DNA of 64,000 nt, from the NCBI RefSeq assembly GCF_001443605.1, contig NZ_CP013118.1, positions 3,467,501 to 3,531,500 of the forward strand. Reading direction: 5' to 3'. Positions 1 to 64,000 of this stretch are shown piece after piece (within the stretch, counting starts at the first letter, position 1; each line of letters begins with the position of its first letter). The position numbers were made by a program, and so were the translations under genes. The stretch is from Salinivirga cyanobacteriivorans (GTDB lineage: Bacteria > Bacteroidota > Bacteroidia > Bacteroidales > Salinivirgaceae). The notes below the pieces were generated by a model. It ran no database searches. It was not told where the DNA came from and saw nothing but the letters and a program-made list of their open reading frames with translations.

Positions 1-494
1 ACGGCATTAATTCGTTTTCCCCTGGTGAGGAGAAAAACAAGGCATTGATCATCATTACTGATGGTGAAAATCACGAGGGCAATGCAATTGAGAATGCACA
101 AATGGCCGCTGAGAAAGGTATCAAGGTGTACACTATTGGTATGGGTTTGCCCGAAGGTGGACCTATCCCCGTGCGCGGTAAAAACAACGAGTTTCATCGC
201 GATAATAGTGGCAATGTGGTCATCACCAAGCTTAATGAAGGTATGTTGCAGCAGATTGCCGCTGCCGGTGAAGGATCATACATTAGGGCCAATAACATTC
301 GTTCAGGCCTAAACAGCCTGTTCGATGAAATTGATCAACTCGAGAAAGCCCAAATGAAGTCGAAAGTTTATGCAGAGTATGACGAGCAATTTCAATTCGC
401 AGCCTGGATAGCCCTGTTTTTTCTTGTACTGGAGTTCTTTATCCTGGAGCGGAAAAATAAATATTTGGCCAACGTAAAAATATTTCAAAAATGA
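1..494 (+). CDS. batB: BatB-type von Willebrand factor A protein, C-terminal part (5' end outside window)
   Basis: The reading frame is open from base 3, so the gene starts upstream of the window. What remains is the second half of a vWA domain, with a buried LIIITDGE strand followed by an AxxAAEKGIKVYTIGMG helix-strand pair. The C-terminus has one transmembrane helix (FAAWIALFFLVLEFF) and a short basic tail, ERKNKYLA, as in BatB proteins of Bacteroidota. Bat proteins are membrane-anchored and linked by genetics to oxygen tolerance and cell-envelope integrity; their biochemical role is not settled. The stop overlaps the next start (ATGA), which indicates translational coupling with batC. BatA is the main alternative, but the batC-D-E order downstream favours BatB. 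Confidence 0.85.
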   Translation, partial: GINSFSPGEEKNKALIIITDGENHEGNAIENAQMAAEKGIKVYTIGMGLPEGGPIPVRGKNNEFHRDNSGNVVITKLNEGMLQQIAAAGEGSYIRANNIRSGLNSLFDEIDQLEKAQMKSKVYAEYDEQFQFAAWIALFFLVLEFFILERKNKYLANVKIFQK

Positions 495-1300
495 TGAGGA
501 AATACATTAATATATTGCTTTTGTTGATGCTGGTAATGGTAAGCCATGGTTTCGGGCAGAAAGAACGCAAGTACATTCGTAGTGGAAACGACATGTACTA
601 CGAGGCACTTGACGACTCACTGCAGGTGGATAGTGCTTTGATGCAAAAAGCCGAGGTGGAATATCGTAAAGCCATTGAGAAAAAACCTTCTACTTACGAG
701 GGGCGAAACAACCTGGCCAATAGCCTATACCGGCAGAAAAAGTATGAAGAGGCATTGAACGAGTGGGAGTCGCTGACTAGCCTGAACGTGAAAGAGCGCA
801 AAAAAAGTAAGCTTTACCACAACATCGGTAATGCTTACCTGATGAACAATAAACTCAAAGAAAGTATTGAGGCTTATAAAAATGCCTTGCGGAACTATCC
901 CAATGATACGGCAACCAAATATAACCTGGCTTTTGCTCAAAGTAAGTTGAGAAAGCAACAACAGCAACAGCAACAGCAACAAAATCAGCAAAACAAACAA
1001 AACCAGGATCAGGACAAGCAAAAACAGCAGCAGGATCAGCAAAAAAAACAGCAGCAGCAACAACAACAGCAAAAGCAGCAAGGAGAACAGGAAAAGCGTC
1101 AGCAAAAACAACAGCAGGCACAACAAAAGCCCGGAGAGCAAAAAAAAGGTAAGAAAGGTGAGGAGGGCGAGAAAATTTCAAAAGAAGATGCCATGCGCAT
1201 ACTAAAGGCGCTGGAGATTGATGAGAAGAAATTACAGGAACAATTGAAAAGAAGGACAAAGAAAAGCTCCAGTAGTAAAAAATCCGAGAAAGACTGGTAA
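491..1300 (+). CDS. batC: BatC, TPR protein with glutamine/lysine-rich tail
   Basis: This 269-residue protein starts with a signal-type hydrophobic segment (about residues 5-22). About three TPR motifs follow (about 50-155), with recognisable NLANSLYRQKKYEEAL and NIGNAYLMNNKLKESI helices. Residues about 157-222 are almost pure glutamine with lysine, encoded by CAA/CAG runs at about 955-1140, and the last 45 residues are lysine-rich. The TPR part probably binds partner Bat proteins at the membrane; the Q-rich tail is a disordered, low-complexity region of unknown use that varies within the family. The ATG overlaps the batB stop. A long leucine-rich frame on the opposite strand is only the complement of the Q/K tail. 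Confidence 0.88.
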   Translation: MMRKYINILLLLMLVMVSHGFGQKERKYIRSGNDMYYEALDDSLQVDSALMQKAEVEYRKAIEKKPSTYEGRNNLANSLYRQKKYEEALNEWESLTSLNVKERKKSKLYHNIGNAYLMNNKLKESIEAYKNALRNYPNDTATKYNLAFAQSKLRKQQQQQQQQQNQQNKQNQDQDKQKQQQDQQKKQQQQQQQQKQQGEQEKRQQKQQQAQQKPGEQKKGKKGEEGEKISKEDAMRILKALEIDEKKLQEQLKRRTKKSSSSKKSEKDW

Positions 1301-1334
1301 CTTTACAGGGTTTTTACCTGAAAAACGATAAAAT

Positions 1335-3146
1335 ATGATAAGATTTTGGATCATAGCGATGCAATTGTTGATCATACCCATCACCATGGTGGGGCAGGAC
1401 TTGAACATTACAGGTGAAGCGCCCAACGTGGTTAAAGTGGGAGAACGTTTCCGCCTGGTTTATAAGGTCGATGCCAAAACCGATGCACCGCATATAGAAC
1501 TGCCCGATGCCTTTACCGTACTGTCCGGACCGGGAATTTCGCAAAGTACAAGCATACAAATTATTAACGGCCGGCAATCCACATCGTTTAACCTGACATT
1601 TACTTATGTGTTGGTGGCCGATAAAGAAGGTAAATATACTATTCCTGCGGCCAAAGTAGAGAAAGACGGCAATACTGCACAATCGAGACCCATCACCATC
1701 GAGGTCTTAAAAGCCGATGCCGGTCAGCAACAAAGCCAATCTAAGAGTAGCCAGCAGGCTGAAAAGCAGGATGTGCGCAGTGGTGGAAGTGACTTTTTTG
1801 TGAGGGTGCACATTAGCAGGAACAACATTTACCAGGGCGAACACCTGGTGGCCACCCTCAAACTCTATACAAAACTGAGTCTTGCAGGTTTTGAAGATAT
1901 TAAGTTTCCATCGTTCAGCGGTTTTTTTAACCAGGAGATCGAAACACCACAACAGATTTCGCTTCAGCGCGAAAATGTAAACGGACAGATTTATCAAACC
2001 GGTGTAATTAAAAAATACGTGTTGTTCCCACAGCGGAGCGGTAAACTTACCATCGATCCGTTTGAAGTGGAAGCTGTAGTCAGAGAGCGGGTAAGGAGCA
2101 ACGATCCTTTCGACGATTTCTTTGGTGGACGATACCGGCGATACACCATAAAAGATGAAAGTCCACAAACTACTGTAACAGTAAAGCCTTTGCCTGCAGG
2201 AGCACCTGCCTCTTTCAGCGGTGCTGTGGGTAATTTTAATCTCGAAACCTCGGTTGATAAAACATCCCTTAAAGCCAACGAGTCGCTGACATTAACCGTA
2301 AAACTCACCGGTGAGGGTAACCTTAAGTTGGTAGAGATGCCCAAACCCGAATTCCCTGGCGATTTCGAAGTGTACGATCCTAAAATCAAACCTGCAATTC
2401 GCGTAACGCCCAGCGGAGCGCGCGGTTCCATTACCTATGAGTACCTGCTGATTCCCCGCCATGAAGGCCGGTTTGAACTCGATCCGGTGAGCTTTAGCTA
2501 TTTTAATCCGGCCACACGAGCGTATAAATCTCTCAGCGATCAGTCTTTTACCATTGATGTGGAAGAGGGCGACGGATCCGCTAGCGGGGTAGTGGTATCC
2601 AATTACACCAAACAGGATGTGGCCAATATTGGTTCAGACATCCGGTTCATCCGTTCGGGTAATCTCGGACTGAAACCCATGAACACATGGTTTTTCGGCA
2701 GCTCGCCGTTCTGGCTCATTTATTTGCTGGGAGCCGGGCTTACCATCATCGTGCTGCTCATACGCCGCAAAAAGATCCGCGAAAATGCCGACCAGTTGCG
2801 TATGCGCACCAAAAAGGCCAGCAAAGTAAGTAAGAAACGCCTGCGTGCCGCAGCCAAAGAGCTAAGGGCAGGCAACGATGGCGCCATGTACGAGGCCATT
2901 TTGAAAGCCATCTGGGGTTACCTGGCCGATAAACTCGCTATCGACGCAGCCTCGCTGACCCGCGACAATGTGGGAGATCTGCTGCATGAAAAAAGCGTGC
3001 CTGATGAATTAGTGGAGAAGCTGATACGGTTGCTAGACGATTGTGAATTTGCCCGTTACGCGCCTGCGGCCGCGCAAACCGACAGCAAAACAGTATATAA
3101 CAATGCCGCAGAGATCATTGGTAAACTTGAAAAACAGATCAAATGA
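1335..3146 (+). CDS. batD: BatD family protein
   Basis: This 603-residue protein has an N-terminal signal peptide (about 1-20, ending near MVGQ). A large extracytoplasmic region of beta-sandwich modules follows (about 21-440), with the BatD-type opening VKVGERFRLVYKV and later SLKANESLTLTVKLTGEGNL. One transmembrane helix lies at about 458-477 (FWLIYLLGAGLTIIVLLI), followed by a basic cytoplasmic domain that is helical and ends near residue 603. BatD is thought to act in a membrane complex with BatA/B and the TPR proteins. It lies 34 bp after batC and overlaps batE by the ATGA tetranucleotide, so the genes are co-translated. Family assignment is firm; molecular function is unknown. Confidence 0.9.
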   Translation: MIRFWIIAMQLLIIPITMVGQDLNITGEAPNVVKVGERFRLVYKVDAKTDAPHIELPDAFTVLSGPGISQSTSIQIINGRQSTSFNLTFTYVLVADKEGKYTIPAAKVEKDGNTAQSRPITIEVLKADAGQQQSQSKSSQQAEKQDVRSGGSDFFVRVHISRNNIYQGEHLVATLKLYTKLSLAGFEDIKFPSFSGFFNQEIETPQQISLQRENVNGQIYQTGVIKKYVLFPQRSGKLTIDPFEVEAVVRERVRSNDPFDDFFGGRYRRYTIKDESPQTTVTVKPLPAGAPASFSGAVGNFNLETSVDKTSLKANESLTLTVKLTGEGNLKLVEMPKPEFPGDFEVYDPKIKPAIRVTPSGARGSITYEYLLIPRHEGRFELDPVSFSYFNPATRAYKSLSDQSFTIDVEEGDGSASGVVVSNYTKQDVANIGSDIRFIRSGNLGLKPMNTWFFGSSPFWLIYLLGAGLTIIVLLIRRKKIRENADQLRMRTKKASKVSKKRLRAAAKELRAGNDGAMYEAILKAIWGYLADKLAIDAASLTRDNVGDLLHEKSVPDELVEKLIRLLDDCEFARYAPAAAQTDSKTVYNNAAEIIGKLEKQIK

Positions 3147-3931
3147 TGACTCAAAAGCTTTTCATATACATCGTTGCCCCAATTTTGGCAGCCACCACAG
3201 CCATGGCCGGCGTGCCCCAGCAGGAGGAAGCAGCACAGTATCAAAGCTGGATAGATTCGGCCGAAACGGCCTATACCAGCCAGAACTATACTAAAGCAGT
3301 TGACTATTACCGGCAGGTACTCGATTACGGTATGACCTCTGCTGATTTGCATTACAACCTGGGCAATTCATGGTACAAGCAAGGTGCTCTGCCCGAGGCC
3401 ATTTTACACTATGAGAAAGCTTTGAAATACAATCCGGCGCACGAAGATGCACGTTTCAACCTGCAGATGGCCAACAGCCACATTACCGATCGCATTGAAC
3501 CGGCGCACGTGCCCTTTTACCAGCGTTGGTACAAACAACTATGGCAATCCATGCCGTTGGATTCATGGGCAACACAGAGCATTATTGCCTTTTTGGTGTT
3601 GATTGGTTCCATACTGCTTTTTGTATTCACGCGCTCCATTGGCCTGAAAAAAACAGCCCTGCCCATTGGTTTGTTGGCCCTGGTTGTCATGATCATGAGC
3701 TTAATGTTGGGTGCTGAAGCCCGAGCCTACCTTGAAGATACCCACAAGGCCATCGTGTTCGAACCCACGCTGAACGTGAAAAGTGCCCCCGATGAAAGTG
3801 GCACCGACTTGTTCACCATTCATGAAGGTTTGAAAGTGGAGATCAGGGAAGAGCTGGGTCAATGGACAGAAATTGAAATTGCCGACGGCCGCGTAGGCTG
3901 GGTTCCCAATGAAAGCTTCAAAAAGGTGTAG
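3143..3931 (+). CDS. batE: BatE, TPR and SH3b membrane protein
   Basis: This 262-residue protein has a signal segment (1-22) and two to three TPR units (about 30-115, for example LHYNLGNSWYKQGALPEAILHYEKAL). Two adjacent transmembrane helices lie at about 143-162 and 168-190. The C-terminal SH3b domain (about 198-262) opens with LNVKSAPDESGTDLFTIHEG and ends in VGWVPNESF. This order is the usual one for BatE in Bacteroidota. The start codon overlaps the batD stop. It is the last gene of the bat operon here; no convincing hairpin terminator follows, only an AT-rich stretch. Confidence 0.88.
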   Translation: MMTQKLFIYIVAPILAATTAMAGVPQQEEAAQYQSWIDSAETAYTSQNYTKAVDYYRQVLDYGMTSADLHYNLGNSWYKQGALPEAILHYEKALKYNPAHEDARFNLQMANSHITDRIEPAHVPFYQRWYKQLWQSMPLDSWATQSIIAFLVLIGSILLFVFTRSIGLKKTALPIGLLALVVMIMSLMLGAEARAYLEDTHKAIVFEPTLNVKSAPDESGTDLFTIHEGLKVEIREELGQWTEIEIADGRVGWVPNESFKKV

Positions 3932-4006
3932 TTTTTGATTTTTTATAATAATTAGATAATCAACAAGGATTTTTGCTTAAAGCAAAGCCTATTTCTAAAG
4001 TACATC

Positions 4007-4100
4007 GGCCATTTCGATTCACACAGTCAAACCTGCAAGCTACTCAATGGCCATTTCGATTTCCTACAACCCAACGCATATGCAACTCAATGGTTTATTG
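4007..4100. repeat. Dispersed intergenic repeat, copy 1
   Basis: This 94-bp AT/GC-mixed block holds two CTCAATGG-type words and two GGCCATTTCGATT words. The reverse complement of 21913-22010 aligns along its whole length, roughly three quarters identical by eye, with shared blocks GGCCATTTCGA, GCTACTCAATGGCC and CTCAATGGTTTATTG (the last with one change). It lies between batE and the convergent oxidoreductase gene and encodes nothing visible. Confidence 0.65.
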
Positions 4101-4183
4101 GGTTTAAGATATCTGACATCTACGATTCATGATCTACTACAATATTGGATCCGCAACCCGTCATCCATTTGAATTAAACGGTT

Positions 4184-5017
4184 TTAAACGAACACAGACT
4201 TATTTCGTTCAATATAATCTCTAAGTGGCGTGGGCTTTCTGCCTAAAATCTGCTCAATACCATCTGATGTTTGAGCTACCTGTCCTGTTTTGATCTTGCC
4301 AAATACGGCGATCATGGCATCGATGTAAGGTTTTGAGAATCCACGTTGCTCCATCTCCTTACGGTAAGTTTCATCATCGGGGTTTGTGTAAGTAATTTCT
4401 CTCCCCAACACATCTGAGAAGATACGTGCAGCCTCATGCAAGTCCATCGCCACAGAGCCTGTGAGGTAGAGGGTTTCTTTATTGAACTCAGGTGCATGCT
4501 CAATGACCTCGGCTGCAACAGCGCCAATATCATGGGTATCGATAAAAGGAGCCTGTCCTTTTCCTGTGGGTAGAAATATCTGGTGTTTATCCCGAATATC
4601 TTCTATCTGATACAATTCAAAATTCTGCATGAAGAAGTTGGCACGCAAAAAGGTATATGCTTTGCCACTGTTTTCAATCATGCTCATAATGTTGGGGTAA
4701 GATGCAATAAACACAAAGTTCTCTACCCCTTGATCAATGGCTTTTTCAACCAAGGGGACTAACAATTTTTCAGCACCCGGTGTGGCTGAGGGCCCGCACA
4801 GAAAAAGGGTTTCAATACCTTTCAGCGCTTCGGAAAACCCTCCTGGGTCTTTAAAATCCAGGTATGCAGTTTCAGTTTCGAAACCGAACTTTTCAAATGC
4901 TTTTTTTGAATCTCTTGTTGCAGCCGTAAACGGAATCTCTTTTTTATATAAAGCTTTTGAGAGTGGTAAACCAATATTTCCTGTGGATGCTGTCACCAAA
5001 ATTTTCGAATTGCTCAT
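4184..5017 (-). CDS. NmrA-like NAD(P)-binding oxidoreductase (atypical SDR)
   Basis: This 277-residue protein has an N-terminal Rossmann fold whose dinucleotide loop reads VTASTGNIG (about residues 8-16). It has the NmrA/QOR2-type features FVFIASYPN and FLRANFFMQN, where classical SDRs have the YxxxK pair. The family includes quinone oxidoreductase 2-like enzymes and redox-sensing NmrA proteins, so either an NAD(P)H-dependent reductase or an NADPH sensor is possible. It stands alone, convergent with batE, with no clear partners. The ATG at 5015-5017 is the only sensible start. Substrate is unknown. Confidence 0.75.
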   Translation of the reverse strand: MSNSKILVTASTGNIGLPLSKALYKKEIPFTAATRDSKKAFEKFGFETETAYLDFKDPGGFSEALKGIETLFLCGPSATPGAEKLLVPLVEKAIDQGVENFVFIASYPNIMSMIENSGKAYTFLRANFFMQNFELYQIEDIRDKHQIFLPTGKGQAPFIDTHDIGAVAAEVIEHAPEFNKETLYLTGSVAMDLHEAARIFSDVLGREITYTNPDDETYRKEMEQRGFSKPYIDAMIAVFGKIKTGQVAQTSDGIEQILGRKPTPLRDYIERNKSVFV

Positions 5018-5350
5018 ATTTTATTGTGTTTTTTATGTTTGCTATGGATTACTTTTGTTTACACGGTTAAACAAGCTGAAAATTTTATAGTTTAAAAGAA
5101 AATGTCAACTATATGGCCATTCCGATCAAAGAGCTTTTAATTATTTCATAGCGGCGATGCTTTGGGAGTATAGTCGGAGCCCGATTACTCCAAATTACTT
5201 CATCAAATAAACAAAACTATTTGAAATTTAATTGATAAGAATCGAGCCCCGACTAATCAATCATAACAAGTCATCAAATCACTTCTTAAATTAATGAAAG
5301 AAAAAGAAAAATACATCCTTGCAATTTATCGTGATCACTTGACTAAAATA
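5018..5350. other. Intergenic region, no gene seen
   Basis: This AT-rich stretch lies between the start of the NmrA-like gene and the MITE-like element. It should carry the promoter of the minus-strand gene. I see no open frame, tRNA or convincing hairpin. The last seven bases (TAAAATA, 5344-5350) are the left target duplication of the element. Confidence 0.5.
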
Positions 5351-5673
5351 ACGTGAGTTCGGTATAAATTATGAAATCAGAACGCTTGTAAATTGTAAGT
5401 TTCGAATGGGAATTATGAAGTCATAGCGGCCTCGCTTTCGCGTAGCTTTCGCTTCCGCAATAGCTTCAGCGAACGCGGACAGCGGAGCAAAGCTATTTCA
5501 AATAATTCCCGTGAAGAAAATTGCAATTTACAAGTGTTATTCAGTAAGCTTCGCATAAAAAACTGATTTATTGCGTTATTTTTATTCAATTTAGCTCGCT
5601 AATATTCTAAAAATGCCTTATAAATCAGCTTTTTATGCTGATCTGATTTTTATAATTTACATCGAACTCACGT
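5351..5673. mobile_element. MITE-like element, 323 bp, with inverted ends and 7-bp target duplication
   Basis: The left end, ACGTGAGTTCGGTATAAATT, is matched in inverted orientation by the right end (AATTTACATCGAACTCACGT at 5654-5673); the inverted ends extend over about 30 bp with a few mismatches. TAAAATA is present directly outside both ends (5344-5350 and 5674-5680), a plausible target-site duplication. Inside are two further nested inverted repeats: about 5383-5416 with about 5504-5540, and about 5552-5575 with about 5616-5640. The element therefore folds as a set of hairpins. It has no open frame and would depend on a transposase elsewhere. The flanking gene is the divergent histidine kinase at 5793. 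Confidence 0.8.
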
Positions 5674-5767
5674 TAAAATAGTTTGTGACTCATTCTGTTT
5701 GGATCCCGACTTGTTACAAAGAATTGTCGTTCTATCGATAAACTTGCTTAAAACCTTATAAAATCCT

Positions 5768-5775
5768 TAACTTCG
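5768..5775 (+). promoter_or_regulatory. Possible -7 box upstream of the sensor kinase
   Basis: TAACTTCG differs by one base from the Bacteroidota TAnnTTTG box. A TTG lies 21 bases upstream in the -33 position. It is 17 bp before the ATG, which would give a very short leader. Confidence 0.45.
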
Positions 5776-5792
5776 GGTGATTTTATCTGATT

Positions 5793-8651
5793 ATGAAGCT
5801 ATTTAAAACGTATTTGTTTTTTTTACTGCTGACATTACAATTCCAATCTCCCGCACAGGAACCATCCATCAAACAGATTGGCAATATTGAGTTGAGTGGG
5901 GTAAATGTGTTTGATGTCATTCAGGATAGCAACCGTTATTACTGGTTGGCTACCAATATGGGAATTTATCGTTATGACGGCTATAATTTCGAAAAAATAG
6001 ACATCAAAAACAGCCTTTCTGTTTCAGCTTTTTCTCTAAAGAAAGATAAAAATGACCAACTGTTCTTCAAAAATCTGAGTGGCCAGGTATTTAAAATACA
6101 TGATGATAGTTGCTCTTTGTTTTATGAGGTGCCGGATAGCCTGAAATCACGCTATTTCAATTATGCATTTGACGATCAAAATAACTTAATTATCGCTTCT
6201 AAACGTTTGTTTGCTGTAAAAAGCAACACTCAAATTGACTTTTTATCAAAAGAAAAAAGCAGTACATTTTATAACAGTTTTAGACAGCTAGCCGATGGAA
6301 CCTTGATCATTCCTGAGTTTTCCAGAAAGGAGATGCACATTTTGAAGAATGGAGAATGCAGCGTATTGCCCTTAAATCTTGGTATCGAAAAAATGAATTC
6401 TTTTTTCCTGATGAATGATGTACCTTACTTTGTCTGGAAAGATAAGCTATTTAAGATTGAATTGAATAATGCTGCCCAAATAACTAAAACAGCTCAAAGG
6501 TTTGAACATGAGCATGGGACATACAAATACTATGATCATGATCAATTATTGCTGGTACCCAACCTGGCCGGGGGAGCCTATCTCTATGATGAGGATTTTA
6601 AACCTTTTTTTAGTGGGCTCATATTAAAAAATCATGTGATATCCTGCGGCATGGTCGACATGGATGATAATATTATACTGGGAACTTTTGGCGAAGGGCT
6701 TATTTTAATACCAAATATCAACCTGAAGACAATCAGCTTGCCTGATGAAGGGTTAAAAACCACACAAATTGCAGCCGGGAAAGATGTGATGTTTTTGGGC
6801 TTCATAAATGGTGCTGTACTAAAGAGTAATAATCAATATACCTTTAAATCTTTTTTCAAGGACAGTCCAACCGGTTTGATGAAAAGAATAGAGGTACTGA
6901 CGTATTTCCCTGAGCATAATCACCTCTTAATTGACCGTACAACCCCTGTTTTACTCGATATTGATTCGAAAAGAACAACCAAACTATATGTAGGGGCAAT
7001 TAAAGATGTCGAAAAGTTGGGCCCGGACAAGTATATGACATCTTCAAATCAGGGTGTTTATTTCTTAAAGCTTAATAGAGATAAAGCCCCACAAGTATGG
7101 GAGAGTGAACCAATTGAAAATTTTAAAATCCGCAGTCAATGCGCCAATCAGGATTCGAAGACAAAAACCATTTATGCCGGAACCTCAAGTGGTTTGTTGA
7201 TGGGGAGTGAAGAGAATGCCTCACTATTTAGATTTAAGCAAGCCGATTTAATGTGTACCGATATAGTATATCATGAAAATAAAATGTATGTCGCCACGCA
7301 AAATCATGGGGTTTTAATCTTTCAAAATGACAGCCTCATTGATCAATGGGATGTGAAAGATGACTTGCTATCAAATCGCATAAAGCAAATTAAGTTTCAC
7401 AATAATGAAATTTACGTTTCATCTTATGATGGCATGCAAATTTTGAGTCATAAAGGAGAAAATCGAAATATTTTAAATACCTCTTCTGGCTTATCTGATA
7501 ATAATATTCTAGATTTTGATATATTGAATGAAATACTTTGGGTTGTTACGGTGAATGAAGTTCAAAGTGTTGATATACAATATCTTAATGCTCAAAGTGA
7601 ATTTAAACCAACATTAAGCTTAACTGGTATCCTTGTCAATGATTCCCTGATTAATTATGAAAACCGAAGCCGGTTTAGTTATCAGCAAAACAAATTGGAA
7701 TTCCGGCTAAATTCCATCAGTTTAAAGTATCAAAATGAAATTGAGTTTCAGTACAGACTAAAGCCAATAGATAAAGAGTGGCAGGTGAATGATTACCTTG
7801 AGAATAAAATACAATACAAAACATTGCCCCCGGGCAATTATGTGTTTAAAGCCAAAGCTAGATGTAGAGATGTAGATAGCAATGTGGTGTCATACAAATT
7901 TGCTATAAATGCTCCATTTTGGCAAAAATGGTGGTTTTATGTACTTGTACTCATTGTGTTTTTAAGTGTTACGATATACGTATATAAGTTTCAAATAAAG
8001 CGGCAAAGGCAGAAAATAAGGATTCAAAATGAATTAAATGCATCTAAACTGATTGCCATTCAGTCTCAAATGAATCCTCATTTTATATTTAATGCCATTA
8101 ATTCCATACAGGACTTAATTTTACAGGGTGATATTGATAATTCTTACAATTATGTAATCAAATTCTCGAAACTGGTAAGAAAAACACTGGAATATTCCGA
8201 TAAAGAGTTTATTGATATTGAATCTGAGGTGGATTTGCTGGAAACTTACCTTGAATTGGAGAAACTAAGGTTTAAAAAAGATTTTGTTTATGCCATTCAC
8301 CTCAATGGAATTGAAAATGTTGTTGTACCTCCAATGCTGGTGCAACCCTTTGTTGAAAATGCCATTAAACATGGATTATTACATAAAAAAGGAAATAAAA
8401 AAGTAAGTATTTCATTTCACCATAAGGATGATTTGGTGTGCGAGGTAGAAGATAATGGGATTGGTCGCGAAAAGGCGCAGGAGATCAAAGCACGGCAGCC
8501 GGAGGGTCATCAGTCCTTTTCAGTAAACGCAACAAAAAGCCGGTTCGAAATCATGAAATCGCACTATAAGTATGATCTGAGCCTGCAATATGTCGATTCT
8601 GACAAGGGTACAAAGGTCATCATCCGTATGCCTTATAAAAAAAAGTACTAA
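5793..8651 (+). CDS. LytS-type sensor histidine kinase with beta-propeller sensor
   Basis: This 952-residue protein has a signal peptide (1-21). A long periplasmic region of two-component-regulator propeller (Reg_prop-like) blades follows (about 22-600), for example YYWLATNMGIYRYDGYNFEK. Then come a Y_Y_Y domain (about 640-712) and one transmembrane helix (WWFYVLVLIVFLSVTIYVY, about 711-730). The kinase is of the His_kinase (LytS/YehU) type: the phospho-acceptor His763 lies in NPHFIFNAINSI, and the ATPase has the N box QPFVENAIKHG and G1 box VEDNGIGREKA. It should phosphorylate the LytTR regulator that starts 50 bp downstream. The ligand is unknown. Unlike SusR-type hybrids, the kinase and regulator are separate proteins. 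Confidence 0.9.
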   Translation: MKLFKTYLFFLLLTLQFQSPAQEPSIKQIGNIELSGVNVFDVIQDSNRYYWLATNMGIYRYDGYNFEKIDIKNSLSVSAFSLKKDKNDQLFFKNLSGQVFKIHDDSCSLFYEVPDSLKSRYFNYAFDDQNNLIIASKRLFAVKSNTQIDFLSKEKSSTFYNSFRQLADGTLIIPEFSRKEMHILKNGECSVLPLNLGIEKMNSFFLMNDVPYFVWKDKLFKIELNNAAQITKTAQRFEHEHGTYKYYDHDQLLLVPNLAGGAYLYDEDFKPFFSGLILKNHVISCGMVDMDDNIILGTFGEGLILIPNINLKTISLPDEGLKTTQIAAGKDVMFLGFINGAVLKSNNQYTFKSFFKDSPTGLMKRIEVLTYFPEHNHLLIDRTTPVLLDIDSKRTTKLYVGAIKDVEKLGPDKYMTSSNQGVYFLKLNRDKAPQVWESEPIENFKIRSQCANQDSKTKTIYAGTSSGLLMGSEENASLFRFKQADLMCTDIVYHENKMYVATQNHGVLIFQNDSLIDQWDVKDDLLSNRIKQIKFHNNEIYVSSYDGMQILSHKGENRNILNTSSGLSDNNILDFDILNEILWVVTVNEVQSVDIQYLNAQSEFKPTLSLTGILVNDSLINYENRSRFSYQQNKLEFRLNSISLKYQNEIEFQYRLKPIDKEWQVNDYLENKIQYKTLPPGNYVFKAKARCRDVDSNVVSYKFAINAPFWQKWWFYVLVLIVFLSVTIYVYKFQIKRQRQKIRIQNELNASKLIAIQSQMNPHFIFNAINSIQDLILQGDIDNSYNYVIKFSKLVRKTLEYSDKEFIDIESEVDLLETYLELEKLRFKKDFVYAIHLNGIENVVVPPMLVQPFVENAIKHGLLHKKGNKKVSISFHHKDDLVCEVEDNGIGREKAQEIKARQPEGHQSFSVNATKSRFEIMKSHYKYDLSLQYVDSDKGTKVIIRMPYKKKY

Positions 8652-8701
8652 TTTTACCAAAAAGTTTTCAATCTATTGATTTTATTGGTTATTTTTAATA
8701 T

Positions 8702-9451
8702 ATGTCAGAGGAGATCACTGCCATAATTGTGGATGATGAAGAAAGTGCTCGAAACGTACTTTCTAAATTGCTTATGCAGTTTTTTCCGCATATTAGCATT
8801 GTTGGTAATTGCTCCAATGTTGAAGCTGCGGTGGAATTGATCAAAAAAAATCAGCCCAAAGTGGTTTTTCTTGATATTGAAATGCCTAACTACACGGGGT
8901 ATGAGATTGTGAAATTCTTTGATGAAATAAATTTTGAGATCATTTTTGTAACAGCTTACAACAAATATGCGATTAAAGCCTTTGAGGTTTCTGCGCTCGA
9001 TTATTTACTCAAACCCATTGATATTGAGCGTTTAAAAGAGGCTGTTAAAAAGCTTGAAGATAAAATAGATCTATCCATTCAAAAAACCAAATACAGGCTT
9101 TTAACCGAAGCGCTGAAAACCAAATCTGTGCAGCAAATATATATTTCTGAAGCAGGTAGCAATGTAATAATCGATATCAATGATATAATTGCCATTGAGG
9201 CTGAAGGAGCATATAGCAACATATATTGTAAAAACGAGAACAGGTTTTTTGTAAGTAAAAACCTTCGGCATTATGAAAAAATACTGGATGAAAATTCAAG
9301 CTTTTTCAGAACACACAAATCCTGGCTGGTCAATTTGAACTATCTAAAGAATTATTCCAAATCTAAATTGGAAATTAGCCTGGAGTGGGGTGTTTCTGCC
9401 CGTTTGTCAAAATATAAAAAGAGGGATTTTGAAGCTGCATTGAGAACCTGA
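8702..9451 (+). CDS. LytTR-family response regulator
   Basis: This 249-residue protein has an N-terminal receiver domain (about 5-120): acidic pair D11/D12, phospho-acceptor D58 in VVFLDIEMP, and the conserved lysine in LLKPID. The C-terminal LytTR DNA-binding domain (about 145-249) includes IEAEGAYSNIY and FFRTHKSWLVNLNYL. It is the evident partner of the propeller kinase just upstream. The next gene, on the same strand 146 bp downstream, is a large cell-surface protein, a common target class for LytTR regulators. That link is inference; I did not find paired direct repeats I could call operators. Confidence 0.92.
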   Translation: MSEEITAIIVDDEESARNVLSKLLMQFFPHISIVGNCSNVEAAVELIKKNQPKVVFLDIEMPNYTGYEIVKFFDEINFEIIFVTAYNKYAIKAFEVSALDYLLKPIDIERLKEAVKKLEDKIDLSIQKTKYRLLTEALKTKSVQQIYISEAGSNVIIDINDIIAIEAEGAYSNIYCKNENRFFVSKNLRHYEKILDENSSFFRTHKSWLVNLNYLKNYSKSKLEISLEWGVSARLSKYKKRDFEAALRT

Positions 9452-9597
9452 TCTTGTATGTTTTTACTCCTGTTTTTGATTCAATTTCTACTACAAATTG
9501 CCCATTCATAAACTAAATTGTCCATACGTAAAGGTTATTTTGTGATAAGTCCGAGTCATCGTAGTTTTATTTTTATTTAATCTAAAAAAATATAACT

Positions 9598-12500
9598 ATG
9601 AAAAAACTTGTATTATTTACAATTGCTTTATTTATCGGGCATTTAATAGTTGCCCAGGATTTAAAACAGCTGGGAAGTGAACTAACTAATACTACCCCAG
9701 GTATTCAATTCGGTAATGCCATCAGCTTAAACGAAGATGGCACCATAGCTGCAATTGGAGCTCCATCTGCAAACCTGGTGCAGGTTTTCGAGTGGAATAT
9801 GACCACCGAAACCTGGGAGCAGCTTGGTGCTGACATCACAGGGGAAAGTTCGGGTGATAACTTTGGACATGATCTGGAGATCAGCTCCAACGGAGAAATC
9901 CTGGCTATCAGCGCCCCCAATAATGACAGCCCGTTTGGTAATAATGCCGGGCATGTACGGGTCTATGAATGGAATGGTAGTAGCTGGGTGCAAAAGGGTT
10001 CCGATATTGATGGTTTATCAGATAATTACGAAATCGGAACTTCCGTTGCCTTGAGCAAAGATGGAAGCACCGTGGTGATTGGAGCGCCAAATTGGGGAAG
10101 CAAGGGCTATGTAGCGATCTACGAATGGAATGGATCGGGCTGGGTGCCAAAATCAGGGTCGGCTTTGCAAGGCGAAAGTACCAATGACCAATTTGGGTCG
10201 GCGGTAAGCGCCAATGAGGACGGCGATATCATAGCAGGAGGTGCCCGTTTGAATGATGGTAATGGCACTTCAGCAGGCCATGTCAGAGTATATGAATGGA
10301 ACGGCAGCGCATGGGTACAAATGGGAGCTGATATAGATGGTGAAGCAGGTGGCGATGATTCGGGAATTTCTATCGACTTGAATGCGGACGGGCTCACTAT
10401 AGCTATTGGTGCAAGAAGAAATGACGGCGGTGGTAATATAAATGGCGGCCATGTTCGGACTTATGAATGGAATGGAAGTAGCTGGTCTCAAAAGGGCTCC
10501 GACATCAACGGAGATTTTGACGAAGAGCGCATGGGAACCGCAGTGGCCCTTGACGGAACAGGTGATATGCTGATTGTAGGATCCAGTCAAAGTGATACGG
10601 AAGACACTGACCCTGCCACAAATCGTGGTGAAGCCAAGGTTTTTAGTTGGAATAGCACACTGTCAGCGTGGGTGCAGGTCGGAATGGATCTCGATGGTAA
10701 CAGTGCCAATGCTGAGTTTGGACATGATGTGGCCATAAGCAATGATGGATCTATAGCAATGGTTTCTGCGGGTAATGGTGCTAATGGCGAATATGCACAA
10801 GCTTTTTATTCCCAAAAAACTTCTACAGCTTCCGTTATCAGTTATCCTGAAAACAGTACGGATGTTGTAATTGACCTGGACGTGGAAAATGCCAGTGGTG
10901 TGGCCGATCAAGGTATTACCTACAGCATCACAGGGGGTGAAGACCAAAGCCTGTTTGCTGTAGATGCAGGCACAGGTGAAGTGACTTTTAATACGTCTCC
11001 GGATTTTGAAAGCCCGGGCGATGCCGATTCCGACAATGAATATCTGCTAGAGGTTACTGCTGTTGAGGGAGCTATTGAGTCATTGCAAATTATCACCATC
11101 AATGTTACCGACCTGATGGATTCACCTCCGGTCTTCACTTCTCCCGATCAGGTTTCCATTTCAGAAAATATCTACGATGTTTTGACGGTTGAAGCCGGAA
11201 ATGTGACCTATTCGATTTCAGGAGGGGTTGATCAAACCTATTTTGCTATACACCAAAATACGGGTGAGTTAATCGTAACGCAGGGTCTTGACTATGAGAA
11301 CCCGGTAGATGATGATGGTAATAATGAATATTTCGTAGAGGTACAGGCGGACAATGGATCCTTTCAGTCTACCCAAATGATTACAGTTACCGTAACCGAT
11401 GTGGCAGAAGTTGACCGCTTGGCTGTTGGCACAAAGGACTTTAACGTAGGTGCCCCGGCACAAAACAATGGTTTCAGTACATTGTCAAAGAGTTATTTTC
11501 AAATTGTCTACGAGAAAGAAGAACTGTATGCTCAGACGATCCACGGCATAAGCTTTGAATTATATCAAAGCACCAATATCCAGGGACTTGATGAATGGGA
11601 GATTTACATAACCGAAAATACAAAAGATGGATTTTCATCACACGTTACTTCAGAGTTTGTTACTTCTAATCTTACCCAGGTATTTGACGGGACGGTCGTC
11701 AGGGATGGCAGGGTAGTAACGGTTTATTTTGATCAACCCTATACATTCAAAGGTGAAGGAAATCTTTTTATTGGCGTATCTGAAAAAAGTAGCGGTTCAG
11801 TTTCCGGGGCCTTATGGTATGGTCACTATAAAGGATTAGCTTCTGAGGGGACAATGGCTTCCATCGGTGTGGCGAGTTCGTACACTACCAATCCATCATC
11901 TCCCGGGAATTATTTCATATCCATGGGTGCAGATGGTATCCGACCGTACACAGAGTTTCTATATACACCAGCTCCTTTACCAGAAGAAGAAACAGAAGTG
12001 ATCACGGCTTGTGACAGCTACACATGGCGGGATGGGGTTACATACACAAGTAGCACCAGCGGTGAAACATTTATCGTTCCCAATGCGGCCGCTAGTGGTG
12101 CAGACTCCATATATACTTTGGAGCTTACCATTCTGAATTCAACAACGAGTGTGGATTCACATACAGCATGTGACTCGTTCACTTGGATTGATGGCAATAC
12201 CTATACGCAAAGTAATAATACTGCAACGTACACTATGGCTAACGCAGCCGGTTGCGATAGCGTTATTACACTTGACTTAACCATTCTCAACTCAACCTCA
12301 TCGGTTGATACACATGTGGCATGTGACTCATTTACATGGATTGATGGTAACACCTACACTGAAAGCAACAACATCGCAACACATGTATTAACCAATGCGG
12401 CTGGCTGCGACAGTGTTGTAACCTTAGATTTAACAATTAATCATTCCACCACTGGAGTTGATACACAAGTGGCCTGCGGTTCATTCACGTGGATTGATGG

Positions 12501-13524
12501 TAATACTTACACCGAAAACAATAATACTGCTACCTATACATTGACCACTGCCGCGGGCTGCGATAGTGTAGTGACCTTAGATTTGACAATTAATCAATCT
12601 ACAACAGGAGTGGATACGCAAGTAGCATGCGATTCTTTTACCTGGATTGACGGTAATACTTATACGCAGAGCAATAATACAGCTACTTATACATTGACCA
12701 ACGCAGCCGGATGTGATAGTGTGGTTACATTGGATTTAACCATCCTGAATTCAACATCATCGGTTGATACACATGTAGCATGTGACTCATTCACCTGGAT
12801 TGATGGAAATACCTATACGGAAAGCAATAACACTGCAACATATACTTTGACTAATGCAGAGGGTTGCGATAGTGTTGTAACCTTTGATTTAACTATCAAT
12901 CATTCCGTAACCAGTGTTGATACCCACGTAGCTTGTGATTCTTTCACCTGGATTGATGGAAACACTTACACGGAAAGTAACAATACTGCTACTTACACAT
13001 TAAGTACAACAGCCGGATGCGATTCAGTTGTGACGCTTGATTTAACCATCTCCGATGTTGATGCAACAGTTTCAGTCAATGGATTTGTAATTACTGCAAA
13101 TGCAACAGGTGCTACTTATCAATGGTTAGATTGTGACGATAATTACACTGCAATAAGTGGTGAAACCGGTCAATCATTTACAGCAACAGCAAACGGAAAT
13201 TATGCGGTTGAAGTAACACAAAACGGATGTACGGATACGTCAGATTGTATCGCTATTACCGGTCTTGGTATTGATGAAAATAGTTTTGGGAATCGTGTAA
13301 GAATTTATCCAAATCCCACAAATGGCAAGTTGCGTATTGCACTTGACGATAATTATCGTAAGGTACAGGTTCGTATTAGCAATGTAACGGGTCAAAATAT
13401 TTTAACTAAAAAATATGACGCTACTGACCAGATAGATATGGATATTGAAGGTAAGCCGGGCGTATATTTTATACAATTAACCGTTGATGATAAACAAGCG
13501 GTATTAAAAGTCATAAAGCAATAA
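9598..13524 (+). CDS. Large repeat-rich secreted protein with cadherin-like modules and T9SS sorting domain
   Basis: This 1308-residue protein has a signal peptide (1-20). About seven FG-GAP-like repeats follow (about 20-405), rich in GHVRVYEWNGSSWVQ and AIGAPxxDG. Two cadherin-like modules come next (about 414-600, each ending ITINVTD or ITVTVTD), then a region with no family I recognise (605-795). One divergent copy (802-851) and six near-identical 51-residue repeats (852-1157) follow, each with CDSFTWIDGNTYT and GCDSVVTLDLT. An Ig-like linker (1158-1225) leads to a C-terminal sorting domain (RIYPNPTNGKLRI... to VLKVIKQ). The sorting domain implies export by the type IX system and probable attachment to the outer surface. 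An adhesin or matrix-binding role is inference. Confidence 0.85.
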   Translation: MKKLVLFTIALFIGHLIVAQDLKQLGSELTNTTPGIQFGNAISLNEDGTIAAIGAPSANLVQVFEWNMTTETWEQLGADITGESSGDNFGHDLEISSNGEILAISAPNNDSPFGNNAGHVRVYEWNGSSWVQKGSDIDGLSDNYEIGTSVALSKDGSTVVIGAPNWGSKGYVAIYEWNGSGWVPKSGSALQGESTNDQFGSAVSANEDGDIIAGGARLNDGNGTSAGHVRVYEWNGSAWVQMGADIDGEAGGDDSGISIDLNADGLTIAIGARRNDGGGNINGGHVRTYEWNGSSWSQKGSDINGDFDEERMGTAVALDGTGDMLIVGSSQSDTEDTDPATNRGEAKVFSWNSTLSAWVQVGMDLDGNSANAEFGHDVAISNDGSIAMVSAGNGANGEYAQAFYSQKTSTASVISYPENSTDVVIDLDVENASGVADQGITYSITGGEDQSLFAVDAGTGEVTFNTSPDFESPGDADSDNEYLLEVTAVEGAIESLQIITINVTDLMDSPPVFTSPDQVSISENIYDVLTVEAGNVTYSISGGVDQTYFAIHQNTGELIVTQGLDYENPVDDDGNNEYFVEVQADNGSFQSTQMITVTVTDVAEVDRLAVGTKDFNVGAPAQNNGFSTLSKSYFQIVYEKEELYAQTIHGISFELYQSTNIQGLDEWEIYITENTKDGFSSHVTSEFVTSNLTQVFDGTVVRDGRVVTVYFDQPYTFKGEGNLFIGVSEKSSGSVSGALWYGHYKGLASEGTMASIGVASSYTTNPSSPGNYFISMGADGIRPYTEFLYTPAPLPEEETEVITACDSYTWRDGVTYTSSTSGETFIVPNAAASGADSIYTLELTILNSTTSVDSHTACDSFTWIDGNTYTQSNNTATYTMANAAGCDSVITLDLTILNSTSSVDTHVACDSFTWIDGNTYTESNNIATHVLTNAAGCDSVVTLDLTINHSTTGVDTQVACGSFTWIDGNTYTENNNTATYTLTTAAGCDSVVTLDLTINQSTTGVDTQVACDSFTWIDGNTYTQSNNTATYTLTNAAGCDSVVTLDLTILNSTSSVDTHVACDSFTWIDGNTYTESNNTATYTLTNAEGCDSVVTFDLTINHSVTSVDTHVACDSFTWIDGNTYTESNNTATYTLSTTAGCDSVVTLDLTISDVDATVSVNGFVITANATGATYQWLDCDDNYTAISGETGQSFTATANGNYAVEVTQNGCTDTSDCIAITGLGIDENSFGNRVRIYPNPTNGKLRIALDDNYRKVQVRISNVTGQNILTKKYDATDQIDMDIEGKPGVYFIQLTVDDKQAVLKVIKQ
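12151..13068 (+). repeat. Six tandem 153-bp coding repeats
   Basis: Exact 153-bp spacing starts at 12151, 12304, 12457, 12610, 12763 and 12916. Each unit encodes 51 residues with two cysteines (in ACDSF, or ACGSF in one unit, and GCDSV). Copies differ mostly at synonymous positions and at a few residues, so they are not a recent perfect expansion. A diverged seventh unit precedes them at about 12001-12150. Confidence 0.9.
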
Positions 13525-13567
13525 ATTTATAAACAGGGCTTAAACTAAGCTATTTAAAACAAGAAAA

Positions 13568-14503
13568 ATGAAAAAATTAATTTCAATCCTGGTAACGCTG
13601 TTTGCTCTTGGAGCTTATGCCCAGGAGAATCAGGTAGCTAAACTTGAAAATTTAAAAGAGCGTATTTTAGCTAAGTACGTGATCAAGCATGAAGGAGATA
13701 ATGATTACTCATACAGCGGGTGCTGTGAAGATCATTACATCATTGAAAAATCAGAGTTCCGTGGTGACTTTTTAAAATTTGATTTTAAATGGCAGGGAAC
13801 CAGTCTTAGTCCATCCATGTACGTACCAGATGAAGAAGCTTTCCCTGCGACTTATGTTAAAGCTCGTTATGAAGGTAATCCAGAAATGATCAAAAAGTAC
13901 GATGTGATCGAGAAATATGATGAAGAACGAATTGTCATACTGGACGAATGGGTCTATGTTCTGGAATGGAACAGCAAGGATGATTTTGTGATTGATAAAG
14001 TATTACGCCCCGGAGAAGTTTCTGGTTTAAAAGCAGTAAAAGCTAGCTTAAAAGCCAAAAAGGTGATGAAAAATGCTGACCATTACAATACCCTAAAAGC
14101 TTATTTGGATAAAGCATTTGCTAAACAGGCTTCTTTATTGCCAAAATGGAAAGAAGAAAATGCTGACCTCATACAACAACGGTTGGAAAACAAAAAGAAA
14201 GTGATGCAAGAAATCAAAGGTGTGAATGATGCCTACTGGCAATCTGAAGAAGGTCAGGCCAAGCTCAGAGAGATGAAAGAAAGCGAAGGAAAACCAACGA
14301 GCTGGACCATCAAAAATGGGAGCAGTAAAGAGGTGTTTGTCGGAACAGGAGGCTCGTCAAAGTCTCTAGCTCCTGGACAATCAACTACTTTCTTATGCAA
14401 TACAGATATCTATTACCTTAGTAAAAACGGAGCTAATTATGAAAAAAAGGGACTTTTAGGCAAGGGGTCTGAATGGTGTGGTAAAACATTTATCATTAAA
14501 TAA
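13568..14503 (+). CDS. Secreted protein of unknown function
   Basis: This 311-residue protein has a signal peptide (1-19, ending AYAQ). Residues 20-150 are mixed alpha/beta and include a cysteine pair in YSGCCEDHY. A charged, helical middle (about 160-250) follows. The C-terminal 70-residue domain begins SWTIKNGSSKEVFVGTGG and ends in WCGKTFIIK. I do not recognise a family. It starts 43 bp after the large T9SS protein with no terminator between, so the two are probably co-transcribed and may work together at the cell surface; it has no sorting domain of its own. Confidence 0.75.
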   Translation: MKKLISILVTLFALGAYAQENQVAKLENLKERILAKYVIKHEGDNDYSYSGCCEDHYIIEKSEFRGDFLKFDFKWQGTSLSPSMYVPDEEAFPATYVKARYEGNPEMIKKYDVIEKYDEERIVILDEWVYVLEWNSKDDFVIDKVLRPGEVSGLKAVKASLKAKKVMKNADHYNTLKAYLDKAFAKQASLLPKWKEENADLIQQRLENKKKVMQEIKGVNDAYWQSEEGQAKLREMKESEGKPTSWTIKNGSSKEVFVGTGGSSKSLAPGQSTTFLCNTDIYYLSKNGANYEKKGLLGKGSEWCGKTFIIK

Positions 14504-14674
14504 ATACAATCAAACAACAACGATACAACCTTTAAACAATTGGTTAAAAAAGCTGTTCGATACCTAACAACCTGATTTTTTAAACACTCAATATGTTTTT
14601 GAAGGAATTGAATTTATTTTGGTTAACATAAGTTGATGTTTTAGACTGTATGTTATTTTAATGCAACACTCAGC

Positions 14675-14700
14675 ACACCCGGCTTCAGCCGGGTGTTTTG
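14675..14700 (+). terminator. Rho-independent terminator
   Basis: A perfect GC-rich stem, ACACCCGGC / GCCGGGTGT, closes on TTCA and is followed by TTTTG. It lies 170 bp after the secreted-protein gene and 66 bp beyond the stop of the converging butyrate-kinase-family gene. Confidence 0.8.
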
Positions 14701-14766
14701 TCTCCCAAAATTTATTCATTTTCTTCTTTAACCACCAAACTCCACACCCAAACTCATTCTCCCAAC

Positions 14767-15846
14767 TCATTCTCCCGGGTATTCCAATACTTTCTCTTCA
14801 CCATCATACACCCTGTAAAATCCTTCGGCCAGCGCTTCCATTTCACTTTCGCCGGGGAGCACATGATAATCAGTGAGTCTGCCCACGTATTTTTTGAGGT
14901 CATCGGTGAAACGTTGGCTATGGGCAATGCCGCCCGTAATGCCAATGGCATGAGCGCGACCTTTTGAGGCGGCAAAACAGGCCCCAATTTCTTTGGCAAC
15001 CTGGTACACGAAGGCATTGTAAATTAATTCGGCTTTTGTATTGCCTTTGTCTATCATATCAAGTACTTCCCGCAGGTCTTCGGTGCCCAGGTAGGCTTTC
15101 AGACCGCTATTTTGAGAGAACAATTTCTTTACTTCCGCTTCAGGTTTACTGTAGCAGAGTTTCATCACACCTCGAAGGGGCAAGGCGCCGGCACGGTTTG
15201 GAGAGAAAGGTCCCATACCCAGCAGGCCATCGTTCACATCAACTATGCGTCCTCCGCTTACAAGCCCGATGGAGATGCCACCACCCAAATGCGCCACAAC
15301 AAAATCAGATTCAGCAAAAGGTACTTTGTACATTTTGGAGAGTTTACGGGCCGTCATTTTTACGTTCAGGGTATGTGCCCTGCCATCGCGCACGATGCCC
15401 GGCACACCCGATATCTTGGCCACCTCGCTCAGTCGGCTGGTTGAAACCGGATCCACGGTGTAGCATTCCGGCAGGCTGAATTCACCTTTGAGCTTATGCA
15501 CAAGCAGACTACCCAGGTTGGAAGCATGTTCACCGTATTGCCCTGAGCGCGCATCTTGCAGAAACTCTGCATTGACACGATACGTGCCACCATTGATGGG
15601 TTTGACTATACCGCCCCGGCCCACAAGACCAATTACCTCAACGGTATGGTCTGAAATATATCCATCGATATAGGGTTTTATTTTTTGATACCGGTAGTCA
15701 AGTTGGTCGGCAATTTTTTCGAATTGCTGCAGTTCGCTTTGCGGATGACTGATATTAGACGAGGATAATTCGCCTTCGCGATTGTAAAAAGCAATTTTCG
15801 TAGATGTGGAACCCGGATTGATGACAATGATAACTTTGTTTTGCAT
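14767..15846 (-). CDS. Butyrate kinase family acyl kinase (variant, intact nucleotide loops)
   Basis: This 359-residue ASKHA-fold kinase has the phosphate-1 loop INPGSTSTK (about 9-17), GEHASNLG, AHLGGGIS and the adenosine motif TGGIAH all intact, so ATP-dependent acyl kinase activity is expected (acid + ATP = acyl phosphate + ADP). Compared with the canonical copy at 60998, the segment around DPVVVDE reads DPVSTSR, and RKSIFHALNQK reads RDGRAHTLNVK. These changes suggest another acid substrate, such as a branched-chain acid (inference). No phosphotransacylase is adjacent. It is transcribed away from the dehydrogenase-IcmF operon across a 320-bp intergenic region. Confidence 0.8.
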   Translation of the reverse strand: MQNKVIIVINPGSTSTKIAFYNREGELSSSNISHPQSELQQFEKIADQLDYRYQKIKPYIDGYISDHTVEVIGLVGRGGIVKPINGGTYRVNAEFLQDARSGQYGEHASNLGSLLVHKLKGEFSLPECYTVDPVSTSRLSEVAKISGVPGIVRDGRAHTLNVKMTARKLSKMYKVPFAESDFVVAHLGGGISIGLVSGGRIVDVNDGLLGMGPFSPNRAGALPLRGVMKLCYSKPEAEVKKLFSQNSGLKAYLGTEDLREVLDMIDKGNTKAELIYNAFVYQVAKEIGACFAASKGRAHAIGITGGIAHSQRFTDDLKKYVGRLTDYHVLPGESEMEALAEGFYRVYDGEEKVLEYPGE

Positions 15847-16166
15847 AAGTTGTTTTTTCGCAGATTAATGAATCATTACAGTGCAAAAATGCATTTAAAT
15901 AAAAGCTGTTTTTCGCCTCAGTGGCACTATGCACTATGCATACATTCTTCCACCGTATAAGATAAAAGACTTTTAAGTCAACTTTTGTTCAATATTTTAG
16001 TTAAGTATTAAAGTAATTGTGTTTTGAATATACAAAATTTTATATGCAAACACATGAATATATTTAAATGCTTTTATTATTGAATGGTTTTTATTAAATT
16101 GTATAACCTATAAATGAAAAGGGAGTGATCTGAGGGGCAATGATTAATCACTAAACTTAAACAATT
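15847..16166. other. Divergent intergenic region, promoters expected
   Basis: These 320 AT-rich bases separate the minus-strand kinase gene from the plus-strand dehydrogenase gene and must contain both promoters. A short tandem, GCACTATGCACTATGCA, lies at about 15925-15941. I found no perfect TAnnTTTG box facing either gene and no small gene. Confidence 0.4.
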
Positions 16167-17309
16167 ATGCATTTTGAATACACCGAGGAACAGCTCATGG
16201 CACAGCAGTCTGCAAGAGATCTGGCGCAAAAAGAATTTATCAAGGATGTGATTGAGCGGGATACCAACGCCATTTTTCCCGAAAAACATGTAAAAAAACT
16301 GGCCGAACTGGGCTTCATGGGCATGCAGGTTGACCCGAAATACGACGGTACAGGTATGGATACGGTTTCATACGTGCTGGCAATAGAAGAAATTTCCAAA
16401 GTAGATTCTTCTCTGGGTGTAATCATGTCGGTCAATAATTCTTTGGTATGTTTTCCCATAGAAAAATATGGTAACGAGGAGCAGAAGGAGAAATACCTCA
16501 AACCGCTTGCCCGTGGCGATAAACTAGGGGCATTTTTACTTTCCGAACCAGAAGCGGGCTCCGATGCCACAAGGCAACGTACCATAGCAGAGGATAAGGG
16601 CGACCATTACGTGATCAATGGTACCAAAAACTGGATCACCAGCGGAAACTCGGCTGACACGTACGTGGTCATTGCCCACACCCACCCGGAAAAAGGACAC
16701 AAAGGGATCAATGCGTTCATCGTGGACCGGCACTCAGAAGGGATCAGCCCGGGACAGCATGAAGATAAAATGGGCATGCGGAGTTCCGATACGCATTCAG
16801 TGATGTTTTCTGACGTTAAAGTACCCAAAGAGAACCGCCTGAGCGACGACGGCATGGGTTTTAAAATTGCCATGAAAACACTGGAGGCCGGACGATTGGG
16901 AATTGCTGCCCAGGCTCTCGGATTGGCTTCAGGCGCTTATGAGCTCTCCCTTAAATATGCCAAAGAACGCAAAGCATTTGGTACCGAAATCATTAACCAC
17001 CAGGCCATAGCTTTCAAGCTGGCCGATATGGCCACGGATATTGAGATGATGCGTTTGCTGGCATTCAAAGCGGCCTGGCTCAAGGATAACGGCAAACCAT
17101 TTGGTACAGCCAGTGCCATGGCCAAACTGGCCTGTGCCGATAAAGCCATGCAAATCACCACGGAAGCCGTGCAGATTCACGGTGGATACGGTTATGTGAA
17201 AGAATACCATGTGGAACGCCTCATGCGAGATGCCAAACTCACACAAATCTACGAAGGTACTTCCGAAATACAAAAGATTGTCATTTCACGAGCTATTACC
17301 AATGCATAG
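16167..17309 (+). CDS. Short-chain acyl-CoA dehydrogenase
   Basis: This 380-residue FAD flavoprotein has full family length. The acyl-CoA dehydrogenase signatures LLSEPEAGSDATRQRTIA and YEGTSEIQKI are present, with E363 of YEGTSE in the catalytic-base position of short- and medium-chain enzymes. The QIHGGYGYVKEYHVERLMRDAK segment contributes to FAD binding at the dimer interface. It would interconvert butyryl-CoA and crotonyl-CoA or a branched analogue. It is the first gene of an apparent operon with icmF (36 bp downstream), so butyryl-CoA made by the mutase is the likely substrate (inference). No etfAB genes are in the window. Confidence 0.92.
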   Translation: MHFEYTEEQLMAQQSARDLAQKEFIKDVIERDTNAIFPEKHVKKLAELGFMGMQVDPKYDGTGMDTVSYVLAIEEISKVDSSLGVIMSVNNSLVCFPIEKYGNEEQKEKYLKPLARGDKLGAFLLSEPEAGSDATRQRTIAEDKGDHYVINGTKNWITSGNSADTYVVIAHTHPEKGHKGINAFIVDRHSEGISPGQHEDKMGMRSSDTHSVMFSDVKVPKENRLSDDGMGFKIAMKTLEAGRLGIAAQALGLASGAYELSLKYAKERKAFGTEIINHQAIAFKLADMATDIEMMRLLAFKAAWLKDNGKPFGTASAMAKLACADKAMQITTEAVQIHGGYGYVKEYHVERLMRDAKLTQIYEGTSEIQKIVISRAITNA

Positions 17310-17345
17310 CGTCATATGTAGCGATAGGAATTAAGAATTGTAGTT

Positions 17346-20300
17346 ATGAACAAAAATAAGGTTTACGAGCCGGATAATAAGTTAAGAGTCATTACCGCCA
17401 CATCACTTTTTGATGGTCACGATGCCACTATCAACATCATTCGTAGAATACTGCAATCAAGTGGTTGCGAGGTCATTCACCTGGGACACAACAAGTCGGT
17501 AGATGAAATCGTAAATTATGCCATCCAGGAAGATGTACAGGCCATTGCCGTTACTTCATACCAGGGCGGCCACCTGGAATTTTACAAATACATGTACGAC
17601 CTCTTACAGGAGCGCGGCTGCGGACATATCAAAATATTTGGCGGTGGCGGAGGTGTGATTTTGCCCGAAGAACAGGAGGAATTGCACAAGTACGGCATTG
17701 CCCGTATCTATTCCCCCGATGATGGACGTAAAATGGGCCTTCAGGGTATGATCAATGATTTGATCAAAATAAGTGATTTCCCGTTGGGCAACAATGGTGT
17801 GGAGCTGGAAAAAGTCAAAAAGCGTGAACCATATCCCATTGCCTCACTTATTTCACAAGTGGAGAATTTTCCGGATCAGGCCAATGGCTTGATGGAAACC
17901 GTCAGGAGTGAATCCCGGAAATCCAGGACCCCGGTGATTGGGATGACCGGTACCGGTGGTGCAGGAAAGTCGTCCATGGTCGATGAAATTATTCGACGAT
18001 TCAACGATAGGTACCCAAAACTCCACGTGGGTATCGTTTCAGTCGATCCTACAAGACGCAAAGGCGGTGGAGCCCTGCTTGGCGACCGTATCCGCATGAA
18101 CGCCATCAACCATCCCAGTGTGTATATGCGTTCACTGGCTACTCGCAGCCAGAACCAGGCATTATCATCGCATGTGAAGGATGCCGTGGATATTCTAAAG
18201 TTTGCAGGGTACGATATCATCATACTTGAATCCTCAGGTATTGGGCAGTCCGGTACAGAGATCATTGATCAGAGCGATGTGTATTTTTACGTGATGACAC
18301 CTGAATTCGGGGCAGCCACACAGCTCGAAAAAATTGCCATGCTCGACTATGCCGATATTGTAGCCCTCAATAAGTTCGATAAACAGGGCGCACTGGATGC
18401 TTTGCGTGATGTGAAAAAGCAATATCAGCGCAATCACATGTTGTTTGAACAGCCACTCGAGGAGATGCCGGTATATGGTACCATTGCATCGCAATACAAT
18501 AACGAAGGGGTGAATATTCTTTTTGAAGCGCTAATTAATACCGTTACTGAAAAAACCGGGTACAAATTTCCCAAAGCAAAGCAAAACCTTCGAATTAGTC
18601 ATAACGACCAGGAAATTGTGCCACCGAACCGGGTGCGTTACCTCTCAGAGATTGCAGAAACAGTGCGCAACTATAACCAGGAAATAGAAGAAAAAGCAGC
18701 GGTGGCCAATCGGCTTCAGGCACTGCTTACTGCTACAGAAGAGCTTACTCGTGAAAAAGATATTGAAGCACTGCTCAACGAAAAAGTGGAGTCGCTCAAG
18801 CAGGAGCTGGGTAGTGAAAATCAATCTATTCTCGAGCAATGGGAAGCGAAAAAGCAACGCTACAAGGATGAACATTATACCTATAAAGTTCGTGGTAAAG
18901 AGATCAGGGTTGAAACGCATGTGGAAACGCTTTCACATACCCGTATTCCGAAAGTGTCTTTGCCAAAATATAAAGCCTGGGGTGATATTCTGAAATGGAA
19001 CCTGAAAGAGAATGTGCCAGGTGAGTTTCCATATGCTGCCGGTGTTTTCCCATTTAAGCGCGAATTCGAAGATCCTACGCGCATGTTTGCCGGCGAGGGT
19101 GGGCCTGAACGCACAAACAAGCGGTTTCATTACCTGTCGAAAGACCAAAAAGCCAAAAGGCTCTCTACGGCTTATGATTCGGTGACTCTGTATGGCTCCA
19201 ATCCCGATATACGACCCGATATTTATGGAAAAATTGGTAATTCGGGGGTTTCTGTGGCCTGCCTCGATGATGCCAAGAAACTTTATTCCGGATTTGACCT
19301 GCTCGACCCGGCCACATCAGTTTCAATGACCATAAACGGACCCGCACCTTTTATGGTTGGCTATTTTTTCAATGCGGCTATTGATCAGCAGTGCGAAAAA
19401 TATATTGTAGAGCACGGCTTGGAAGACCAGGTCAAACAAAAGGTGAAGGAGATTTATAAAGATAATGGCATCAATCCGCCTAACTACCTGGGCGACCTTC
19501 CGGATAACAATGATGGTCTGGGCTTGAGGCTGCTCGGTGTGACAGGCGATCAGGTGCTGCCAGAGGATGTGTACAATGCCATCAAAGAAGAGACGCTGCA
19601 AAAAGTGCGTGGTACGATTCAGGCCGACATTCTGAAAGAAGATCAGGCCCAAAATACCTGCATCTTCTCAACAGATTTTGCCCTTACCATGATGGGTGAC
19701 ATACAGCAATACTTCATCGATCATAAAGTGAAAAACTTTTACTCGGTGTCCATTTCCGGATACCACATAGCCGAAGCTGGTGCCAATCCGATCACACAAT
19801 TGGCATTTACACTTGCTAATGGATTTACCTTTGTGGAGTATTACCTTTCGCGCGGCATGCACATCGATGATTTTGCCCCGCGTCTCTCGTTTTTCTTTTC
19901 TAACGGTCTTGATCCTGAGTATTCTGTAATTGGGCGGGTTGCCCGGCTTATTTGGGCCAAGGCTATGAAGTATAAATACAAAGGCAATGCACTGTCGCAA
20001 AAGCTGAAATACCATATTCAAACTTCGGGCAGGTCGCTGCACTCGCAGGAGATCGAATTTAACGATATTCGTACCACACTGCAGGCATTGTCTGGTATTT
20101 ACGACAACTGTAACTCCCTGCATACCAATGCATACGACGAGGCCATTACCACACCTACCGAGGAATCGGTGCGCAGAGCAATGGCCATTCAAATGATTAT
20201 CAATCATGAGTATGGCCTGACTAACAATCAAAATCCATTGCAAGGGTCATTCATTATAGAAGAATTAACCGACTTGGTAGAAGAGGCCGTGCTGGTAGAA

Positions 20301-20708
20301 TTCGATAGACTTACAGCGCGCGGAGGAGTGTTGGGTGCCATGGAATCGATGTATCAGCGTGCTAAGATTCAGGACGAGTCGCACTATTATGAAGCGCTTA
20401 AACACAGCGGGCAGTTGCCAATTATGGGAGTAAATACTTTTCTGTCTTCCAGCGGTTCACCTACTATTGTGCCCAATGAAGTAATAAGGGCAACAGACGA
20501 AGAAAAGCAACATCAGATTGAAAATATCAAAAAGTTTCATAAATTGAACAGTCAAAAAGCTGAAGAGATGCTAAAAGCGCTTAAAGCAGCTGTGCTGGAG
20601 AATAAAAATACATTTGAATACCTGATGGAAGCCACTAAATACTGTTCAATTGGTCAAATTACCAATGCATTGTTCGAAGTTGGTGGAGAATACAGACGCA
20701 ATATGTAG
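17346..20708 (+). CDS. icmF: Fused isobutyryl-CoA mutase (IcmF)
   Basis: This 1120-residue fusion has the domain order diagnostic of IcmF. An N-terminal B12-binding domain carries the cobalt ligand His25 in [10 protein letters not shown] MeaI-type G-protein chaperone follows, with Walker A GTGGAGKS near residue 205 and NKFD near 343. A linker leads to the large substrate-binding TIM barrel (about 560-1090) with [19 protein letters not shown] and [14 protein letters not shown]. It isomerises isobutyryl-CoA and n-butyryl-CoA using adenosylcobalamin; the G domain gates cofactor loading. Some homologues prefer pivalyl- or isovaleryl-CoA, which I cannot exclude from the sequence alone. It lies between an acyl-CoA dehydrogenase and a butyrate-kinase-like gene. 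Confidence 0.92.
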
Positions 20709-20759
20709 ACATATTTTTTATATTTATACAAAATTATAATCCTCTAAAATCTATAGCAT

Positions 20760-21860
20760 ATGAATTTTAAGACTGATTATTCTGCTGAAAATCTTGTACT
20801 GGTTGTAAATCCAAGAGTCCCCTTTACAAAAATCGGGGTCTACAATAATAGTAAGCTTGTTTTTTTAAAGAAAATAAGCCACAACGACGCAGATCTGGCG
20901 CAGTTTACAAAATATGAAGATCAGACAAACTACCGCAAGGAGGCTATAATTAAAGAACTCAGAGAGAATGATGTGGATGTGAATAAAATTCGCATAGTAA
21001 TTAGTCGTGGAGGCCTTATAAAACCGGTTAAATCGGGTATTTATGCTGTAGATAAAAAAGTGAAAGATGATTTGTACAATTCTGTGCAGGGATCAGATAT
21101 AGTGAATCTTGGCGGGTTGATCTCTGATGCCATTGCATCTGAACTCCCCGATTCGAAGGCGGTTATTGCCGATCCTGTGGTGGTAGATGAGTATGATGAT
21201 GTTGCCAGGGTAACAGGTTTACCCGAAATTGAGAGAAGATCTATTTTTCATGCACTTAATCAAAAACAGGCTGCATGCCGTTATTCCAAATCTATCCACA
21301 AAGCGTGTGAAGACCTGAATTTAATTATTGCCCACCTGGGAACTGGCATTACAGTAGGTGCACACAACAAAGGACGCGTGATCGATGCCAATATGGGTTA
21401 CGATGGCGATGGCCCCTTTTCACCCATACGTGCAGGAAGCCTGCCCACCGGTGACTTAATTAAACTATGCTATAGTGGTAAATATACCGAAGAGGAGATG
21501 CTTAAAAGAGTTAGCCTTGAAGGAGGTCTTTTTGCGCATTTTGGTACACCAAGCGGAATCGACGTGGACAAAATGGTGAAGCAGGGCGATAAGCAGGCAG
21601 AACTGGTGTTTAGTGCCATGGGCTACCAGGTGGCTAAAACTATCGGTTCAATGTATGCCGTGCTTTACGGACAGGTTGATGCCATTATTCTTACCGGTCC
21701 AATGGCCAATAGTGAATGGTTGGTGAAAAAAATTGTGGACCGGGTAGAGCACTTCGGTAAAATTGTAGTGTATCCGGGTTCCGATGATATAGAAACACTG
21801 GCTATGAAAGGTGTTGGTGTAATCAATGGCGAAGAAGAAGTGAAAAAATATCAGGGCTAG
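20760..21860 (+). CDS. Butyrate-kinase-like protein with degenerate ATP-binding loops
   Basis: This 366-residue protein aligns end to end with the canonical butyrate kinase at 60998 and keeps the acyl-side segments DPVVVDE, SIFHALNQK and GPFSPIRAGSLP. The nucleotide motifs are changed: NPGSTSTK is NPRVPFTK, GEHASNLG is GSDIVNLG, AHMGGGIS is AHLGTGIT, TGGIAHN is TGPMANS, and GEDEMKALA is GSDDIETLA. Loss of the phosphate-1 serine/threonines and adenosine-site glycine makes ordinary kinase activity unlikely. The frame is intact and full length, so it is under selection rather than decaying. It starts 51 bp after icmF, probably in the same operon. Possible roles are an acyl-ligand sensor, a regulatory partner of IcmF, or a kinase with altered nucleotide use; all are inference. 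Confidence 0.8.
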   Translation: MNFKTDYSAENLVLVVNPRVPFTKIGVYNNSKLVFLKKISHNDADLAQFTKYEDQTNYRKEAIIKELRENDVDVNKIRIVISRGGLIKPVKSGIYAVDKKVKDDLYNSVQGSDIVNLGGLISDAIASELPDSKAVIADPVVVDEYDDVARVTGLPEIERRSIFHALNQKQAACRYSKSIHKACEDLNLIIAHLGTGITVGAHNKGRVIDANMGYDGDGPFSPIRAGSLPTGDLIKLCYSGKYTEEEMLKRVSLEGGLFAHFGTPSGIDVDKMVKQGDKQAELVFSAMGYQVAKTIGSMYAVLYGQVDAIILTGPMANSEWLVKKIVDRVEHFGKIVVYPGSDDIETLAMKGVGVINGEEEVKKYQG

Positions 21861-21912
21861 TGTATTATTTTAGATCGCAGTTGTGGGATAATTGATCACG
21901 AGCATTATTCTT

Positions 21913-22010
21913 CAATAAACTATTGAGTAATTTATGTGTTTGGATGTTGGACTCGACTTTAGCAGGCCATTGAGTAGCATGTGGGTTTGAAAGTGGGAGT
22001 CGAAATGGCC
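21913..22010. repeat. Dispersed intergenic repeat, copy 2 (inverted relative to copy 1)
   Basis: This 98-bp block matches the reverse complement of 4007-4100 over its whole length. Shared words on this strand are CAATAAACTATTGAGT, GGCCATTGAGTAGC and TCGAAATGGCC. It lies between the butyrate-kinase-like gene and the convergent thioesterase gene. Confidence 0.65.
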
Positions 22011-22044
22011 ATTGGCGATTAATTATTGATAACTGGAATTTGTT

Positions 22045-22536
22045 TTAACTATTCCCTTTTTCAATAATGTCTTTGATATACCGGTCGGGTACCTGGATTG
22101 TAACTACTTCTCCTGTGGCTGTAATTTCGCCTTGCGCCATCACTTTTACATCAACAATTACTTTTTTACCTTTTATTTCACGTATGGTACCCCGTAGTTC
22201 CAATATGGTATTGATGGGGGTGGGTTTGATGTATTTAACGTTAAGCATTCCGGTAAGGAATCGGAAAGAAGGTTCACTGTCCATAGGCCGGTTTTCCTTG
22301 CGATACATTGCTGCTGATGCTGATCCGGTTCCATGGCAATCGATTATTGAAGCTAGCAATCCACCGTAAACATATCCGGGAATGGCAGTTTGATAAGGTC
22401 TTGGTTTATATCGGGTTACTGTTTCATCACCATCCCAATAGGTTTTGATCTGGTATCCGTGCTCGTTCATCGTTCCACAGCCATAGCAATGGCTGAGATG
22501 GTCTGGGTAATATTCCTGAAAGGCTTTTGTTTCCAT
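22045..22536 (-). CDS. PaaI-type hotdog thioesterase
   Basis: This 163-residue single hotdog domain has the opening HCYGCGTMNEHGY and the central-helix motif GYVYGGLLASIIDCHG typical of PaaI/YigI-like acyl-CoA thioesterases. It would hydrolyse an acyl-CoA to acid and CoA in the cytoplasm; chain length cannot be read from the sequence. It faces the IcmF operon and may release or scavenge CoA from short-chain acyl-CoAs (inference). The ATG at 22534-22536 fits the family start. Confidence 0.8.
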   Translation of the reverse strand: METKAFQEYYPDHLSHCYGCGTMNEHGYQIKTYWDGDETVTRYKPRPYQTAIPGYVYGGLLASIIDCHGTGSASAAMYRKENRPMDSEPSFRFLTGMLNVKYIKPTPINTILELRGTIREIKGKKVIVDVKVMAQGEITATGEVVTIQVPDRYIKDIIEKGNS

Positions 22537-22599
22537 AATATTGATTTTTATTTGATTACATAACAGGTTAGCGAGCTTTTCGTTTAAAATATATAAAAA

Positions 22600-22763
22600 G
22601 GGGCTGTCTAAAAAGATTCGAAGACGGCATTACGAATGAAGTGAAGCAACCGCAGCACGAAGTGTAAGCTCAGCGAAGTTATTCTTTTCGTGTTGATTAT
22701 CATCAGATTGCTTCGTCGTACCTCCTCGCAATGACGAAGAAAGTTGACTTTTTAGACAGCCCC
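22600..22763. mobile_element. MITE/REP-like element, 164 bp, with perfect 16-bp inverted ends
   Basis: GGGGCTGTCTAAAAAG at 22600-22615 is repeated in exact inverted orientation at 22748-22763. The interior holds GC-rich blocks related by inversion (ACGAAGTG / CTTCGTCGT, GCAATGACG). There is no open frame, and I see no clear target duplication. Because the element lies 22 bp after the pckA stop and 63 bp before the thioesterase start, it may also act as a terminator hairpin for pckA. Confidence 0.75.
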
Positions 22764-22785
22764 CTGTACTCAGTTTATTTACTTT

Positions 22786-24432
22786 TTATTTTCCGGGACA
22801 GGATTTTATAATACCGTCACTTAAACCATGTGAGCCATAGGCTTTGTCAAAATGCTCAGAGAATTTTTGAGCAAGTTTTGCTGCTGTGGCGTCATAGTCG
22901 GTCTTGTCTGCCCATGTATTTTTTGGTATCAGCATTTCATCGGGTACATTAGATACCGACTTTGGCACGTTTACGTGGAATATATCGTTTTTCACATATT
23001 CGGTTTTCTCCAGTTCCCCATTAAGTGCGGCATCTACCATTGCACGGGTATACTTAAGTTTGATACGTGCTCCTACACCGTATTTTCCACCGCTCCAGCC
23101 GGTATTGATCAGATAAACTTTGGTGTTGTATTTTTTCATTTTTTCGCCTAGCTGCTCAGCATACACACTGGGTTTACCCGGCATAAATGGTTGTCCGAAG
23201 AAACGGCTGAATGTAGCTTGTGGCTCAGTAACCCCGGTTTCTGTTCCGGCCAGTTTGCTGGTATATCCCATCAGGAACCAAAGCATAGCCTGGTCAGCAT
23301 TGAGTTGCGATACAGGAGGTAATACTCCGTAGGCATCGGCTGTAAGGAAAAGAATTGTTTTCGGGTGGCCGGAGGTAGAGGCCGGTTTAATGTTAGACAA
23401 GTATTTCAGTGGGTAAGATGCACGGCTGTTTGGGGTGTAGCGATCGTCGAAATAGTCTACAGTGCCATCGGGGTAAACCATCGCATTTTCTACTATTGAA
23501 CCGTGGTTTAACGGATCATCTTCGTGCATAACAGCTTTCCAGATTTCCGGCTCATTTTCTTCTTTGATATCGATCATTTTTGCATAACAACCATTTTCAA
23601 AGTTTGCAATGCCATCTTCGCTCCATCCGTGTTCGTCATCACCAAGTAATGACCGTTTGGGATCTGCCGAGAGGGTTGTTTTGCCTGTTCCTGATAGCCC
23701 GAGCAACAATGCGGAACTAGCGTCTGTTCCTTCATTTGCACTACAGTGCAGTGGCAAAATACCTTCGAGTGGCAAATAGTAGTTCATTACGGTAAACATG
23801 AGTTTTTTGATGCTGCCCATGTAAGCTGAACCGAATACAATACCAACTCTGCGGTCGAAATCCATGGCTACACACATGTTTGATGTAGTACCGTCAGGCA
23901 TTTCACGTAAACGTCCTTTATAACGTTCAGGGTTTAGTTTGTTGTCTGGAAGTGCCAAAAGGGTAAATCCGCGTTCAGCAAAAATACTTTTTTCGATATC
24001 TTCAGGCATATCGCGGAACATATTGTCTACAAATACTTGCGAAAGAGATTTGTTGACAACAGTTTTTACGGGAAGTGCATATTTCGAATCTGCTCCAATA
24101 ACACGGTCAGTTACATAAACTTTACCCTTGTTCAGCGTCTCTAAAGCATCCTCAAATACCATTTCAAACGTTTGCGGGTCGAGTGGAACATTATTGGGCG
24201 AGGTCCAGTCGATTGTGGCGGCCGTAGCTTCGTGTTTTACAATGTAGGTGTCTTTGGGGCTTCTTCCGGTCGATTCCGGGCGTGTCCAGGTTGCGAGTGC
24301 CCCACCTTTCATGGTGATGGCTTCTTTCCGGTCTAAAGACTGCTGGATTAGAGATTTACGTTCCGGATTAGATTCAACCGACTGGTGACGTTTCAGCATT
24401 TCCTCCAGTTGGTTTTGAAAAGTTGTACTCAT
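22786..24432 (-). CDS. pckA: ATP-dependent phosphoenolpyruvate carboxykinase
   Basis: This 548-residue protein has normal length for the ATP-type enzyme. Visible motifs are the P-loop GLSGTGKTTLS (about 244-254), the kinase-2/metal segment LLGDDEHGW, the substrate arginine region RYTPNSRASYPL and the adenine-side LTADAYGVLPPVSQL. In fermenting Bacteroidota the enzyme usually runs in the carboxylating direction (PEP + CO2 + ADP = oxaloacetate + ATP) toward succinate and propionate; that direction is family knowledge, not seen here. It stands alone, with its own promoter candidate upstream and a hairpin-forming element after the stop. Confidence 0.96.
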   Translation of the reverse strand: MSTTFQNQLEEMLKRHQSVESNPERKSLIQQSLDRKEAITMKGGALATWTRPESTGRSPKDTYIVKHEATAATIDWTSPNNVPLDPQTFEMVFEDALETLNKGKVYVTDRVIGADSKYALPVKTVVNKSLSQVFVDNMFRDMPEDIEKSIFAERGFTLLALPDNKLNPERYKGRLREMPDGTTSNMCVAMDFDRRVGIVFGSAYMGSIKKLMFTVMNYYLPLEGILPLHCSANEGTDASSALLLGLSGTGKTTLSADPKRSLLGDDEHGWSEDGIANFENGCYAKMIDIKEENEPEIWKAVMHEDDPLNHGSIVENAMVYPDGTVDYFDDRYTPNSRASYPLKYLSNIKPASTSGHPKTILFLTADAYGVLPPVSQLNADQAMLWFLMGYTSKLAGTETGVTEPQATFSRFFGQPFMPGKPSVYAEQLGEKMKKYNTKVYLINTGWSGGKYGVGARIKLKYTRAMVDAALNGELEKTEYVKNDIFHVNVPKSVSNVPDEMLIPKNTWADKTDYDATAAKLAQKFSEHFDKAYGSHGLSDGIIKSCPGK

Positions 24433-24472
24433 AACAGCTTATTTTGATTACAATATTATTTTGATGTAGTTA

Positions 24473-24480
24473 CAAAAATA
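24473..24480 (-). promoter_or_regulatory. -7 box of pckA
   Basis: Read on the minus strand the site is TATTTTTG, a perfect TAnnTTTG match, 40 bp before the pckA ATG. Confidence 0.6.
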
Positions 24481-24604
24481 GATATTTCGATATAATATGT
24501 GTTCTTCTTACCGGTTTTTTTTGTTTTCCGTTGAATTTAATATGTATCCTTAACATCTGAATACTGTTTATGTTTTATTCATTTTTTGATCGTGGCCCAT
24601 TGCT

Positions 24605-25210
24605 TTATGCCATTTCAAGAAACAGTGAAACTATTACAGGAACCAGAATTGTAAGCACAGTGCCATGAAAAACAGAGATAATTGCATATTCTTTACCCAC
24701 ATATCTTGTAATGACAGGCAGGGTGGTATCCATAGAAGTAGCCCCAGCAGAGTTTACAGGAGCAAGTTTACCTGCTTTTTTTGCTAAAATTGGTGTGAGA
24801 ATGAGGGTAATGATTTCCCGAATTACATTTGCTATGAGGGCAATCACGGCCAGGGTTTCTGTGCGCATTTCAGCTATAATGATGCTTGATAAACTATAAT
24901 AACCATATCCTGCGCCTATGGCCTGTAGGTCTGTAAAACTAATTTTTGCTAAAAATGGCATGATGAGGATCATGCCCAGAAAAGTGCCGGCTATGGTTGC
25001 CAGGGGAACCAATAATATTTTAAGTTTAACTTGTTTAATGACTTTAAATGCACTGGAATCTGCCCCAATACTTATACCTACCAAAAACATGAGTAAATAT
25101 AAAGCGTATACCGAATAATCGTTTTTTAATAAATGACCGGGCAATAGCCCCTGCCAGCTCAATAGTAGACCCAGCGTAAAAAACAGTAATATGTAAATTG
25201 GGGCCCGCAT
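24605..25210 (-). CDS. lysO: LysO-type lysine exporter, large subunit half
   Basis: This 201-residue membrane protein has about six hydrophobic helices and corresponds to the C-terminal half of LysO (DUF340). Marker segments are FLVGISIGADSSAF and the GAGYGYYSLSSIIIAE re-entrant-like stretch with AEMRTETLAVIALIANVIREI. LysO exports L-lysine and thialysine. In E. coli it is one chain of about 300 residues; here it is split into this gene and the 91-codon gene that ends 3 bp before its start. A two-gene arrangement is common in Bacteroidota, so this is not a fresh frameshift. Confidence 0.82.
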   Translation of the reverse strand: MRAPIYILLFFTLGLLLSWQGLLPGHLLKNDYSVYALYLLMFLVGISIGADSSAFKVIKQVKLKILLVPLATIAGTFLGMILIMPFLAKISFTDLQAIGAGYGYYSLSSIIIAEMRTETLAVIALIANVIREIITLILTPILAKKAGKLAPVNSAGATSMDTTLPVITRYVGKEYAIISVFHGTVLTILVPVIVSLFLEMA

Positions 25211-25213
25211 ATT

Positions 25214-25489
25214 TCAGTATTTTTTATGAAAAAAGAAATAATATACCACACTTCCAGCTACTACCGAACCTGCAATTCCCACTACAGCAATAAGCAGGGC
25301 CTGGGCTCCAAGCACTGGTAGCTTTTGGATGATTGTTGGATTACTACCTATGGCCACACCCATCAAAAACAACAGTCCAAAAACTGCAAGCATGATCAAT
25401 TTGTCATTAATCATCACTATTTTTGGCTGTTTGCGCAGAAAATAGCCCAGCAAGGCACCAGCTGTCATAATTACTAATACTGCAACCAT
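25214..25489 (-). CDS. lysO: LysO-type exporter, small N-terminal half
   Basis: This protein of about 91 residues has three hydrophobic segments: MVAVLVIMTAGALLGYFL, LIMLAVFGLLFLMGVAIG and ALLIAVVGIAGSVVAGSVVYYF. The first two match the N-terminal repeat of LysO, including the GxxIGxNP-like turn. I chose the ATG at 25487-25489, because the longer frame would begin with TTG inside the upstream gene. It lies 3 bp before the larger half and 13 bp after the nucleotidyltransferase stop, so the three genes form one transcription unit. Confidence 0.78.
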   Translation of the reverse strand: MVAVLVIMTAGALLGYFLRKQPKIVMINDKLIMLAVFGLLFLMGVAIGSNPTIIQKLPVLGAQALLIAVVGIAGSVVAGSVVYYFFFHKKY

Positions 25490-25502
25490 TGTATTATTCT
25501 TT

Positions 25503-26408
25503 TTACCACAGTTTTTTGGGATAAATATTTTGTGCAATCATTTCCTGTATGCGTTGTATGGTGACCTCTTTATCGGCTTTATAGGTTACTCCAAACCATT
25601 GGGCTGTGGTATCAAGTACTTTAACAGTAGCTTTTTGCTGCTCAATGAGGTTGGTAACGGTGGCCGGTATGTAAAATTCCGATTTGAGTTCGTTTCCTTC
25701 AGCTTTAAGAAAACGAATAAAATCCTCACCGGATTGTTTGAAATAGTGCTGCGAGAATCCCCAGAAGTTCATAGATACCTGGGCATCCTGTGGAACTTCA
25801 CCGCCGTCTTTAACCGATATTATTTTGTCATTTTTCCATCCAATGGCTTCACGTTCTGTAACATTTATGAGGTGACGTTTTTCGTCTACTTTGCATACGC
25901 CTCGATTTACAGTGCCATGTTCCGATAGTGTGTTTTTTACAGGGTAACCTACCATACTGTATTCGGTGCTATCGCTTTCAAGTCTTTCCAGGTATTGTGC
26001 CATCACCTTAAAAGCATCGGCTCCATAAAAATCATCGGCATTAATTACGGCAAAAGGTTCATTTACAGCGTTTCTTGCTGCCCATACGGCATGATTTGTT
26101 CCCCAGGGCTTTGTGCGGCCTGCCGGTACTTTAAAGCCTTCCGGTAAATCGTTGAGTTCCTGAAAAACATAGTCTGTGGCAATTTTATCTGAAATTTTGT
26201 GAATGAATCGTGCTTTAAATGCTTCTTCGAAATCTTTCCTGATAACGAATACCACTTTTCCAAAACCGGCTCTTAATGCATCGTAAACCGAATAATCCAT
26301 AATGGTTTCACCATTGGGGCCCATTTGGTCGAGTTGTTTTAATCCGCCGTAGCGACTGCCCATTCCGGCTGCCAGAATAATGAGTGTGGGTTTCTTCATT
26401 TGTTGCAT
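25503..26408 (-). CDS. Sugar nucleotidyltransferase family protein
   Basis: This 301-residue protein has a GT-A-type pyrophosphorylase N-terminus: LAAGMGSRYGGLKQLDQMGPNGE holds the nucleotide-binding GxG and the conserved lysine, and FAVINADDFYG has the metal-binding aspartates. This is the fold of NDP-sugar pyrophosphorylases. The sugar cannot be told, and closely related Bacteroidota genes are annotated only as nucleotidyltransferases. It is the first gene of a unit with the lysine-exporter halves. Translation starts at MQQMKKPTL or three codons later. Confidence 0.8.
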   Translation of the reverse strand: MQQMKKPTLIILAAGMGSRYGGLKQLDQMGPNGETIMDYSVYDALRAGFGKVVFVIRKDFEEAFKARFIHKISDKIATDYVFQELNDLPEGFKVPAGRTKPWGTNHAVWAARNAVNEPFAVINADDFYGADAFKVMAQYLERLESDSTEYSMVGYPVKNTLSEHGTVNRGVCKVDEKRHLINVTEREAIGWKNDKIISVKDGGEVPQDAQVSMNFWGFSQHYFKQSGEDFIRFLKAEGNELKSEFYIPATVTNLIEQQKATVKVLDTTAQWFGVTYKADKEVTIQRIQEMIAQNIYPKKLW

Positions 26409-26437
26409 GGTTAATATGAATTGTTTGTGCTCAGGTG

Positions 26438-26445
26438 CAAAAGTA
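26438..26445 (-). promoter_or_regulatory. -7 box of the nucleotidyltransferase-lysO unit
   Basis: On the minus strand the site reads TACTTTTG, a perfect TAnnTTTG match, about 30 bp before the ATG. Confidence 0.6.
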
Positions 26446-26565
26446 TAGAAAAACCTGAGATTGCAGGAAAATATTATTAAAAGCTTAAATTAATTAATCG
26501 TATTGAAATTCGAATGAGCTGAAAATACCTCCTGGTATAATTCATGAAAATTGTTTGTTTTTTCT

Positions 26566-26573
26566 TAACTTTG
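26566..26573 (+). promoter_or_regulatory. -7 box of the sensor kinase at 26622
   Basis: TAACTTTG matches TAnnTTTG perfectly and lies 48 bp before the chosen start. Its position inside a possible upstream extension of the frame argues against that longer start. Confidence 0.55.
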
Positions 26574-26621
26574 ATACTAACCATACTTCAAAAAACAACT
26601 AAATACCAAAAAAATAAACAT

Positions 26622-28379
26622 ATGAATAAACCCATTACCTATTTTCCTGCTATTGCGGCAGTTACAATTATTGCAGGAGCAATGGCATATTGGGTGGTTG
26701 TTAACAACAATCAAAAGTCAGCACAAAACGACAAAGAGCTGTTAAAAAGGGCCCGTACTAACTATAAGTCAGTTATAAATGGGATTAATAAATCAGCCGA
26801 TTTGTTTTACAGGCAGGTAGTGAACCAACCGGAGGTATTGCAAATAATGGAAAAGGCAGCCAGTGTTTATGGGGATAATCGTGATGCATACAGAGGACAA
26901 TTGTACCAGAAATTATTACCTCATTATGAAGATTTAAAAGAAATTGGGTTTCGGCAGTTGCATTTTCATTTGCCTAATGGAACGAGTTTTCTCCGTTTTC
27001 ACCGGCCCTCTAAATTTGGCGATAATTTAAAACCTTTTCGTTATTCTGTAAAAAGAACAAACGAAACGCTTGAGCCAACCTCAGGTTTTGAAGAGGGCAG
27101 GATTTTTAACGGTTACAGATTTGTATTTCCACTGCTGAAGGAAGAAAAACATATTGGTAGCGTTGAGGTGAGTTCTTCTTTTTTGCAGGTTAGTCAGGAC
27201 CTTGAAAACCTGGAAAAATCCTATTCAAATGTAATATTGAAAAAGTCGGTTATAGAGAGCAAGCTTTTTGATGATGAAAGAAAGAATTATAAAGTTTTCG
27301 ATCTGCAGCAAAGCTACGTTTGGGATAGAAATATTATTGAAACAACTGCCGGTAAAGCTGATTTTGAGTTTTTGCGCAGCCTCATAGCTCAGGCTCCGGA
27401 TAAGGCTTTAAAGGCCATCAATAAAAATTTTGCAAGTCTGACCAATATTAACTTTGAAGATCAGAATTTTGCGTTTATTGTTTTCCCTGTGCCCAATATT
27501 CAGGGGACACATGTTGCCAGCTTGCTGATAGCATACCCAAATAGCTATACAATGCAATTGAAAAAGGAGCTTAATGTCAGGCTGGCCATTCTAATCTTTC
27601 TCTATTTGCTCATTATGTTTGCTTTTATAGTTATTATTAGGCGCGACAAACGCATTTTAAAAACTACCAGGCAGCTTCAGAAATCGCAGCTCGACCTCGC
27701 AGAGGCTGATGAGGTGAAGGCCAAACTTTTTGAAATTATTACACACGATATGCGTAACCATTTCAGTGCAGTGAATGGTTTTTCAGACCTGTTGAACCGC
27801 AAGTTTTACGGCGACCAACCTCAAATGGACAAGTTGCTTAATGGTCTTAAAGATTCTATCCATCTTACAAACAGTCTGATGAATAATTTATTTGTATGGT
27901 CGAGAATTCAAATAGGTAAAATCGATTATAAGCCCGAGCTATTTGAGGCTACCAAATGGGTAGAAAAACTTATAGAAAAGTTTGCCACTATAATGGAACG
28001 CAAGCAGGTGACGCTTGTAAATGAAACCCACGGCCCGGTTTATATTTATGGGGATAAAGATATGATAGCCTATATAATCAATAATGTTTTGCATAATGCC
28101 ATTAAATACTCCGGAAAAGGATCTGAAATTAAGATAAACATTACCGATGATACTAAAAAAAGTGTGATTGTGGTACAGGATCAGGGAAGAGGAATGACAC
28201 AACAGAAGGTTGAAAAAATTCTGAGTAAAGAGAACTGGAGTGGAAGCAAGGAGGGGAATGATATTGGCCTTGGGTTGCTTATTACCCGTCGTCTAATAAA
28301 CTACCATGAAGGAGCAATAAACATAGAGAGCGAAGCCGGCGTTGGTACTAATGTCACTGTAACGATTCCCAAAAAATAG
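26622..28379 (+). CDS. Membrane sensor histidine kinase with periplasmic Cache-like domain
   Basis: This 585-residue protein has a transmembrane helix near the N-terminus (about 8-27) and a periplasmic sensor of about 290 residues with double-Cache-like features (LHFHLPNGTSFLRFHRPS, GYRFVFPLLKEEKHIGSVEVS). A second helix follows (about 325-347), then a HisKA domain with the phospho-acceptor His375 in ITHDMRNHFSAVNG and a HATPase with INNVLHNAIKYS, DQGRGM and GLGLLITRRL. No receiver or regulator gene is adjacent, so the partner is elsewhere. The sensor resembles those reading small organic ligands, but no ligand can be assigned. The start at 26622 is preceded by a good promoter. Confidence 0.85.
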   Translation: MNKPITYFPAIAAVTIIAGAMAYWVVVNNNQKSAQNDKELLKRARTNYKSVINGINKSADLFYRQVVNQPEVLQIMEKAASVYGDNRDAYRGQLYQKLLPHYEDLKEIGFRQLHFHLPNGTSFLRFHRPSKFGDNLKPFRYSVKRTNETLEPTSGFEEGRIFNGYRFVFPLLKEEKHIGSVEVSSSFLQVSQDLENLEKSYSNVILKKSVIESKLFDDERKNYKVFDLQQSYVWDRNIIETTAGKADFEFLRSLIAQAPDKALKAINKNFASLTNINFEDQNFAFIVFPVPNIQGTHVASLLIAYPNSYTMQLKKELNVRLAILIFLYLLIMFAFIVIIRRDKRILKTTRQLQKSQLDLAEADEVKAKLFEIITHDMRNHFSAVNGFSDLLNRKFYGDQPQMDKLLNGLKDSIHLTNSLMNNLFVWSRIQIGKIDYKPELFEATKWVEKLIEKFATIMERKQVTLVNETHGPVYIYGDKDMIAYIINNVLHNAIKYSGKGSEIKINITDDTKKSVIVVQDQGRGMTQQKVEKILSKENWSGSKEGNDIGLGLLITRRLINYHEGAINIESEAGVGTNVTVTIPKK

Positions 28380-28380
28380 A

Positions 28381-28408
28381 CAAGCTCCCAAAAATTTTGG
28401 AAGCTTGC
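28381..28408. terminator. Hairpin between convergent genes
   Basis: CAAGCTCCCAAAAA pairs with the inverted TTTTGGAAGCTTG (one mismatch) directly after the kinase stop and before the stop of the DUF4249 gene. It could end transcription from both sides. Confidence 0.65.
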
Positions 28409-28429
28409 CTAATTCCATTGTAAGTAAGT

Positions 28430-29311
28430 TTAGTAATGGTATCCGGATTGCCTTATTGCGGCGGTATCCCAAATGGCTTGTGCGCTCTTTACTGATGCTG
28501 TCATAAAAAATCCAAATACATTCGTTCCTTTCAAATTATGCTCTACATTCGACGGTGGTCCGCTAAAGAGCGGTGCAGAATAGTTGGCCTCTTCCTGCGC
28601 TCTTAGAATAAACTCATAAAGCGGTTTTGTGAGCGCATAAATTTTCAGTGTAACAGTATCATTTGGATATAAACGCTCATCAGTATCTTCTTCGTTTAAA
28701 AAATATGCCTCCAGTCCATTAATGTACTCACCATTGAAAAATACATCGTCTGTTACAAAAATTTCGTAGAGTGTATCTGTGACGAGCGTATCGTTTACAA
28801 ATGCTTTGAACATGTAAAAGTTTTCTTCATCGCCTGGTTCGTTGGCATAGGCCTTTACTGCCCAGGCTTCCCATGGATCAATCCATTCCAAATGAATGCT
28901 GTCGAGCGGTTCTACATGTGGTACAGAATCGCTTGCAGTAATGGGATCGAAATTTCCGTCGTTATCGGTATCTACACTGTCAATGAATAAATAGTAACGC
29001 TGGCCTTCTACTGCATAAAAATTTTCAGGTGTATAGTATTCGCCGGGTGCCTCCTCGGTCAAAATAATTTCCTGGTTATTGCCAGTTATTTTTACGTTTG
29101 CACCTGTTATTTTTTCCGGTTCCTGGTCGTTGTATAATGGCTTAGACCAACTTAGTTTGATCACATGTGCCATGGTATCTGTACTTATCATTCCCTCTAC
29201 TACAGCATGTGGCGGAAAATCTTCTCCCAGCTCAGAATCGAGCTCTATGCGTTCTGTACATGAAAAAATAAATAAGGTGCTGATTATGATTAGAAATATG
29301 ATTTGTTTCAT
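28430..29311 (-). CDS. DUF4249 lipoprotein
   Basis: This 293-residue protein has a lipobox-type signal (FLIIISTLFIFSC, Cys18), followed by a region opening GEDFPPHAVVEGMISTD and an Ig-like stretch with VKITGNNQEIILTE. This pattern is that of DUF4249 proteins, which in Bacteroidota are almost always encoded next to a TonB-dependent receptor and are thought to sit on the outer membrane with it. It starts 3 bp after the stop of the receptor gene at 29315, so the two are translated from one message. The transported substrate is unknown. Confidence 0.85.
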   Translation of the reverse strand: MKQIIFLIIISTLFIFSCTERIELDSELGEDFPPHAVVEGMISTDTMAHVIKLSWSKPLYNDQEPEKITGANVKITGNNQEIILTEEAPGEYYTPENFYAVEGQRYYLFIDSVDTDNDGNFDPITASDSVPHVEPLDSIHLEWIDPWEAWAVKAYANEPGDEENFYMFKAFVNDTLVTDTLYEIFVTDDVFFNGEYINGLEAYFLNEEDTDERLYPNDTVTLKIYALTKPLYEFILRAQEEANYSAPLFSGPPSNVEHNLKGTNVFGFFMTASVKSAQAIWDTAAIRQSGYHY

Positions 29312-29314
29312 GAC

Positions 29315-31663
29315 TTAAAATTTAATGTTGAATGAAACAGTAGGTAAAATACCAAACAGATAGGTCTTTTCAGCATATATTTTATGCGGATTTTGCTTGT
29401 CCTGTTCAAAATTTATGGCCCATGCATTGTGCCGGTCATAAAGGTTGTAAACTGAAAGGTTCCAATTGCTCTCTACTTTTCTGTCGCCAGCCATCATCGG
29501 TTTGTTCTCCCATGTAAGTGAGAGGTCCATACGATGATAATCGGGGTAGCGGTCTTCATTTCGGTCAGAATAAATCGGCACATAATTTCCGTAAACTTCT
29601 GCCATTCCGCGTGGGAATGTAGCCGGCAAACCTGATGAATATACCCAGGTGGCTCCAACAGATAGTCGTTTCATGATTTCGTAATTAAGCACAATTGATA
29701 CATCGTGCGGCTTGTCATATGGAGCAAGAAATGGTTCTCCTTCATTTACACCATTGATTTTCCGTTCTGCATGAGAATAGGTGTAGCTTGCCCAGCCATT
29801 GAACCGCTCAAACTGAAATTTCACCATCAATTCTGTACCATAGGCCCATGAACGGCCAAAACGCAATTCGCCCTCCAGGTCTTCATTTAAAAGTAGTACC
29901 GCATCATCTTTAAAATCTATGGTGTTTTCCATCCATTTGTAGTAAACCTCGGCTGAAGCTTTAAGTTTATTGTCAAAAAAGTTTCTGAAAAAGCCAAGTG
30001 CAACCTGATCGCCTATTTGTGGTTTTACATTGGGCGATGCCGAAAACCAAATGTCTAGCGGTGTGCCGGCATTGCCGTTCCGGGCCATCTGAATGTATTG
30101 TGTTGTTCTGGCATAACTGGCCTTTATGGATGAATATTCATTCAAGGTGAGGTTCATGCTCAACCTTGGTTCCCAGTTAAAATAGGTTTGGTAAATACCT
30201 CCGCTGTGTTCGGTGGTATCTACACGTTCACTGTTTTCGTAGGTGTAGGTTGGTTTATTTCCATAATTACCAAACGACGAGTTGCGCAAACCACCTTTGA
30301 AAGCGAGCAACGCATTTACTTTATATTCGAATCCCACATAAATACCATTTTCAATGGAGCGGTTAATGGGCACGCGCACCGACCCTAAAGAGGACACACT
30401 ATCGCTGGTTCCTCTGGCATACCCCGGGTTAAATACATGTAATGTGCTTTGAATACCGTAGCTAACCTTGAGCCTGGGCGTGGCGAAATAGGTAAAATCG
30501 TATTTTGCAGTTAAATCATTGAGCCCGGCTTCCCATAGAAATGAATTGGCTTCATTTTCGGGTGTTCCAAGTGAATAATAATAATTGCTGTAAACTACTG
30601 AGAGGTTGGAGAACAATTTTTTCGAGAACAGATGGTTCCATCGAATTGTTCCGGTACCATTTCCATAGCCCATGCGGGCAAACTCCGAGCCGAATACATC
30701 GCGACCAAAATACCCTGAGAGAAATACACGATCGTTGTCGCTTATTTTATAGTTGATTTTCGTATTAAGATCATAAAAAAACAAGGTGTTGTTTCTGATA
30801 TCTTCATTGCGGGAGAGTGGTAAAAACAAGTCCACATAGGTTCTGCGGCCCGAAGCTATAACAGAAATCCGATCTTCCCATAGCGGGCTCTCGATTGTAG
30901 CTCGTGATGAAATGAGACCGATTCCGCCCACACCACTGAATTGCTTATTGTTTCCTTCGCGCATGTGTATGTCGAGCACAGAAGAGAGCCTGCCACCGTA
31001 TTTTGCAGGGATATCTCCTTTGTAAAGCTTTACATCTTTAATAGCGTCGTTGTTGAATACCGAGAAAAAGCCCATCAGGTGCGAAGCATTGTAAACATTC
31101 GCTTCATCTAAAAGAATAAGGTTCTGATCCAGATTTCCTCCGCGTACACTGAAGCCGCTTGAACCTTCTGCCGGTGTTTGTACGCCGGGCAGTAGCTGTA
31201 TGGCTTTAATGATATCGACTTCACCCATCAGTGCCGGGATTTTTCTGATATCTTCGCTACCAAGTTGTTCCACACTCATTTCTGTTTTGGTGATATTGGC
31301 ATTGGATTTTTCGCCTGTTACAACTACCTCCTCCAGCTCCTCCGCAGTGGGTTCAAGTTCAATATTGCGTGATAAATCTTTATCAGATATGGTAATGATG
31401 AATGTTTTCGCTCGATAGCCAATAAAGCTGTATCTCACATTGTAGGTCCCCGGGGTAAGGCTAATGGAATAAAAACCGTAGACATTGGTAATGGTACCCT
31501 GACCGATTTCCTGCACGTAAACCGTCGCACCTATAAGGTCTTCGCCTGTGGCAGCGTCGGTAATATATCCGCTGAGTACCGGTTTACGTTCATTGGTATT
31601 GTCGGCCCTGTTTTCAGTTGGACACAACAATAGAAGTATGGTGATAATTATAAATAATCTCAT
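29315..31663 (-). CDS. TonB-dependent receptor with carboxypeptidase-like N-terminal domain
   Basis: This 782-residue protein has a signal peptide (1-20) and a CarbopepD_reg-like beta domain (about 28-110, LSGYITDAATGEDLIGATVYV). A TonB-box-like EEVVVTGE precedes the plug (about 115-240, with LLPGVQTPAEGSSGFSVRGG and YGGRLSSVLDI). A beta-barrel follows and ends in the outer-membrane signature phenylalanine (SFNIKF). It takes up an unknown ligand across the outer membrane using TonB/ExbBD energy. It is not SusC-sized (about 1000 residues) and its partner is a DUF4249 protein rather than SusD. Confidence 0.93.
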   Translation of the reverse strand: MRLFIIITILLLLCPTENRADNTNERKPVLSGYITDAATGEDLIGATVYVQEIGQGTITNVYGFYSISLTPGTYNVRYSFIGYRAKTFIITISDKDLSRNIELEPTAEELEEVVVTGEKSNANITKTEMSVEQLGSEDIRKIPALMGEVDIIKAIQLLPGVQTPAEGSSGFSVRGGNLDQNLILLDEANVYNASHLMGFFSVFNNDAIKDVKLYKGDIPAKYGGRLSSVLDIHMREGNNKQFSGVGGIGLISSRATIESPLWEDRISVIASGRRTYVDLFLPLSRNEDIRNNTLFFYDLNTKINYKISDNDRVFLSGYFGRDVFGSEFARMGYGNGTGTIRWNHLFSKKLFSNLSVVYSNYYYSLGTPENEANSFLWEAGLNDLTAKYDFTYFATPRLKVSYGIQSTLHVFNPGYARGTSDSVSSLGSVRVPINRSIENGIYVGFEYKVNALLAFKGGLRNSSFGNYGNKPTYTYENSERVDTTEHSGGIYQTYFNWEPRLSMNLTLNEYSSIKASYARTTQYIQMARNGNAGTPLDIWFSASPNVKPQIGDQVALGFFRNFFDNKLKASAEVYYKWMENTIDFKDDAVLLLNEDLEGELRFGRSWAYGTELMVKFQFERFNGWASYTYSHAERKINGVNEGEPFLAPYDKPHDVSIVLNYEIMKRLSVGATWVYSSGLPATFPRGMAEVYGNYVPIYSDRNEDRYPDYHRMDLSLTWENKPMMAGDRKVESNWNLSVYNLYDRHNAWAINFEQDKQNPHKIYAEKTYLFGILPTVSFNIKF

Positions 31664-31700
31664 AATGAAAGTAAATACTTATTAAGTGATGCTGTCAACA

Positions 31701-32372
31701 CTAATCCTTTTTTTCACCAAATCCGCCAAATGAGAAAGTAATGCTACCAAAAGGCGCATTGAATGCATCATCTTCAAAATATCGCTTGGTGCCTCCCTGA
31801 TCGTCAGCAATGTAAGTTTCTGTGCCAACACCTGTTACAAAACGATATCCCGCGCCAAAGCTGATTTTAAACCAGCGTGTCAGATTCATTTCCACTTCTG
31901 CCTGAGGGGCTATTACACCGATAAAGTCGTTGTGACGATCGTTTTCATCGTATTCAAAATCAGAGTCATATAGCGAAATAGTGCCAAGGCCAAATTTTGA
32001 GCTTATACCAAAATGTACCGGATTGTTGGGCATAAAAATATAACCCATCCAAAGCCCACCTGAGCCAAATTCAACATTATACTTCACATTGATTTTGTTG
32101 CCGTGTTGGTCGTAAATTTGTGGAAACTGGTGCTCTGAAGCCATTCCCATACCATAACCTCCAATAAAAAAGGTATTGTTGAAAATAGCGGCACCGCCAC
32201 CGCCACTAAATACAGCAAAGTCTCCATCGTAGGTGCTGAATTGTACAATTGGTGCACCAAAACCGCTAATGCGGTAGTCTTTATTGCTGAAAATGTAGCG
32301 CATTTCGTCTTTTTGTGCGTGTAATGCTATGCTGAGTAATACAGCTAAAACGGTTAGATAAATAGGTTTCAT
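31701..32372 (-). CDS. Putative outer-membrane beta-barrel protein
   Basis: This 223-residue protein has a signal peptide (1-20, ending ALHAQ). It is rich in alternating aromatic/glycine strands (VFSGGGGAAIFNNTFFIGGYGMGMAS, given here in parts as FSGGGGAAIF and FIGGYGMGMA) and ends GSITFSFGGFGEKKD. The family is not recognised; the pattern fits a small barrel. The start at 32372 was chosen over a longer TTG-initiated frame because a well-spaced promoter (TTG-N19-TATTTTTG) lies just upstream and would be cut by the longer frame. It is encoded next to, and on the same strand as, the TonB receptor. Confidence 0.7.
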   Translation of the reverse strand: MKPIYLTVLAVLLSIALHAQKDEMRYIFSNKDYRISGFGAPIVQFSTYDGDFAVFSGGGGAAIFNNTFFIGGYGMGMASEHQFPQIYDQHGNKINVKYNVEFGSGGLWMGYIFMPNNPVHFGISSKFGLGTISLYDSDFEYDENDRHNDFIGVIAPQAEVEMNLTRWFKISFGAGYRFVTGVGTETYIADDQGGTKRYFEDDAFNAPFGSITFSFGGFGEKKD

Positions 32373-32402
32373 AATTAATGGTTTTGGGTTAAGAAATCTC
32401 TG

Positions 32403-32432
32403 CAAAAATAGTTGAACGCTTGAAACCCGCAA
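32403..32432 (-). promoter_or_regulatory. Full Bacteroidota-type promoter of the barrel gene
   Basis: On the minus strand TTG (32430-32432) is followed after exactly 19 bases by TATTTTTG (32403-32410). The spacing matches the -33/-7 arrangement of the primary sigma factor. It lies 30 bp before the ATG at 32372. Confidence 0.7.
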
Positions 32433-32657
32433 GATGGTATTGCAAGTTTAAACATTAATTAACAGAAGATGCTCAATAGCAGATTACTGTTTTAACTCAT
32501 TTAGCCGATAAATGTCATTCAATCCCGGATTCCTTTAGAAATTCCGAACCCTGACACTCCCTGCGAGTGGAACCCTTACCTTCAAAGAATTGATTTTCTC
32601 AGTTGATCGATTGTAGTTTGATTTTCACTACATTTGTTGTTAGTGTAATTATTTCAA
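32433..32657. other. Intergenic region before the accessory patch
   Basis: This stretch lies between the barrel-gene promoter and the first methylase-tail unit. I see no open frame, RNA gene or methylase sequence upstream of the tail, so the tail here is detached from any methylase body. Confidence 0.4.
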
Positions 32658-32868
32658 ATCGACCAATTGGTATATGAGCTTTACGGCTTAACCGAAGAGG
32701 AGATACGGATTGTGGAGGCGGGGGTGCAATAGGAAGCACCGAACACTGCTGCCGCGCGATTGTATCGCGTGGTTACGTGGAACCATAACGCATGGAGCGA
32801 AACCCTCGCTTGCAAGTTTATTGGAGCTCTTAATCGGAGTCCGACTCCGGGTCGGACTCCGATTGGCG
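32658..32868 (+). repeat. Methylase-tail/hairpin unit, copy 1
   Basis: Bases 32658-32732 read IDQLVYELYGLTEEEIRIVE plus four more codons and a stop. This sequence is typical of the extreme C-terminus of Eco57I/TaqI-type DNA methylases and their relatives. The gene body is absent. Then come the shared block GGAGCGAAACCCTCGCTTGC (32794-32813, continuing AAGTTTA) and a perfect hairpin, AATCGGAGTCCGAC (32832-32845) with its inverse at 32851-32864. Copies 2 and 3 at 33968 and 34903 have the same parts in another order. Confidence 0.75.
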
Positions 32869-32932
32869 GTAGTGAATAAATTTGGTCTTGGCCTGTGACT
32901 TAGCGAATTGCATTAGATAAAACAAAAACAAA

Positions 32933-33955
32933 ATGAGCAACTCAGAAATCATCATTTACCAAACCGACGACGGGCAAACAAAAATTGATGTTCGCCTGCA
33001 AGATGAAACAGTATGGCTATCGCAGGCTCAAATGAGCAAGCTTTTTCAAAAAGACCGCTCGGTAATTGGCAAGCATATCAAAAATATTTTCGACGAAGGG
33101 GAGCAAAACGAAAATGAGGTATGTGCAAATTTTGCACATACCACTCAACATGGTGCCATAAAAGGGAAGACGCAAAATCAAAATGTGAGATTATACAATC
33201 TTGATGTCATTATTTCGGTAGGTTACCGGGTAAAAAGCCACCAGGGAACGAAATTTCGCCAGTGGGCTACAGCGCGGTTAAAAGAGTACATTGTGAAAGG
33301 GTTTACCATGAACGATGATTTGCTCAAAAAAGCCGGAGGCGGTAATTATTTCGATGAGTTACTGGCCCGTATCAGGGACATTCGTTCTTCAGAGAAAGTA
33401 TTTTGGCGAAAAGTCCTCGACATTTACGCCACAAGTATCGACTATGATCCATCATTAGAAATGTCGGTAAAATTTTTTCAAACGGTTCAGAATAAGATGC
33501 ATTGGGCATCTCATGGACATACCGCTGCCGAAATCATATATCAACGGGTCGATTCCGGTAGAAAAAACCTTGGCATGAGTAATTTTAAAGGTCAGCAGCC
33601 GACAAAACAGGAGGTCGGGATAGCTAAAAATTATCTTTCAGAAGAAGAATTGAATGTTTTAAACCGAATTGTGACAGGTTATCTTGAGCTGGCAGAAATT
33701 CAGGCACTCAACCAGGAACCCATGTACATGAAAGATTGGATTGAGCAACTCGATTCCTTTTTAAAAATGGCAAGAAAAGATATTCTCACAAATGCCGGAA
33801 GCATAAGCCATCAGGAAGCGCTTAGAGAGGCACATGAGGAATATGAAAAATTCAAGGCAATCCATAAAAATGAAATTTCGGAAGTAGAGAAGCATTTTTT
33901 ACATCAAATTGAACACACACAAAAGAAATTAAAGAAAAGAAACAAAAAGGAATAG
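32933..33955 (+). CDS. rhuM: RhuM family protein
   Basis: This 340-residue protein has the RhuM hallmarks. The N-terminal KilA-N/Bro-like part has VWLSQAQMSKLFQKDRSVIGKHI, then LYNLDVIISVGYRVKSHQGTKFRQWA. The C-terminal helical domain includes HWASHGHTAAEIIYQRVDSG and ends in a lysine-rich tail. The family is named for a Salmonella pathogenicity-island gene; it is frequent inside type I and type II restriction-modification loci and mobile islands, and its biochemical role is not established. Here it stands between two methylase-tail units with no methylase or nuclease gene, so it looks like a remnant cargo of a restriction locus. Confidence 0.88.
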   Translation: MSNSEIIIYQTDDGQTKIDVRLQDETVWLSQAQMSKLFQKDRSVIGKHIKNIFDEGEQNENEVCANFAHTTQHGAIKGKTQNQNVRLYNLDVIISVGYRVKSHQGTKFRQWATARLKEYIVKGFTMNDDLLKKAGGGNYFDELLARIRDIRSSEKVFWRKVLDIYATSIDYDPSLEMSVKFFQTVQNKMHWASHGHTAAEIIYQRVDSGRKNLGMSNFKGQQPTKQEVGIAKNYLSEEELNVLNRIVTGYLELAEIQALNQEPMYMKDWIEQLDSFLKMARKDILTNAGSISHQEALREAHEEYEKFKAIHKNEISEVEKHFLHQIEHTQKKLKKRNKKE

Positions 33956-33967
33956 GACGGTTATACC

Positions 33968-34126
33968 GACCAACTGGTATACGAGCTATACGGCTTAACC
34001 GAAGAGGTGATGCGGATTGTGGAAGTGGGGGTGCAATAATCGGAGACCGACTTGGAGTCGGCCTCCGATTGGCATTATCGAATAGCGAGGGCTTCACTTA
34101 GTGCGAAACCCTCGCTTGCAAGTTTA
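33968..34126 (+). repeat. Methylase-tail/hairpin unit, copy 2
   Basis: The unit begins 12 bp after the rhuM stop. It encodes DQLVYELYGLTEEVMRIVEV plus three codons and stops at 34037-34039. The hairpin AATCGGAG...CTCCGATT (34038-34070) overlaps the stop. A second hairpin, GCGAGGGCTTC...GCGAAACCCTCGC (34086-34114), follows, then the shared TTGCAAGTTTA. No methylase body precedes it. Confidence 0.75.
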
Positions 34127-34223
34127 TGCGGGGCCGTAATCGGAGATCAGTTTTGAGCCGGCCTTGGGCTAATTAAAGTAGAACCATATACCAGATTGTT
34201 TGGGCAGCAGGGCATCTTTTTTG

Positions 34224-34231
34224 TATATTTG
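34224..34231 (+). promoter_or_regulatory. -7 box of the toxin-antitoxin pair
   Basis: TATATTTG is a perfect TAnnTTTG match 12 bp before the antitoxin ATG, so the message would be almost leaderless. A TTG lies about 23 bases upstream. Confidence 0.55.
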
Positions 34232-34243
34232 AATAAAAAACCA

Positions 34244-34486
34244 ATGGATATTCAGGCACGAAAAATACAGTTTATACGGGAGTTTCTTAAGTTGAAAAAT
34301 GAGGATATGATTGCTAAACTTGAAAATCTTTTACAGCAAGAAAGGCAAAAGCAATACCAAAGCATGAATGAGCCCATGTCGACTGAAACGTTTAACAGTA
34401 TGATAGACCGTGCTGAAGATGATTCAAAAAATAGCCGTATAACTTCTGCTGGTGACCTGAAAAATGAAATAGACACATGGAGCTAA
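34244..34486 (+). CDS. Putative antitoxin of a RelE/ParE-type module
   Basis: This 80-residue protein is largely helical and charged (EFLKLKNEDMIAKLENLLQQ...). Its C-terminal segment, NSMIDRAEDDSKNSRITSAGDL, resembles the toxin-wrapping tail of small antitoxins that pair with ParE/RelE. The stop overlaps the toxin start (ATG at 34477), typical of toxin-antitoxin operons. The ATG at 34244 was chosen because the strong -7 box lies inside any longer frame. The antitoxin is intact although its toxin is not. Confidence 0.75.
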   Translation: MDIQARKIQFIREFLKLKNEDMIAKLENLLQQERQKQYQSMNEPMSTETFNSMIDRAEDDSKNSRITSAGDLKNEIDTWS

Positions 34487-34794
34487 AGGTGTTTTGGACA
34501 GATACTGCCAGGTATCAACTCGAAGATATTTTCGATTTACTGAAGTACAAGGCTGGTGTTAACATAGCTAAAAATATTGTGACCTGAATCATCGATAAGA
34601 CACTTACGCTGGAAAAACATCCAACTATAGGGCAGATTGAAGAACTATTACAAAACAGGGAGTATGATTACCGGTATTTAATTGAAGGCAATTATAAAAT
34701 TATTTACTGGATAGAAAACAACTACATAAAAATTGCTGCAGTTTTCGATTGCAGGCAAAATCCCCAAAAAATGCAGCAGGTTGACAATTATTGA
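34477..34794 (+). pseudogene. RelE/ParE-type toxin interrupted by an in-frame TGA
   Basis: A 105-codon frame overlaps the antitoxin end by 10 bp and begins MELKVFWTDTARYQLEDIFDLL, a ParE/RelE start (shown in part: VFWTDTARYQLEDI). Codon 37 is TGA (34585-34587), in a position where the family usually has an arginine or similar residue. The same frame continues with HPTIGQIEEL, YDYRYLIEGNYKIIYWIE and AAVFDCRQNP, which are the later strands and C-terminus of the family. A single base change would explain it. Without readthrough the product is a 36-residue stub, so the toxin is probably inactive. Confidence 0.82.
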
Positions 34795-34902
34795 TTCATA
34801 ATTTTTGAGGTAGCCAAAAAATAAATGCCGGGGAATAGCATGAAGTAGACCAAAATCAAAAAAAAATTAAATTACAATGTTAACGGCATTTCCAAAACCC
34901 AA

Positions 34903-35065
34903 ATCGACCAACTGGTATACTAACTATACGGCTTAACGGAAGAGGAGATACAGGTTGTGGAGGCGGGGGTGTAATAATCGGATACTGACTTGGAGTCGGC
35001 CTCCGATTGGCATTATCGAATAGCGAGAGCTTCGCTTGGAGCGAAACCCTCGCTTGCAAGTTTTA
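34903..35065 (+). repeat. Methylase-tail/hairpin unit, copy 3 (decayed)
   Basis: The frame IDQLVY-stop-LYGLTEEEIQVVEAGV has a TAA where the others have glutamate, and a second TAA (34972) one codon earlier than in copy 1. The hairpin AATCGGATACTGAC...CTCCGATT lies at 34977-35009, and the second hairpin with GGAGCGAAACCCTCGCTTGC at about 35024-35057. It follows the toxin pseudogene by about 108 bp of AT-rich sequence. Confidence 0.72.
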
Positions 35066-35258
35066 ATGGAGCCCTTAGGAGGCTGTTAAAAAAGTCTTTT
35101 ATAAAAGCTTTACTGAAAATAAGGTTTTGTCCCAAATCTTAATCACTACCTGGAATCGATAGAAGCGTAATTTCAAAAACGTATTTTATTTTTATTCAAA
35201 ACATTTACATTCTGCTTGCACCAATAGGCCTTCCCTGATTTTGCAGCATAGCAGCAAG
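35066..35258. other. Intergenic, no gene seen
   Basis: This AT-rich stretch lies between the last methylase-tail unit and the stop of the converging carboxypeptidase gene. GGAGGCTGTTAAAAAAG at about 35088 resembles one end of the 22600 element, but no inverted partner is visible. Confidence 0.35.
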
Positions 35259-36755
35259 CTACTCCACCCGCAATATCTTGTATTGCTTTTGCTCAATCAG
35301 GTAATGAAAACTGGTATCGTTGAGTAGGGCAAGCATGGAGCGGGGTTCGAGTGCCAGTACCAATTTATTGGCTGCTAACTGAGTGGTGGGAACCTCAATA
35401 TAAGCCTTGTCTGCAGGTACGCTCGTTTTCATATCTGTATTTACTTTTACATTCAGAAAATCCCAACCTTCGTTGCATGTGGCTGTATCTACTTTTTGAA
35501 TGGTATATTGTGTGATTTTTTCCGTTTCGCCGGGTTCGTAATTTTCATATTCAATGTGATGCTTTTGCAGCCATGCATTGAGTTTGAAATCATCTTTTGG
35601 TATCAGGTAAGCCTTTGGCTGATCAACGGTTTCTGTTGATTTTCTTACCGAATGATATTTCTTGACCATAAAAATGGTGTCTTTATCTGTTTTTATAGAC
35701 CGCAAGGGGTAGGCCAGTTTCTGTTTTCCTTTAATATGGGCAAAGCGTATACCCACCTTTTCTCCTGGTTTTGCATTTTTTAGCTCGCGCTTTGCTTTTG
35801 TAACGATGTTCGATGCACGGGTGGCATTCTGGTAAAACCAGGCAATAAGGGATTCAAGCAATACCAACTGGCTTTTGGTGCGTCGTTCAAGGTTGTGATT
35901 GGTCGTTTTGCCGTTTTTACCCTCTATGATCATGGGAAAGCTGTGCATAATACCAAAACTTTGTCGTCCATCATCAATGTGGGTTGTGCTGTGGCGCAAA
36001 CGCCCACCTTCGCTGTGAATTTGGCCCAGTGTGTATTCAAAAAAGCTGTATCCGGCATCTTCTACCGCATTTTTAGCGTAAGGGAGTACCTCATCATAAA
36101 ACAGATCGAACAACGAATGATTTATATTAGGATTGGTAGGGCCGCCAAGCTGTACGTCGAAATTTTTAATGTAGCCAAATTCTTCCCACGACGACCGGTA
36201 TGGGTAATACTCGTGCACATCAATGGTGATTTCAGGTTTGTAATCATGAAATACCCTATGCACTATACGGTTCGCTTCTGTGGCCAGTACAAGATGATCG
36301 CGGTTAAGGTCGAAATCACCGGCTGTGCGCCGTTCGTCATGATCGTTTCCCCAGGGGTTTACCTGTGGCATAATCAGAAGGTTTATGCTATCGAGTACGG
36401 CCATGTATTTTTTATTGGCAAAACCGGCGATTAGTGCCAGTGCAGCCTCTTTACCCGATGGTTCATTGCCGTGTTGCTGTGCAATGATGAATACAGTTGG
36501 TTTGTATTGTTTCGTTTGCTTTTGAATTTTCACCAAAGGAATTGCCATTGCTGAACTGGTGTGTCCGGCATTTTTTACTGTAATATAGTCTGAAGCAGTG
36601 TCGACCTTTTGCAAAAAAGTCATTAGTGCTTTATGGGTTGTAACTTTTGAGAAATTGTTTTGCTGGATAGGGTAAGTTATCGATTGCTTACCTGTTTTAT
36701 CGCACCCCCAAAAAAGGAATGTTGCCGCAATAATAGGGAAAAGAAGCGTTTTCAT
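35259..36755 (-). CDS. M14-family zinc carboxypeptidase-like lipoprotein
   Basis: This 498-residue protein has a lipobox signal (FLFWGC, Cys18). The M14 zinc site is visible: QQHGNEPSGKE (the HxxE pair), DLNRDHL, and the third ligand in TIDVHEYYPY. IIEGKNGKTTN holds a candidate catalytic glutamate. The C-terminal 200 residues are beta-rich and not recognised. It probably trims peptides or peptidoglycan stems in the periplasm or at the cell surface. It starts 4 bp after the stop of the receptor gene upstream, so it is likely co-transcribed with the sensors; a functional link between them is inference. Confidence 0.82.
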   Translation of the reverse strand: MKTLLFPIIAATFLFWGCDKTGKQSITYPIQQNNFSKVTTHKALMTFLQKVDTASDYITVKNAGHTSSAMAIPLVKIQKQTKQYKPTVFIIAQQHGNEPSGKEAALALIAGFANKKYMAVLDSINLLIMPQVNPWGNDHDERRTAGDFDLNRDHLVLATEANRIVHRVFHDYKPEITIDVHEYYPYRSSWEEFGYIKNFDVQLGGPTNPNINHSLFDLFYDEVLPYAKNAVEDAGYSFFEYTLGQIHSEGGRLRHSTTHIDDGRQSFGIMHSFPMIIEGKNGKTTNHNLERRTKSQLVLLESLIAWFYQNATRASNIVTKAKRELKNAKPGEKVGIRFAHIKGKQKLAYPLRSIKTDKDTIFMVKKYHSVRKSTETVDQPKAYLIPKDDFKLNAWLQKHHIEYENYEPGETEKITQYTIQKVDTATCNEGWDFLNVKVNTDMKTSVPADKAYIEVPTTQLAANKLVLALEPRSMLALLNDTSFHYLIEQKQYKILRVE

Positions 36756-36759
36756 AATG

Positions 36760-39726
36760 TTATAGTCCTTTAGATTTGAACAGCTCTACATATTCCTGAT
36801 CTTCGGTAGCAAAATGATTTTCGATCCATGCTTTAAGGAAGCGCATTACATCGTCGTAGAATTTTATGCGGCCTGCCTGGTATTTTTTACGAAAACCATC
36901 AATATGATCGATAAATGCCTTGTGGCTGGCTTTATGTGATTCGGTATTTTCAAATTTATATTCTTCGAAATATCGCTCTTCGTTGCTGAAATGCCATGCT
37001 GTGAAGTCCACCAGCATTTTAAGGGTTTCTTTAATTTCTTTTTTGGGTTTGTCGGTGCGCAACCCAATATACACTTCATTTATGAGCTCTACTATTCTGT
37101 GATGCTGATCGTTTAGTTCGCCAATGGCATTTTCCATTTCGGGCACGAATGTTATCAGAGGTTCTCCGGCCGGTGGCAATACAACCTGCTGTGCTTCCTG
37201 ATCAGGCGTAGCCATAGAATCACCTGCTTTTATATTGCGTTGCGGGCTTTGCTTAAGTTTTTCGGCCATTTTTTGGCTGTTTTTTCTTTCTTCTTCGAGT
37301 TGCTTTTCAATGGCATTTTTTTGCTGCTCCAGCGTTTCTATTGTTTCATCTTTTGCTGAAAGTGTTGCTTTTTGTTTTTCAATTTTAGCTTGTGCATTTT
37401 TTAGTTCAGTGATATCCACAGCAATTTTCACCACTTTATAGGGTATATCATCTTTATCGAGTAGCGGGGTGTATGTTTCGTAAAGGTATAGCTCACGCTC
37501 ATTATATTCAATCCGCGTTTCTTCGGTTCGGGTATGGCCGTGGCGCAGATCTTCCCAGAACTGGGTGTAGTTTTGGTTGTTTAATCCACTCATTTTAAGA
37601 CCGTCGCGGTGGTTCATGCCAATGATTTGTTCTTTGGGCAGTCCAACCAGTGTGGCAAAGCGTTCGTTTACTTCGGTAATAATTCCATGCATATCGTATT
37701 CCACCATGTAATTGGCCACGCTTAGCGCTTCAATCAGGTTGCGTAGTTCAAATTCCCTGCGCGAAGCCTCTTCCTGTGTGGTTTGGAGTTCTTCGAGGTT
37801 CTGACGCATCTCTTCTTCCTGTGAGCCCAGCTCTTCTTGCTGATGTTGCGATTCTTTCAGTAACTCCTGTGTACGCTCCGATACTTTAACGTTGGCAATT
37901 GTAGAGGCTACACTTTCACCTATTTTTTCTACAAATTCAATTTCAAAATCTTCGAGTTGCCTGAAAGATGCAAGTTCCATAATGGCGTATACCTTGTCAT
38001 TAAGTACAGCCGGTACTATGAGTAAAGTGTTTGGTCGTGCTTCGCCCATGCCTGAAGTAATTTTTATAAAGTCTTCCGGCACTTCCTTCAGGTATATGGT
38101 TTTGCCTTCGTGGGCGCATCTGCCTATTATGTCTTCTCCGATTTTAAACCGTGTTTTATTGTATTGTCTGCGATTAAATGCTATGGTGCTTTTTGCCTCG
38201 TAATATGTTGTTTCTTCCTCTTCTTCTATTACAAAAAGGGCGCCCTGGTTTACCTCAAGGTAGTTGATGAGGTTGCGCATGAGTTCAAACGACAATTTTT
38301 TGATGTTGTCATTGTTTTGACGCAATATATCGGCAAATTTTGCAATTCCTTCGTTGGTCCAGCGGTGCTTTTTGTCTTCTTCTTTTCGTTTCTCCTCTTC
38401 CTGTCTTGCTTTTTTTAGGTTATCGCGCATTTGCATGAGCGATTTTCCCAGTTTATCCTCATCGCTGAGTAAATCCAGTTTTTCATCCAGCTCGCCGTCG
38501 CCAATGCGGGAGGCAAAATGTGTTTTTCGCGTATAACCATCGATGTATTTGTTCAGTGCAATGGCCATTTCATTTATTTCATCGCCGGTACTGATGTTGA
38601 GTTTTTGGTTTGTCGATACATCGCCCTGCGAAATTTTATCCATCACATGTGTGAGTTTTTTTATGGGTCTGGTTATTTTTCGTGCAAGCATGGTGATTAT
38701 GATGGCAAGAAAAATGAGGCCGGCAAGCGCAACCAGTATGGCATTGTAGATTGTAGATAATGCATTTTCGGTTATATGGCTTTCCGGAAGGGCCATGTTT
38801 ACGTACCAGTTGGTGTTGGTACCGGTAATTTTTACGGGTGCAGCTGTAATGTAATATTTTTGATTGTCGTAATTCGTATAATATGAAAAAGTTTCCCCGG
38901 AGTTTATTAATGCGTTCAGATCAAGTGAGTCATTAGAGATAAATCCAATATCATTTAACTTTTTCCCAATTGCGTTTTCTTCCGGGAAGCTCACAAGTTG
39001 TCCGTGGTGCGAGAGCAAAAATGCGAAACTGCCTTCAATTGGTTGGTATTGATTTATTTGTTGGCTTATGGTGGTCAGCGGTACATCAATACCCACCACC
39101 CCCAGAAAATTATTGTTTTCTATTACCGGACTCACAATATTGGTTTCGAGTATTTCATCTGATTTATTTCCGGAATAGGAATAATAATAGGGGTCTACAA
39201 CGGTTATTTGCATTCGCTGCTTAACAAGCGAATATACATTGCCCGACAGCACTGCTTCCGGATCCTGTTCCACATAGCGGCTTAATACAATTTCATCATC
39301 CTGCCGGTAATACACATACCTAAAATTACCTAAAACCGTGCTGCCCAGCTGGTTTTTGTACTGTTGTTTTAAGGTGTCGAGTGCATCTGGTTCAAGAATT
39401 GACCATACTGAAAGAAACTTAGGATTATCCCTGAGTGTGGTTTTGAGGTAGTTACTCAAAATTTTACGACGTTGATTATGAGGGAGGAATGTATAACCTT
39501 CAAAAACTGATTGTAAAAATAGCGCTGCATCGGCATAATAGTTCAGTTCATTGCTTGCCCGGTTGGCATATTCACGGGCATAGGTATCGGCAAGGTCTCT
39601 TGAAACCGAAAGCATTTTATCTTTCGATTGCCAGCCGGTGTAGCCGAGGCTTATGATGAAAATCAGTGCAACTGACGATAATATGTAAATCTGAATTTTT
39701 TGCTGTATTCCTAATTTTCTTTTCAT
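36760..39726 (-). CDS. dCache-HAMP-GAF-PAS-hemerythrin receptor, copy 1
   Basis: In this 988-residue protein a transmembrane helix (about 11-31) leads to a periplasmic double-Cache domain (to about 325). A second helix (about 328-350), HAMP, GAF (about 470-630), a coiled coil (EELGSQEEEMRQNLEELQ), PAS (about 670-790) and another coiled coil follow. The last 120 residues are a bacteriohemerythrin: NDQHHRIVELIN, WHFSNEERYFEE, HKASHKAF and ENHFATEDQEY supply all the histidine/carboxylate ligands of a di-iron O2 site. I see no kinase, GGDEF, MCP signalling or receiver domain, so the output is unknown. The start at 39726 (MKRKLGIQ) places the helix properly. It has a tandem paralogue upstream. Confidence 0.87.
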   Translation of the reverse strand: MKRKLGIQQKIQIYILSSVALIFIISLGYTGWQSKDKMLSVSRDLADTYAREYANRASNELNYYADAALFLQSVFEGYTFLPHNQRRKILSNYLKTTLRDNPKFLSVWSILEPDALDTLKQQYKNQLGSTVLGNFRYVYYRQDDEIVLSRYVEQDPEAVLSGNVYSLVKQRMQITVVDPYYYSYSGNKSDEILETNIVSPVIENNNFLGVVGIDVPLTTISQQINQYQPIEGSFAFLLSHHGQLVSFPEENAIGKKLNDIGFISNDSLDLNALINSGETFSYYTNYDNQKYYITAAPVKITGTNTNWYVNMALPESHITENALSTIYNAILVALAGLIFLAIIITMLARKITRPIKKLTHVMDKISQGDVSTNQKLNISTGDEINEMAIALNKYIDGYTRKTHFASRIGDGELDEKLDLLSDEDKLGKSLMQMRDNLKKARQEEEKRKEEDKKHRWTNEGIAKFADILRQNNDNIKKLSFELMRNLINYLEVNQGALFVIEEEEETTYYEAKSTIAFNRRQYNKTRFKIGEDIIGRCAHEGKTIYLKEVPEDFIKITSGMGEARPNTLLIVPAVLNDKVYAIMELASFRQLEDFEIEFVEKIGESVASTIANVKVSERTQELLKESQHQQEELGSQEEEMRQNLEELQTTQEEASRREFELRNLIEALSVANYMVEYDMHGIITEVNERFATLVGLPKEQIIGMNHRDGLKMSGLNNQNYTQFWEDLRHGHTRTEETRIEYNERELYLYETYTPLLDKDDIPYKVVKIAVDITELKNAQAKIEKQKATLSAKDETIETLEQQKNAIEKQLEEERKNSQKMAEKLKQSPQRNIKAGDSMATPDQEAQQVVLPPAGEPLITFVPEMENAIGELNDQHHRIVELINEVYIGLRTDKPKKEIKETLKMLVDFTAWHFSNEERYFEEYKFENTESHKASHKAFIDHIDGFRKKYQAGRIKFYDDVMRFLKAWIENHFATEDQEYVELFKSKGL

Positions 39727-39878
39727 TATGCAGCGCTGATTACTGTTTTGCTTTGTAATTTGTGTTTCTGGCAAAACATCTGTTTAAGACTGTTAAAATT
39801 AAGCATTAATTCTTTTTTATCAATACTGCCACTACCTTATTTCCTTTTAGTGGCCTCAGTCTCTGTTATATTTAATTT

Positions 39879-42824
39879 TTATAACCCTTTTGATTTGAAG
39901 AGATCAACGTATTTTTGATCGTCATTTGCAAAATGTGATTCAATCCAGTGTTTTACATACAGCATAAATTCTTCGTACTTTTCTATTCTGCCTTTGTCAT
40001 AGGTTTTGGAGAATTTTTGTAATTCACTGGTAAATCCGTTATGCGATTTTTTGTGTGCATCAGCTTCCTTAAAACCAAATTGTTCAAAATACCGCTCTTC
40101 ATTGCTAAAGTGCCATGAACTGTAATCGATCAGTGTTTTAAGCGATTCTTTTATTTGAGCACGGTTCGTCTTTGAGCGGAAAGCTTCAAAAATATCATTT
40201 ACCATATCAATAATTCTATCATGCTGCTCATCTAACTCTTCTATACCGGTTCGTAGAGATTTGTTTTTATTGATAAGCGGCTTACCCGGTTCCGGCAGTT
40301 CCTTATTTTCAGTTGTTGTTTTTTTACTGGCCGGTTTTTCAGGGCTGGCGTTCTGAACTTCTTCCAGTTGGTTTTTTAGTTTGATATTTTCGGCTTTTTC
40401 TGTATTCACTTGCTGCTTTAGCTCTTCAATAAGCTTTGTGTTTTGCTCGTGCGATTCTGAGAGCTTTTGCAATTCTTTTTGCGCTTTTTCCAGTGCTTTT
40501 TCGTTTTGATATTGCTCTGTGATATCAATACCAATTTTGAGTATCTTATAAGGCTTGTCATCTTCGTCAAGGATTGGGGTGTAAGTTTCTCTGAGATAGA
40601 TGTCTTTACCGCCGTAATTAATGTGGTTTATATCAGACCGAGGAATTCCGTGGCGCAAATCTTCCCAGAATCGTTCATAGTCTTCTTTCGATTTTCCTTT
40701 CAGGTCTACCCCATCGCTGTGATTCAGTCCAATCATTTGTTCTTTGGTCATACCAATAAGTGCTGCAAACCTGTCGTTCGTGTCAGTAATGGTTCCATGT
40801 AAATCATACTCAACAGTGTAGGTTGACGCGCTAAGGGCATTGATGAGGCCACGGGTTTCAAATTCGCGTCGTGCAGCTTCTTCCTGCGTGGTTTGAAGCT
40901 CTTCAAGATTTTGCCGCATCTCTTCTTCCTGGGCTGAAAGCTCTTCGCGCTGGCGCTGCGATTCTTTCAGCAGTTTTTGTGTTCTTTGATTTACTTTAAC
41001 ACTATTGAGTGTGGAGGCAATACTTTCGCCTATTTTTTCGACAAAGTCAATCTGGTACTGCGTCATTTCATTGAACGATGCCATTTCTACCACACCATAA
41101 ACAATGTCATTCATCATTACCGGAACAATCAAAATGGAACTTGGATTGGCTGTTCCCATTCCGCTTGTTATTTCTACATAGTCATCCGGCACATCAGTCA
41201 TGTAAATAGTGGCTTTTTCGTGTGCACACCTGCCTACGAGGTCTTCACCTGTTTTAACTTTTTTCTGCATGTACCTTCTGCGGTCGTAAGCTATTGAGGA
41301 AAGTAATTCAAAATACTGATCGTTTTCATCATGGTCATTCAGTACGAATATAGCACCCTGATTCGCACCCAAATAGTCAACAAGATTGCTGATAATATTG
41401 AACGATAATTGCTCAAGGTTATCATTATCCTGTCGCAGTATTTCTCCAAATTTAGCCAATCCATTGGTTATCCAGCGTTGTTTTTCATCTTCGGCTTTAC
41501 GTTTCTCCTCTTCTTCTCTGGCACTTTGAAGGCTTTGGCGCATTTCAATCAATGCATTGCCCAATACATCTTTTTCGCTTTTGGGCTTATAGTCAGAAGT
41601 TAAGTTTCCTTTCCCGATCTCTTCGGCAAATCTGGCAGTTTCGTTTAGGCCTTCTGTAACCATATTCAGCGAATTTGCCATATCACCAATTTCATCGTGT
41701 CGATCAATTTGTATTTTATCAATGTTGTGGATGTCGCCATCTTCAATTTTCTTGAGCATTTTGGTAGCCCGGCTAATCGGACTGGAAATACGGATGGCAA
41801 TGAAATAAATGATAATTGTTAGCAGTATTAGTCCGATTAAAGTAACCAAAATACTGATCAATAGGTTATTATCAGCCTCTGCTGTAATTATGTCGACCGG
41901 GATACTTAAACCTATAGACCAGGGCGTATTGGTTTTTCCGACAATTACAGGAGCGTAGGACAGATAGGTTTCCGTTCTCAGATGTCTATCTGTTTCCCTG
42001 TAAGCAATTTTTTTACCCGCTTTTATTTTTTCAGCCAGGTCGTATTTCAAATCATGGTCGGGCATTACCTCTGTTATAGATTTTCCAATGGCAGCTGTAT
42101 CGGGATGACTTATGAGTGTGCCCTCGTTCGATATTAAAAAGGCATAACTGCGTTCCATGGGGCGAATGTTACTCACAATTTCCTGGAGTGCATCCATGGT
42201 GATATCTACAGCAACAATTCCTGCATATTTTCCATCTTTTTTGATGGGTACAGACATGCTGGTCATGAATTGCCTGGTTTCGCCCTCTTCGCTAAAAACA
42301 TCCCAATAAGGCTCCCAAATCGATTCCCGGGCCTCCTCTTTAATTTTGGCATAAAGTGGTGGATCCTGGTTAATACTGCGTTTTTGGGCTGTAAATTTTA
42401 TTTTTCCGTTTAATCGATAGTAGGTATTGGTATAGCGTCCGTGGGGTAAATTGTAATCATCATCAACCATATTCATTTCCCAGCTGTCCCATAATTTGTA
42501 TATCTGCGGGTTTTCTTTATAAACCGGGTAATACATTTCCTGTACATAATGCTGCCAGACAGTGTCGGGCCACATTTCCCATTTGCTGAACGATTGTGCA
42601 AGCGTACGAATGACGTCCATACTCACGTTGAGCTTGTTCTCAATTTCTAGTGCAGATTGTGCTGTAACCTTATCGGCATTCTTCTTGGCACTTTTATAGG
42701 CCATACTTCTTGAAGAAAGTCCTATGTAACCAACTGCAACAATAAATATTACAATCGTAAATGAAAGTATTAAAAACAGCATTCTGTTTTTGAGATTCAT
42801 GCGCAAAGTGAAAATTGATTTCAT
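39879..42824 (-). CDS. dCache-HAMP-GAF-PAS-hemerythrin receptor, copy 2
   Basis: This 981-residue tandem paralogue of the gene downstream has the same domain order. Transmembrane helix about 20-38, double-Cache sensor (with YWDVFSEEGETRQFMTSMSVP and YAGIVAVDITMDAL), second helix about 320-342, HAMP, GAF, coiled coil with EELSAQEEEMRQNLEELQ, PAS and C-terminal hemerythrin (DEQHDRIIDMVN, WHFSNEERYFEQ, HKKSHNGF, SHFANDDQKYVDLFKSKGL). The GAF, PAS and hemerythrin parts are much closer between copies than the Cache sensors, as expected if the pair shares an output but reads different ligands. The two genes are 152 bp apart on one strand. Confidence 0.87.
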   Translation of the reverse strand: MKSIFTLRMNLKNRMLFLILSFTIVIFIVAVGYIGLSSRSMAYKSAKKNADKVTAQSALEIENKLNVSMDVIRTLAQSFSKWEMWPDTVWQHYVQEMYYPVYKENPQIYKLWDSWEMNMVDDDYNLPHGRYTNTYYRLNGKIKFTAQKRSINQDPPLYAKIKEEARESIWEPYWDVFSEEGETRQFMTSMSVPIKKDGKYAGIVAVDITMDALQEIVSNIRPMERSYAFLISNEGTLISHPDTAAIGKSITEVMPDHDLKYDLAEKIKAGKKIAYRETDRHLRTETYLSYAPVIVGKTNTPWSIGLSIPVDIITAEADNNLLISILVTLIGLILLTIIIYFIAIRISSPISRATKMLKKIEDGDIHNIDKIQIDRHDEIGDMANSLNMVTEGLNETARFAEEIGKGNLTSDYKPKSEKDVLGNALIEMRQSLQSAREEEEKRKAEDEKQRWITNGLAKFGEILRQDNDNLEQLSFNIISNLVDYLGANQGAIFVLNDHDENDQYFELLSSIAYDRRRYMQKKVKTGEDLVGRCAHEKATIYMTDVPDDYVEITSGMGTANPSSILIVPVMMNDIVYGVVEMASFNEMTQYQIDFVEKIGESIASTLNSVKVNQRTQKLLKESQRQREELSAQEEEMRQNLEELQTTQEEAARREFETRGLINALSASTYTVEYDLHGTITDTNDRFAALIGMTKEQMIGLNHSDGVDLKGKSKEDYERFWEDLRHGIPRSDINHINYGGKDIYLRETYTPILDEDDKPYKILKIGIDITEQYQNEKALEKAQKELQKLSESHEQNTKLIEELKQQVNTEKAENIKLKNQLEEVQNASPEKPASKKTTTENKELPEPGKPLINKNKSLRTGIEELDEQHDRIIDMVNDIFEAFRSKTNRAQIKESLKTLIDYSSWHFSNEERYFEQFGFKEADAHKKSHNGFTSELQKFSKTYDKGRIEKYEEFMLYVKHWIESHFANDDQKYVDLFKSKGL

Positions 42825-43061
42825 TGCTCTAGATTTTCTGGTTTAAAGCGAGCCCTGGCAAAATAATTCCTTCCCGGCATATCAGTTGTGATGTTAATTT
42901 GCTTCAGTATTGTAGAATCTAAAACTGCCATGGTCTCTACAAAAATAAAAAATTAATATAAACTTAATCATTTATGAAGCTTAATAATTGCAAACTATAA
43001 AAAACAGGGAGCAGAGTGCATTAAATGGATTGGAACATTTGCGCAAAATACTATGATGTCG

Positions 43062-43069
43062 TAACTTTC
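43062..43069 (+). promoter_or_regulatory. Possible -7 box of the D-lactate-type dehydrogenase
   Basis: TAACTTTC differs by one base from TAnnTTTG and lies 23 bp before the chosen ATG. Confidence 0.4.
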
Positions 43070-43092
43070 GGCTCTTGTCAAAAATATATAAG

Positions 43093-45999
43093 ATGATTGA
43101 GTTAAAAAACCAACTGTCAGGTGAGTTACATACCGACTACCGCACACGATTATTATACGCCACAGATGCTTCTGCATATCGGGAAGTGCCTCGTGCAGTG
43201 GTGTATCCGAAGAATAAATCGGACATTAAACTGGTCATAAACTGGGCTGCAGCAAATAAAAGTTCTGTAATTCCCCGCACCGCAGGAACTTCTCTGGCCG
43301 GACAGGTTGTGGGGGGTGGAGTAGTGGTTGACGTTTCCCGTTACCTTACGAATGTTATTGAACTCAATAAGACTGAGCGATGGGTGAAAGTAGAACCCGG
43401 GGTTATTTTAGATGAACTTAACATGATGCTGGAACCCGATAACCTCTTTTTTGGTCCAGAAACCAGCACCTCCTCAAGGTGTATGATGGGCGGTATGGTA
43501 GGTAATAACTCTTGTGGTTCACACTCAATTATTTACGGAACAACCAGGGACCATACGCTAGAAATAGAGGCCGTTTTAAGTGATGGAAGTGAAGTGGTTT
43601 TTAAAGATATTACAAAATCGGAATTTGATGCAAAGTGCAGGTTAGAATCACTGGAAGGTGATATTTACAGACATATACGCGACGAATTGTCTGATACTGA
43701 TGTGCAAAAGCGAATACAAGAACATTATCCCGAACCTACAATCTATCGGCGCAATACCGGGTATGCAATAGATTTGCTCCTAAATACTGAAGTCTTCGGA
43801 GGTGCTCAGCTTTTTAATTGGGTTAAGGTGTTGGCAGGGTCTGAGGGTACCCTGGCATTTACAACAGCCATTAAACTGAATCTTGTTGAAACACCTCCTC
43901 CTGTAAAAGGACTTGTGTGCGCCCATTTTGAGACACTTGAGGCGGCTTTACACGCCAATTTAATTGCCCTGGAACATAAACCCGGCGCGGTGGAACTTAT
44001 GGATGATATTGTACTGGAGGCTACAAAAGATAATATTACACAGAATAAAAACCGCTTTTTTCTAAAAGGAGATCCCCAGGCCATATTAATCATTGAGTTT
44101 GCCCGCGAAACCGAAGAGGAAATCAGAAAGTTGGCCGGTGATGTGGAACAATCAATGCGCGAAAAAGGCTATGGATATCACTTTCCGCTTGTTTTAGGAA
44201 ATGATATACCTAAGGTCTGGGCTTTAAGAAAAGCCGGCCTGGGCGTTTTGTCGAATATTCCCGGTGATGCCAAGCCTGTTACTGTGATAGAAGACACTTC
44301 TGTCGATGTGAAGGTTTTGCCCGATTATATCAGAGATTTTCGCAAGGTGCTTGATCAGCAAAACATGTTGTGTGTGTTCTATGCTCATGTGGGATCAGGA
44401 GAAATACACCTGCGGCCAGTGCTGAATTTGAAAAAAAGCGACGATGTGGAGCGTTTTCGCATAATAGGCCTGGAAATAGCTAAACTCGTTAAAAAGTATA
44501 AAGGCTCCTTAAGTGGCGAGCACGGAGACGGTAGGCTGCGCGGTGAGTTCATCCCATTGATGATCGGAGATGAAAACTATGAATTGCTAAAGCGGTTGAA
44601 AAAGACCTGGGACCCGAATGGCATATTTAACCCCGGAAAAATTACCGATACCCCTGCAATGAATGAAAGTTTGCGGTATGAACCAGATCGCGAAATCAAA
44701 GAACCAGATACTATTTTTGATTTTAGCCGTGAGGGTGGCATACTCAGGGCAGCTGAACTGTGTAACGGGTCTGGCGATTGCCGAAAAACGCATCTGAGTG
44801 GAGGGACCATGTGCCCAAGTTACATGGCTACGTTAGATGAATCAGCCACGACAAGGGCGCGAGCCAATATTTTGCGGGAATTTTTAACACACTCGCCCAG
44901 GAAAAACCCGTTCGATCATGAGGAGATTTATGAAGTGCTTGACCTCTGCCTTTCGTGCAAGGCCTGCAAAAGCGAATGCCCCTCAAGTGTCGATATGGCT
45001 AAACTTAAAGCGGAGTTTTTACAGCATTATTACGATGCAAACGGTATTCCGCTGCGTACCAGGGCAATTGCAAATATAAGCCGCATTAATGCCATGGGTA
45101 GTTTGCTCCCGGGTATCACCAATTTCTTTCTCCAAAACAGTGTTACATCAAAATTTATAAAACGTACGCTTGGATTTGCAGTAGATCGCAGTATTCCTGC
45201 TTTACAAAAAAGAACGCTTAGTAAAGAGGTGAAACGCTATGCGCAAAAGTTAAATGAAGGTACAAGGGGAGCTGTTTATTTGTTTATCGATGAGTTTTCT
45301 AATTTCAACGACACACATATTGGAGTTAAAACCATCATGTTGCTCAATAAACTCGGATATCAGGTAAAGACTGTGAAACACTCCGAGAGCGGAAGGGCAT
45401 TTATGTCAAAAGGTTTATTACGCAGCGCACGGAAACTTGCAGAAAGAAATGTGCGAAAATTTGCCGATATTATCTCTGCAGACACCCCACTTATTGGTAT
45501 TGAACCATCGACAATACTCTCTTTTAGAGATGAATATCCTGAGCTTGTGGGTGAGGAGTTGCGCGAAAGTGCAAAAAAAATAGCCCCAAACGCCCTTATG
45601 TTTGATGAGTTTTTTGTCAGAGAATATGAAAAGGGCAACATTAAAGCTGAGTATTTTACTGATGAGCAACTGGAGATAAAACTGCATGGGCATTGTCAGC
45701 AAAAAGCTGTGGCATCTACAAAACCGACAATGAAAATGCTGTCGCTACCTGAAAATTACAGCGTTAGCGAAATACCTTCAGGATGTTGTGGTATGGCCGG
45801 AAGTTTTGGTTACGAAAAAGAGCATCATGACTTATCGATGAAAGTGGGTGAGCTTGTATTATTCCCGGCAGTCAGAGCTGCATCAAAAGAGACAGTTATT
45901 GCAGCTCCGGGAACCAGTTGCCGTCACCAGATAAAGGATGGTACCAAACGCGATGCTTTACACCCCATTGAAATTATGTATTCAGCACTGAAAAGTTAA
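43093..45999 (+). CDS. FAD-linked oxidase fused to Fe-S domains (D-lactate/glycolate dehydrogenase type)
   Basis: This fusion of about 968 residues has a GlcD-like PCMH FAD domain (about 30-220; PRTAGTSLAGQVVGGGVVVDVS, VGNNSCGSHSIIYGTTRDH) and an FAD-oxidase C-terminal domain with LSGEHGDGRLRGEF. A ferredoxin-like region has two cysteine sets (CNGSGDCRKT...MCPSY near 555; CLSCKACKSECP near 620). The C-terminal CCG domain has HGHCQQKAV and SGCCGMAGSFGYE. It oxidises a 2-hydroxy acid such as D-lactate and passes electrons to the membrane pool or another acceptor. The ATG at 43093 is preferred over a TTG six codons upstream. It is transcribed divergently from the receptors. Confidence 0.9.
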   Translation: MIELKNQLSGELHTDYRTRLLYATDASAYREVPRAVVYPKNKSDIKLVINWAAANKSSVIPRTAGTSLAGQVVGGGVVVDVSRYLTNVIELNKTERWVKVEPGVILDELNMMLEPDNLFFGPETSTSSRCMMGGMVGNNSCGSHSIIYGTTRDHTLEIEAVLSDGSEVVFKDITKSEFDAKCRLESLEGDIYRHIRDELSDTDVQKRIQEHYPEPTIYRRNTGYAIDLLLNTEVFGGAQLFNWVKVLAGSEGTLAFTTAIKLNLVETPPPVKGLVCAHFETLEAALHANLIALEHKPGAVELMDDIVLEATKDNITQNKNRFFLKGDPQAILIIEFARETEEEIRKLAGDVEQSMREKGYGYHFPLVLGNDIPKVWALRKAGLGVLSNIPGDAKPVTVIEDTSVDVKVLPDYIRDFRKVLDQQNMLCVFYAHVGSGEIHLRPVLNLKKSDDVERFRIIGLEIAKLVKKYKGSLSGEHGDGRLRGEFIPLMIGDENYELLKRLKKTWDPNGIFNPGKITDTPAMNESLRYEPDREIKEPDTIFDFSREGGILRAAELCNGSGDCRKTHLSGGTMCPSYMATLDESATTRARANILREFLTHSPRKNPFDHEEIYEVLDLCLSCKACKSECPSSVDMAKLKAEFLQHYYDANGIPLRTRAIANISRINAMGSLLPGITNFFLQNSVTSKFIKRTLGFAVDRSIPALQKRTLSKEVKRYAQKLNEGTRGAVYLFIDEFSNFNDTHIGVKTIMLLNKLGYQVKTVKHSESGRAFMSKGLLRSARKLAERNVRKFADIISADTPLIGIEPSTILSFRDEYPELVGEELRESAKKIAPNALMFDEFFVREYEKGNIKAEYFTDEQLEIKLHGHCQQKAVASTKPTMKMLSLPENYSVSEIPSGCCGMAGSFGYEKEHHDLSMKVGELVLFPAVRAASKETVIAAPGTSCRHQIKDGTKRDALHPIEIMYSALKS

Positions 46000-46028
46000 T
46001 TTGGTTACAGCCTGATTCGTATCTGAGT

Positions 46029-46424
46029 TTACTTCATCAGCCCTTCGTCTCGCAAAACCATTAATATGGCTGATTGCGGTACGATATAGTATTTTTCATT
46101 ATTCAGCTGTATTTCATATCCCGATTTCGGGAGATATACCGCCAGGTCGCCCTCTTTTGGTTGCACTGGCACATATTTCACGTCATCTCCTTTGGGTTTC
46201 CAGGCTTCATCTTCGTCATTCATAGAAGGTATCGGATAACCCGGGCCCACTTTAATTACATAGCCCGACTGTACTTTTTCTTTCTCCTGTACATTAGGCG
46301 GGAGATAAAGCCCCGATTTTGTTTTGTTCTCGGGATTGCGCGGTTTTACAAGTATGCGGTCACCAATGAGTATAATATTCGATAGGTCTGCTTTTTCAAT
46401 TTCGTGCGTCATCATAATCTTCAT
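46029..46424 (-). CDS. GroES-like co-chaperonin family protein
   Basis: This protein of about 131 residues has the GroES beta-barrel signatures ILIGDRILVKPRNPENKTKSGLYLP (shown in part: GDRILVKP, TKSGLYLP), VIKVGPG and GDLAVYLPKSGYEIQLNNEKYYIVPQS. It is longer than GroES (about 95 residues), mainly through an insert around SMNDEDEAWKPKGDDVKYV. There is no groEL gene beside it, so it is probably a divergent paralogue rather than the main co-chaperonin. The start is one of several close ATGs (46424, 46415, 46412); the frame upstream begins only with TTG. It is divergent from argS. Confidence 0.75.
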   Translation of the reverse strand: MKIMMTHEIEKADLSNIILIGDRILVKPRNPENKTKSGLYLPPNVQEKEKVQSGYVIKVGPGYPIPSMNDEDEAWKPKGDDVKYVPVQPKEGDLAVYLPKSGYEIQLNNEKYYIVPQSAILMVLRDEGLMK

Positions 46425-46514
46425 TTTTTGTTGCCACAAAAATATAAATTTCCATTAAAACTATTTTCTGTTTTGCTTTAATGTAAATTATCATCTGTAA
46501 AGGTGATAATTTAC

Positions 46515-46522
46515 TATCTTTG
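46515..46522 (+). promoter_or_regulatory. -7 box of argS
   Basis: TATCTTTG followed by CAGC is a perfect TAnnTTTG match, 27 bp before the ATG. Confidence 0.65.
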
Positions 46523-46548
46523 CAGCTCGAAAATAAAGAATACTCAGA

Positions 46549-48333
46549 ATGAATATAGAACAGTACCTTAACCAGGAGATTCATAAGGCTTTAGAGCGGA
46601 TTTTTGAACAGGAAATCGATCCGAAGCAGGTTCAGATTCAAAGAACAAAAGCTGATTTTGAAGGAGATTTTACGTTAGTTGTATTTCCATTGCTTCGACT
46701 GGCAAAAACAAAACCCGAGGATGCCGCCAAACGAATCGGTGAATTTTTAGTTGAGAAATCTGTGGTTTTTGACCGGTTCAATGTGGTTAAAGGTTTTCTG
46801 AACCTTACATTGTCGCATGGATTTTGGTTAAATGCATTGCAGGATATTGTTCAACAACCTGATTTTGGTTTTGCAGAAAAGGGATCAGGCAAAAAAATCA
46901 TGATTGAGTATTCCTCCCCTAATACCAATAAACCACTACACCTGGGGCATATTAGAAACAATTTACTTGGCTATGCTGTGGCTCGTATTCTTGAAGCTTG
47001 TGGAAATGAGGTGGTTAAAGTAAATCTGGTGAACGACCGGGGTATTCATATTTGTAAGAGCATGCTGGCCTGGCAACGTTGGGGCGAAGGGAAAACACCC
47101 TCAGATTTAGGTGTGAAAGGAGATAAGTTAGTTGGTGACTTTTATGTACGTTTCGACCAGGAGTATAAAAAGCAAATTGAGGCGCTCAAACAAGAAGGAA
47201 AAACCGAGGACGAAGCCAAAGATCAGGCGCCCTTAATACTGGAAGCACGTGAAATGCTGCGCAAATGGGAAGATCGCGACCCTGAGGTGATGAAGTTGTG
47301 GGAACAGATGAATAGTTGGGTTTATGAAGGTTTCGATGAAACGTATAACCGGTTGGGAATTGAGTTTGATAAAGTATATTATGAGTCAGATACCTACAAA
47401 AAGGGGAAAGAGCTTGTACTGAATCATTTAGAAAAAGGATTGTTAAAGAAGAAGGAAGATGGTTCTGTGTGGGCTGATTTAACCGAAGATAAGTTAGATG
47501 AAAAGATCTTGCTGCGCAGCGATGGTACTTCAGTTTATATGACACAGGATTTGGGTACTGCCGTACAGCGATTTGCCGATTATGACATTGACCAACATGT
47601 TTATGTTGTTGGAAATGAGCAGGATTACCATTTTAAAGTCCTGTCGCTTATTTTAAAGAAGATGGGGTATGAATGGGCTACACAGCTGTTTCACCTTTCT
47701 TATGGCATGGTAGAATTGCCATCTGGTAAAATGAAATCAAGGGAGGGTACTGTGGTTGATGCCGATGATTTAATCGACACCATGATTAGTACTGCTGCAA
47801 AGGCATCGGCTGATTCTGGCAAACTTAAAGGAATGAGTAAAGCTGACATAGAATATGTACATAAAATAGTTGCACTTGGAGCGCTGAAGTATTTTATACT
47901 TAAAGTCGATCCTAAAAAAAATATGCTCTTCAACCCCGAGGAGTCCATTGATTTTAACGGTAATACAGGGCCGTTTATTCAGTACACTCATGCACGCATA
48001 CGCTCATTGATGCGGAAAGCAGATATAGAAAATCAACTACCGCAATTCCCGTTAAGCATAGATTTACAACCCAAAGAGCAAGAGCTTATTCAACAATTTG
48101 GACATTTTCCTAATGTGGTAGCCGAAGCAGGAAAAAGTATGAACCCCGGCATTGTAGCCAACTATTTGTTTGACCTTGTTAAGATCTTCAATCAGTTTTA
48201 CCACGATCATTCTGTGCTGAATGAGACCGATGAAGATGTTCGGAATCTGAGGTTAAACCTATCATGGCAAACCGGACAGATCATAAAAAATGGCATGTGG
48301 TTGCTGGGTATTGATGTCCCTGAGCGAATGTAA
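46549..48333 (+). CDS. argS: Arginyl-tRNA synthetase
   Basis: This 594-residue class I synthetase has the N-terminal Arg-tRNA-recognition domain (1-100), the HIGH-type motif HLGH within SSPNTNKPLHLGHIRNN (about 122-138) and the variant second signature GKMKSREGTVV in place of KMSKS, normal in many ArgRS. The C-terminal DALR anticodon domain (about 470-594) starts near FIQYTHARIRSL. It charges tRNA-Arg with arginine. Its stop is one base from the stop of the converging aroE gene, so no terminator fits between them. Confidence 0.97.
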   Translation: MNIEQYLNQEIHKALERIFEQEIDPKQVQIQRTKADFEGDFTLVVFPLLRLAKTKPEDAAKRIGEFLVEKSVVFDRFNVVKGFLNLTLSHGFWLNALQDIVQQPDFGFAEKGSGKKIMIEYSSPNTNKPLHLGHIRNNLLGYAVARILEACGNEVVKVNLVNDRGIHICKSMLAWQRWGEGKTPSDLGVKGDKLVGDFYVRFDQEYKKQIEALKQEGKTEDEAKDQAPLILEAREMLRKWEDRDPEVMKLWEQMNSWVYEGFDETYNRLGIEFDKVYYESDTYKKGKELVLNHLEKGLLKKKEDGSVWADLTEDKLDEKILLRSDGTSVYMTQDLGTAVQRFADYDIDQHVYVVGNEQDYHFKVLSLILKKMGYEWATQLFHLSYGMVELPSGKMKSREGTVVDADDLIDTMISTAAKASADSGKLKGMSKADIEYVHKIVALGALKYFILKVDPKKNMLFNPEESIDFNGNTGPFIQYTHARIRSLMRKADIENQLPQFPLSIDLQPKEQELIQQFGHFPNVVAEAGKSMNPGIVANYLFDLVKIFNQFYHDHSVLNETDEDVRNLRLNLSWQTGQIIKNGMWLLGIDVPERM

Positions 48334-48334
48334 G

Positions 48335-49075
48335 TTAGTCGTTTAACCAGATTTCAAGTGCCTTTTCTGCTTGTTTTTCAAGCATGAGTGCGCCATTTAT
48401 CGCTTTAGCTCCATGTTTTTTACCCAGCTTCATAAACGAAGTTTCAGCTGGATTATAAATCAGGTCAATTAAGGTATGCTCTTGCGTTATTCCCGCTTCA
48501 GGAATTGGTAAAACATTTTCTGTATCAGGGTGCATACCCACCGGTGTTGTATTTATTAATAAGTTGTACTTCCTAATTGTTTCGGGTGTAAGGTCCTTGT
48601 AGTGGAGTCCTGATTTGTTGCGTGTTACAATTTCAAAAGTTATGTTTTTATTCATAAGTGCATGCTTAACTGCCTGGGCAGCACCTCCGTCCCCAAAAAT
48701 AAGGGCGTTTTTATTTTGTATGCGATGTTCCTCCAGGGTTTGCTGGAATCCATAGATATCGGTATTATAACCTTCGAGTTCATATATGGTTCCTTTTCGC
48801 TTAACCTTAACTGTATTCACGGCGCCAATACCAGTTGCAACAGGCGATAATTTAGTAAGCCGGTTAAGTATTTGGTTTTTGTACGGTATGGTTACATTAA
48901 ATCCAATTATATCCTGATGCTTTTTTAGTAGTTGGGGTAATTCGTCAAGTGATTTCAGGGGGAACAATTCATACTTAATTTCTTTTAAATCAGGGCTGGA
49001 CAATAGCCGTTCGAAGATAGCCGGTGAGTGGCTGTGCGAAAGCGGAAACCCTATGAGACCTAAACGTTTTTGCAT
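48335..49075 (-). CDS. aroE: Shikimate dehydrogenase
   Basis: This 246-residue protein is somewhat shorter than the E. coli enzyme (272). It has the shikimate-binding GFPLSHSHSPAIF (about 9-21), catalytic lysine in NVTIPYKNQI, AVNTVKV and GYNTDIYGF, and the dinucleotide loop FGDGGAAQAVKHAL. It reduces 3-dehydroshikimate with NADPH in aromatic amino acid synthesis. It starts 2 bp after the stop of the DUF368 gene, probably in one transcript. Confidence 0.94.
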   Translation of the reverse strand: MQKRLGLIGFPLSHSHSPAIFERLLSSPDLKEIKYELFPLKSLDELPQLLKKHQDIIGFNVTIPYKNQILNRLTKLSPVATGIGAVNTVKVKRKGTIYELEGYNTDIYGFQQTLEEHRIQNKNALIFGDGGAAQAVKHALMNKNITFEIVTRNKSGLHYKDLTPETIRKYNLLINTTPVGMHPDTENVLPIPEAGITQEHTLIDLIYNPAETSFMKLGKKHGAKAINGALMLEKQAEKALEIWLND

Positions 49076-49077
49076 TA

Positions 49078-50001
49078 TTATTTTGTTAATTTTTTTGCGA
49101 AAAATTCAAATCCCCAAATAATCATAAACCCAATTACAGCAAATAATATGGCATATCCCCAAAAAGAGGGTGATTCAGTTATTTGTTCATAGGCATTTGG
49201 TCCCACATTCTTTTCAACCAGAGGCACTATTTCACCATGTCTGTTTACGTAGGTTTCAACTGTTTCTTTCCATGGCCATACTTTGTTCAGTGATCCAATC
49301 ATGAATCCTGCCAGTACCGAAATTGTAATGTCATGAAAACGATGTAAGAGGTAAGAAAGCAGGTTAGAAAAAGATAAAATTCCGATGATTGCACCAACTC
49401 CAAAAATGGCAATTATTGTTATATCGAACTGACTGATTGCTCCAATAATGTAGGCATATTTTCCCAATAAAAGTAAAATAAATGCACCCGAAATGCCCGG
49501 GAGAATCATAGCACAAATGGCCAATGCACCCGAAAACATGACAAACCACCAGGTTTCAGGTGTTTGAGCAGGCGTTAAAACTGTCACAAAATATGCAACT
49601 ATAGTTCCGGCTATCACGGCTATAACTTTGGAAAGTTCCCATTTCTTTATTTTTTTGAGAATGGTGATGGCAGAAGCAATGATGAGACCGAAAAAGAATG
49701 ACCACACCATAACAGGGTAGGTGCTTAGGAGCGTTTCCAATATTTTGGCCAATGAAAAAACACTTAAAAAAACGCCTGCAAAAACACTAACCAGAAACCA
49801 TCCGTTTATGTGTTGCCAGAAGCTTTTAACCCCTTCCTTAAACAGTAGTTTAACGGCTTGTGCGTCGATTGATTTTATTGAATCTACAAGTTCTTCATAA
49901 ATGCCGGTAATGAGGGCAATTGTACCGCCCGACACACCTGGCACTACATCGGCAGCTCCCATTGCTGCACCTTTTAACACATTAGTGATATATTTCAGCA
50001 T
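49078..50001 (-). CDS. DUF368 (PopT-type) undecaprenyl-phosphate translocase
   Basis: This 307-residue polytopic membrane protein has two copies of the family signature: GAADVVPGVSGGTIALITGIYE near the N-terminus and MILPGISGAFILLLLGKY in the middle. These re-entrant-like segments define DUF368. Members of this family (PopT) were reported in 2023 to recycle undecaprenyl phosphate across the inner membrane for envelope synthesis; assignment here is by family only. The upstream threonine-synthase-like gene ends 72 bp before it on the same strand, and aroE follows. Confidence 0.82.
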   Translation of the reverse strand: MLKYITNVLKGAAMGAADVVPGVSGGTIALITGIYEELVDSIKSIDAQAVKLLFKEGVKSFWQHINGWFLVSVFAGVFLSVFSLAKILETLLSTYPVMVWSFFFGLIIASAITILKKIKKWELSKVIAVIAGTIVAYFVTVLTPAQTPETWWFVMFSGALAICAMILPGISGAFILLLLGKYAYIIGAISQFDITIIAIFGVGAIIGILSFSNLLSYLLHRFHDITISVLAGFMIGSLNKVWPWKETVETYVNRHGEIVPLVEKNVGPNAYEQITESPSFWGYAILFAVIGFMIIWGFEFFAKKLTK

Positions 50002-50073
50002 TGTTTTCAGGTTTAGGTATAAAAATGCCGGAAAAGCATAAACTTATCCGGCAGTTTTCTTTATTTATTGCGT

Positions 50074-51408
50074 CTATTTTTTGTAGTTGATAAAAGGTTC
50101 CCACAATTTTTCACTGTAAACAGATCTTTCGTAACGATCTATTTCTTCAATAGATGAAGCATGTTGTGTGGTGTAAATCATCTCTTCCATAAAGTCGGGC
50201 GCTCTGCGCACGCCTTCGCCAACATTAATCATTATGGTTTCGCCATTTTTGATAATGCCCTGATGTAATGATTCAAAGAACCCGCCTACAGCAATTGCAG
50301 ATGCAGGTCCGATTTGTATGTGTTTGATGTAAGCAATGAGCCTTGAGATATCGGCAATCATTTTTTCATTGAATTCAATGATTTCACCATTGCTTTTTTT
50401 CGTAAGCCTTCCAATTATCGGGTATGTTCCGGGTTTTCCGGTTGCGAGTGTTGGTACTTTAGTCACCGGGTTTTCAAGTGTGGGGTAATCATTTTCCCAA
50501 CCTTCTGGGAATCCGTCCGCTTTGGCTTTGTCCCATGCCATACGCATTGGAGCACAATGGTCTGGCTGCACCATTATAAATCGTGGTAATTTAATCTCAA
50601 GTTCTGAGCCTTTCAAGTCATTCACCGCCTTATCTATGGCAATAGGTCCTGTACCTCCACTTAGGGCCTGTATATAAACGTCGGGCATTTTGTTTATTTG
50701 GCGAAGCCATTCAAATACCATGGTCTTTTTCGCCTCAACACGCATTGGGTCTGTATTTCCACCTGACAGTAATATGCCGTATTTTTCTGAATATTGCGAT
50801 GCTATTTCTTTGGCTTTGGCATAGTCGCCTTTAACCCGCACAACGCGCTGACCGTAGGTGTTTACTTCTGCTTCATTTGCTTTGAGTGCATCTTGTGGAA
50901 TAAATACTGTAAGCGATATACCTGCTTTTGCTAAATAATGGGCAAAAGCATTTGCAATATTACCTGTACTGGCCACGGCATACTCTTTTATACCGTTTTC
51001 TTTTAGAGCGGAGGCTGCAACAGCTGCTGCTACATCTTTAAAAGTACCTGTGCCGGGGTTCATATCATTCCGGTAGGCTACAACTTCGCAGTCAATTCCG
51101 TAATGTTTCTTTGCAAAATCGGCAAGGAAATCCCAGTTTTCAACCGGAATTACACCTTCTCCTGAGGTGATGATATTTTCGCGATCATTTATTGGCAAGA
51201 AATCGAAATAGTGAAAAACATTTTCTGCTTTCCCGTTCTGTTCATTAATAAATGATTTAACGTTATTTATATTTTCGCTGTATTCAGCATACACAACTTT
51301 ATGTCCACATTTAGGACATTTCTGCATGTGGCCAAACCATTCGCTCAGGTCTTCTACAACATATTGGCACTTTTCGCACCGAAGTTGAAATTTCCGGTTT
51401 TCCTTCAT
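50074..51408 (-). CDS. PLP-dependent threonine-synthase-like enzyme with zinc-ribbon N-terminus
   Basis: This 444-residue protein has an N-terminal four-cysteine ribbon (LRCEKCQYVV...KCPKCGHKVVY, about 9-41), followed by a fold-type II PLP domain. The PLP lysine is in NPGTGTFKDVAAA, the phosphate loop in ALSGGTGPIAI, and ASTGNIANAFAHYLAKAG is typical of threonine synthase. Related enzymes include threonine synthase and cysteate synthase (O-phosphoserine + sulfite). No hom or thrB is nearby, so the reaction cannot be fixed. Sulfonolipid-making Bacteroidota need cysteate, which makes cysteate synthase a fair alternative (inference). Confidence 0.78.
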   Translation of the reverse strand: MKENRKFQLRCEKCQYVVEDLSEWFGHMQKCPKCGHKVVYAEYSENINNVKSFINEQNGKAENVFHYFDFLPINDRENIITSGEGVIPVENWDFLADFAKKHYGIDCEVVAYRNDMNPGTGTFKDVAAAVAASALKENGIKEYAVASTGNIANAFAHYLAKAGISLTVFIPQDALKANEAEVNTYGQRVVRVKGDYAKAKEIASQYSEKYGILLSGGNTDPMRVEAKKTMVFEWLRQINKMPDVYIQALSGGTGPIAIDKAVNDLKGSELEIKLPRFIMVQPDHCAPMRMAWDKAKADGFPEGWENDYPTLENPVTKVPTLATGKPGTYPIIGRLTKKSNGEIIEFNEKMIADISRLIAYIKHIQIGPASAIAVGGFFESLHQGIIKNGETIMINVGEGVRRAPDFMEEMIYTTQHASSIEEIDRYERSVYSEKLWEPFINYKK

Positions 51409-51440
51409 TTTATATCGTGTTTACTAATATTACTTTATCA

Positions 51441-52853
51441 TTAAAGTCCTTCATATAAATTGACGAGCTTTTTAACAGCGTCAAAGCTAAGTATTTTTGG
51501 GTAAAAATAGACAAAGTTGTTAAAGGCTTCCTTGTCTTTTTTGAGTCCGCTTTCAATTTTATTTAACCCTTCAGTGAGCTCATCATTTTCAACTAAAGCT
51601 GCTCCCCATAAATAATAAAAAGCCGGGTCACGGAATGTTTCTAACGCTGTTTCACAAAGCTCTATTGTTTCCTTGTATTCTTTTAATTCAAAATGGCACT
51701 CGGCAAGATGTACACGTGCTTTTTCATCAAAAGGGTCAAGTTTTATTACCTTTTTATATGATTTTACAGCATACGTCAGGTATTTCATGCTCTGCTGAAT
51801 GGTAGCAAGTCTTAACCAGAATAGTGGTTCTTCGGGGTCTATTTTTATCGCTTTCCTTACGTAAACCAGGCTTTCTGTAATTTTATTTTCGTCGTAATAA
51901 ATTTCTCCTATTCCAAACCATGCATCGGCAAAGTCAGGGTCCAGGCTCAGGGTTTTTTCAAAGTTTAGCATGGCCTGGTCTTTTTGGCCTGTTTGGTAGT
52001 AACTTTCTGCCAGGTAAAAGTAGGCATGCAGGTTTTTACCTTCGTGCGATATAAGCTCTTCGAGGTAATTTATGGCCTTGTCATATTGTTCATCACGACT
52101 GTAAATGAGAGCAATACTAAAGTAAGCCGAGGCGTATTCGGGCTCTATGGCAGCTGCAAACTCGTAGGCGTCCAGTGCCATTTTAGTATCGTTTTTATAC
52201 TCGTAAAGGTTCCCCAATTGGTGCCAAATCATTTCGTTAAACGGATCTCGATCAAGATATTTATCAAACTCTTCAATGGCCTGGGAAATCTGGTTTAATT
52301 CTTTGTAGCAGGTACCCAAATCAATGAGCGCTTCGAAATCGTACTGGTCTATTTCAAGTACCTGATGCAAATAATTTACAGCGCTATGGTACTCTCCCTT
52401 GTCCATCAGGTCGTCTGTAATCATGTATAACAGCGAAATTTTTTCGTCGATCTCAGCAAGTGTGAGTGCTGCATCGAAGTACCTGATGGCTTTGTTGAGT
52501 TTATCTGTGGCCAGTTGTAATTTTCCCAAATAGTAATAAATCTCAGCATCCGCTTTATTGGTGTTTAGCAGGTCTTTGAGTATGTTTTTGGCGCGCTTGA
52601 AGTTTTGTGTAATAATTGAAAACTGAGCATCTTTAAGAATTAATTCTTCTGCATTAGGGTGTTGCTTTAACCCAATTTTAAGTGCTTGTTTGGCTTTCTC
52701 TTTTTGGTTGGTGTCAATCAAATAATTGATTATTTCAGTGAATATTTCCACATCAAAATACTTTGCTCTTTCAAGTGTGAGCATTTCATCGAACTGCTTC
52801 AAAATATCACTAAAATCCTCATTATAATTGAATTTATCTGGTATATGCATCAT
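51441..52853 (-). CDS. Tetratricopeptide repeat protein
   Basis: This protein of about 470 residues is built almost entirely of TPR units (about 10-12 in a row), for example YYLGKLQLATDKLNKAIRYFDAAL and AYFYLAESYYQTGQKDQAMLNFEKTL (shown in part: YLGKLQLATDKLNKAI, AESYYQTGQKDQA). There is no signal peptide or membrane helix, so it is a cytoplasmic scaffold or adaptor of unknown partners. I chose the ATG at 52853 (MMHIP); a TTG three codons upstream is unlikely. It is 32 bp upstream of the PLP enzyme on the same strand, so co-transcription is likely. Confidence 0.8.
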   Translation of the reverse strand: MMHIPDKFNYNEDFSDILKQFDEMLTLERAKYFDVEIFTEIINYLIDTNQKEKAKQALKIGLKQHPNAEELILKDAQFSIITQNFKRAKNILKDLLNTNKADAEIYYYLGKLQLATDKLNKAIRYFDAALTLAEIDEKISLLYMITDDLMDKGEYHSAVNYLHQVLEIDQYDFEALIDLGTCYKELNQISQAIEEFDKYLDRDPFNEMIWHQLGNLYEYKNDTKMALDAYEFAAAIEPEYASAYFSIALIYSRDEQYDKAINYLEELISHEGKNLHAYFYLAESYYQTGQKDQAMLNFEKTLSLDPDFADAWFGIGEIYYDENKITESLVYVRKAIKIDPEEPLFWLRLATIQQSMKYLTYAVKSYKKVIKLDPFDEKARVHLAECHFELKEYKETIELCETALETFRDPAFYYLWGAALVENDELTEGLNKIESGLKKDKEAFNNFVYFYPKILSFDAVKKLVNLYEGL

Positions 52854-52936
52854 ATTCGGCAAGTAGATTAAAAATCGTTTTGCTCATTTTAAAAATGAGG
52901 ACAAAGGTGCGAAAAAAATGTGTAAACACCTAACTA

Positions 52937-54487
52937 TTAAAACCTGTGTTCCTTGCGCAGAAGATCGTTAATGGTTTTCACCGGATTAAACGTTTCCATT
53001 GGCACTTCTACAAAAATTGTAGTCCAGTTTGCCATAGCGCCATTCCATAATCCAGGATGCTCAAGTGCTTTTACTGGTTCACCTTTCATTGTTTTGTGTG
53101 AAATAAAGCCAGTTTCCGGATCAGCATATTTGGCAAGATCAAATTTATTGCCTTTAAAATCTTTGGTTGAGCAGGCAATGTCAACTGGGTTGAAATGTGT
53201 GGCAGCCTCAAAAACCTTCATTTGAGTTTTGTCATCTTTGTCAAACTGCGAACTTTCCACAATCTGAAGGCTTTCTTCTTCATTACCATCTTCTACCCAA
53301 AACGGGCCTCCACCCGGTTCATCTTCATTCTTAACCATTCCGCAAACTCTGAAGGGACGGTTCAATTTTTCAACCAGGTACTTAATTTTTTGTGGTTTCT
53401 CAAAGCTTTTAAAATCATTCGGAATATCAATATTCAATAGTTGATTGGCAAAATTTGCAATTTTTGTAACGTAAGCGTCTTTCAACTCTTCATCGCCCGT
53501 AAGCTTTTCCAGGTAATGATTGATTTTATCTTTAAAATCCAGTAAAACCCCACCAAGTAGTTCTTTGTATTCAACAGTAACCGGCTTTAATCGATCGGTT
53601 ACAATATTGTCGATGTTTTTTATGAAAATTAAATCGGCATCTATTTCATTAAGGTTAACCAATAATGATCCGTGGCCACCGGGTCTGAACATAAGGTTTC
53701 CTTCATCGTCCCTGACCGGTTCATTTTCCATGGTTACAGCAATGGTGTCGGTATGTGCTTTTTGAACAGATAAATCAATGTTGAATTTAACATTGAAACG
53801 TTCTTCATATGTGGGGATTATTTCATTTATGTGTTTTTCAAACGAATCATAAAATTCCGGCGAAACTGTAAAATGAATATTGACTTCTTTGTTGGATTTG
53901 GCATACATGGCACCCTCAACTAAATGTTCCTCAAGTGCGGTGCGCTCTTCGTTTTTGTATTTATGGAATTTGATTAATCCTTTTGGGTAGTTTCCATAAT
54001 TGAGACCTTTCTCTGATACTATGAGATTGAGGGCTCCAACATAGTCTTTTTTATTAAATTTACTTTCAATGCAGTCTCCTTTTTCGGAACAAATTTGTTC
54101 TAAGTCGTCATAAAAAGCAAAATCATGGATATGCTCGCAAAGGAAATACACTGAATTTGGTCCGCGATCTGTTAAAAGTTCCAAATATTTTTGTTCTGAA
54201 CCGTCATAGGCTGCAAGTATCTCAAATATTTTTTTGAACATGCGGCTTGCAGCGCCGCTTGCAGGAACAAATTTACATATTTTGGCGTTTTTTTGTTTTT
54301 TTTGATAGAGGCTTCTCAACTTTTCTTTATCCTCGTCGCCATATCTGTTGATACCCTTGTCCAGTGTTGCCGGCGCTATAATATTTAGTTGTGGATAACC
54401 GGTCTTAAACCTTTCCAGTTGTTGCTTAACCATTTGGGCATTCATGCCTTTTTCCTGCAGTTGTTGTTTATCCTTATCTGTGAGCAT
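52937..54487 (-). CDS. DUF4301 family protein
   Basis: This 516-residue soluble protein contains CKFVPASGAASRMFKKIFE near residue 70, the RPGGHGSLLVNLN motif near 265, and later RPFRVCGMVKNEDEPGGGPFWV (shown in part: VCGMVKNEDEPGGGPF). These segments define DUF4301, which is widespread in Bacteroidota. The PASGAASRMFK and GGHGSL motifs recall nucleotide-sugar pyrophosphorylases, so a nucleotidyltransferase-like fold is plausible (inference); no reaction is known to me. The ATG at 54487 is preferred over an upstream TTG. It is transcribed alone. Confidence 0.82.
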   Translation of the reverse strand: MLTDKDKQQLQEKGMNAQMVKQQLERFKTGYPQLNIIAPATLDKGINRYGDEDKEKLRSLYQKKQKNAKICKFVPASGAASRMFKKIFEILAAYDGSEQKYLELLTDRGPNSVYFLCEHIHDFAFYDDLEQICSEKGDCIESKFNKKDYVGALNLIVSEKGLNYGNYPKGLIKFHKYKNEERTALEEHLVEGAMYAKSNKEVNIHFTVSPEFYDSFEKHINEIIPTYEERFNVKFNIDLSVQKAHTDTIAVTMENEPVRDDEGNLMFRPGGHGSLLVNLNEIDADLIFIKNIDNIVTDRLKPVTVEYKELLGGVLLDFKDKINHYLEKLTGDEELKDAYVTKIANFANQLLNIDIPNDFKSFEKPQKIKYLVEKLNRPFRVCGMVKNEDEPGGGPFWVEDGNEEESLQIVESSQFDKDDKTQMKVFEAATHFNPVDIACSTKDFKGNKFDLAKYADPETGFISHKTMKGEPVKALEHPGLWNGAMANWTTIFVEVPMETFNPVKTINDLLRKEHRF

Positions 54488-54582
54488 AACCAATTAGATT
54501 TATAGGATTTCCATGAGAATCAAAAATAATCATATTTTTAATAATTTGGCAAATTATAAGGCTTTTACCTTTTAAAGCCTTT

Positions 54583-55488
54583 TTAAGTGTTTGTATTGGA
54601 GGGTTTTCGGAATTTGTTTGCATATTCAGTCCAGATTATGCCCGCAACAATAAGCACCAGGCCTCCAATGGTGGAGATGAGGATGGGCTCATGTAATAAC
54701 GCGTTTATAAATACCAGCGACAAAAATGGTGAGAAATAAATGTAATGGCTGATTTTATCGGTTGAAGATGCTAGTTGCATGGCTTTAAGCCAAATTACAA
54801 AGGTAAGGGCCATCTCGAATAATGCTGCGTATATTGCTGCCAGACCGCCTTGAAGCTGCGGAACTGGCAATCCATCTGTCAGTAATGTGTATGGTACCAT
54901 TAAAACTATGGCAGATGTGAAGTTTAACCATATTTGTTGTATTGGATGTGTGTGCGAAAGCTTATTTACAATCCAGTACGAAGCCCAAATTAAACTGCTA
55001 CCAACAGCAAGCAAAATTCCGGTTAGGTTAACTTCAAGAGCTGAATGCATGCTGCCATAAGAAATAACGAATACTCCGCCAAATGAAATCAGCATACCCC
55101 AAAAGACCATCGGTTTAAAAGCCTGGCGCAAAAAGATGGAGGAAAAAATTACCAGTACAAGCGGCCATGTATAGTTCAATGATTGCGCAATTTGTGCAGG
55201 TAGCTGGTTGTAGGCATGAAACAGTACCAGGTAGTAAGCAAAAGGATTTAATATGCCTCCGGCCAGTGCGAGGTACTTGCTGCGCTTATCGACTCTTATT
55301 TTCCATTTTCCCGTACTCAGTATAATAATAGTAAGTATTACCCATGCAATGATGATTACCCAGCATAGAAACTGGGTTGGAGTAAGTTGTTCAAGTCCGA
55401 ATTTAAAGGCAGTAGCTACTGTTGACCAGAAAAATGTAGCCAGAAGAGCCAGTAAAGTAGCTTGTTTATTGTTCGATAAGTTCCCCAT
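54583..55488 (-). CDS. EamA/DMT-family transporter
   Basis: This 301-residue protein has ten predicted transmembrane helices in two EamA repeats: ALLATFFWSTVATAFKFGLEQLTP at the start of the first and LTGILLAVGSSLIWASYWIVNKLSH at the start of the second (shown in part: FFWSTVATAFKFG, GSSLIWASYWIVNK). It is a drug/metabolite exporter or importer of unknown substrate. It is divergent from pta across 178 bp. There is no partner gene on its strand. Confidence 0.86.
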   Translation of the reverse strand: MGNLSNNKQATLLALLATFFWSTVATAFKFGLEQLTPTQFLCWVIIIAWVILTIIILSTGKWKIRVDKRSKYLALAGGILNPFAYYLVLFHAYNQLPAQIAQSLNYTWPLVLVIFSSIFLRQAFKPMVFWGMLISFGGVFVISYGSMHSALEVNLTGILLAVGSSLIWASYWIVNKLSHTHPIQQIWLNFTSAIVLMVPYTLLTDGLPVPQLQGGLAAIYAALFEMALTFVIWLKAMQLASSTDKISHYIYFSPFLSLVFINALLHEPILISTIGGLVLIVAGIIWTEYANKFRKPSNTNT

Positions 55489-55621
55489 TGCACATAATTT
55501 TAGTACAAAAAAACAAGATAATCCCGGAAATCCATCAAGGTTATATTAAAACATTGATATTTAACATATTTTTTTTTTGGCTCTTTTTTAGAATTTTGCC
55601 CCACAATTGACCAAAAATTGT

Positions 55622-55629
55622 TATCTTTG
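55622..55629 (+). promoter_or_regulatory. -7 box of pta
   Basis: TATCTTTG followed by GGCA is a perfect TAnnTTTG match, 37 bp before the pta ATG. Confidence 0.65.
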
Positions 55630-55666
55630 GGCATTTATGGAATGCATGTTAAAATACTGATTTACA

Positions 55667-56674
55667 ATGGATTTAATTACAACGATTAAGGAAAAAGCGA
55701 AAGCGAATAAGCAAAGAATAGTTTTACCGGAAGGCACAGAAGCCAGAACACTTGAAGCAGCCAATATTTTGATAAAAGAGGGTATTGCTGATATAATATT
55801 GTTAGGAGACGAAGCAAGGATTAAAGCAATGGCGCAAGAAGCAGGTTTTTCTGAAATAGAAAAAGCACAAATTGTAGATCCTAAAGCGCATCCTAAAAAA
55901 TCAGAATATATTGATGCCCTTGTAGAAATTCGAAAAAAGAAAGGGCTAACTAAAGAAGAGGCTGAAAAGTTACTGAATGATCCATTGTATCTTGCAGTAA
56001 TGATGATAAAACAAGGCGATGCAGACGGGGAAGTAGCTGGAGCAGACAATGCCACAGGAGACGTATTGCGCCCCGCTTTTCAGATTGTAAAAACCAAACC
56101 CGGCATCAGTGTTGTGTCTGGTGCATTTTTTATGATTTTGCCCGATAAAACATATGGCGAATCAGGTATTTTAGTTTTTGCCGATTGCGCAGTTCATCCC
56201 AATCCTACAGCTAAAGAACTTGCCGAAATTGCTGTGGCAACAGGAGAAACAACAAAAGCAATAGGCGGTTTTGAACCTCGAATTGCCATGCTATCATTTT
56301 CTACTAAAGGAAGCGCCAAAAATGAAATGGTCGATAAAGTTGTTGATGCTACAAAAATGGCTCAGGAAAAAGCTCCGGACCTGAAAATCGATGGTGAGCT
56401 ACAATCTGATGCGGCCATTATTCCCGCTATTGGCAATAAAAAAGCACCTGGTAGTGAAATTGCAGGTAAAGCAAATGTATTGGTATTTCCTACATTAGAA
56501 ACTGGGAATATTACATACAAACTTGTGCAGCGTTTGGCAGGTGCAGAAGCTATAGGTCCGGTATTGCAGGGTATGGCTGCACCAATAAACGACTTGTCTC
56601 GTGGCTGCTCAGTAAGCGATATTGTAAATTTAGTTGCTATTACAGTAAATCAGGCTGCCAGCGAAAAACAATAA
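55667..56674 (+). CDS. pta: Phosphate acetyltransferase
   Basis: This 335-residue short (type I) phosphotransacetylase lacks the N-terminal regulatory domains of the E. coli enzyme. Motifs include RIVLPEGTEARTLEAA at the N-terminus, GAFFMILPD, and the catalytic SRGCSVSDIVNLVAIT segment with the serine, arginine and aspartate of the active site. It converts acetyl-CoA + Pi to acetyl phosphate + CoA. It starts a run of six plus-strand genes for acyl-CoA to acid conversion; ackA is the next but one gene. Confidence 0.95.
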   Translation: MDLITTIKEKAKANKQRIVLPEGTEARTLEAANILIKEGIADIILLGDEARIKAMAQEAGFSEIEKAQIVDPKAHPKKSEYIDALVEIRKKKGLTKEEAEKLLNDPLYLAVMMIKQGDADGEVAGADNATGDVLRPAFQIVKTKPGISVVSGAFFMILPDKTYGESGILVFADCAVHPNPTAKELAEIAVATGETTKAIGGFEPRIAMLSFSTKGSAKNEMVDKVVDATKMAQEKAPDLKIDGELQSDAAIIPAIGNKKAPGSEIAGKANVLVFPTLETGNITYKLVQRLAGAEAIGPVLQGMAAPINDLSRGCSVSDIVNLVAITVNQAASEKQ

Positions 56675-56809
56675 TTTAAATTAACTAGCCCATTCAAAAG
56701 GGATGTTTTACAAAAAAAATCAGAATAATATAATCGAATGGCAGATTGGTGATTTGTTACACTTACTGCCATTTGGTATTTAATACTAAAACATAAAAAT
56801 TCAAGCCGT

Positions 56810-57790
56810 ATGTCGGAAATAAAAGTTGAACCTATTGAAAAATATGGTTTAAGCGCAAAATCAAAACCCAAAAGCCAGTTTTCAACCATTGGAATAGTTG
56901 GTTGCGGAAATACTGGTCAGCGAATAGCACTGATGGTAGCAGGAAAAGGTATTGAAGTCGTTTTTCTCGAGTTAAGTCAGGCTAAAATAGATCAGGCCTT
57001 CGCAGAAATAACCGAAGAACTCGACCATCAGATTAATCACTGGGGTATGACCGAGGGGGATAAGAGAAGTATCTTATCACGTATTAAGGGTACTCTGGAT
57101 TACGCTGATTTTCAGAATTGTGATCTCGTTATAGAATCGATTTTATCACGTACACGTGAAGAATCTGTAGATATCAGAAAAGAGGTCTTCAGAAATATTG
57201 AAAAGCATGTTTCTCCTCACGCAATTATTGCAACAAATTCTACTACACTTGTCATTACTGAGTTGGCAGCGGAGCTGGAACATAAAGACCGGTGTATTAG
57301 TCTGCATATTTCAACTACTGCCCCTGAGGCCAGTATAATTGAAATAGTAAAAGGATTGCATACATCCGATGAAATTTGCGAGGATGTAAGACGTTTTGCG
57401 AAACTAATTGGCAAAACTGCGATTCCTGTACAGGAATCTCCGGGATTAGTAACAGCCCGTTTGGCAGTATCTTTCATCAGTGAGGCTTGCGATGTACTAA
57501 TGGAACGCGTGAGCGATATGGAAAGTATTGATTTCAGTATGCGTAATGGGCTGGGTCTGCCTTTAGGACCTTTTGAAATGGCAGATAAAATAGGCCTCGA
57601 TCGAGTAATACGTTGGATGGATAACCTTTACGAAGAATTTGGAGACTACAAGTATAAACCATCACCAGTATTGAAAAGGCTGGTTCGTGCAGGTTATCTT
57701 GGCCGTAAAACCCATAAAGGGTTTTATGAGTATGATGAGAATGGCCAGAAGCTTAAAAAAAATGTTATTGAAGCCAGTACCGAAAAATAA
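56810..57790 (+). CDS. Divergent 3-hydroxyacyl-CoA dehydrogenase family protein
   Basis: This 326-residue protein has the NAD loop GIVGCGNTGQRIA (about 28-40) and the C-terminal HAD domain (GLPLGPFEMADKIGLDRV, LGRKTHKGFYEYDENG). The active site is altered relative to 3-hydroxybutyryl-CoA dehydrogenases: NTSSL is NSTTL, HFFNPVP is HISTTAP (histidine kept, following residues changed), and the PGFxxNRL asparagine is alanine in PGLVTARL. The dyad glutamate (IIEIVKG) is kept. It may still oxidise or reduce a hydroxyacyl substrate, but not necessarily 3-hydroxybutyryl-CoA. It lies between pta and ackA, which points to a short-chain substrate. Confidence 0.8.
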   Translation: MSEIKVEPIEKYGLSAKSKPKSQFSTIGIVGCGNTGQRIALMVAGKGIEVVFLELSQAKIDQAFAEITEELDHQINHWGMTEGDKRSILSRIKGTLDYADFQNCDLVIESILSRTREESVDIRKEVFRNIEKHVSPHAIIATNSTTLVITELAAELEHKDRCISLHISTTAPEASIIEIVKGLHTSDEICEDVRRFAKLIGKTAIPVQESPGLVTARLAVSFISEACDVLMERVSDMESIDFSMRNGLGLPLGPFEMADKIGLDRVIRWMDNLYEEFGDYKYKPSPVLKRLVRAGYLGRKTHKGFYEYDENGQKLKKNVIEASTEK

Positions 57791-57879
57791 ATTATAAACA
57801 TCAGAATTTCAGCACCGGGTAAGATTATAGCAAGCAATGCTAAAGTCTTTACAAGGCATGAAATCAAAAAAATAATAAA

Positions 57880-59082
57880 ATGAAAGTCTTAGTTTTAAAT
57901 TGCGGAAGTTCATCTATCAAATTCCAGCTCCTGGAAATGACTACCGAAGAACTAATTATTAAAGGTATTGTTGAAAAAATTGGTTTAAAAGGTTCTTTTC
58001 TCAAAAGTAAGCGTAATGATGGCGATGAGGTGAAACTGGAAGGTGAGATTCTTGATCACCAAACCGGAATTGAATATATCCTTGGAGTGCTAATTAGCAA
58101 GGAACACGGTTCTATTAAAAGCCTTGATGAAATTGGAGCAGTGGGCCACAGAGTAGCTCATGGTGGCGAACATTTTAAAGAAAGTGCACTGCTAACAGAT
58201 GAGGCAATAGGCAAAATAGAGGAGTGTGCTGAACTGGCACCCCTGCACAACCCGGCCAACCTTAAAGGAATTTATGCCATTCAGTCATTAATTCCCGATG
58301 TAGAACAAGTTGCAGTTTTTGACACATCTTTCCATCAAACTATGCCGGCTCATGCCTACATGTACGGCATACCACAGGCACTTTATGAAAAGTACGGTAT
58401 TCGCCGTTACGGATTTCATGGAACCAGCCACCGGTTTGTTGCACAGGAAACCTGTAAGATGCTCAATATTAAAATGGAAACCCATAAAATTGTAACCTGC
58501 CATTTAGGTAATGGTGCTTCCGTTGCTGCTATAGATCGAGGTCAGTCAATAGATACATCAATGGGTTTCACTCCGCTGGAAGGCCTAATTATGGGAACCC
58601 GTTCAGGCGATTTGGATGTAGGTGCTTTTATGTTTATCATGGAAAAAGAGGAAATTGGACTAAAATCTGCCAATACATTAGTAAATAAGCATAGTGGTAT
58701 GGTTGGTTTAACTGGAGTTAGTTCAGATATGCGAACTATCGAAGAAGCTGCCGAAAACGGTGATGAACGGTGCGCAAATGCTTTAAAAGCCTATGATTAT
58801 CGTATCAAAAAATATATAGGATCATACACAGCAGCTATGAACGGGCTTGATGTACTCATTTTTACAGGTGGAATAGGCGAAAATGCCGACACAACACGCC
58901 GTGGTGTTGCCAATGATTTAGAGTACCTTGGAATAAAAATCGATCCTGAGAAAAACGACGGTTTGCGCGGAAAACCAACAGTAATCAGTACCGATGACTC
59001 CAGGGTAAAAGTTGTTGTTATGCCAACAAACGAAGAGTTGGTAATTGCCAAGGATACAGTAAATATTGTGGAAAATAAATAA
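57880..59082 (+). CDS. ackA: Acetate kinase
   Basis: This 400-residue protein of normal length has N-terminal VLNCGSSSIKFQL (phosphate-1), the substrate arginine region ELAPLHNPANLKGI, FDTSFHQTMP, YGFHGTSHRFVA, the phosphate-2 loop CHLGNGASVAAI and GLIMGTRSGDLD. It transfers phosphate between acetyl phosphate and ADP, giving ATP and acetate. It is 89 bp after the divergent dehydrogenase and 18 bp before the first ptb gene. Confidence 0.96.
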   Translation: MKVLVLNCGSSSIKFQLLEMTTEELIIKGIVEKIGLKGSFLKSKRNDGDEVKLEGEILDHQTGIEYILGVLISKEHGSIKSLDEIGAVGHRVAHGGEHFKESALLTDEAIGKIEECAELAPLHNPANLKGIYAIQSLIPDVEQVAVFDTSFHQTMPAHAYMYGIPQALYEKYGIRRYGFHGTSHRFVAQETCKMLNIKMETHKIVTCHLGNGASVAAIDRGQSIDTSMGFTPLEGLIMGTRSGDLDVGAFMFIMEKEEIGLKSANTLVNKHSGMVGLTGVSSDMRTIEEAAENGDERCANALKAYDYRIKKYIGSYTAAMNGLDVLIFTGGIGENADTTRRGVANDLEYLGIKIDPEKNDGLRGKPTVISTDDSRVKVVVMPTNEELVIAKDTVNIVENK

Positions 59083-59100
59083 CGTAAAACTCAATATAAA

Positions 59101-60003
59101 ATGATTAAGAAGCTCGATCAAATGTTTGATGCCCTGAAAAATCAGGACAGGAAAAAACTAGTTGCCGCCTGGGCCAACGATGCACATACAATTGGTGCTG
59201 TAAGCGAAGCTATTGATAAAGGTATAGTCGATGGCATATTGGTAGGAGATCAACAAGTTATTAAACAAACATGTGAAAGCGAAGGAATTGATATTGGTAA
59301 ATTTACTATTATGCACGTCGATAGTGATGTTGAAGCTGCTAATAAATCAGTAGAAATGGTGGCCAATGGAGATGGTGATGTGCTTATGAAAGGCCTTCTG
59401 AGTACTGATAAATATATGCGAGGTATTCTGAATAAAGAATATGGCTTACTCCCTCCGAAAGGTATTCTGAGCCACGTTACCGTTATCCAGAATCCAAAGT
59501 ACCATAAACTTCTGGTAGTGGGTGATGTTGCTGTTATTCCGCAGCCAGACTTAAAACAAAAAGTTGCCATAACCAACTACCTGATTCACGCCGCAAAATC
59601 ATTAGGAGTAGAAAAACCAAAAGTTGCAGCTATATCTGCTTCGGAGCAGGTTATTGCTGATTTACCGTCCTCCTCTGAAGCCACTATTCTGGCAAAAATG
59701 TCGGAACGGGGCCAAATCAAAGGAGGTATTGTCGAGGGCCCATTAGCACTCGATCTTGCTGTTGATAAAGCATCAGCTCAAGTCAAAAAAATCGATAGCG
59801 AAGTGGCCGGCGATGCAGACTGCCTTCTTTTTCCGAATATTGAATCAGGAAATGTTTTTTACAAAACAAGCACGAAATTATCGGACACTGAACTGGGTGC
59901 AGTTGTGGCAGGAGCAAAGGTGCCGGCTGTATTGTCATCGAGGGGTGACAGTACGCAGACTAAATTGTACTCTATTGCTTTGGCGGCTTTAATGTCAAAA
60001 TAA
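59101..60003 (+). CDS. ptb: Phosphate butyryltransferase, copy 1
   Basis: This 300-residue phosphotransacylase of the Ptb group has the family pattern GDVLMKGLLSTDKYMRGIL, LLPPKGILSHVTVI, DLKQKVAITNYLIHAA, MSERGQIKGGIVEGPLALD and LFPNIESGNVFYK, with the catalytic-side SSRGDSTQTK near the end. It converts butyryl-CoA (or isobutyryl- and isovaleryl-CoA) + Pi to the acyl phosphate. It directly follows ackA and is separated from the second copy by a strong hairpin terminator. Confidence 0.9.
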   Translation: MIKKLDQMFDALKNQDRKKLVAAWANDAHTIGAVSEAIDKGIVDGILVGDQQVIKQTCESEGIDIGKFTIMHVDSDVEAANKSVEMVANGDGDVLMKGLLSTDKYMRGILNKEYGLLPPKGILSHVTVIQNPKYHKLLVVGDVAVIPQPDLKQKVAITNYLIHAAKSLGVEKPKVAAISASEQVIADLPSSSEATILAKMSERGQIKGGIVEGPLALDLAVDKASAQVKKIDSEVAGDADCLLFPNIESGNVFYKTSTKLSDTELGAVVAGAKVPAVLSSRGDSTQTKLYSIALAALMSK

Positions 60004-60012
60004 TAAAATTGT

Positions 60013-60048
60013 AAACAGGGACTTCTTCGGAATTCCCTGTTTGTTTTT
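60013..60048 (+). terminator. UUCG-loop terminator between the two ptb genes
   Basis: AAACAGGGA pairs with TCCCTGTTT. The inner TTC/GAA closes on a TTCG tetraloop, with one C-T mismatch between the stems, and GTTTTTAA follows. It lies 10 bp after the first ptb stop and 15 bp before the second ptb ATG, so it can cut or reduce transcription inside the cluster. Confidence 0.85.
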
Positions 60049-60062
60049 AAATAGTGCAGCTT

Positions 60063-60980
60063 ATGAAACCAATCCGAAAGCTCGACCAAATGGTTGAGTA
60101 TTTAAAAAGCAGAGGAGAAAAAAAACGCATAGCTGTGGCCAATGCACAGGATACAAATACAATTGGAGCTTTAGCAGAGGCTGTGAAAAACGGTTTTGCA
60201 GAAGCATTAATGGTTGGCCCTAAAAGCGAAATTGAAAGTGCAGCAAGGCAACAAAATATTGATCCTCGTATTTTTCAAATCATTGATATTAAAGATGAAA
60301 CTGAGGCTACATATTATGCAAGAAAACTTGTTAAAAATGACGAGGCAGATGTGTTAATGAAAGGGCTCGTAGGAACAGATAAATTTTTAAAAGCGGTGCT
60401 TGATAAAAAAGACGGGCTGTTGCCACCAAAAGCTGTGATGAGTTATGTGTGTGCAATTGAATTGCCTAAATATCACAAACTTTTGTTTGTTACCGATACT
60501 GCAGTATTACCCTTTCCCGATTTGAAACAGAAGGTAGCCATGCTTAATTATAGCGTAGAAATGGCCAATAAATTCGGTATTGAAAAGCCCAAAGTAGCCC
60601 TTATCGGAGCATCTGAGAAAGTTAGCGAAGGATTCCCCAATAGTATTGACTATGCTATGATTAGCAAAATGGCTGAGCGTGGGCAAACCAAACCATGCAT
60701 CGCCGATGGCCCGCTGGATGTGTTTCTGGCATGTGACCCTGAAAGTGTAAAAATAAAAGGAGTAAATACCCCCGTAGGAGGTGATGCTGATGTGCTTTTA
60801 TTCCCAACACTGGAGGCATGTAATAGTTTTTATAAAGGTCTAATGTTGTTTGGCGGTGGTGAGCTGGCCGGACTAATTCAGGGCACAGAAAAACCCGTTG
60901 TTGTAATGTCAAGAAGTGAAAGTGCGAAATCAAAGTTTTATTGTGTGGCACTCTCATGCTTAATGAGCGAAAATAATTAG
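60063..60980 (+). CDS. ptb: Phosphate butyryltransferase, copy 2
   Basis: This 305-residue paralogue of the preceding gene has DVLMKGLVGTDKFLKAVL, LLPPKAVMSYVCAI, DLKQKVAMLNYSVEMA and MAERGQTKPCIADGPLDV. Two active-site-side segments differ from copy 1: PNIESGN becomes PTLEACN, and SSRGDS becomes MSRSES. The frame is intact, so a different acyl-CoA preference is more likely than loss of function (inference). The ATG at 60063 is preferred over a GTG three codons upstream. It is 17 bp before buk and probably coupled with it. Confidence 0.87.
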   Translation: MKPIRKLDQMVEYLKSRGEKKRIAVANAQDTNTIGALAEAVKNGFAEALMVGPKSEIESAARQQNIDPRIFQIIDIKDETEATYYARKLVKNDEADVLMKGLVGTDKFLKAVLDKKDGLLPPKAVMSYVCAIELPKYHKLLFVTDTAVLPFPDLKQKVAMLNYSVEMANKFGIEKPKVALIGASEKVSEGFPNSIDYAMISKMAERGQTKPCIADGPLDVFLACDPESVKIKGVNTPVGGDADVLLFPTLEACNSFYKGLMLFGGGELAGLIQGTEKPVVVMSRSESAKSKFYCVALSCLMSENN

Positions 60981-60997
60981 TATAAAATCAAATAGAT

Positions 60998-62077
60998 ATG
61001 GATTGCTGTTACAGAATTCTGGCTATCAATCCCGGATCAACATCCACAAAGATAGCCGTTTATGAAAACGACAAATCGTTATTCCTCAAAACCCTAAGGC
61101 ATAATTGCGATGAACTCGAAAAATTTGAGAAAGTTGCTGATGAATTTCAGTTCAGAAAAGATATCATTTTGCAAGAACTTGCTAATGCCGAAATCGAAAT
61201 AGAATCATTAAGTGCTATCGTAGGGCGAGGCGGATTAATAAAGCCTGTTGAAGGTGGTTGTTATATTGTGAATGATAGAATGATAGAAGACCTTAAAAAG
61301 GCTGAGCGTGGTGAGCACGCCTCAAACCTGGGTGCATTGATTGCACACGACATTGCACGGGAAGTAAAAGATGCCCAGGCATTTATTGCCGATCCTGTGG
61401 TTGTTGATGAATTACAGGATGTGGCACGTTTTACGGGTCACCCAAAATTTGAACGGAAATCTATTTTTCATGCACTAAACCAGAAAGCAATAGGAAGAAT
61501 TCATGCCCGTTCAATGCACAAAAAATATCATGATTTGAATTTTATCATCGCGCATATGGGCGGTGGTATTTCAGTTGGAGCACATCGTAAGGGTAAGGTA
61601 ATAGATGTTAATAACGCCCTTGACGGAGAAGGTCCTTTTTCTCCTGAACGTACCGGAACACTACCTGCTGGTGATTTGGCCAAACTCTGTTTTAGCGGCG
61701 AATTTACCCTTGAAGATGTGAAAAAAATGATTAAAGGGAAAGGCGGATTAGTAGCCTATTTGGATACAAATGATGCCTATACCGTTGAGAAAGCAGCTGA
61801 CAGTGGTGACGAAAAAGCAAAAGTTGTTCAGGATGCAATGTGCTACCAGGTAGGCAAAGCAATAGGAGAGATGTCGGCTGTGCTAAAAGGAGAGGTCGAC
61901 GCCATATTGCTGACAGGAGGCATTGCACATAACAAATACTTAGTTGACTATGTGCGTGAAATGGTGGGATTTGTTGCCCCGATTGTAGTTTATGCCGGAG
62001 AAGATGAAATGAAGGCGCTGGCGACAAATGCTTTATACGCACTAACAAAAGAAATTGAAATAAAAGCGTATAAATAA
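60998..62077 (+). CDS. buk: Butyrate kinase, canonical copy
   Basis: This 359-residue ASKHA kinase has every expected motif intact: INPGSTSTKIAVY (about 10-22), GRGGLIKPVEGG, GEHASNLG, DPVVVDE, RKSIFHALNQKA, AHMGGGISVGAH, GPFSPERTGTLP, LTGGIAHNKYL and AGEDEMKALA. It makes ATP and butyrate (or a branched acid) from the acyl phosphate supplied by Ptb. It is the last gene of the acyl-phosphate cluster and is followed by a terminator. It serves as the reference for the variant copy at 14767 and the degenerate copy at 20760. Confidence 0.95.
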   Translation: MDCCYRILAINPGSTSTKIAVYENDKSLFLKTLRHNCDELEKFEKVADEFQFRKDIILQELANAEIEIESLSAIVGRGGLIKPVEGGCYIVNDRMIEDLKKAERGEHASNLGALIAHDIAREVKDAQAFIADPVVVDELQDVARFTGHPKFERKSIFHALNQKAIGRIHARSMHKKYHDLNFIIAHMGGGISVGAHRKGKVIDVNNALDGEGPFSPERTGTLPAGDLAKLCFSGEFTLEDVKKMIKGKGGLVAYLDTNDAYTVEKAADSGDEKAKVVQDAMCYQVGKAIGEMSAVLKGEVDAILLTGGIAHNKYLVDYVREMVGFVAPIVVYAGEDEMKALATNALYALTKEIEIKAYK

Positions 62078-62163
62078 CAAGTTTATATAACCAGTTCAAT
62101 AAAACCAACCAGCTAGTGCATTAAGTATTATGTGCTAATTTTAAAAGGCTGTAAACAAATTAC

Positions 62164-62193
62164 AAAGGGGCCTGTTTAAACGACAGCCCCTTT
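62164..62193 (+). terminator. Terminator after buk
   Basis: AAAGGGGCCTGT pairs with ACAGCCCCTTT (one bulged C) around a short loop TTAAACG, and is followed by a T-run. It closes the pta-buk cluster. Confidence 0.8.
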
Positions 62194-62433
62194 TTCATTA
62201 TAGTGCATTTGTAAGTAGAACTAAAATTGCACAGTTAGGGAAAACTAAAGGTATGTTTATCGGAGTTATTTGTTAATTGATCGAAAAAGACTGTAGGGTT
62301 GTCAAATGCAGGGCAAATAATTTTTTTCTTAACAATTTGTTTGTAAATTTGTACGGAACAGATGCAAACTTAGAGTGTCAATAATCTGTTAATGATTGTA
62401 GGGAGTTGATATTCAATGGTTTAATATTTACTT
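62194..62433. other. Intergenic region with M23 peptidase promoter candidate
   Basis: This AT-rich stretch has no open frame or RNA gene recognised. TAAATTTG at 62344-62351 is a perfect TAnnTTTG box and would give a leader of about 75 bases before the peptidase ATG. Confidence 0.45.
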
Positions 62434-63378
62434 ATGAGTTCAAATACAAGATACTATCTTGATCCACATACATTAACCTATAAACCTGTAAAGAAAAACA
62501 GGAAGCTTTTTTATAGAACAACCCTCTGGGTATCTTCTGTAATTTTTGTATTATCCATAAGCGCATTTATATTTTTAAATAGCTATCGTTTAACTCCCCA
62601 TGAATGGATACTTTCCAAGCAAAATGAAAGGTTAGCCGAAGAGATTATTCAAAAGAAAGATGCTATTATTGCTTTACGCGATACCTTAGTGGATATTGAA
62701 GAGAATGATGATATCATTTACCGTCCATTTGCCGAAATAAAGCCTATACCCAAAGATATAAGGGAGGCTGGTTTTGGCGGTGTTGATCGCTACCGGGAAT
62801 TTGCAGGAATGGAGTATGCCGATGATTTGAGTTCAGTGTTCCGGGAGTTTGATAAACTTAAAAAGCAAATCGAGATACAAAAAAAATCATTCAATGAGGT
62901 TGAAAGTTTGGTGCAATATATTGATGAGTTTTATGCAGCAAAACCAGCAATAAGACCAATATCGCAGAAAGACGAGATTTATATTTCTTCACACTATGGC
63001 ATGAGGCTGCATCCGATTTATAAACGATGGAAAATGCACCATGGAATAGATTATGCGGCGCAAATAGGTAGTCCCGTTTATTCTACAGGCAAAGGCATTG
63101 TTAAAGCAGCTTATTATGCCTCAGGCTACGGCAAGGTAGTCAAAGTGGATCATGGGTTTGGTTATCTATCAATTTATGCACACCTTGATAAATATATTGT
63201 TAAGAAGGGTGATACTATAAGCAGAGGGCAGTTAGTTGGTTATGTGGGAAATACCGGCAGCTCAACCGGTCCACATCTTCACTATGAAATTAGGAAAAAC
63301 AATCAAACCCAAAATCCGTTATATTTTTATATGGACGATCTGGAACCATATGAATATGACAGGATCGTTTCTAAATAG
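62434..63378 (+). CDS. M23-family peptidoglycan endopeptidase
   Basis: This 314-residue protein has a short cytoplasmic tail, one transmembrane helix (about 27-50, TTLWVSSVIFVLSISAFIFLN), a periplasmic coiled coil (about 60-175) and a C-terminal LytM domain (about 185-300). The zinc ligands are visible in MRLHP, HHGIDYAA and GPHLHYE, so it should be active and cleave peptide crosslinks or lysostaphin-type bonds in the wall. The coiled coil plus active LytM is the layout of morphogenesis endopeptidases. The next gene begins 33 bp downstream. Confidence 0.92.
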   Translation: MSSNTRYYLDPHTLTYKPVKKNRKLFYRTTLWVSSVIFVLSISAFIFLNSYRLTPHEWILSKQNERLAEEIIQKKDAIIALRDTLVDIEENDDIIYRPFAEIKPIPKDIREAGFGGVDRYREFAGMEYADDLSSVFREFDKLKKQIEIQKKSFNEVESLVQYIDEFYAAKPAIRPISQKDEIYISSHYGMRLHPIYKRWKMHHGIDYAAQIGSPVYSTGKGIVKAAYYASGYGKVVKVDHGFGYLSIYAHLDKYIVKKGDTISRGQLVGYVGNTGSSTGPHLHYEIRKNNQTQNPLYFYMDDLEPYEYDRIVSK

Positions 63379-63411
63379 GCGTTTTGTGCAACCTCTAAAT
63401 TACTGCTGCAT

Positions 63412-64000
63412 ATGGAGAAAAAATTTATCGAAAGGTATGGTAGCCTTAAGAAGATAGAACCTTTAAAATCTATCACCGACGACGCCGTGTTGCCAAATAC
63501 ACTTGCGTTCGAATGTCCTTCCCCTTTTCCTGGTTATTACGGTTCAAAGCCAACTGAAGAAATCCCGCTGTATGTTTATTTTATTTTAGATGGGTATTTC
63601 CATTTGGAAGATTTGTTACTGATTAAAGAAGATATTAAAAAGGTAGTGGATTTTGACTTTCATGCGACCATTTGTGCGCTTGAATTTTTTGACGAAACCT
63701 TCAATGCTATAAGAGTCAGGCATGTAGAGGATTATGCGAAATTGCGTAAGTTGCAACAATTATTCGTTGAGCACGGAATTCATTTTCATAAGAAGTCAAG
63801 GAAGTACAAATACATTGAAGATGCATTTATACGAATTAAGAAATTTTTCCAATTGGAAGAAATAGAGCCTGGTCTCTTCTTCGACCTTGTAGAGCATGAC
63901 CATGGTTATATCAAGATTGACCAGCATCTTGAGATGAATGATTTTCTTGAAATAGCCAGACAAGTCGACTATAACCTGGACATTATTGATTACGATGCTG
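63412..64000 (+). CDS. Unrecognised protein, truncated by the window end
   Basis: The frame starts with ATG at 63412, is open through the last base (196 codons) and has no signal peptide or membrane helix. The visible part begins MEKKFIERYGSLKKIEPLKS and has a PSPFPGYYG segment, a VYFILDGYFHLEDLLLI stretch and a HGIHFHKKSRKYKYIEDAFIRIKKFF stretch (in part: HFHKKSRKYKYIEDAFIRI). The family is not recognised. It follows the M23 peptidase by 33 bp, so the two may be co-transcribed. Confidence 0.7.
   Translation, partial: MEKKFIERYGSLKKIEPLKSITDDAVLPNTLAFECPSPFPGYYGSKPTEEIPLYVYFILDGYFHLEDLLLIKEDIKKVVDFDFHATICALEFFDETFNAIRVRHVEDYAKLRKLQQLFVEHGIHFHKKSRKYKYIEDAFIRIKKFFQLEEIEPGLFFDLVEHDHGYIKIDQHLEMNDFLEIARQVDYNLDIIDYDA

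Follow-up and report, generated by a model that had tools for sequence, protein, structure and literature searches.

A butyrate kinase-like protein encoded next to icmF in Salinivirga cyanobacteriivorans belongs to a conserved Bacteroidales clade and is probably a non-catalytic partner protein

We found that the open reading frame at 20760-21860 (+) of the window, the whole 64,000-nucleotide stretch of Salinivirga cyanobacteriivorans DNA analyzed here, encodes a full-length butyrate kinase (Buk) paralogue that appears to have lost ordinary ATP holding and to have retained most of the acyl/phosphoryl side of its pocket. The reading that we favor, with moderate confidence, is that the protein would be a pseudokinase that is blind to ATP and that, on taking up an acyl ligand, influences a protein belonging to the (iso)butyryl-CoA node. 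Judged from its sequence, it is probably not an ordinary ATP-dependent acyl kinase. Because relatives in many related bacteria share the loss yet keep the gene intact, this conserved gene probably encodes a non-catalytic partner protein and is not a broken gene.

The reading frame begins with ATG, has zero internal stops, and encodes 366 amino acids. It starts 51 bp past the stop of icmF at 20708, as the preliminary description had stated. The icmF gene (17346-20708, +) encodes a fused isobutyryl-CoA mutase/GTPase of 1,120 amino acids (NF045497, 1,733 bits; cutoff, 1,500). An acyl-CoA dehydrogenase gene (16167-17309, +) opens the gene group 36 bp before icmF, and a thioesterase-like gene (22045-22536, −) converges on the group, a placement also found in several relatives. 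A promoter/terminator scan of the gap between icmF and the 20760 gene gave no terminator-like site on the plus strand, and site counts were near those of shuffled sequences.

The whole genome holds three close Buk copies and an acetate kinase and no more. The canonical Buk (60998-62077, +; TIGR02707, 534 bits) lies directly after two PTA_PTB genes (59101-60003 and 60054-60980, +; PF01515), and the acetate kinase is encoded at 57880-59082 (+; TIGR00016, 525 bits). The third Buk (14767-15846, −), which was absent from the preliminary description, has intact nucleotide motifs and is divergent from the acyl-CoA dehydrogenase gene. Its acyl side is changed (VDPVSTSR for ADPVVVDE and AHTL for FHAL). 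The same divergent arrangement recurs in loci L046, L047, and L079, and the branch that bears the copies of this type in the window and in those loci is long, at 1.7 changes per column.

The 20760 protein shares its fold family, its acyl-side residues, and 47% identity with the canonical, phosphotransbutyrylase (Ptb)-linked Bacteroidales Buk at 60998-62077. In that Buk, however, the nucleotide motifs are intact and the gene lies beside Ptb, whereas the 20760 gene lies beside icmF. When we aligned the protein with the Buk copies of the window, we found that the phosphate-1 loop, NPGSTSTK, is absent and replaced by NPRVPFTK (codons 17 to 24; 20808-20831, +). GSDIVNLG replaces GEHASNLG (codons 111 to 118; 21090-21113, +). 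The phosphate-2 motif, AHLGTGIT (codons 191 to 198; 21330-21353, +), has a changed glycine, with GTGIT for GGGIS. In the adenosine motif, LTGPMAN (codons 311 to 317; 21690-21710, +), TGPMAN stands for TGGIAH, and a proline has replaced the glycine that corresponds to Gly331 of acetate kinase. Thus, all four ATP motifs differ from those of the canonical copy, as had been described, with one correction: the last place of GGGIS is T in 35 and S in 25 of 60 intact Buk proteins, so the G-to-T change is the sole meaningful one in that motif. The residues checked on the acyl/phosphoryl side, R83 (21006-21008, +), D138, H164 (21249-21251, +), and R224 (21429-21431, +), are all present.

Structure prediction, which the preliminary description had proposed, confidently gave a butyrate kinase fold (AlphaFold2, 40-row alignment; pLDDT, 91.8; pTM, 0.88). 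By Foldseek, the model matched Thermotoga maritima butyrate kinase 2 (PDB 1SAZ and 1X9J) with a TM score of 0.92, similar length, and 43% identity in the structural alignment, and it matched acetate kinases at about 0.7 to 0.8, which, with a PF00871 match of 60 bits, places it in the acetokinase branch of the ASKHA fold. The T. maritima enzyme has NPGSTSTK, GEHASNLG, and the adenosine glycine; the 20760 protein lacks them.

We searched for homologues in the window's order (393 genomes), its family (6 genomes), several other families, and named contigs. The nearest relatives with the same changes are 71% identical (Salinivirgaceae) and then 68% identical (Bacteroidales). To avoid a view from the Buk side alone, we added 115 icmF regions (an icmF match was present in 137 of the 393 genomes of the order, and the regions came from these), and this sample showed loop loss in further types of relatives besides the NPR type. 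A split by NPR plus the D/H residue (47 versus 83) was dropped because it wrongly labeled the YP and KP types of the icmF-first sample as canonical. Classes were therefore defined by the phosphate-1 loop, with 60 intact representatives (52 from the window's order, 7 from the wider phylum, and 1 from WOR-3) and 57 degenerate representatives, every one of which comes from the window's order. The degenerate loops are of the types NPR (27), YPE (11), NPK (5), HPR (4), KPE (3), YPA (3), YPQ (3), and HPL (1). A degenerate gene is present in at least 55 of the 393 genomes of the order. In the wider phylum, an NPR-type profile matched 15 of 395 genomes at an E value of 1e-100, and all of the copies fetched from outside the order were intact. 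A separate observation concerns six genomes with frames of 653 to 713 amino acids. We read the frames of two of these (L389:538-2508 and L390:664-2634, both −), and in both an intact Buk is followed in the same chain by an ABC substrate-binding-protein domain (PF04392) at its C terminus, as though the kinase had been coupled to a ligand sensor.

The intact proteins share a phosphate-1 loop of N, P, G, S, T, S/T, T, and K, in which N, G, S, T, S, and K are conserved in 57 to 60 of 60. In the degenerate set, the loop G and most other loop positions are gone in 57 of 57, and P18 and T23 alone are universal. Since the loop itself had been used to split the classes, we placed the test at positions outside it. 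H192, G195, G314, E341, and E343 are all present in 60 of 60 intact proteins, whereas degenerate proteins have zero to three of the five (H192 in 34/57, G195 in 15/57, G314 in 10/56, E341 in 10/56, and E343 in 13/56), and the 20760 protein retains only H192. In contrast, all four of the acyl/phosphoryl-side residues are found in 43 of 57 degenerate proteins and at least three in 56 of 57. R83 is kept in 54 of 57 and H164 in every protein of both sets (57/57 and 60/60). D138 is kept in 49 and replaced by N in 6, N also occurring in intact Buk, and R224 is kept in 47 of 57 and missing in one degenerate branch. The expectation that the substitutions would be conserved as a clade was thus borne out for loss of the loop; the exact NPR motif and D113 are confined to a sub-branch (at position 113, 36 of the 57 have D and 21 have H).

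Trees built with the motif columns removed also separate the two classes. A quick tree of 133 rows required two state changes, one for the 57 degenerate rows, which it placed together (SH-aLRT, 93), and one for the single copy L249. In a more careful tree of 68 rows, which leaves out L249 and the long-branched L092, the degenerate rows made up one side of one branch (97/90), and 96% of 200 bootstrap trees recovered this split. The L249 copy (L249:5637-6716, −), which lies near icmF and has KTVSKTTK where the loop should be, falls inside the intact group and is, as read from its sequence, a second, independent loop loss.

Gene order links the degenerate clade to icmF and to acyl-CoA genes and not to Ptb. 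Starting from Buk genes with a 500-bp flank on each side (40 degenerate and 68 intact), we found icmF within 500 bp of 22 of the 40 degenerate genes, Ptb beside none, and neither gene beside 18. In contrast, Ptb adjoins 60 of the 68 intact genes and icmF adjoins 1 (Fisher's exact test on the contrast, P = 4e-11, with rows that are related). Starting from icmF, a downstream same-strand Buk-type gene was present in 36 of 97 loci; the first such gene was degenerate in all 36 and lay within 500 bp of icmF in 33, and an intact Buk followed as the second gene in 4. Loci L030, L198, L215, L259, and L292 have the tandem order icmF, degenerate Buk, intact Buk, and their five intact second copies form one group in the quick tree (SH-aLRT, 89), separate from Ptb-linked Buk. 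In one family the degenerate gene is tail to tail with icmF. The groups of some relatives add a 3-hydroxyacyl-CoA dehydrogenase, thiolase, or enoyl-CoA hydratase gene, which indicates a setting in butyryl-CoA metabolism. In a weak genome-wide comparison, 9 of 14 NPR-type genomes from the Buk-first sample have icmF versus 128 of 379 others (P = 0.024); this set of 14 is incomplete, and five further NPR-type genomes all have icmF.

The degenerate gene also occurs apart from icmF. Our icmF search of the 393 order genomes gave no match in G346, G043, G321, G360, and G376, all of which have the degenerate gene; in each, a mutase-domain search gave just two hits, in frames of methylmalonyl-CoA mutase size. 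In genome G828 (locus L387, between 8921 and 9295), a 73-residue icmF relic (residues 1048 to 1120; 51% identity; E value, 2.7e-17) is flanked by the acyl-CoA dehydrogenase gene on one side and by a degenerate Buk with an intact frame on the other. Together with the 18 of 40 genes that have neither neighbor, these genomes suggest that the protein can outlast a once-adjacent icmF. The proposal of a regulator of the B12 mutase, made in the preliminary description, therefore agrees with the gene order, but a role confined to IcmF is weakened by these five or more genomes and the relic.

Survival without icmF would be accounted for if the protein were a non-catalytic subunit of intact butyrate kinase in mixed oligomers, with adjacency to icmF reflecting shared pathway regulation only. 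Consistent with this, another Buk match was found in 49 of 50 genomes that carry the degenerate gene, with the loop intact in all 30 copies fetched, and the tandem order puts the two kinds of gene side by side in five loci. However, a Buk-type match is also present in 52 of 55 icmF genomes without an adjacent degenerate copy, so co-occurrence does not discriminate. Intact copies in the Buk-first sample are also mostly beside Ptb, and degenerate ones never are. We consider this explanation rather unlikely.

The changed residues can be compared with those of acetate kinase. In a profile alignment, positions N17, S20, S22, and K24 of the loop correspond to Asn7, Ser10, Ser12, and Lys14, and D138, H164, R224, and P314 correspond to Asp148, His180, Arg241, and Gly331. 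This alignment left Arg91, His123, and Glu384 of acetate kinase unaligned. We take R83 to be the equivalent of Arg91, and the equivalences for His123 and Glu384 are likewise our assumption, as are some of the acetate kinase residue names. The other names are from PMC4390882; in the available text of that paper, Asn7, Ser10, Ser11, Ser12, and Lys14 of the Methanosarcina thermophila enzyme are important for activity, and Asn211, Gly239, and Gly331 are likewise named.

If the protein were an acyl kinase that uses a different phosphoryl donor or acceptor, e.g., pyrophosphate/phosphate, it would resemble the acetate kinase of Entamoeba histolytica. As given in the accessible parts of PMC5517563 and PMC4390882, the pyrophosphate-dependent Entamoeba enzyme has Gln for Gly331, Thr for Asn211, and an extra phosphate-2 Gly. 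The adenosine-motif glycine is changed there and in the 20760 protein alike, and the Gly331-aligned position is changed in 46 of 56 degenerate proteins. Where acetate kinase has Asn211, the 20760 protein has T. Throughout the YP/HP branch (18 of 18 representatives; e.g., L229:4941-6035), the phosphate-2 loop is one residue longer, matching the Entamoeba loop, and it is of normal length in the 20760 protein and the NPR/HPR branch. It is because of this one branch that we retain a pyrophosphate-type kinase at all, as an improbable explanation. The Entamoeba enzyme is active according to the same part of PMC5517563, whereas the whole degenerate clade additionally lacks the phosphate-1 loop. The replacements at residue 19 are diverse (R in 31, E in 14, K in 5, A in 3, Q in 3, and L in 1), a pattern more in keeping with loss than with the making of a new donor site, and the branch without R224 has lost a residue of the other side as well. 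The Entamoeba enzyme presumably retains its phosphate-1 loop.

An ordinary ATP-dependent butyrate/isobutyrate kinase with a tolerated loop variant is improbable to a similar degree. The 20760 protein scores 420 bits against TIGR02707 (EC 2.7.2.7), above the equivalog cutoff of 289; NCBI butyrate kinase models match all 57 degenerate members, and member 1 passes both cutoffs. The presence of R83, D138, H164, and R224 also fits a working kinase. We nevertheless did not take an ordinary butyrate kinase with a small variant as the main reading, since the loss runs through the whole clade and reaches past the loop, with further nucleotide-side residues gone along with it in 57 of 57 proteins.

To gauge constraint, we estimated dN/dS. 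In ten independent close pairs of degenerate genes it was 0.03 to 0.20 (median, 0.084), and it reached 0.39 in an overlapping set of 28 pairs. The median of eight intact Buk pairs was 0.039, about half the degenerate median. The degenerate gene is constrained, slightly less so than intact Buk. Gene decay might be read into this somewhat higher dN/dS and into a loop that varies from branch to branch, but it is very unlikely given the open frames of normal length, the confident fold, the invariant residues shared with intact Buk, and the low dN/dS, which by itself largely refutes decay. We rejected decay or assembly error on the strength of orthologues at 68 to 71% identity in other assemblies together with dN/dS. 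The motif loss is common to orthologues under purifying selection and is not random decay peculiar to one gene. A pseudokinase kept by selection, as had been suggested, is therefore well supported by a loss found in 57 diverged representatives, on one side of one branch, with intact frames and purifying selection, and the degenerate clade would be a group of pseudoenzymes within the butyrate kinase family.

How such a pseudokinase might act can be outlined. A short acyl carboxylate or acyl phosphate would be bound in the retained pocket, and binding would alter a partner protein that works at the (iso)butyryl-CoA node. That partner could well be IcmF, although we would not count on it; with less probability it is intact Buk in a mixed oligomer, and what remains falls to another partner or an altered reaction. 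More tentatively, the proteins of the clade might sense acyl groups or acyl phosphates without responding to ATP, dock on IcmF or on their sister kinase, and report the product level to the node. The enzyme encoded next to the 20760 gene is the IcmF with a built-in G-protein chaperone treated in PMC10481361; the available text of that structure paper has no mention of "kinase" or "operon." Among the matches listed in the open-access literature, none described a butyrate kinase that is linked to icmF or that lacks ATP motifs. A possible mode of action is offered by Fam20A, a pseudokinase of the protein kinase fold that, in the part of the source available, lacks the usual catalysis and activates an active paralogue. 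Its fold is unrelated to that of butyrate kinase, so the comparison is by analogy only.

Genomes annotate the proteins of this clade as butyrate kinase. If they are not kinases, predictions of butyrate/isobutyrate pathways in an order of common anaerobes overcount a kinase. To our knowledge, the only helpers of IcmF are its own G-protein domain and an adenosyltransferase. Since a single genome encodes both sister proteins, the question lends itself to direct tests. If our reading is true, there is a widespread pseudoenzyme within a metabolic kinase family and possibly a further, new level at which a B12-dependent mutase is controlled.
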